A stretch of 20,002 nucleotides of DNA. Source: a virus. The position numbers and the translations under genes are program-made. Within the stretch, counting starts at the first letter, position 1. Every line of letters begins with the position of its first letter. The stretch is taken from positions 1-20,002 of IMG/VR virus record IMGVR_UViG_3300025896_001547; one strand, written 5' to 3'. The notes beneath the pieces are model-generated. The model saw nothing but the letters and a program-made list of their open reading frames with translations, was not told the DNA's origin and did not search any database. Shown here piece by piece: positions 1 through 20,002 of this stretch.

Positions 1-1
1 A

Positions 2-283
2 GAATTTGATTTGAATCGTGAGAATGCCACCATTGTTAGCTACCCTAACGACTTGATGGACGGCGTGTATGTGGATTTAGATACTGAGTATTTCTTTATC
101 TCGGCTCATACCACAGGCTACGCAGAACTACTAGAAAGAATGGATGATGAGGGTATAGGATATTGTGGCTTTGAGGGTGAATTATATCAGGGAGAAGAAC
201 CTCACTGCTATATAATCACCGCACTCAGTAAGCTAGTTGTAGCCACCGCAGAGCAAGCCTGTCAGGAGGCCGTAGATGAGTGA
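2..283 (+). CDS. Small phage protein, 5' end outside window (partial)
   Basis: The frame is open from base 2, so the true start is probably to the left; TTG at 11 is the only start visible inside. The visible part is about 93 residues, acidic, with no membrane segment and no motif I recognise. It ends in TGA at 281-283, and the next gene starts inside its last codons at 276, so the two are co-translated. The AGGAGG serving that next gene lies within this reading frame. Function unknown; from its place it belongs to the small accessory genes common in phage early regions. Confidence 0.75.
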   Translation, partial: EFDLNRENATIVSYPNDLMDGVYVDLDTEYFFISAHTTGYAELLERMDDEGIGYCGFEGELYQGEEPHCYIITALSKLVVATAEQACQEAVDE

Positions 284-437
284 ACGACAGATATACTTAA
301 ACCACGATCACCACATGATGCTAGAGGCAGAGAAGTTTGATGAACTATCCAAAGCTGTAGAAGATGGGCTAATCACTGAACAAGAAATGGAAGATGCTTT
401 TTTAGATTGGCTAGAAACTCATAGGGCTATAAATTAA
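276..437 (+). CDS. Small acidic hypothetical protein (53 aa)
   Basis: ATG at 276 sits six bases after a perfect AGGAGG (264-269), which settles the start, and the gene overlaps the end of the previous one by 8 bases. The product is short, rich in Asp and Glu, with a His-rich stretch near residues 10-13 and an amphipathic helical C-terminal half. No family recognised. It is the last gene before a non-coding stretch of nearly 600 bases; an inverted repeat CCCCAC (442-447)/GTGGGG (461-466) follows but has no clear T-run, so a terminator is not certain. Confidence 0.8.
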   Translation: MSERQIYLNHDHHMMLEAEKFDELSKAVEDGLITEQEMEDAFLDWLETHRAIN

Positions 438-491
438 AACACCCCACCTACAAGGATTGAGTGGGGGACATGGTGTCATGGTTGTTTTGTT

Positions 492-617
492 ACCGACACA
501 GAGAGATAAACAAATTTAATATTGTTGTGTTGTTTAGGTGACTAGGTGATAGCTCTAAACAACTGTGTCGGTTAGGTGCAACACGTTAAGTGTCTGTATT
601 TATTATACACCTTTTTT
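492..617 (+). ncRNA. Candidate structured RNA with three-way junction and terminator-like end
   Basis: Perfect complementary arms are visible: ACCGACACAG 492-501 with CTGTGTCGGT 563-572; inside it TTGTTTAG 530-537 with CTAAACAA 555-562; and AACAA 509-513 with TTGTT 522-526. The second helix abuts the first without a gap, giving a three-way junction that could stack coaxially. AGGTG 574-578 can then pair with CACCT 608-612, which leads into six Ts (612-617). I see no convincing gene here. A phage small RNA, or the 5' leader of a longer transcript, are the two readings; no known RNA family is recognised. Confidence 0.45.
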
Positions 618-620
618 AAG

Positions 621-799
621 CCATACACCCCCCCTATGGTCTATAACCCTTAAAGCAAGTGTAGGCTCTTACAATCATTGTGCTGTACAGGTAGACCACC
701 AGGTTGTAGATGGGGGTGTTGTGCCAGAGCCTGGATTTTACCTATACACCACTATCCATTCAGTTTTATATAGACTGAGAACTATTTTTGTAAAAGTAT
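621..799 (+). other. Non-coding spacer with minor hairpins
   Basis: No supported gene. CCATA 621-625 pairs with TATGG 635-639 around a run of seven Cs, and short CCAG/CTGG arms lie near 724-734. An imperfect palindrome around 781-797 lies just upstream of the promoter at 821 and could be an operator. A weak open frame through 565-807 is judged spurious. Confidence 0.4.
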
Positions 800-826
800 T
801 TGCATAAAACATAACTGTGATATAAT
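800..826 (+). promoter_or_regulatory. Extended -10 promoter
   Basis: TGATATAAT at 818-826 is a perfect TGn-TATAAT extended -10 element. TTGCAT at 800-805 is a possible -35 with a short 15-base spacer. Transcription would start near 833, directly in front of the 16-base repeat and a terminator, so it would make a very short RNA unless the terminator is bypassed. Confidence 0.6.
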
Positions 827-832
827 AAGAGC

Positions 833-877
833 ATACGATAGAAAGTCCAGCCATCTCGAAAGAGGTGGTTTCTTTTT
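833..877 (+). ncRNA. Candidate short RNA or attenuated leader ending in an intrinsic terminator
   Basis: About seven bases after the -10 element the transcript would begin with the repeat unit at 834-849, followed by CCATCTC (851-857), a GAAA tetraloop and GAGGTGG (862-868), then TTTCTTTTT (869-877). Stem, GNRA loop and T-rich tail make a standard intrinsic terminator. The product would be about 45 bases. Either a small RNA or an attenuator upstream of the gene at 1031. Confidence 0.5.
834..849 (+). repeat. 16-base direct repeat, copy 1
   Basis: TACGATAGAAAGTCCA is identical to 928-943. This copy lies at the predicted 5' end of the short transcript from the promoter at 821, just before the terminator hairpin. 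Confidence 0.8.
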
Positions 878-927
878 GTAAACCATATATCCGCTTAGTT
901 ACCTTTTATACGGCTATTGGAGCTTCT

Positions 928-943
928 TACGATAGAAAGTCCA
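928..943 (+). repeat. 16-base direct repeat, copy 2, in a hairpin loop
   Basis: Identical to 834-849. Here the unit mostly occupies the loop and 3' arm of a hairpin formed by CTATTGG (914-920) and CCAATAG (941-947). No T-run follows, so this is not a terminator; a protein- or RNA-binding site is possible. Confidence 0.8.
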
Positions 944-967
944 ATAGTTAAGTCCATAATACACTTA

Positions 968-976
968 TGCTACAAT
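968..976 (+). promoter_or_regulatory. Extended -10 promoter for the gene at 1031
   Basis: TGCTACAAT matches TGn plus a near-consensus -10 hexamer; the -35 region is poor, as usual for extended -10 promoters. The leader downstream carries CACATTAAC (987-995), which recurs at the same relative place after the promoter at 5824 (5841-5849), suggesting a shared leader. Confidence 0.5.
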
Positions 977-1030
977 AAAATCAACGCACATTAACATCCC
1001 TAGTCAAGTTTAGTTTAGAAGGAGTTTAGT

Positions 1031-1378
1031 ATGAAAAGAATAGCAAAAATTTTAGATATTGATGGGGAACTTAGCGAAGCCCCAGATTTTCCAATAGCGG
1101 TTGTAAGGCCAGCACAGGAAAGCGAGAATGGACAAGCTAAAGAGGGCATGATTGTAGACCCAATATTCAATTACAACGTGTCAGGCAACCTCTACGGAAG
1201 AATTATGACCCTAGTTGAAGCAACTTGTGAAACGCACAAACTTAAAGCCGTAAAGGATTTGTTTGGCAAGGAGTTGAGAGATTGGGAAGATTACGTTTAT
1301 AAGTCCGCAAGGCACATAGCAGAACATGGTCGAAGTGACGGTTCACGCCCAGAAGAAAGCAACATTTACATCAGATAA
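1031..1378 (+). CDS. Hypothetical phage protein, helical C-terminal half
   Basis: 115 residues, started by ATG at 1031 with AAGGAG at 1018-1023, seven bases upstream. There is no signal peptide or membrane segment. Residues 1-50 look extended; residues 55-98 form what looks like a helical hairpin (hydrophobic heptads, an E-L-R-D-W-E segment near residue 82). That pattern recalls the helical hairpin of the Acb2/Tad1 family of phage anti-defence proteins, but this is impression only and no diagnostic residues are claimed. The gene is monocistronic: own promoter upstream and a terminator-like hairpin just after the stop. Single-gene placement under separate control fits an early or counter-defence protein. 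Confidence 0.75.
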   Translation: MKRIAKILDIDGELSEAPDFPIAVVRPAQESENGQAKEGMIVDPIFNYNVSGNLYGRIMTLVEATCETHKLKAVKDLFGKELRDWEDYVYKSARHIAEHGRSDGSRPEESNIYIR

Positions 1379-1384
1379 TTAAAT

Positions 1385-1406
1385 AACCCTCTTGACTAGG
1401 GGTTTT
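1385..1406 (+). terminator. Weak intrinsic terminator after the gene at 1031
   Basis: AACCC (1385-1389) pairs with GGGTT (1400-1404), extended by a T-G wobble, and runs into TTTT (1403-1406). It begins seven bases after the TAA stop. The stem is short, so termination may be partial. Confidence 0.45.
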
Positions 1407-1418
1407 AGTGTACTTAAA

Positions 1419-1597
1419 AACCACCATGTCTTTGATCGAGCAACATATCGCTGGATAAAGCAGGTGGTTCTTAGAAGTTTAGAATTTGTTAGATTACTGT
1501 CCAAATTCTTCCTGAGAGAGACTTATGTGTGAGGTGGAGTTTTTTGGGAGGTTATGCTTAACCAAAGGTGCGTAATCTACTTAGATAGTAAGCATAA
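1419..1597 (+). other. Hairpin-rich non-coding stretch, candidate structured RNA
   Basis: Three sets of perfect arms follow one another: AACCACC 1419-1425 with GGTGGTT 1463-1469 (with inner CTTT/AAAG and AGC/GCT); AGAATTTG 1481-1488 with CAAATTCT 1502-1509; TTATGCTTA 1552-1560 with TAAGCATAA 1589-1597, the last enclosing two small hairpins and so another three-way junction. A 20-codon frame (1554-1616) preceded by GGGAGG ends at the -10 of the next gene but is not convincing. It is upstream of an HNH gene, yet I recognise no group I intron core. Nature unknown. Confidence 0.4.
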
Positions 1598-1616
1598 GCT
1601 AAATAAAAGTCAATAG

Positions 1617-1624
1617 TGTATAAT
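1617..1624 (+). promoter_or_regulatory. Promoter for leaderless HNH gene
   Basis: TGTATAAT, with the consensus hexamer at 1619-1624 and exactly six bases before ATG at 1631. Start of transcription would coincide with the start codon. The same TGTATAAT-N6-ATG arrangement precedes the HNH gene at 16231. No -35 element is evident. Confidence 0.5.
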
Positions 1625-1630
1625 AAAACT

Positions 1631-2233
1631 ATGAAGAAACTAGGATTACACTGTGAAAGTCTAGGATGTAGTGATAAGTATGTAACTAAGGGGTACTGTT
1701 CTAAGCATTATTCACGACTTAGAAAAAGAGGTACACTTGATGACCCCAAGCCTAGAAAGATAGTAGGTGACAGATATACCTACGACTCGTGGAGATCTAT
1801 GGTTAAAAGGTGTGATCCCAATACAAAAAGTAGTAACTATATTAAATACTATGTTAGTAAAGGCATTACAGTTTGTGAGAGGTGGGCTAATGCTAATGGG
1901 TACGAAAATTTTGTAAAAGACATGGGGTTACGTCCTAGCGGTAAGACAATTGATAGAATTGATAACAGCCATGGTTATAGTAAAGAAAACTGCAAGTGGT
2001 CTACTAAGACCGAGCAGGGAGTTAATCGTAAGATTCAATCTAATAATACAAGTGGATTTAGAGGTGTTTCTAAAATCAAGGGGCGTAATTTGTGGTGTGC
2101 TTATATTAAGATTGATGGTGCAACACAGCGAATAGGATTATTTAGGGATATAGAAGAAGCCGCAATACAAAGAGACTGTGCGGCATTACAGGTTTTTGGT
2201 GCAGAAGCACCATTGAATATACTGTTTAAATAA
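1631..2233 (+). CDS. HNH homing endonuclease with AP2 domain
   Basis: Product of 200 residues, a free-standing homing-endonuclease type that spreads by cutting DNA lacking the gene. A zinc-finger-like cluster (C8, C13, C23, H26) comes first, then the HNH-type core around residues 96-133 with the D-R-I-D-N segment (108-112) and N120-C121, then an AP2-like DNA-binding domain at 141-190 (SGFRGV, W155, G169, F171, A177-A178). ATG at 1631 is chosen over GTG at 1616 because 1616 overlaps the -10 element and this start begins the conserved finger. There is no Shine-Dalgarno site; the -10 at six bases suggests leaderless translation. A paralogue of the same layout lies at 4013. Confidence 0.88.
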   Translation: MKKLGLHCESLGCSDKYVTKGYCSKHYSRLRKRGTLDDPKPRKIVGDRYTYDSWRSMVKRCDPNTKSSNYIKYYVSKGITVCERWANANGYENFVKDMGLRPSGKTIDRIDNSHGYSKENCKWSTKTEQGVNRKIQSNNTSGFRGVSKIKGRNLWCAYIKIDGATQRIGLFRDIEEAAIQRDCAALQVFGAEAPLNILFK

Positions 2234-2241
2234 CAAGATCA

Positions 2242-2291
2242 CCCCTCGGCTAAGAAAGGATACATCAATGAAGGAGTATGCTACCGAGGGG
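2242..2291 (+). terminator. Hairpin enclosing the ribosome site of a tiny ORF
   Basis: CCCCTCGG (2242-2249) and CCGAGGGG (2284-2291) form a perfect 8-bp stem nine bases after the HNH stop. The 34-base loop holds AAAGGA (2255-2260) and the ATG at 2268. No T-run follows, so rather than a plain terminator this may regulate the micro-ORF or insulate the next promoter. Confidence 0.4.
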
Positions 2292-2315
2292 ATTATCGTT
2301 ATTATACCACATTAA
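2268..2315 (+). CDS. Possible 15-aa leader peptide
   Basis: ATG at 2268 has an AAAGGA site seven bases upstream, identical in form (AAGAAAGGATACA) to the site of the real gene at 6443. It encodes 15 residues, hydrophobic at the end (IIVII), and stops at 2313-2315, ten bases before the -35 of the promoter at 2325. Its start region lies in the loop of the hairpin 2242-2291 and its fourth to eighth codons in the 3' arm. Coding status is uncertain; it may be a relic of a shared promoter/ribosome-site cassette. Confidence 0.25.
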   Translation: MKEYATEGIIVIIPH

Positions 2316-2324
2316 AAATTATAC

Positions 2325-2353
2325 TTGCATTATTAAAATTGCTCATGTACAAT
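2325..2353 (+). promoter_or_regulatory. Promoter of the recombination module, with operator-like palindrome
   Basis: TTGCAT (2325-2330), 17 bases, TACAAT (2348-2353). An inverted repeat ATGTAC-7-GTACAT (2345-2363) covers the -10 and the expected start of transcription, where a repressor could block the polymerase. The leader ends in an AAAGGA ribosome site shared with the genes at 5540 and 6443. Confidence 0.7.
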
Positions 2354-2381
2354 AGAAGTACATCAAAAGAAAGGATGCAAA

Positions 2382-2930
2382 ATGGCTAGAGAAGTAGAAA
2401 TAAGTAAGTTACTTAAAGTAGAGAGTGGACTCGAAGAAGCTCAAATACAAAAGTTTTTTACTGCGACCCCAAAGGACAAGATTAAAACACGTCCAGCAAA
2501 AGGTGGCGGTAATTGGGACTATGTATCAGGCTCTTACGTTACGCAGGTACTCAACAGTTTGTTCGGTTTTAACTGGTCGTTCGAGGTTGTCACATCAATG
2601 GCTGAAGCACTAGCGGTAGCTAAGACTGGTTCAGTTGTTGTGCAGGGTAGGCTAAAAGTTAAGATAGGCGATCAATGGATTACTAAAGAACAGTACGGAA
2701 GAAAAGAAGTAGCTTTTAGAAAGAACACCGATAAAGAACCGCTAGATTTTGGTAACGATATGAAAGCAGCAGCCACAGACGCAAAAAAGAAATGTGCCTC
2801 TGAATTAGGATTGTTTGCTGACGTATACGCCCAAGAGGACTTCTTTGAAGCTCAGATTATTGATGATACTAATCAGGAGAGCGAAGCCGACAGAATCGAA
2901 CGTATAGCAAAGGCTCACAATGGACAGTAG
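2382..2930 (+). CDS. Rad52-family single-strand annealing protein
   Basis: Product of 182 residues. The central part matches the Rad52/Rad22 fold seen in phage annealases: W45-D-Y with a following G-S-Y-V (50-53), L-N-S-L-F-G-F-N-W (57-65), a G-R-L-x-V strand (89-93), E-Q-Y-G (103-106), then the G-N-D-M-K-A-A-A-T-D-A-K-K-K helix (124-137) and S-E-L-G-L-F (140-145). Such proteins coat and anneal complementary single strands during phage recombination. It partners the YqaJ exonuclease, whose ATG overlaps this gene by 11 bases. It starts at ATG 2382 after an AAAGGA site and is driven by the promoter at 2325. Confidence 0.9.
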   Translation: MAREVEISKLLKVESGLEEAQIQKFFTATPKDKIKTRPAKGGGNWDYVSGSYVTQVLNSLFGFNWSFEVVTSMAEALAVAKTGSVVVQGRLKVKIGDQWITKEQYGRKEVAFRKNTDKEPLDFGNDMKAAATDAKKKCASELGLFADVYAQEDFFEAQIIDDTNQESEADRIERIAKAHNGQ

Positions 2931-3525
2931 CGTACAAGGCTCACAGGCTTGGCTACAGGCTCGCTGTGGTGTTGTAACCGCTTCAAGGTTCAATGACGTT
3001 ATGTCGAAGATTAAAAGCGGTGAAGCAGCTACACGATATAACTACAAAGCCGAGATTATCGCCGAACGCCTTACCGGACTTCCTACAACGTCTTTTACTA
3101 ACGCAGCGATGCAGTGGGGAACAGACCACGAAGACGAAGCCAGAAAGGTCTACGAAGCTATTACTGGCTATTTTGTAGAGCAGACTGGTTTAGTCATGCA
3201 CTCGACATTAAAGGCTGGTGCTAGTCCTGATGGTTTGATAGACGAGAAGGGCTTGGTTGAGATTAAATGCCCTAACACAGCTACGCATATTCAAACCCTA
3301 CTAGCTGGCGAAATGCCCAAGAAACACTACGCCCAGGTGCAGGGTCAACTTTGGATAACCGGCCGAGCATGGTGCGACTTTGTAAGTTACGATCCTAGAC
3401 TAGACGATAAGAACGCCATCTTTATTACAAGAGTAGAGCGTGATGACGAGTATATTCAATTATTAGAAGATAACATTATGGACTTCCTAGAAGAAGTAGA
3501 TGAGTTAATTGAGCAACTTAAATGA
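2920..3525 (+). CDS. YqaJ-type viral recombinase (lambda-exonuclease family)
   Basis: Product of 201 residues, the usual length for phage YqaJ nucleases. It opens with the family signature G-S-x-x-W-L-x-x-R-x-G (7-17) and T-A-S-R (20-23). Metal-binding residues of the PD-(D/E)XK core are visible: E71, D104 in S-P-D-G-L, E114 and K116 in V-E-I-K-C-P, then Q139-Q141 and Q143-L-W-I-T-G. It would resect duplex DNA to give single strands for the neighbouring annealing protein. The gene overlaps that gene by 11 bases and the next by 4, so the three form one translation unit. Confidence 0.93.
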   Translation: MDSSVQGSQAWLQARCGVVTASRFNDVMSKIKSGEAATRYNYKAEIIAERLTGLPTTSFTNAAMQWGTDHEDEARKVYEAITGYFVEQTGLVMHSTLKAGASPDGLIDEKGLVEIKCPNTATHIQTLLAGEMPKKHYAQVQGQLWITGRAWCDFVSYDPRLDDKNAIFITRVERDDEYIQLLEDNIMDFLEEVDELIEQLK

Positions 3526-3938
3526 AATACGATCTATCGAACGAAAACGAAGCCAGAGAAGCAAGTGAGTTCTTGGCCGGCTCAATCATGCGAGATAAAC
3601 TCGTAGAGATTAAAGTAGTCCGACCAACTCGCAGTCTTAAAGCCAACGCCTACTACCACCTACTACTACAGATATGTGGCTCAGAGTGGGGGTATTCTCT
3701 AGCCGAAATGAAGATAATGCACAAGCGAGATATATCGCCGAACATATTTATATACTTTAAAAACGATAAACCATTTACTAAAAGTTCAGCAGATTTAAAC
3801 AGTAAGGAGTTGAGCGAGGCAATCATCCAGTTGAAAAAGTATGCCTCTGAACAGTCACTCCAGTTGCCAGAGCCTGACGATGACACAGCATTAAATCACT
3901 GGCAGAGACAGATAGAAAGAGACAGTAAATACCTATGA
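3522..3938 (+). CDS. ninB: NinB-like recombination protein
   Basis: Product of 138 residues; its ATG lies inside the YqaJ stop (ATGA). The segment R-P-T-R-S-L-K-A-N-A-Y-Y-H at 34-46 is typical of NinB/Orf-type proteins, which help load recombinases on single strands in lambda. It is followed by a helical region and a W-G-Y-S-L-x-E-M-K stretch (56-64). Position as third gene after annealase and exonuclease supports the assignment. The stop is followed at once by the promoter and leader of an HNH gene, so the original downstream neighbour may have been displaced. Confidence 0.7.
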   Translation: MKYDLSNENEAREASEFLAGSIMRDKLVEIKVVRPTRSLKANAYYHLLLQICGSEWGYSLAEMKIMHKRDISPNIFIYFKNDKPFTKSSADLNSKELSEAIIQLKKYASEQSLQLPEPDDDTALNHWQRQIERDSKYL

Positions 3939-3942
3939 TTAG

Positions 3943-3951
3943 TGGTATAAT
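3943..3951 (+). promoter_or_regulatory. Extended -10 promoter of HNH gene
   Basis: TGGTATAAT, a perfect TGn-TATAAT element, starts five bases after the ninB stop. The start of transcription is expected near 3958, directly before the hairpin 3960-3980. The same nonamer is used at 5824-5832. Confidence 0.6.
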
Positions 3952-3959
3952 GATTACAA

Positions 3960-4009
3960 GAGATATAAAACAAATATCTCCCGTAGCGCTTAAACTAAAC
4001 AGGAGATAT
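3960..4009 (+). promoter_or_regulatory. Candidate RNA switch over the HNH ribosome site
   Basis: Three segments compete: GAGATAT (3960-3966), ATATCTCC (3974-3981) and GGAGATAT (4002-4009). The middle can pair with the first (7 bp, 7-base loop) or with the third (8 bp, 20-base loop). The third contains the Shine-Dalgarno site of the gene at 4013, so one fold exposes it and the other hides it. T4 homing endonucleases are known to be limited by hairpins over their ribosome sites; whether this switch responds to anything is not shown. Confidence 0.5.
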
Positions 4010-4012
4010 TCT

Positions 4013-4585
4013 ATGACTAATTGTAGCATCGAACTATGCGATAACCCACACCTAGCAAGAGGTGTTTGCAGAAAACACTATTCTAGGATAGTTAATAAAA
4101 ATGGTGGTCGCGTTAAAGATCCCATCATAAGGGTTGGCGAAAATCGGAAACAAAACTCTTTATACTCAACGTATAATGTTATGTTGCAGAGGTGTAACCC
4201 AAAGTTCGCCAACAAGTATCCTCGATACTCTGGTAGAGGGGTGAGAGTTTGTGACAGATGGCTAGGTATTGATGGCTTCAGTAACTTCTTAAATGATATG
4301 GGGGAGCGTCCTACAGGCTATACTCTAGACAGAGTTGATAACGATGGTGACTACTCCCCAGATAACTGTAGATGGGCAACCCCACTACAGCAGTCTCGTA
4401 ATAGAGGTGTCCTGCCTACTAGCGTATCTGGAGTATCTGGCGTTGTGTGGCTCAAAAGAGATAAGCGCTGGAGAGCTGAAATAGTAGACCGAGGAAAGCA
4501 CATATGTATTGGGTTCTTTACAGATATGGACGAGGCGATATTATCTAGGAAACAAGCAGAACTAAAGTATTGGGGTAAGCTATGA
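4013..4585 (+). CDS. HNH homing endonuclease with AP2-like domain
   Basis: Product of 190 residues, a paralogue of the protein at 1631. Order of parts: finger C4, C9, C19, H22; HNH-type core about 90-130 with D-R-V-D-N (106-110) and N118-C119; AP2-like domain about 139-187 (S-G-V, W146, G167-F168-F169). ATG at 4013 follows AGGAG (4001-4005) by seven bases and begins the conserved finger, so the in-frame ATG at 3935 overlapping ninB is rejected. It has its own promoter and a possible ribosome-site switch, and ends in an ATGA overlap with the next small gene, as if inserted neatly between neighbours. Confidence 0.88.
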   Translation: MTNCSIELCDNPHLARGVCRKHYSRIVNKNGGRVKDPIIRVGENRKQNSLYSTYNVMLQRCNPKFANKYPRYSGRGVRVCDRWLGIDGFSNFLNDMGERPTGYTLDRVDNDGDYSPDNCRWATPLQQSRNRGVLPTSVSGVSGVVWLKRDKRWRAEIVDRGKHICIGFFTDMDEAILSRKQAELKYWGKL

Positions 4586-4686
4586 GCGAAGATCCAAAGA
4601 AAGAGTTGTTAATCACTTACATTGTGTTCATCATCACATTTATAATATTAACAATAGTAGTCGGTATGAAAGTGAGGGGGTTGTAA
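4582..4686 (+). CDS. Single-TM microprotein (34 aa)
   Basis: ATG at 4582 overlaps the HNH stop (ATGA) and the TAA stop overlaps the next ATG. The charged N-terminus (S-E-D-P-K-K-E) is followed by a 19-residue hydrophobic helix (LLITYIVFIITFIILTIVV) and a short basic tail. One transmembrane segment is clear. Tight overlaps on both sides argue that it is a real gene. Function unknown; phages carry such peptides in lysis control or exclusion. Confidence 0.6.
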   Translation: MSEDPKKELLITYIVFIITFIILTIVVGMKVRGL

Positions 4687-4955
4687 TGGACAAAGCAAGT
4701 CAATGCAAAGAGATAATCAGAATGTTAAAACGCAACTTTAAAAGCGGAGTACCTAACTATAGGTTTGCTCAAGCAGGTATACTAGGTTACACAGCTAGAA
4801 TGTCAGACCTAAGAAAAGATGGCCATGTGATTGTCGCAGAGCGTGTCTGGGTTGATGGCAAGGCCACTGGTACATTTGTGTATCATTTGAAAGATACTAC
4901 ACCAACTGAACGTAAGAAAGGTATGAGGAAATTCCTCGGATTTAAAAAGGCATGA
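4686..4955 (+). CDS. Winged-helix/HTH-type DNA-binding protein candidate
   Basis: Product of 89 residues. An N-terminal helix (residues 5-16) leads to Y-R-F-A-Q-A-G-I-L-G-Y (25-35), then A-R-M-S-D-L-R-K-D-G-H (37-47) and a beta-hairpin wing with G-T-F-V-Y-H-L (62-68). The A-R-x-S-D-L-R-K-x-G segment is characteristic of small phage HTH proteins of the HTH_39 type. The basic C-terminal tail fits DNA binding. The start has a G-rich GAGGGGG site just upstream within the end of the previous gene. Likely a regulator or replication accessory; target unknown. Confidence 0.7.
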   Translation: MDKASQCKEIIRMLKRNFKSGVPNYRFAQAGILGYTARMSDLRKDGHVIVAERVWVDGKATGTFVYHLKDTTPTERKKGMRKFLGFKKA

Positions 4956-5176
4956 CAGCAAAATACAAGACAACCGGTAAACTAAGACAGACCATGATAG
5001 CCAAATATAAACAGGCTAACCCCGGTATATCAGACCAAGAGGCTTACGATTTATGGAAAGCCGACATGAGGGCTAGGGGATCAAAGGGCGGTCAAAACTC
5101 AACTGGAGCTTTTGCGGTCGTGCCAGGGCTTGCTCAGAGGGCCGCTCGTATAGCCGGAGCTAATAAAAAGAAATGA
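4952..5176 (+). CDS. Small basic hypothetical protein with Gly-Gly motif
   Basis: Product of 74 residues, strongly basic, starting in an ATGA overlap with the previous stop and ending in an ATGA overlap with the next gene. The second half contains R-G-S-K-G-G-Q-N-S-T-G-A-F-A and a basic Ala-rich helix, reminiscent of the KGG-type repeats of small nucleic-acid-associated bacterial proteins. Assignment beyond that is not possible. The operon context next to the winged-helix protein suggests a nucleic-acid role. Confidence 0.65.
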   Translation: MTAKYKTTGKLRQTMIAKYKQANPGISDQEAYDLWKADMRARGSKGGQNSTGAFAVVPGLAQRAARIAGANKKK

Positions 5177-5259
5177 TTGAGCGCATCTGTGATCTTTGTC
5201 ACAAACCAGTAAAGAACCTTAAACGCTTATCAAGAAAGGCTTGCAATTGCGACAAGTAG
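5173..5259 (+). CDS. Zinc-knuckle microprotein (28 aa)
   Basis: ATG at 5173 overlaps the previous stop; TAG at 5257-5259. The product carries C6-x2-C9 and C24-x-C26, enough to bind one zinc, with a basic middle (K-N-L-K-R-L-S-R-K). It overlaps the start of the following HNH gene by 13 bases. It could be a separate zinc peptide coupled in translation to the HNH gene; a broken N-terminal finger of that gene is less likely because the frames differ. Confidence 0.5.
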   Translation: MIERICDLCHKPVKNLKRLSRKACNCDK

Positions 5260-5492
5260 GTAAAAGAGGTAAGGAGTGGCCTAAAATTCGCAAGCAGTGG
5301 TTTAAGGACAATCCTAGAGATTGGTATGTTTGTTACCTCTGCAACCGTTCACTTATGCCGGAAGATACTACATTGGATCACGTTATACCTAAGTCTAATG
5401 CTCGCAACTTCGCACATAGGCACGACTCAGATAACTTGAAGCCTTGTTGCTGGACTTGTAACGGTAGCAAAGGATCAAAACACTTGACATAG
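5247..5492 (+). CDS. Small HNH endonuclease
   Basis: Product of about 81 residues, nearly all HNH domain: C-Y-L-C in the first zinc pair, D-H-V-I-P, N-L-K-P-C, then C-W-T-C-N-G-S-K-G at the end. This short form is typical of phage HNH nucleases, often next to packaging or replication genes. No ATG lies in frame near the start; TTG at 5247 is preferred over TTG at 5241 because it stands seven bases after AAAGG (5235-5239). The -35 of the next promoter lies across its last codons. May be a homing nuclease or a resolving nuclease. Confidence 0.8.
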   Translation: MRQVGKRGKEWPKIRKQWFKDNPRDWYVCYLCNRSLMPEDTTLDHVIPKSNARNFAHRHDSDNLKPCCWTCNGSKGSKHLT

Positions 5493-5512
5493 TAAACTGC
5501 TTATGCTAAGAT
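5484..5512 (+). promoter_or_regulatory. Promoter of the lysis-type genes
   Basis: Consensus TTGACA (5484-5489), 17 bases, TAAGAT (5507-5512) with TG at 5504-5505 as an extended -10. The leader resembles that after the promoter at 2325 (TACATCAA then AAGAAAGGATG). Confidence 0.7.
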
Positions 5513-5539
5513 GGAATTACATCAACAAGAAAGGATGAA

Positions 5540-5821
5540 ATGACAAAATCAACAACAGACGAATTAGTAGAACAACTAAACGTCACAAATCCAAAAAAGA
5601 AAGCTAAGTCTAATAAGACTGAAGCTATCAAAAAATGGCTTCTAAAAGAAGTATGGAATGGTAGACCAATCAACTGGTTGGCTATTGGTCTTTCATATGG
5701 AGCTATCGCCTACACGTCATACATGTTAGCAACCTACTTTGTACGAGTACCCGAATTTGTTGGTATCGTGGCATTTGCAGGTACGCTGATAGTTGGTAGT
5801 AGAGCTTTTAAAACTAAATAG
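5540..5821 (+). CDS. Two-TM membrane protein, holin candidate
   Basis: Product of 93 residues. Residues 1-44 are charged and cytoplasmic in character with a Lys-rich patch at 19-25; two hydrophobic segments follow at about 46-65 and 72-87, joined by a short loop, with a basic tail (R-A-F-K-T-K). Size, two membrane helices and the following secreted muralytic-type gene suit a class II holin. It has an AAAGGA ribosome site and its own promoter at 5484. Holins cannot be proved by sequence; another small membrane protein is possible. Confidence 0.6.
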   Translation: MTKSTTDELVEQLNVTNPKKKAKSNKTEAIKKWLLKEVWNGRPINWLAIGLSYGAIAYTSYMLATYFVRVPEFVGIVAFAGTLIVGSRAFKTK

Positions 5822-5823
5822 TT

Positions 5824-5832
5824 TGGTATAAT
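5824..5832 (+). promoter_or_regulatory. Extended -10 promoter before the lysin-like gene
   Basis: TGGTATAAT begins three bases after the previous stop. Leader element CACATTAAC at 5841-5849 is shared with the leader of the gene at 1031. Confidence 0.55.
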
Positions 5833-5865
5833 AACAAACACACATTAACTTTAATCAAGGAACAC

Positions 5866-5883
5866 ATGAGCGCCATTGCCTAA
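5866..5883 (+). CDS. Five-codon upstream ORF with good ribosome site
   Basis: ATG at 5866 follows AAGGA (5857-5861) and encodes MSAIA before TAA. The next gene begins 17 bases later without any Shine-Dalgarno site of its own, so this minimal ORF may deliver ribosomes to it by reinitiation. Coding is a suggestion only. Confidence 0.3.
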   Translation: MSAIA

Positions 5884-5899
5884 CTGACCTGCTCTGACT

Positions 5900-6349
5900 A
5901 TGAAGAACTTTATATTGAGCTTAACAGCCACAATAGTAGTAATGATAGTATCCCCACATCAACCTAAGATAATCGCAGACAGCCCCCACTTTATAAAAGA
6001 ATATAAGCCCCTAGCAAGCATAGAAGCCCCTGTATACGCAGAGAAACAATTAGCAGTAAAAGTACCAGTTGCGACCCCAAAGACCGCACCTGTGGCTTCT
6101 GGTGCAGTCAGTGGTAGCGAAGCAGAGGCTAAAGCATTTATATATGCTAAAGAGTCAGGCAATAACCCCGGAGCAATCAACAAGTCTAGCGGAGCATGTG
6201 GGCTAGGCCAGGCTCTCCCTTGTTCTAAGATGGGTTGTAGTCTCAGTGACTACGCTTGTCAAGATGCCTGGTTCACTAACTATATGCGATCAAGATATGG
6301 TACATGGGTCAAAGCTCAGGCATTCTGGCTATCTCATAAATGGTGGTAG
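5900..6349 (+). CDS. Secreted lytic-transglycosylase-like protein (SLT/Apf-type domain)
   Basis: Product of 149 residues. A signal peptide or anchor (residues 5-19) is followed by a Pro/Ala-rich linker to about 74 and a compact domain at 75-149. That domain has A-K-E85-S-G-N-N-P with the likely catalytic Glu, A-I-N-K-S-S-G-A-C-G-L-G-Q (92-104), N-Y-M-R-S-R-Y-G-T-W (127-136) and ends in W-W, as in short lysozyme-like Apf/Rpf relatives. Four cysteines (100, 108, 113, 120) could form disulfides outside the cell. It would cut peptidoglycan glycan strands, as endolysin or as entry enzyme. ATG 5900 has an in-frame TGA at 5885 and no Shine-Dalgarno site. Confidence 0.8.
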   Translation: MKNFILSLTATIVVMIVSPHQPKIIADSPHFIKEYKPLASIEAPVYAEKQLAVKVPVATPKTAPVASGAVSGSEAEAKAFIYAKESGNNPGAINKSSGACGLGQALPCSKMGCSLSDYACQDAWFTNYMRSRYGTWVKAQAFWLSHKWW

Positions 6350-6384
6350 CAGTCAAGATGTGTAAAACTTTGTGTAAAATATAC

Positions 6385-6413
6385 TTGCAAACTTGCTCAT
6401 GTAGGCATATACT
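6385..6413 (+). promoter_or_regulatory. Promoter of the 6443 operon
   Basis: TTGCAA (6385-6390), 17 bases, TATACT (6408-6413). Bases ATACTTGCA and GCTCATGTA recur in the promoter at 2325, and both leaders end in AAGAAAGGAT, so they look like copies of one cassette. Confidence 0.7.
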
Positions 6414-6442
6414 AGAGTAGTAATCAATTAAGAAAGGATACA

Positions 6443-6586
6443 ATGCAACAAGTAAGACACACCAGGTTCGATAAAGAACACATCAAAGACTGCGATGTAT
6501 GCTTCGAGGCATACGAGGACTTTGTAGAACAATCGAGAATTGACGAGCGAGAGTTCGCAGACGAGCAGGAGGCGTTAGATATATGA
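6443..6586 (+). CDS. Small acidic hypothetical protein (47 aa)
   Basis: First gene after the promoter at 6385, with AAAGGA just upstream of ATG 6443 and an ATGA overlap with the next gene. Many Glu and Asp residues and a C-D-V-C pair (17-20) with H6 and H13 nearby; a metal site is possible but the pattern is not a standard zinc finger. Predicted mostly helical. No family recognised. Confidence 0.65.
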   Translation: MQQVRHTRFDKEHIKDCDVCFEAYEDFVEQSRIDEREFADEQEALDI

Positions 6587-6747
6587 TTTTATCTAATATG
6601 GAGAAAGAACTAATAGGTTTAATCGAGAGCATAGCGGATGGACTTATCTGTGAGTTGGAGGAGGTAGCAACATCAAATAACCTACCCACCGACAAAAAAG
6701 ACCTCGTAGAGCTTGCTAAACAGGCTTTAGATAGGACTTTGTTATGA
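6583..6747 (+). CDS. Small helical hypothetical protein (54 aa)
   Basis: ATG at 6583 overlaps the previous stop and follows AGGAGG (6567-6572); TGA at 6745-6747 overlaps the next start. The sequence reads as two amphipathic helices (7-29 and 38-54) around N-L-P-T-D. A second in-frame ATG occurs at 6598 and could be an alternative start. Function unknown. Confidence 0.65.
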   Translation: MILSNMEKELIGLIESIADGLICELEEVATSNNLPTDKKDLVELAKQALDRTLL

Positions 6748-6950
6748 AGAAAACAATACCAGTAACAATAAACTTTGACCAATCAGTCGGGGGCATTATC
6801 GGTAAGCTTGATATAGATGATAGTAATGTACTTGCCCAGAGTGTTTTGAGAAATATTGACCATTTTATGTTTGAAGCAGGTTACATCAAAAACGAAGATG
6901 GCACCGTAGAGTTGTTAGAGATCAGTGCTGTAAGGAGAGACAAGTCGTGA
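6744..6950 (+). CDS. Hypothetical protein (68 aa)
   Basis: Starts in an ATGA overlap. N-terminal beta-strand (T-I-P-V-T-I-N-F-D), G-G-I-I-G-K turn, a helix at 28-46 and a C-terminal strand with E-L-L-E-I-S-A-V. Compact, soluble alpha/beta character. Its last bases carry AAGGAG (6932-6937) for the following gene. No family recognised. Confidence 0.65.
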   Translation: MKKTIPVTINFDQSVGGIIGKLDIDDSNVLAQSVLRNIDHFMFEAGYIKNEDGTVELLEISAVRRDKS

Positions 6951-7033
6951 AGTGGCCTAAATTATACTACGAGGAAACACCCCACAGTACGATCAAGATG
7001 ATATTTAAAAAGAAAGTTAAAAATGCTAAATGA
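6947..7033 (+). CDS. Basic microprotein (28 aa), GTG start
   Basis: GTG at 6947 lies nine bases after AAGGAG and overlaps the previous stop. The product is short and basic with aromatic N-terminus (M-K-W-P-K-L-Y-Y) and K-K-K-V-K tail. Overlap with the next gene (ATG 7023) continues the chain of coupled genes. Real but of unknown function; a coupling peptide is possible. Confidence 0.4.
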   Translation: MKWPKLYYEETPHSTIKMIFKKKVKNAK

Positions 7034-7142
7034 CATAATAAACTACCTAATCTTCTCAGCCTTTATTATAGGACTCTGGGAGTTAGGCAAATGGGCTAGT
7101 AAAAAGATATGGAGATGGAATGAAGATACTGATAGCTTGTGA
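7023..7142 (+). CDS. Single-TM microprotein (39 aa)
   Basis: ATG at 7023 inside the end of the previous ORF; TGA at 7140-7142 within the start of the methyltransferase-like gene. One hydrophobic helix (about 5-19) is followed by a Trp- and Lys-rich stretch typical of the membrane interface (W-E-L-G-K-W-A-S-K-K). Third or fourth peptide of this kind in the window. Function unknown. Confidence 0.5.
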   Translation: MLNDIINYLIFSAFIIGLWELGKWASKKIWRWNEDTDSL

Positions 7143-7737
7143 ATGTTCTGGGCGTGTTAGGGAGTCTTTTAGAAAGCTAGGGCATGACGCCTGGAGTTGT
7201 GATGTTTTACCATCAAAAGATAACTCACCATATCACATACAAGATGATGTTCTAAAACACCTAGATGATGGTTGGGATATGATGATAGCTCACCCACCAT
7301 GTACTTACTTGAGTGTTGTTGCAGCAAAACATTTGTACAAAGGTGGCACTTTAAATCAAGAACGCTACCTAAAAGGTGTAGAAGCTGCAGATTTTTTTAC
7401 CAAACTGCTTAATGCCAACATACCAAAGATTTGCGTAGAAAATCCAGTGCAGTTTAAGGTGTTTGGTATACCAAAATACGACCAGATAATCCACCCTTAC
7501 TACTTTGGTGAGCCTGTTCAAAAGAGAACTTGTCTTTGGTTGAAGAACTTACCCCAACTTTCATGGGATAAAGACAATGCAAAAAAGCCAGAGCCACTTT
7601 ATTATCTAAAAACTAATGGTAAACCGATAAACTGGGTCGAAGGTCTAAAGGGCGGTAGCAGAGAGCGACAATCAGCCAGGAGCGTTACATTTCAGAGTAT
7701 TGCAGATGCTATGGCTTACCAGTGGGGTAAGCCATGA
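7120..7737 (+). CDS. C5-cytosine DNA methyltransferase-like protein
   Basis: Product of 205 residues of a family widespread in phages. SAM-binding motif I is at residues 4-12 (L-I-A-C-E-C-S-G-R), an acidic D28 ends the second strand, and motif IV is H-P-P-C (58-61) with the catalytic Cys position of C5 methyltransferases. V-E-N-P near 106-109 corresponds to motif VI. A target-recognition domain is not evident and the protein is shorter than usual (over 300 residues), so specificity, or activity at all, is uncertain. A role in protecting phage DNA from restriction is plausible. ATG 7120 overlaps the preceding microprotein by 23 bases. Confidence 0.75.
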   Translation: MKILIACECSGRVRESFRKLGHDAWSCDVLPSKDNSPYHIQDDVLKHLDDGWDMMIAHPPCTYLSVVAAKHLYKGGTLNQERYLKGVEAADFFTKLLNANIPKICVENPVQFKVFGIPKYDQIIHPYYFGEPVQKRTCLWLKNLPQLSWDKDNAKKPEPLYYLKTNGKPINWVEGLKGGSRERQSARSVTFQSIADAMAYQWGKP

Positions 7738-7761
7738 TACAGCACTCTACATGGAGGTGGT

Positions 7762-8025
7762 ATGAGTAAACAACTTGTAGTAACAAATCAAAAAGGCGAG
7801 AAATGGCACTTGTATAAGCAATCGACCATGACCAGTAATAAAGGCAAGGTCACAATGCACTTCTTTAATAAGAAAGAGAACTTTTGTCCTGACACTGTAC
7901 AAGTAGCAAGTAAGTTGCCTAAAGGTTATGTGATACACGAAGACCCATTTTCTCATAGGATTCAGTGTCCGCATGAATCAGATATACCTAACATGTTAGT
8001 AAGCGTTTATAGAGGTGAGTTATGA
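7762..8025 (+). CDS. Hypothetical protein (87 aa)
   Basis: ATG 7762 follows GGAGGTGG (7753-7760) closely. The product is soluble and beta-rich with basic patches in the first half (Q-K-G-E-K-W-H-L-Y-K) and L-P-K-G-Y-V-I-H-E-D (52-61). C69 and H70 follow but do not form a zinc motif. An 11-codon frame (7734-7769) bridges the gap from the methyltransferase stop and may couple translation. No family recognised. Confidence 0.65.
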   Translation: MSKQLVVTNQKGEKWHLYKQSTMTSNKGKVTMHFFNKKENFCPDTVQVASKLPKGYVIHEDPFSHRIQCPHESDIPNMLVSVYRGEL

Positions 8026-8303
8026 CTTTACAACAACAGGTAGAAGTAACCATGTGTGACCAGTACCCAGCGTGTGCCTTAACAGCCTACGCCTGTAACC
8101 TACTACAAGACATAGTTTACGAAGATGATGCGAATAAACGCAGGGATATGGCTGTTGAACTGAGGAAAGACCAAGCCGACCAAATCCTCAAGATAATTGA
8201 TAAGGCACAGAAAGAGGCTAGGATTGATGAAGTAAAGCAAATAACCCCTGGCAACACGCAATTTTATAAAGAGGGTAGATTAAAAGAGCTAAGGAGAAAA
8301 TAG
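8022..8303 (+). CDS. Helical hypothetical protein (93 aa)
   Basis: Starts in an ATGA overlap. Charged and almost entirely helical, with a Cys-containing N-terminal third (M-C-D-Q-Y-P-A-C-A-L-T-A-Y-A-C) and a long charged coiled-coil-like part from about 38 to 75. The tail is basic. Its final bases contain AAGGAG (8291-8296) for the next gene. No function can be read from the sequence. Confidence 0.65.
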   Translation: MTLQQQVEVTMCDQYPACALTAYACNLLQDIVYEDDANKRRDMAVELRKDQADQILKIIDKAQKEARIDEVKQITPGNTQFYKEGRLKELRRK

Positions 8304-8304
8304 T

Positions 8305-8598
8305 ATGAGAACTTTAACTGGTGACACATTCAAAGAGGCACTAACAGAAGTCATAAACAGGTTTAGCCAAGAAAACGGGAGTGATACACCAGACTACATT
8401 CTTGCAGAATACCTAGTTGATTGTTTGGCAAAGTTTAATAAGGCAGTGAACGATAGAGAAGTACACCTCGGTAGACTTAGCAACGGTGTCCCTGGCGAGT
8501 GTGAATATAACTGCAAGGGTGCTGGAGAACATACCCATTCGGAGTCAGCCCAACTATCTTCTAATAAAGACACTAAAGAAAGTGATGGTGATGAGTAA
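8305..8598 (+). CDS. Phage accessory protein (97 aa), disordered tail
   Basis: ATG 8305 is eight bases after AAGGAG. Residues 26-53 (D-T-P-D-Y-I-L-A-E-Y-L-V-D-C-L and following A-V-N-D-R-E) resemble a small protein common in tailed phages of Gram-positive hosts, whose role is unknown. The second half has C68, C72 and H79 and then a Ser/Asp-rich tail that is probably disordered. Confidence 0.65.
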   Translation: MRTLTGDTFKEALTEVINRFSQENGSDTPDYILAEYLVDCLAKFNKAVNDREVHLGRLSNGVPGECEYNCKGAGEHTHSESAQLSSNKDTKESDGDE

Positions 8599-8638
8599 AG
8601 CTATTAAAACATGGAGGGATGATGGACAAACCAAATAA
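8591..8638 (+). CDS. Possible 15-codon coupling ORF
   Basis: ATG at 8591 overlaps the stop of the previous gene and the frame runs across the ribosome site of the next gene, stopping at 8636-8638. It could keep ribosomes moving through the junction. Too short to be sure it is expressed. Confidence 0.2.
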   Translation: MSKAIKTWRDDGQTK

Positions 8639-8834
8639 AATGAAAGTTACAATCAGCTTTATAGTTAATGACGCAAATTTATATGAACTAGATGAACCAG
8701 ACGCTACATACATGGACGGCTACAGGTGGCTATGGGAAGAAGATAGGGGTGCGGCACTAGGGCCACTTTACGAGGATGAGCCAACACTTGTCAGCGTAGA
8801 GCCAATTACCACCTATCAGGAGAAAGAGAAATGA
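8622..8834 (+). CDS. Acidic hypothetical protein (70 aa)
   Basis: Two adjacent ATGs occur at 8619 and 8622; GGAGGG (8613-8618) touches the first, so the second is the better start. The product is acidic with an N-terminal beta-strand (K-V-T-I-S-F-I-V) and a W-L-W-E-E segment in the middle. It resembles small phage proteins with no assigned role. Ends in an ATGA overlap. Confidence 0.6.
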   Translation: MDKPNKMKVTISFIVNDANLYELDEPDATYMDGYRWLWEEDRGAALGPLYEDEPTLVSVEPITTYQEKEK

Positions 8835-9088
8835 GTAAATATACATGGGTTTGGGCAGACTTTGATTATATTTCTCTAAAAGGTGGCATGGATAGTCGCA
8901 GAGCGGCATTCTTGTTGTACGACTTTCTGAATATGTTCGGGATAAAGGACTTTCACATTGTGTCTAGTAATGGTGAGTTTCAGAACCAGTCTATAAGTAT
9001 AGTTTACATAGAGCCACCCAAGTATAAGGATGGTGAGATTGAAGATAAGTGGTACGAGCATATTAAGGAGTTAAAGAGTGATGTCTGA
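8831..9088 (+). CDS. Hypothetical protein (85 aa)
   Basis: Begins in the ATGA overlap with the previous gene, served by AGGAG (8819-8823). Alpha/beta pattern: strand (Y-T-W-V-W-A-D-F), helix at 23-36 (S-R-R-A-A-F-L-L-Y-D-F-L), two strands, and an acidic helix at the end. No motif recognised. A 10-codon frame (9080-9112) bridges to the next gene. Confidence 0.65.
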   Translation: MSKYTWVWADFDYISLKGGMDSRRAAFLLYDFLNMFGIKDFHIVSSNGEFQNQSISIVYIEPPKYKDGEIEDKWYEHIKELKSDV

Positions 9089-9114
9089 TATATCAAAAGA
9101 GAGTAAGGAATAGT

Positions 9115-9219
9115 ATGTTTGCATTAACTCAGATCCTAATAGTGGCTCTAGTGATATTCATACCATCGTTCATACTTGCAGGTTTTGTTAACATGATTAA
9201 AGACAGGATAAAGAAATGA
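9115..9219 (+). CDS. Single-TM microprotein (34 aa)
   Basis: ATG at 9115 after AAGGA (9104-9108); TGA overlaps the ATG of the next gene. Residues 2-26 are hydrophobic (A-L-T-Q-I-L-I-V-A-L-V-I-F-I), followed by a basic tail (M-I-K-D-R-I-K-K) that would stay in the cytoplasm. Tight overlaps make it likely real. Function unknown; it directly precedes a secreted protein gene. Confidence 0.55.
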   Translation: MFALTQILIVALVIFIPSFILAGFVNMIKDRIKK

Positions 9220-9464
9220 AGTTATCAATTAAGATCGTAATACCAGTGCTTGTAATAGCAGTAGTTTTGGCATCATTTGTAAGTACAAGAGCCGCTTTGA
9301 TTGAGGGTGACGAGAACAATACTCAATGTCAGTACCCCACCAGACCGCTTGTAGACGGTCACTGTGATAATATGGAGCCGGCTTTGGCTGAACCGCAACC
9401 TGCACAGCCATCTCCGACTACGTCTCCATCTCCTACCCCAAAAAAACCATCTTGCACAGAGTAA
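9216..9464 (+). CDS. Secreted or membrane-anchored Pro/Ser/Thr-tailed protein
   Basis: Product of 82 residues. A signal peptide or anchor covers residues 1-26 (K-L-S-I-K then a hydrophobic core, S-T-R-A-A near a possible cleavage site). The middle has C38 and C50, and the tail from about 54 on is rich in Pro, Ser, Thr and Ala with a final Cys. Proline/threonine tails are typical of surface proteins that span a wall. A surface or superinfection-exclusion role is an inference. It is the last gene before the control region at 9452. Confidence 0.65.
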   Translation: MKLSIKIVIPVLVIAVVLASFVSTRAALIEGDENNTQCQYPTRPLVDGHCDNMEPALAEPQPAQPSPTTSPSPTPKKPSCTE

Positions 9465-9480
9465 GCGTAATTGTTATAAT
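9452..9480 (+). promoter_or_regulatory. Promoter of the glycan/terminase transcription unit
   Basis: TTGCAC (9452-9457), 17 bases, TATAAT (9475-9480) with TGT before it (TGn extended -10). This is the best-formed promoter in the window. GAGTTC (9481-9486) and GAACTC (9501-9506) form an inverted repeat across the start of transcription and could be an operator. Confidence 0.75.
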
Positions 9481-9486
9481 GAGTTC

Positions 9487-9582
9487 ATGACAACTGCTCG
9501 GAACTCAAATATAACAAGCCCTGCATTACCGAGCAGTTTTGCAGGGCTTTTTGCATTGGAGGTTTTATGTCAAAGTCAGTAG
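9487..9582 (+). CDS. Possible leaderless 31-aa leader peptide
   Basis: ATG at 9487 stands exactly six bases after TATAAT, like the starts at 1631 and 16231, so an mRNA from this promoter would begin at or next to the codon. The frame passes through all arms of the attenuator and stops at 9580-9582, inside the next gene. Ser/Ala/Leu content is unremarkable and no run of a regulatory amino acid is seen. If translated, ribosomes would disturb the first stem. Confidence 0.25.
   Translation: MTTARNSNITSPALPSSFAGLFALEVLCQSQ
9492..9552 (+). terminator. Attenuator: antiterminator and terminator stems that exclude each other
   Basis: Arm a AACTGCTCGG (9492-9501) pairs perfectly with a' CCGAGCAGTT (9529-9538). 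Arm b AAGCCCTGCA (9516-9525) pairs perfectly with b' TGCAGGGCTT (9540-9549), which runs into TTTTT (9548-9552). The order a, b, a', b' means both full stems cannot form together (only one base separates a' from b'). b:b' is an intrinsic terminator; a:a' would prevent it. Lying between the promoter and the first gene, it should control everything downstream. Confidence 0.75.
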
Positions 9583-10373
9583 CAATAGTTGGGTATGGTG
9601 TTGTCGGTAAAGCGTATCATAAGGTCTTTGACGATGCTTTAATATACGATCCTTACCAGCCAGAGGGAAAGGATACTACAAAAGAACAGGTGAACGCTTG
9701 TGATGTAGCTGTAGTAGCTGTATTTACCCCACATAAAGAGGATGGCTCACTGGATGTTTCTATAGTAGAAGAAGTAATTGATTGGATTGAATGTCCACTT
9801 ATTATCATCAAAAGTGCATTACACCCTGGTACAGTGGACAAACTTGTAGAGAGAACAGGCAAACGCATTGCTGTATCTGTAGAATATATAGGAGAGGGCA
9901 ATTACCCAGTACACTTTTGGAAGTACCCTCACCAAGAAGACCCTAGAATGCACCAGATGTTAGTTGTAGGTGGTGAAAGCGATGTTGCCGAGGAGGCCGC
10001 ACAGTTCTTATGGAGAAAGCTATCACCGGATATTAAGATACACAAGGTTACAGCTAAAGAAGCTGAAATCGTTAAATTGGTAGAGAATAGCTACCCTGCC
10101 ATGAAAGTCACATTCATGAATGCTCTTCTAAGCGTTGCAGAGAAGTCAGACTCAAGTTTCATAAGAATACACCAAGCATGGAATAGTGACCCTAGAACCG
10201 ACTCTATGCACGTCAGGGCGGTATCTTTTGAGAGAGGTTGGAAGTCCAAGTGTTGGGATAAAGATGTGCCGGCTCTTGCCAAGTACGCATCTTCAATCGG
10301 AGCTGATGATATGGCTAAACTTTTAAATACAGTTGTTGAGATTAACGAGGAGCATATAAAAGAAAATGGCTAA
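9567..10373 (+). CDS. UDP-glucose/GDP-mannose dehydrogenase-like protein, C-terminal domain missing
   Basis: Product of 268 residues; family members are usually about 400-450. The Rossmann motif G-Y-G-V-V-G (9-14) and the substrate-loop F-T-P-H-K-E-D-G-S-L-D (53-63) are clear. By eye, catalytic residues of the family are kept: E106 and E110 (Y-I-G-E), K170 and N174 (K-L-V-E-N), C229 with K232-D233 (C-W-D-K-D). The Thr of the K-S-T motif is Ala84. The C-terminal sugar-nucleotide domain is absent. It may oxidise a nucleotide sugar to the uronic acid, or act as a simpler dehydrogenase. GGAGG at 9558-9562 sets the start. First gene after the attenuator. Confidence 0.8.
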   Translation: MSKSVAIVGYGVVGKAYHKVFDDALIYDPYQPEGKDTTKEQVNACDVAVVAVFTPHKEDGSLDVSIVEEVIDWIECPLIIIKSALHPGTVDKLVERTGKRIAVSVEYIGEGNYPVHFWKYPHQEDPRMHQMLVVGGESDVAEEAAQFLWRKLSPDIKIHKVTAKEAEIVKLVENSYPAMKVTFMNALLSVAEKSDSSFIRIHQAWNSDPRTDSMHVRAVSFERGWKSKCWDKDVPALAKYASSIGADDMAKLLNTVVEINEEHIKENG

Positions 10374-10935
10374 GTTTGTAATGTCAGTAGATGATGGCTG
10401 CCGGCACGATATAAGGATTGCTCAACTTGCAAAGAAATACGCCATTGATTGTACATTTTACTGGCCGGTCAACTGGACACATCACGCTTTAGCGCATGGG
10501 TATGAGCCGTTGTCTTACAGAGAAGCTTTAGAGATAGCTGAGAAGCATGAAATAGGTTCACACACCATCACCCACAGACACCTTACAAAGCTTGATTTAG
10601 AAGATGCAGTAAGCGAAGTGGTAGAGTCTAAGCTAATGCTTACAAGATTATTCCCTAATAACGTAATAAATAAATTCTGTCCACCTAGAGGATATACAAA
10701 CGAGATTTTAACCGAAGCTACATTAGGGGTATACGACTCACAACGTCTTACCAAAGGCGAGGGGTTAGTACACATCCATCCTAATAGCGGAGCCAACAAT
10801 AATATAGACTGGCGAGAATACGCTAAGACCGTAGATGTAAAAGAAATTTGGGGACATTCCTGGGAGATTGAGAAATATAATTTATGGCAACAGCTAGAGG
10901 ACTTTTTGTATGAAAATACACATTCTGAACTATGA
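10366..10935 (+). CDS. NodB-type polysaccharide deacetylase (CE4)
   Basis: Product of 189 residues, one NodB domain without signal peptide, so it acts in the cytoplasm. Metal motif residues are present: S-V-D9-D10-G, then S-H66-T-I-T-H70 (the H-x3-H pair), P-P-R-G-Y (106-110) and H164 near the end (G-H-S-W). These give the Asp-His-His zinc site and catalytic base of carbohydrate esterase family 4, which removes N-acetyl groups from amino sugars. It overlaps the previous gene by 8 bases and the next by 26. Presumably it edits a sugar intermediate made by the neighbours. Confidence 0.85.
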   Translation: MAKFVMSVDDGCRHDIRIAQLAKKYAIDCTFYWPVNWTHHALAHGYEPLSYREALEIAEKHEIGSHTITHRHLTKLDLEDAVSEVVESKLMLTRLFPNNVINKFCPPRGYTNEILTEATLGVYDSQRLTKGEGLVHIHPNSGANNNIDWREYAKTVDVKEIWGHSWEIEKYNLWQQLEDFLYENTHSEL

Positions 10936-11707
10936 GCCTGAACGAATGGGCGGTGGATGGACTGCCTCAAGGTATCTTTACAATGGTTTGGAGTGCGTAC
11001 CCTACAGCGAAGCCGACACAGTTTTAATCACAAGCCCCACAATGGTATCTCACGATCAGGTAGAGCAAGCTAAAAACGATGGCAAGAAGATTGTACTTAG
11101 AATAGACAACGCAGTACGCAACTCTCGTAACAGAGGTACTGGCATGACTAGAATGAAAGCTTTTTGTGAAAAAGCTGATTTAGTTATTTATCAGTCAGAA
11201 TGGGCTAAGAAGTTTCTAATGCCTTACACAAAGACAGACGGAGAAGTAATCTTAAACGGTGTAGATACTAAACGATTCACAAAGCATGAAACATCTGTTC
11301 CGGCAGAGGGGACTTATCTATACGTCAGAAGCTCAAGAGACGAAGGTAAGCAGTGGATAATGGCGTGGTACTGGTTTGTTAATAACCCAGGTTTCTTAGA
11401 GATAGTCGGTAAGTTCTCAAGCGAGAATATGGATTATGGATTTGACTTTTACAATGACGAACGATTTAGATTCATGGGTGAGCAGATGGACATGTCACCT
11501 ATTTATAAACGCAATAAGTATTTTTTGTATACATACCTTAATGATGCGTGTAGTAATACGTTATTAGAAGCTAGAGCAAGCGGTTGTGAGATAGTCGATG
11601 TATACGGTATGTTACAGACTGGCGGAGCGCCTGAAATTATGGCATGCGAGGATATATCTGTAGAGCGAATGATAAGAGAATATAAAGAAGTGATGGGTAG
11701 ATTATGA
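10910..11707 (+). CDS. GT-B glycosyltransferase (GT4-like)
   Basis: Product of 265 residues, short for the family (350-400). An N-terminal half with I-V-L-R-I-D-N (61-67) and I-L-N-G-V-D-T-K-R-F (114-123) leads to a C-terminal part with N-D-A-C-S-N-T-L-L-E-A-R-A-S-G (211-225), the usual nucleotide-sugar-binding stretch of GT4-type enzymes. Its acceptor and donor cannot be read from the sequence. The start overlaps the deacetylase by 26 bases. Confidence 0.75.
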   Translation: MKIHILNYEPERMGGGWTASRYLYNGLECVPYSEADTVLITSPTMVSHDQVEQAKNDGKKIVLRIDNAVRNSRNRGTGMTRMKAFCEKADLVIYQSEWAKKFLMPYTKTDGEVILNGVDTKRFTKHETSVPAEGTYLYVRSSRDEGKQWIMAWYWFVNNPGFLEIVGKFSSENMDYGFDFYNDERFRFMGEQMDMSPIYKRNKYFLYTYLNDACSNTLLEARASGCEIVDVYGMLQTGGAPEIMACEDISVERMIREYKEVMGRL

Positions 11708-12279
11708 GTAGTAGTTACCGGCTAGAATTAAACAAGTGGCTATCTCAGTTAGAGGTTAAAGCCGATAGGGTATTGGACATAGGTGGTTCACAAGAACAGA
11801 TGCCACCTAGAGTTAAGAGTTGGGATGTTAAAGAGTATATTATTGCTGATCTACCCAACCCTCACAAGGACAGCTCGAAGCCCGATATAGAGCTAGATTT
11901 AAACTTTGATGAATATGACGAGCTTATTAGTCACGTTGGTAAGTATGATTTAGTGTTTTGTCTAGAGGTGTTTGATTATGTTTACGATCCTATGGTGGCT
12001 TTCAAAACTATCCAAACCTTGTTAAAGCAAGGTTGTACAGCTTGGGTGACATTCCCATCAATATACCCCCTCCATCAACCAGTAGAAGATGATGCACTAC
12101 GTTATATGCCTGGGGGTATAAGAAAACTAGCCGAGGCTGTTGGTCTTACTGTAGTTCAGATGATACCTCGTAGATTTGAATCAAGCGGTTGGGACAATAC
12201 AATACGAGCTGAAAGAATGAGAGCTGCTAAACATGAAGACCATAACTTTAGTGGCTGGATAGTGGAGTTTAGAAAATGA
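11704..12279 (+). CDS. Class I SAM-dependent methyltransferase
   Basis: Product of 191 residues. Motif I V-L-D-I-G-G-S (23-29), acidic residue of motif II at D49, and Y-D-L-V-F-C-L-E-V-F-D (81-91) as the post-motif strand that shapes the active site, as in Methyltransf_11/23 enzymes acting on small molecules or sugars. F-P-S-I-Y-P-L-H follows. The ATG overlaps the previous stop. Within a glycan cluster an O- or N-methylation of a sugar is likely; the target is not known. Confidence 0.82.
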   Translation: MSSSYRLELNKWLSQLEVKADRVLDIGGSQEQMPPRVKSWDVKEYIIADLPNPHKDSSKPDIELDLNFDEYDELISHVGKYDLVFCLEVFDYVYDPMVAFKTIQTLLKQGCTAWVTFPSIYPLHQPVEDDALRYMPGGIRKLAEAVGLTVVQMIPRRFESSGWDNTIRAERMRAAKHEDHNFSGWIVEFRK

Positions 12280-12806
12280 GGCACATATTTATAGATGCTG
12301 GTTGCCATGATGGAGATACGGTTAGGGAATTCCACGACTGGAAGCTTTTAGCATACCCTCAAGATATACGATGGGAAGTATTTGCCTTTGATGCATCGCC
12401 ACAGTTTAAAGAGGCCTGGAAGCGAGACAACTCAGGAGCTAACTTTATTCAGAAGGCAGTATGGACTGAGGATGGGGAGATTACTTTTGCTAACTGTACA
12501 GATAAACATAATTTAGGCTCGACTTTAATAATCGGTAAAGATCACTGGGACATAGGAGATAAGATAACCGTTGAGTGCTTTGACTTTTCTAACTGGTTAA
12601 GACAGTTTAACGAGTGCCATGTTATTGTAAAAATGGATATAGAGGGTGCTGAGATGCCAGTCATATCAAAGATGATTGAGGATGGAACAGATACTATACC
12701 CCACAAAATGTTTGTTGAGTGGCACGATCACAAGATCAACGGTAATACTTACGATACAAACCAAATTATTAAGCAGTATAGAGGAGAATTATTGTCATGG
12801 CGGTAG
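12276..12806 (+). CDS. FkbM-family methyltransferase
   Basis: Product of 176 residues. Shows the FkbM pattern: F-I-D-A-G-C-H-D-G-D-T-V (5-16), F-A-F-D-A-S-P (36-42), F-D-F-S-N-W (102-107) and V-I-V-K-M-D-I-E-G-A-E (116-126). FkbM enzymes methylate hydroxyl groups, often on sugars of glycans or antibiotics, using SAM. It is shorter than many (200-280). Starts in an ATGA overlap and shares 10 bases with the next gene. Confidence 0.88.
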   Translation: MRHIFIDAGCHDGDTVREFHDWKLLAYPQDIRWEVFAFDASPQFKEAWKRDNSGANFIQKAVWTEDGEITFANCTDKHNLGSTLIIGKDHWDIGDKITVECFDFSNWLRQFNECHVIVKMDIEGAEMPVISKMIEDGTDTIPHKMFVEWHDHKINGNTYDTNQIIKQYRGELLSWR

Positions 12807-13360
12807 AATGGTCAATACCAATAAAAACAGACTGGATGAAAGAGCAGTCTAGCCATGAGCCATCAATGGAGTATGCCAAAGATATACACAGGGTAGCTTC
12901 GACTTTAAAAAACTTTACAGCTCTTGAAATAGGCATGGCTTGGGGGTTTTCAACATTAGCTTTACTTGAGGCCGGTGCAAAGAATTTATTATCGGTAGAC
13001 CCTAATGCTTTAGCTAGGGGTAAAGAAGAGTCAGAGGCTAATGGTTATACAAACCATGTATGGACTTGTTGTAAATCATCACAATATTGGGCTGAGAATG
13101 ATAGCAAGTTTGATTTAATTTATGTAGATGGTTCTCACCTGTACGTCAATGTAGTCGAAGATTTATATGAGGCTTGGGCTAGATTGAACCCCGGCGGTCT
13201 TTTAATGATTGACGATTGGGAGCATAAAAAGAACATTAAAGCCGAGAATGATACATCAGAGTACGGTGTATCTATTGCCTGTTGGGAATTTTGGAAAGAT
13301 AAAGTCAGTGAAGTTAATTCTGTTGGTATAGACGGAAGAGTATTGTGGTTTAAAAAATGA
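12797..13360 (+). CDS. Class I methyltransferase (Methyltransf_24-like)
   Basis: Product of 187 residues. A-L-E-I-G-M-A-W-G-F-S-T (42-53) is motif I, S-V-D-P (66-69) holds the acidic residue for the ribose of SAM, and D-L-I-Y-V-D-G-S-H-L-Y (106-116) followed by L-N-P-G-G-L-L-M-I-D-D-W (130-141) is the signature of CmcI/Methyltransf_24 types, often metal-dependent sugar O-methyltransferases. GAGGAG at 12781 sets the start. The third methyltransferase in a row, unlike its two neighbours in sequence. Confidence 0.85.
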   Translation: MAVEWSIPIKTDWMKEQSSHEPSMEYAKDIHRVASTLKNFTALEIGMAWGFSTLALLEAGAKNLLSVDPNALARGKEESEANGYTNHVWTCCKSSQYWAENDSKFDLIYVDGSHLYVNVVEDLYEAWARLNPGGLLMIDDWEHKKNIKAENDTSEYGVSIACWEFWKDKVSEVNSVGIDGRVLWFKK

Positions 13361-13890
13361 TTGCTTATGTCACTAGTATTAACGAGCCAACCACTGAAAT
13401 ATGCAGGTGGGCTTTAGATAGGCTAGGGTTTACTACAGTTCTGTACATAGACCAAACTTCGCTATGGAATAAGCTAGAGGGTATATTTGAAGAAGCTACA
13501 GATGACTTTCTAAGAGTAGACGCTGATGTAATCGTAAACAAAAACGTGTTGGATTTAGTAGCTATGGATAAACTTTGGTGGTATCAGTGTATGACCTTTG
13601 ACTGGCATAAACAAGATGTGACACATGGCGGAGTTCAATTTATTCGGAAACAGTGTATAAAACCAGTATTAAAACATATCAGAGAAGCCGAGCATGAAGA
13701 TAGACCCGAATCATATCTTTATAGATTAAAAGAATTTCACAATCCTAGAGTATGTGGGACATTTGATAAAGTCTGCGGGCTTAATGGGTATATGCAAAAC
13801 GACATACAAAGAGTCAAAGAAACAAAACTAAGGCGAGGTCAGTATCACAATTACGATTGGGAGTTGTCAGAAAGGATATCAGCACTATGA
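13357..13890 (+). CDS. GT-A-like glycosyltransferase candidate
   Basis: Product of 177 residues. It begins with a strand (A-Y-V-T-S-I-N) and reaches F-L-R-V-D-A-D-V-I-V (51-60), whose D-A-D serves as the DxD metal motif of GT-A enzymes. W-W-Y-Q-C-M-T-F-D-W and G-G-V-Q-F-I follow in positions where such enzymes bind the acceptor. No precise family named. Starts in ATGA overlap without a strong ribosome site, so it depends on coupling. Confidence 0.65.
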   Translation: MIAYVTSINEPTTEICRWALDRLGFTTVLYIDQTSLWNKLEGIFEEATDDFLRVDADVIVNKNVLDLVAMDKLWWYQCMTFDWHKQDVTHGGVQFIRKQCIKPVLKHIREAEHEDRPESYLYRLKEFHNPRVCGTFDKVCGLNGYMQNDIQRVKETKLRRGQYHNYDWELSERISAL

Positions 13891-14663
13891 AGCTAGGCAT
13901 TTTTACTACTACATCATTCCCTGAACGCAGAGGTGAGCATTACCAAGAGTCTTTAGAATGCTATATGGATTTAGCTGATGAGGTAGTTACTATGCGAGGC
14001 GAGGAGACTTGGCCTAAAGAGTTTAACTGGCCACTCATCGGGCAGCATTTCCAAAAGGGCTATGAACAGTTAAACACTGATTGGGTGATACACGCTGATC
14101 TTGATTTCATATTCCACGAGGATGACTTTAGGGCTATAAGAGAAGCTTGCGAACGCAATAACGATGCACCAGCCATGTCATTTTATAAGCATCAGTTTAT
14201 CTTACCAGATAGATATAATCTTAAATCTAGGCTTGTAATAGCTGTGAATAAGGGTAAGTTTGGTGATAGGATAAAGTTTAACTCAGGTGGCGATTTATGT
14301 CAGCCATCACTTGACGGAGTAGAGATTAAACCCGACAGTGTTCCTGAAGCCGGTATACCGTTTTATAACTACGAGAAGCTAATTAAGAACCCCAATCAAG
14401 TAATGGACGATGTAGGCAGGATGGATAGAGCTTACAAACGACACTTTGGTAAGTTTCTATACTCAGATGATGGTACAGATGAACACGCCTTTGATGGTTG
14501 GATGAGAATGGTTACTGGTAGGTTTAACAAACCCCAGAGGCACATTGGTATAGAAGACCACCCAATATATATTCAAGGAGTATTAGCAACATTAAGAAAA
14601 CATCACTTTGGCTATTCAGGCTTCGGTGCATTAGAGGAGAACGATTATGTTAAAAGTAGTTAG
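13887..14663 (+). CDS. GT-A-like glycosyltransferase candidate
   Basis: Product of 258 residues from ATG 13887, which follows AAAGGA (13871-13876) and overlaps the previous stop; the in-frame TTG at 13857 is rejected. Strand L-G-I-F-T-T-T-S at the start, then I-H-A-D-L-D-F-I-F (68-76) with D-L-D as DxD motif and further on D-G-T-D-E-H and G-W-M-R-M in the probable acceptor region. Similar in plan to the neighbour at 13357, so perhaps the two act in sequence. Overlaps the next gene by 17 bases. Confidence 0.7.
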   Translation: MKLGIFTTTSFPERRGEHYQESLECYMDLADEVVTMRGEETWPKEFNWPLIGQHFQKGYEQLNTDWVIHADLDFIFHEDDFRAIREACERNNDAPAMSFYKHQFILPDRYNLKSRLVIAVNKGKFGDRIKFNSGGDLCQPSLDGVEIKPDSVPEAGIPFYNYEKLIKNPNQVMDDVGRMDRAYKRHFGKFLYSDDGTDEHAFDGWMRMVTGRFNKPQRHIGIEDHPIYIQGVLATLRKHHFGYSGFGALEENDYVKSS

Positions 14664-16215
14664 TGTAGTAGATAAAGTAGGCACAGCCCTCGACAGGTTA
14701 GCTAAAGGCGTGGCACCGTATCACGATAACCTAAATTATATCGTATGTGACGTTCATCCAAAGCGACCGGACCCTGAACAGTTGGCTAGGTTTGAAGTGG
14801 AAGCAATGGATGCCGACATTATCGACTGGCAATACTTTAGGACAGCTGAGCTTCTAAGAAGTAAGTACGATTGGCTAAAAGATAAGAAGCACATCTTAAC
14901 CCACAACAACCCCTACTCAATAACAGAGTCAGACTGGAACACTTACGATATAAACGTAGGTAATAATCAGGAGATAAGCGACAACCTCAAGAAGATAACT
15001 AACACGCAGGTCGAATACATCCCAATCACTGTAGACTCAGACTTTTGGGAGTACAACCAAGAATGGGAGCCTAACAACTCTGTAATTATGGTGGCTAATC
15101 GTATTGAGAGTAAAAAGGGGATCTTGCCCGTTGCTATCGCTGCTTCAGATTTGGGTATGAAGTTTATTTTAGTAGGGGCGGTATCAGATAGAAACTACAT
15201 GTTTGACATTATGCAAACTGGCAACAATATAGAGTTTCACGAACAAGTATCGGATGAAGAACTTAGGCAACTCTACTACAGATCAACTATTCATGTCTGT
15301 AATTCAGTAGATAACTTTGAGTCAGGTACTATGCCAATACTAGAGTCAATGTTTTGCGGTGTGCCGGTGCTTACTCGTAAGGTTGGTCATGTGCCAGATA
15401 TTTATAATGGTGAGAACATGATGCTTCAAGAGGGAAGCTCTGAAGATGTAGTAGGTATAACCGAGAAACTTAAAGAGATGTTGTTTGATAAGAAACTACT
15501 ATCTGAAATGCGAGACAAAGCTTGGAACTCAGTTAAGAGTAGAAACTTTGAACGTAGAGCTTATGAATACCAGAAACTTTATAGACAAGTAATGTATCCC
15601 GACCAAGCCCCTGTATCTGTAGTTGTTCCGATATATGATAGACCTGAGATTATCTCGAAATGCCTTAGTGCTATCGCTAATCAAACTTATAAGAACATTG
15701 AAATTGTAGTGGTAGACGATAATCAAGAATCTAACAAGCCTCTAGTTGATGAGTTCGCTAGATATGTCAATGTACCTGTTCGGTATTTAAACACCGCAGA
15801 TGGGACGTATGGCCTTGCTAGGGCTAGAAACGAGGGTACTATTCAGGCTACAGGCGAGATAATAGTTTACTGCGATCAACGCATGGTAATGCACGAAAAC
15901 GCAGTAGAAGAGTTTGTTAAGAACATCAAACCTAAGACCTGGATGTACGGTAAAAAACTTACCAAGAAAGAGTTTGTTGAAAACTTTAGTTGTGTATATC
16001 GTAAAGAGGTAATCGAAGCTGGTTTGTTTAATGAGAGAATAAATCTATATGGTGGTCAATCTCAAGAGGTCAGAAGTAGAATAAGAAGACAAGGATTCCA
16101 AATAGAATACGTTGAGGGAGCCGAGTGTACCCCTACAGGCAAATCATCTAATAGGAATCGTAAGCGAAACGAGATTATCAAAATGAAGAATAAATTATGG
16201 AAGTGCGGTCTTTAG
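14647..16215 (+). CDS. Two-domain glycosyltransferase: GT-B (GT4) plus GT-A (GT2)
   Basis: Product of 522 residues. Residues 1-315 form a GT-B enzyme: V-A-N-R-I-E-S-K-K-G (149-158) and the E-x7-E pair E225/E233 in F-E-S-G-T-M-P-I-L-E. Residues 321-520 form a GT2 domain: V-S-V-V-V-P-I-Y-D-R-P (323-333), V-V-D-D-N (356-359 region), A-R-A-R-N-E-G (391-397) and Y-C-D-Q-R (408-412), where a DxD would be expected. Such fusions add two sugars or two linkages in turn. GAGGAG at 14635 sets the start. The TAG stop is directly followed by the HNH gene. Confidence 0.88.
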   Translation: MLKVVSVVDKVGTALDRLAKGVAPYHDNLNYIVCDVHPKRPDPEQLARFEVEAMDADIIDWQYFRTAELLRSKYDWLKDKKHILTHNNPYSITESDWNTYDINVGNNQEISDNLKKITNTQVEYIPITVDSDFWEYNQEWEPNNSVIMVANRIESKKGILPVAIAASDLGMKFILVGAVSDRNYMFDIMQTGNNIEFHEQVSDEELRQLYYRSTIHVCNSVDNFESGTMPILESMFCGVPVLTRKVGHVPDIYNGENMMLQEGSSEDVVGITEKLKEMLFDKKLLSEMRDKAWNSVKSRNFERRAYEYQKLYRQVMYPDQAPVSVVVPIYDRPEIISKCLSAIANQTYKNIEIVVVDDNQESNKPLVDEFARYVNVPVRYLNTADGTYGLARARNEGTIQATGEIIVYCDQRMVMHENAVEEFVKNIKPKTWMYGKKLTKKEFVENFSCVYRKEVIEAGLFNERINLYGGQSQEVRSRIRRQGFQIEYVEGAECTPTGKSSNRNRKRNEIIKMKNKLWKCGL

Positions 16216-16216
16216 A

Positions 16217-16224
16217 TGTATAAT
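16217..16224 (+). promoter_or_regulatory. Promoter for leaderless HNH gene in the glycan operon
   Basis: TGTATAAT identical to 1617-1624, starting two bases after the upstream stop, with ATG 16231 exactly six bases behind the hexamer. No clear -35. Confidence 0.5.
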
Positions 16225-16230
16225 ATGGTT

Positions 16231-16713
16231 ATGGCTAATAAAAAAAATAGGCAGTGTCTTGGCTGCCAGAGACTAATATGGGACACCCCTATTAGAACGA
16301 GTACCGGCCTATGCAAAAAATGCTGGAGCTTTACAAGGAAACATTCGCCAGAAACTATTGAGCGTATAAAAAACTCTGCTAAGTTGCGCTGGAGTAAACT
16401 ATCAGAAAAAGAAAAGCAAAGTAAGATTCAAAGAGATAGATTTGCTGACCCGAAGAACCACCCCAACTGGAAAGGTGGCATCACACCTTTGTCAAAAGTA
16501 GAAAGAAGTAAGGCTGTACATCGTAAGTTTAGAATGCAGATACTAGAGAGAGATAAGTGTTGCGTGTTTTGTGGCTCTTTAAAAAGGTTAGAAGTAGATC
16601 ATATAAAACCATTTGCGTTTTACCCAGAGCTACGATTAGACCCAAGTAACGCAAGAACTTTATGCCACGACTGTCACAAGAAGACACCTACATATGCAAG
16701 GCAAACATTATGA
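16231..16713 (+). CDS. HNH endonuclease inserted in the glycan cluster
   Basis: Product of 160 residues. N-terminal zinc ribbon (C9, C12, C28, C31), a basic helical linker with R-W-S-K-L-S-E-K-E-K (52-61) and H-P-N-W-K-G-G (75-81) as in NUMOD3-type DNA-binding elements, then HNH: C-C-V-F-C-G, E-V-D-H-I-K-P-F, L-D-P-S-N-A-R-T-L-C-H-D-C-H. ATG 16231 is preferred over 16216 and 16225, which overlap the promoter. It is not related in layout to the AP2-type genes at 1631 and 4013. Its stop overlaps the next glycosyltransferase start, so the operon stays translatable. Confidence 0.85.
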   Translation: MANKKNRQCLGCQRLIWDTPIRTSTGLCKKCWSFTRKHSPETIERIKNSAKLRWSKLSEKEKQSKIQRDRFADPKNHPNWKGGITPLSKVERSKAVHRKFRMQILERDKCCVFCGSLKRLEVDHIKPFAFYPELRLDPSNARTLCHDCHKKTPTYARQTL

Positions 16714-17753
16714 TTAAAGTATTTGGGGTATTGAACCACATTGGCAACCAATACGAGATGCTGAAGTTGATGGATAACTACGATGTAGAGTTTACTTACC
16801 TAGAAAACAACGTAAGGCGATGGTCTGATGCATCATCTAGACCTATGCACCCTAAACTTAAATGGGCTACTCACTACGAGCCAGGTAAGTACGATGTGGC
16901 TATCTTACACGTTGACCAACAGCACACTGACCCGAACATTGGTAAGGGTTGGTTGTACACCGACCTGAACGACATCATTCAAGATATCCCTAAGATTGTA
17001 ATCAATCATGGTACGCCTATGTGGGATGAGTTTTATACTGAAGACATGGTTATTAACGGAGGTGAGATTCAAACCGAGCGTGGCCCTAAGAAACTTATAG
17101 GCATGAAAGAAAAGATTGGCGATAACTTTATGGTCGTAAACTCATACGAGTCAGTCGATAGGTGGGGCTGGGGTTATCCGCTTATTCATGGGTTAGACCC
17201 TGATGAGTGGTGGGATATGCCAAAAGAACCTAGAGTATCTGTGTTAGTAAGCCCCGGTGGATTGTCAAAGTACTATAACCGACCTCTTATATCTGCTATT
17301 AAAGCTGCGGTATACGAGAAAAGCGGTATTGAAATACTACATCCTAACGTGAATGTAGACTTGTCTGGTGATAACTGGACAGAGTACCGACAGTTAATCG
17401 GTACATCTTTAATATCAATCTTCCCATTCCTAGACTCCCCTATGCCACGCAGCAGAACCGAAGCCATGCTATCTGGCTCTTGTGTTCTAACGTCTCGTCA
17501 TCATGGCGGTGATGGCTTTATAGAAAATGGTGTTAATGGGCTTATACTGCCAGATAACCCGGACTCTTACGCTCATGCTATCCACACACTCATAAATGAT
17601 TGTTACAAAGATGCAATCGAGATGGGCCAAAGAGGGAAAGAAACAGCTAAGAAGATATTTAGCCCCGAAGTTTACCAAAAAGACCTATATCACATTATTA
17701 AGGAAGTATCAGAGGGTCGTAAGCCTATATGGAACGGAGAAAAACGATGGTAA
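16710..17753 (+). CDS. GT-B glycosyltransferase
   Basis: Product of 347 residues starting at ATG 16710 in an ATGA overlap with the HNH gene; an in-frame TTG at 16662 is rejected. N-terminal domain with I-V-I-N-H-G-T-P (near 95-102), then C-terminal domain with S-R-T-E-A-M-L-S-G-S-C-V-L (252-264) and F-I-E-N-G-V-N-G-L (274-282), the usual GT4 donor site. The AAGG ribosome site at 16698-16701 lies within the HNH gene, so the insertion supplies it. Donor and acceptor unknown. Confidence 0.8.
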   Translation: MIKVFGVLNHIGNQYEMLKLMDNYDVEFTYLENNVRRWSDASSRPMHPKLKWATHYEPGKYDVAILHVDQQHTDPNIGKGWLYTDLNDIIQDIPKIVINHGTPMWDEFYTEDMVINGGEIQTERGPKKLIGMKEKIGDNFMVVNSYESVDRWGWGYPLIHGLDPDEWWDMPKEPRVSVLVSPGGLSKYYNRPLISAIKAAVYEKSGIEILHPNVNVDLSGDNWTEYRQLIGTSLISIFPFLDSPMPRSRTEAMLSGSCVLTSRHHGGDGFIENGVNGLILPDNPDSYAHAIHTLINDCYKDAIEMGQRGKETAKKIFSPEVYQKDLYHIIKEVSEGRKPIWNGEKRW

Positions 17754-18586
17754 AATTCTTAACATTTGAGCAATTCCACAACAAAAAAGGCATAGGCTCG
17801 ACTAATATACGCGTACATCAGCTATTAAAGTATTGGCCCGAAGCTTCTATTTATCGCTATGGAGAGAATGCTGATTGTATGATATTCCAAAAGGTTTATT
17901 GTGGGTTAGATTATAAGTTCCCTGCACACTTTGAGGGTAAAAAGATACTTGATATATGCGATCCTGACTGGATGCAAGGTAGAGTATTTGTGAAAGAAAC
18001 TGTTGATGCCGTCGATGCCGTTACTTGTCCAACAGAAGTGATGCAAAGATTCATACAACAGATGACCAATAAACCGGTAGTTGTTATAAAAGATAGGTTT
18101 GATATTGAGCTAGTGCCGGAGCCAAAGCCGCACGATAAGGAGGCCAAGACAGTTGTATGGTTTGGTTATAGACATAACGCTGAATTATTAAAGCCGGCGA
18201 TGCACGTTATTGATGAGCTTGGATTGAATCTAATCATAATAGCTGATGATGACCCTATACTCTACCAATACAGCACAAGAGACAGACACGACTTCTATGA
18301 GTTTGTTAAGTATAACGAAGATACTTTTTATGAGAATATGCAAAAAGCAGACTACGCATTACTACCACAAGGCTTCAGACCACAAGATGTATTTAAGAGT
18401 GAAAACAAGACTATAAAAGCTAAACTTGCAGGGTTACCAGTAGCTCGCACAGCAGATGATATGAGGAAGTTTGCAGACCCTAAAGAACGACAGTTGGCTA
18501 TTGATACCGATTATGCTAATATAAAACAAGAATACGATGTTCGCAAGTCTGTAAAAGAGATGAAAGAATTGATCGCAAGCTTATGA
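17747..18586 (+). CDS. Glycosyltransferase-like protein
   Basis: Product of 279 residues. ATG 17747 is served by GGAG nine bases upstream and overlaps the previous stop; the in-frame ATG at 17729 is less likely. Segments G-S-T-N-I-R-V-H-Q-L (near 17-26), D-I-C-D-P-D-W (near 70-76), T-V-V-W-F-G-Y (about 135-141) and Y-A-L-L-P-Q-G, then N-K-T-I-K-A-K-L-A-G-L-P-V (about 224-236) follow the plan of GT-B enzymes; the last one binds the donor. Last gene of the glycan array; the next two genes lead into packaging. Confidence 0.7.
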   Translation: MVKFLTFEQFHNKKGIGSTNIRVHQLLKYWPEASIYRYGENADCMIFQKVYCGLDYKFPAHFEGKKILDICDPDWMQGRVFVKETVDAVDAVTCPTEVMQRFIQQMTNKPVVVIKDRFDIELVPEPKPHDKEAKTVVWFGYRHNAELLKPAMHVIDELGLNLIIIADDDPILYQYSTRDRHDFYEFVKYNEDTFYENMQKADYALLPQGFRPQDVFKSENKTIKAKLAGLPVARTADDMRKFADPKERQLAIDTDYANIKQEYDVRKSVKEMKELIASL

Positions 18587-18729
18587 CAAAACGAAAGAAA
18601 CAGCTAAAACAAGTAAACAAATCTGTAATGAAACAGATGCTTAACTTCAATGTACCTGAAATGCTACCAAATTACAGAGAAACTCGTAAGGAGAAAAGAC
18701 TTAGAATGAGAAAGATGGGGTTAATATAA
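18583..18729 (+). CDS. Basic hypothetical protein (48 aa)
   Basis: ATG overlaps the previous stop (ATGA) and TAA overlaps the next start (TAATG). Strongly basic throughout (K-R-K-K at 3-6, R-K-E-K-R-L-R-M-R-K at 35-44), so nucleic-acid binding is plausible. It links the glycan array to the small terminase in one translation chain. No family recognised. Confidence 0.55.
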   Translation: MTKRKKQLKQVNKSVMKQMLNFNVPEMLPNYRETRKEKRLRMRKMGLI

Positions 18730-19130
18730 TGGGTAAGACTGGCATAGGGGTAAACGGTAATCTTATACCTGTAAAACCTGGAGAAGTACGCAATCCTAAA
18801 GGTAAACCAAAGGGTACAGTCCACTTATCGACTCATATACAAAATATTCTTAACGATGAAGAATTTACTGCCGAGATGATAGATGCTCAAGGTAATAAGT
18901 TACATTTCAAGGGTCATCCAGTTAAAGCAATCATTCAAACTGCGATCATTAAAGCCACACAAGGCGATAAACATTGGGCGGATTGGTTAGCCCAGAATGG
19001 CTATGGTTCTAAGCTAGTCTTATCACCCGAAGACCCTGTTGGTGCAATATTAAATAAGATGGGATTGGGAGAGAGCGATGCTGGACAAGCTGAAGATACT
19101 TCGGAAGCAACATCTGAAGACGTTTCATAA
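18729..19130 (+). CDS. terS: Small terminase subunit candidate (DUF5681-like)
   Basis: Product of 133 residues. P-G-E-V-R-N-P-K-G-K-P-K-G-T (17-30) is the hallmark of DUF5681, a domain found directly before large terminases in many phages. A helical middle (L-S-T-H-I-Q-N-I-L, A-I-I-Q-T-A-I-I-K-A) and an acidic Ser/Glu tail follow. In the terminase complex the small subunit would bind the packaging site on phage DNA. The role is drawn from position and motif, not proven. Confidence 0.72.
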   Translation: MGKTGIGVNGNLIPVKPGEVRNPKGKPKGTVHLSTHIQNILNDEEFTAEMIDAQGNKLHFKGHPVKAIIQTAIIKATQGDKHWADWLAQNGYGSKLVLSPEDPVGAILNKMGLGESDAGQAEDTSEATSEDVS

Positions 19131-20002
19131 CGTAACTTTCTATCCTTATCAGGAGAAAATATCTGATGCTATACTTGAAGCCCTCATCCAAAACCTAAGA
19201 CTGACTGCTAGTGCCACTGAACAAGACATTAAAAAGCTAAAGTTAGTCGAACAACCAGTAGAAATCTCTCGTCAGGCCGGTAAGACTACCGATGTTGTAT
19301 TAACGGTAGAGTTTATAATGATTTACTTCACTAAGGTGTTTAACAAGCGTATAAACATCGGTATATTCGCACCACAGCATGAACAGGCTAAAACAGACTT
19401 TGATAGGCTCAAAGAGGCTCTAAATAGGTCTAGGGAGCTTGTTATTGTGCAAAGTGATGAAGAGAAAGAATATCAAGAGCAATCTAACTCCAAGACCCTT
19501 GTGCTACCCAACGGTTCGTCATGTTATATATTCCCTGTAACTAAAACATCTAAGCCGGAATCTAAAACCCTTGATTTAATCATTTTTGAGGAGTCGCAAG
19601 ACCTTGAAGATAGGATTATTAAAGAGCAGATATGGCCAATGGGTGCATCAACTAACGCTCCCAGAATATATATCGGTACAGCCGGTACTAGAATTTGTTA
19701 CTTCAGAAAGATAGGTAACAGCGAGAAAGCCATCAAGCTCTACTTCGAGGAGATAGTAGCACAGCGTAGACAGGTATTTGAGCAGACAGGCGATGCCAAG
19801 CATTTGATCTACGAGCAATCTATTAGACAGGAGATAGAGAAGCATGGGCTTGAAGCTGATGAGATACAGCGACCTTACTTTGGTAAATGGTTAATTGGCA
19901 CAGGCCAGTTTGTTACAGCCGAGGAGCTAGAAGCTATTGAAACTGATAGAGGTATTACACGCCACTATAAAGATGGTGATTGTTATGTTGGTATTGATAC
20001 AG
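19078..20002 (+). CDS. terL: Terminase large subunit, 3' end outside window (partial)
   Basis: 308 residues are visible. The ATPase has a Walker A-like R-Q-A-G-K-T (65-70), and Walker B with acidic pair is L-D-L-I-I-F-E-E-S-Q (165-174). G-T-A-G-T-R follows as coupling motif III. The nuclease domain begins at the end of the window with Y-V-G-I-D, whose Asp is the first metal ligand. The enzyme cuts concatemers and pumps DNA into the prohead. It starts at ATG 19078 after GGGAGAG and overlaps the small subunit gene by 53 bases in another frame. Confidence 0.9.
   Translation, partial: MLDKLKILRKQHLKTFHNVTFYPYQEKISDAILEALIQNLRLTASATEQDIKKLKLVEQPVEISRQAGKTTDVVLTVEFIMIYFTKVFNKRINIGIFAPQHEQAKTDFDRLKEALNRSRELVIVQSDEEKEYQEQSNSKTLVLPNGSSCYIFPVTKTSKPESKTLDLIIFEESQDLEDRIIKEQIWPMGASTNAPRIYIGTAGTRICYFRKIGNSEKAIKLYFEEIVAQRRQVFEQTGDAKHLIYEQSIRQEIEKHGLEADEIQRPYFGKWLIGTGQFVTAEELEAIETDRGITRHYKDGDCYVGIDT

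Follow-up and report, generated by a model that had tools for sequence, protein, structure and literature searches.

A glycan-building operon preceding the terminase genes is a conserved feature of a phage clade probably infecting Saccharibacteria

Here, we describe an operon of 11 sugar-related genes and one HNH endonuclease gene, encoded by an uncultured tailed phage on a single strand directly before the terminase genes. Judging by its recurrence in gene order and content, the operon characterizes an entire phage clade and is not the private cargo of a single member. The window analyzed, 20,002 bases long, comprises an entire IMG/VR virus record. The operon would be the late glycosylation module of a tailed phage clade whose probable hosts are Saccharibacteria, and it is coupled to the genes for packaging and head formation. 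Its core is retained by all close relatives, so that these viruses very likely produce a sugar coat of their own, most probably on the particle.

Organization of the operon

The operon spans positions 9567–18586, as the original prediction had placed it, and encodes a UGD-like dehydrogenase, a NodB deacetylase, six glycosyltransferase-like (GT-like) proteins, one of them a GT4+GT2 fusion, three methyltransferases, and the HNH endonuclease (Table 1). The count of ten genes originally given fell short, as that list itself sums to eleven sugar genes and the twelfth open reading frame, the HNH gene, was missed; one glycosyltransferase start, set at 16662, is placed by homologues at 16710. The predicted overlaps were recovered, neighboring genes sharing 4–26 bp, with the exceptions of a gap of 0 before the HNH gene and of 142 bp before terS. 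Products were compared with Pfam, NCBIfam, PHROG, and PDB and two glycosyltransferase folds were modeled, which was the homology and structure check initially suggested. Pfam bore out the families first proposed for the dehydrogenase, the deacetylase, the three methyltransferases, and the double glycosyltransferase, and six glycosyltransferase-like genes were likewise retained, three by family, two by fold (17729 and 13887), and one, putatively, by motif (13357).

Table 1. Features of the window, with coordinates, strand, and basis of annotation
Feature	Coordinates	Strand	Basis and remarks
Lysozyme-like protein with Saccharibacteria RpfB-type C-terminus, outside the operon	5900..6349	+	Host clue
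UGD-like nucleotide-sugar dehydrogenase, N-terminal and central domains only, 268 aa	9567..10373	+	Pfam PF03721/PF00984
NodB/CE4 polysaccharide deacetylase	10366..10935	+	Pfam 2e-9; PDB deacetylases matched
GT4a, GT4-type glycosyltransferase	10910..11707	+	Weak Pfam 4e-4; conserved in 21 loci searched
SAM methyltransferase (MTa; Methyltransf_23-like), core	11704..12279	+	Pfam 5e-6, just under cut-off
FkbM-family methyltransferase, accessory	12276..12806	+	Pfam 3e-8; NCBIfam TIGR01444 above cut-off
Methyltransf_24 methyltransferase, accessory	12797..13360	+	Pfam 5e-15
Putative small GT-A-like protein	13357..13890	+	Invariant RxDADxIV (DxD-like) motif; no family match
GT-A-fold glycosyltransferase, invariant DxD (IHxDxDFIFHE)	13887..14663	+	Fold prediction; ATG at 13887, ATGA overlap
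GT4+GT2 fusion glycosyltransferase, core	14647..16215	+	Pfam GT4 8e-13, GT2 2e-19
HNH endonuclease in the operon	16216..16713	+	Pfam/PHROG
GT4b, GT4 glycosyltransferase, core	16710..17753	+	Pfam 1e-8; start set from homologues
Last GT, GT-B (GT4-like), core and clade marker	17729..18586	+	AlphaFold pLDDT 92.8; Foldseek PimA E=7e-10
terS, putative terminase small subunit (DUF5681)	18729..19130	+	Pfam 2e-4, below cut-off; adjoins terL
terL, terminase large subunit, cut by window end	19078..20002	+	PHROG 6e-10; 61% to sisters

No terminator-like site was found in 18586–18729, the gap between the operon and terS, in agreement with the earlier claim, and promoter-like sites in the operon region were no more numerous than in shuffles. 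The operon signal is well above chance, with strong protein homology and gene order kept in tens of contigs.

Conservation across the phage clade

Single-sequence scans of viral contigs with TerL and NodB returned no relatives, and alignment queries were needed; the UGD query retrieved three close viral contigs and an alignment query with the last GT 28 loci. The contigs of these relatives also carry portal, protease, capsid, tape measure, and endolysin genes, and the window itself is a virus contig, so that the original placement of the operon inside a phage genome holds. The syntenic core consists of NodB, GT4a, a methyltransferase, the GT4+GT2 fusion, GT4b, and the last GT, followed by terminase and portal. 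When 16 dereplicated contigs extending 8 kb or more ahead of the last GT were compared, the fusion, GT4b, and the last GT were each present in 16, MTa in 15, GT4a in 14, NodB in 13, and UGD in 10. The middle of the operon is variable in other members, where extra methyltransferases, GDP-mannose dehydratase, epimerase, radical SAM, cytidylyltransferase, and GT2 genes were found.

Since this first set had been selected by an operon gene, an independent set of loci was chosen by TerL similarity alone. Of the 24 such loci whose upstream sequence extends to 2.5 kb or more, 20 carry GT4b and the last GT upstream on the same strand, and the remaining four possess the most distant TerLs (32–38% identical). 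A set chosen by portal similarity was mixed, the closer portals being accompanied by the operon and many at about 30% occurring without it. Taken together, the TerL-chosen and portal-chosen sets indicate that the operon marks a clade and not every phage with this portal. Pairwise identities of the core glycosyltransferases are correlated with those of TerL (r of 0.89 for the fusion, 0.84 for GT4b, and 0.87 for the last GT over 55 non-independent pairs), and their conservation is similar to that of TerL, with mean identities of 0.50, 0.58, and 0.47, respectively, versus 0.55. UGD is less regular, being 85% identical to that of the sister contig G001 where TerL is 59% identical and sitting elsewhere in other members; as a clade marker on its own it was rejected, its relatives at ~30% in other viral contigs mostly occurring without the remaining operon.

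In five larger contigs that were mapped, the operon precedes the terminase or a portal-protease-MCP block, and portal, protease, and capsid genes follow it on the same strand in G010, G014, G015, and G011; in distant members, these genes come immediately after the operon. The ends of the 41.8-kb contig G007 overlap by 138 bp with one mismatch, so that its genome, of about 41.7 kb, is probably complete and circular; here, the stop codon of the last GT overlaps the terS start as TAATG. It is this synteny that suggests late expression of the operon, the timing put forward in the original prediction.

More tentatively, these phages might constitute a clade of CPR (Saccharibacteria) phages, previously undescribed and of roughly family rank, with the glycosylation operon as a hallmark structural module, conserved as the terminase is and co-expressed with the packaging genes, all members building virions glycosylated with sugars and methyl caps specific to each lineage; we regard this full proposition as conceivable and somewhat doubtful.

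Glycosyltransferases and their predicted folds

The products of 17729–18586 and 13887–14663, neither with a Pfam match, were folded from clade alignments. PimA is the closest structure to the model of the last GT, with query-normalized TM-scores of about 0.5–0.7 among its neighbors. The 13887–14663 model is GT-A-like (pLDDT 92.8; SunS S-glycosyltransferase at E=1e-7), its nearest structures being SunS/ThuS and WrtF with query-normalized TM-scores of 0.35–0.53. The predicted fold class is thus supported for both proteins, less firmly for 13887–14663, and does not fix the substrate. Protein- or peptide-modifying glycosyltransferases (SdgB, GtfC, and SunS) are among the top structural neighbors of the two models, a suggestive pointer, and only that, to a protein acceptor. 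The RxDADxIV motif of the 13357–13890 protein is invariant in an alignment from seven phages, and on this motif the protein is considered putatively GT-A-like; its profile comparison with the GT-A family gave a probability of 13%, which is not convincing. PDB sequence searches with the 13357, 13887, and 17729 proteins yielded nothing useful. The GT2 domain of the fusion shows weak similarity to the GtrB PHROG, no GtrA-like gene was seen, and this GT2 domain has no transmembrane segment outside the GT4 fold of the fusion; the lipid-carrier-dependent membrane Gtr proteins of Gtr-type serotype conversion were accordingly not recognized in the operon.

Sugar-modifying enzymes and the HNH endonuclease

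The UGD-like protein matches the Pfam NAD-binding (E=8e-8) and central (E=2e-14) domains and PDB UGDs at E-values down to 2e-12. Its KSxxxPGT, ExxK...N, and CxxKD regions line up with the active-site segments of these structures, so that the catalytic Cys-Lys-Asp region is present along with both domains, and its sister proteins are of similar length (268–276 aa). The C-terminal UDP-binding domain is absent by Pfam, KSA stands where UGDs have KST, and the protein falls below every NCBIfam cut-off, without reaching the full-length equivalog score. Because of the missing domain and the substitution, UGD-like activity is uncertain.

The NodB protein retains the DDG, H-x3-H, and PRGY motifs throughout the clade and has no signal peptide by hydropathy. 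NCBIfam matches to NodB, NodS, and NodC lie far below cut-offs, and a Nod-factor-like pathway is not claimed. A defense system was also considered and rejected, given that the PADLOC mad2 match of the Methyltransf_24 protein spans the methyltransferase domain only. The HNH endonuclease gene is missing from the corresponding position in the sisters G001 and G002 and is a probable mobile insertion into the operon.

Probable host

The C-terminus of the lysozyme-like protein is up to 65% identical to an RpfB-like protein encoded on a Patescibacteria chromosome, where its gene adjoins NUDIX, ksgA, and metG genes. This RpfB-type domain was detected in 72 of 147 Saccharimonadia-class genomes and, at E 1e-15, in none of 150 Actinomycetota genomes, a set that held no positive control at that threshold. 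Furthermore, a 7.6-kb contig of the phage clade lies within one Saccharimonadia-class genome, which may reflect co-binning. On the strength of the shared lysozyme C-terminus and this contig, Saccharibacteria are the probable hosts of the clade. Saccharibacteria are ultra-small parasitic epibionts with reduced biosynthesis that live on other bacteria; a report on Saccharibacteria phages does not mention glycosyl genes (PMC10746230). Occurrence of the operon as a host chromosomal cluster, named in the original prediction as one finding that would overturn it, was looked for in Patescibacteria genomes and rejected: homologues of the last GT are absent from three partly overlapping sets of 380, 393, and 393 genomes, except for one phage contig.

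Acceptor of the glycan

We favor, by a modest measure, the explanation that a modified glycan, made in the cytosol by the operon enzymes, is linked to a virion protein at the time of late expression. While heads or tails are being formed, the cytosolic glycosyltransferases (GT4, GT-A, GT4+GT2 fusion, GT4, and GT-B) would assemble a short sugar chain on a structural protein of the phage. A sugar nucleotide would be oxidized by the UGD-like enzyme, the amine of an N-acetyl sugar would be freed by the NodB protein, and hydroxyls or amines would be capped by as many as three methyltransferases, with joint expression with the terS, terL, portal, and capsid genes timing the process to assembly. We infer the sugar identities and the order of these steps, as well as the protein acceptor, the host, and late transcription.

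The original prediction left the target as virion, DNA, or host surface. The evidence favors the virion, given that the operon contained neither membrane nor lipid-carrier enzymes and that related contigs yielded no thymidylate-synthase/hydroxymethylase homologue. With the virion glycans of mycobacteriophages as precedent (PMC11256854 and PMC12619734), a virion protein appears to be the acceptor with the most support, which comes indirectly, from elimination and from genomic position. It counts against the virion-protein reading that DNA or the host surface is the target of many phage glycosyltransferases. By hydropathy only, no convincing transmembrane helix or signal peptide was present in the operon proteins of the window; the hydrophobic stretch of the fusion falls inside its GT4 domain, with one distant methyltransferase member as an outlier. 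Flippase- or polymerase-type families were found neither in scans of G001, G003, and G007 nor among the listed accessory families. The lack of transmembrane segments disfavors assembly of a lipid-linked surface glycan by the phage alone; carrier or flippase functions could come from the host. Remodeling of the host surface (cell-wall glycan, pili, or capsule), resulting in superinfection exclusion or altered attachment, has to contend with an operon devoid of a membrane glycosyltransferase, flippase, or polymerase, with a deacetylase devoid of a signal peptide, and with a location in the packaging and head block; genes for exclusion tend to be early or lysogenic. Surface remodeling would account for the many NCBIfam matches of the operon proteins, below cut-off, to exopolysaccharide, teichuronic acid, and lipid-linked glycan enzymes, CE4 deacetylases frequently act on cell-wall glycans, and Patescibacteria phages have been reported with O-antigen nucleotide-sugar genes (PMC12911398); on the whole, we consider this explanation unlikely.

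Hypermodification of phage DNA with a sugar chain, allowing escape from host nucleases, has a precedent in virus-encoded glycosyltransferases that add diverse DNA glycans (Pyle 2024, as cited in PMC12619734), and a DNA methyltransferase-like gene (phrog_757) is located at 7120–7737 in the window, but this gene has no tblastn match in G001–G003. As originally noted for the window, no thymidine or cytosine hydroxymethylase was apparent: thymidylate-synthase/hydroxymethylase homologues were detected in 0 of 11 related contigs, mostly incomplete, with the control matching in 9 genomes. TET/JBP dioxygenases were also found in 0 of 11, with control genomes equally giving 0 matches, and neither TET/JBP nor hydroxymethylase families are listed in Pfam scans of G007 and the near-complete G001 and G003. 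We judge DNA modification to be quite improbable. Slightly less probable still is a small soluble glycoside or glycolipid with a metabolic or signaling use inside the infected cell: the structural neighbors of the GT-B protein do include the small-molecule glycosyltransferases PimA, SenB, and BshA, but five or six glycosyltransferases, one of them a fusion, suggest a chain of several sugars, and conservation alongside head genes would be left unexplained.

Relation to known systems and significance

Mycobacteriophages Che8, Rita, and their relatives carry glycans covalently bound to capsid and tail proteins, according to the passages of PMC11256854 and PMC12619734 that cite Freeman 2023, and, like the phage described here, are tailed phages with glycosyltransferase genes of their own. 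The relative Maravista has a few putative glycosyltransferases near the genome end (PMC11256854), whereas here 11 genes including a dehydrogenase, a deacetylase, and methyltransferases lie directly before the terminase, and virion modification is a prediction. With no phage record matched by the two marker glycosyltransferases and no mycobacteriophage among the matches of the GT fusion, homology to the mycobacteriophage virion glycosyltransferases was not found. Multi-gene glycan synthesis is also virus-encoded in chloroviruses and other large DNA viruses (PMC4691112 and PMC7019647). These are eukaryotic viruses with much larger genomes. Methylated sugars occur in a chlorovirus capsid glycan. 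In phage DNA hypermodification, as the account of Pyle 2024 within PMC12619734 has it, glycans are likewise built by phage glycosyltransferases, but that process needs hydroxylated bases. A Microbacterium phage (Quhwahvirus) encodes a similarly short UGD-like protein (783-bp gene) adjoining a glycosyltransferase gene, but has few sugar genes, near the genome end and at about 29% identity, and the stretch examined contains no deacetylase and no terminase linkage.

The marker glycosyltransferases, GT4b and the last GT, gave no tblastn match in 50,697 phage records, where TerL matched at about 28% only, and a literature search, with most subscription papers outside its scope, returned no report of this operon. 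Thus, phage-encoded glycosylation is known, and the multi-gene form that this clade conserves in connection with packaging genes appears, within the literature covered, to be new. Glycosyltransferases of phages tend to be viewed as optional extras; three of those described here have been passed on together with the terminase throughout a clade, a pattern suggesting that they matter for the function of the particle. The operon further presents a glycan pathway that is compact, free of membrane proteins, and varied in its genes for methylation and nucleotide sugars. Should the particles be glycosylated, a phage lineage would be defined in part by autonomous virion glycosylation, and this trait would provide a handle on how phages reach Saccharibacteria.

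Probable insertions in the sugar-building operon and features of its surroundings

Four HNH endonuclease genes lie within the 20 kb of the window, one of them inside the operon (see table). The operon-internal gene is absent from the sister phages, and two related viral loci, L055 and L056, carry related HNH genes at different operon junctions, so the operon is apparently a repeated landing site for HNH endonuclease genes. The UGD-like dehydrogenase of the window is 85% identical to that of the related phage contig G001, compared with 59% for the large terminase subunit (TerL) of the same pair, and the position of this gene differs among other members of the clade; therefore, it probably moves independently.

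Coordinates of the features discussed
Feature	Sequence	Position
HNH endonuclease gene	window	1616-2233
HNH endonuclease gene	window	3935-4585
HNH endonuclease gene	window	5241-5492
HNH endonuclease gene, inside operon	window	16216-16713
DNA methyltransferase-like protein, PHROG 757	window	7120-7737
Phage lysozyme-like protein	window	5900-6349
UGD-like dehydrogenase	window	9567-10373
D12-class adenine DNA methyltransferase gene	G001 (L047)	14087-15010
TerL	G001 (L047)	15330-17591
Last glycosyltransferase gene	L079	7673-9604

The lysozyme-like protein has a Saccharibacteria RpfB-type C-terminus, and its homologue in G003 and G007 is encoded on the strand opposite to the operon. A tblastn search of G001-G003 with the PHROG 757 protein produced no match. 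G001 encodes its D12-class methyltransferase between the last glycosyltransferase and the putative terminase small subunit. The portal ORFs of G003, G010, and G015 span 756-782 aa and a MuF-like family match occurs in the same set, suggesting a portal-MuF fusion in this clade.

Possible inteins

At 753 aa, TerL of G001 is longer than its sister proteins of about 513 aa. A Hint-domain match also occurs among the proteins of G001 and G003, and the two observations together suggest an intein in this TerL. The last glycosyltransferase gene of L079, and likewise of L080, is a single frame (643 aa) with an in-frame insertion of about 350 aa after approximately residue 71, possibly an intein within a glycosyltransferase.
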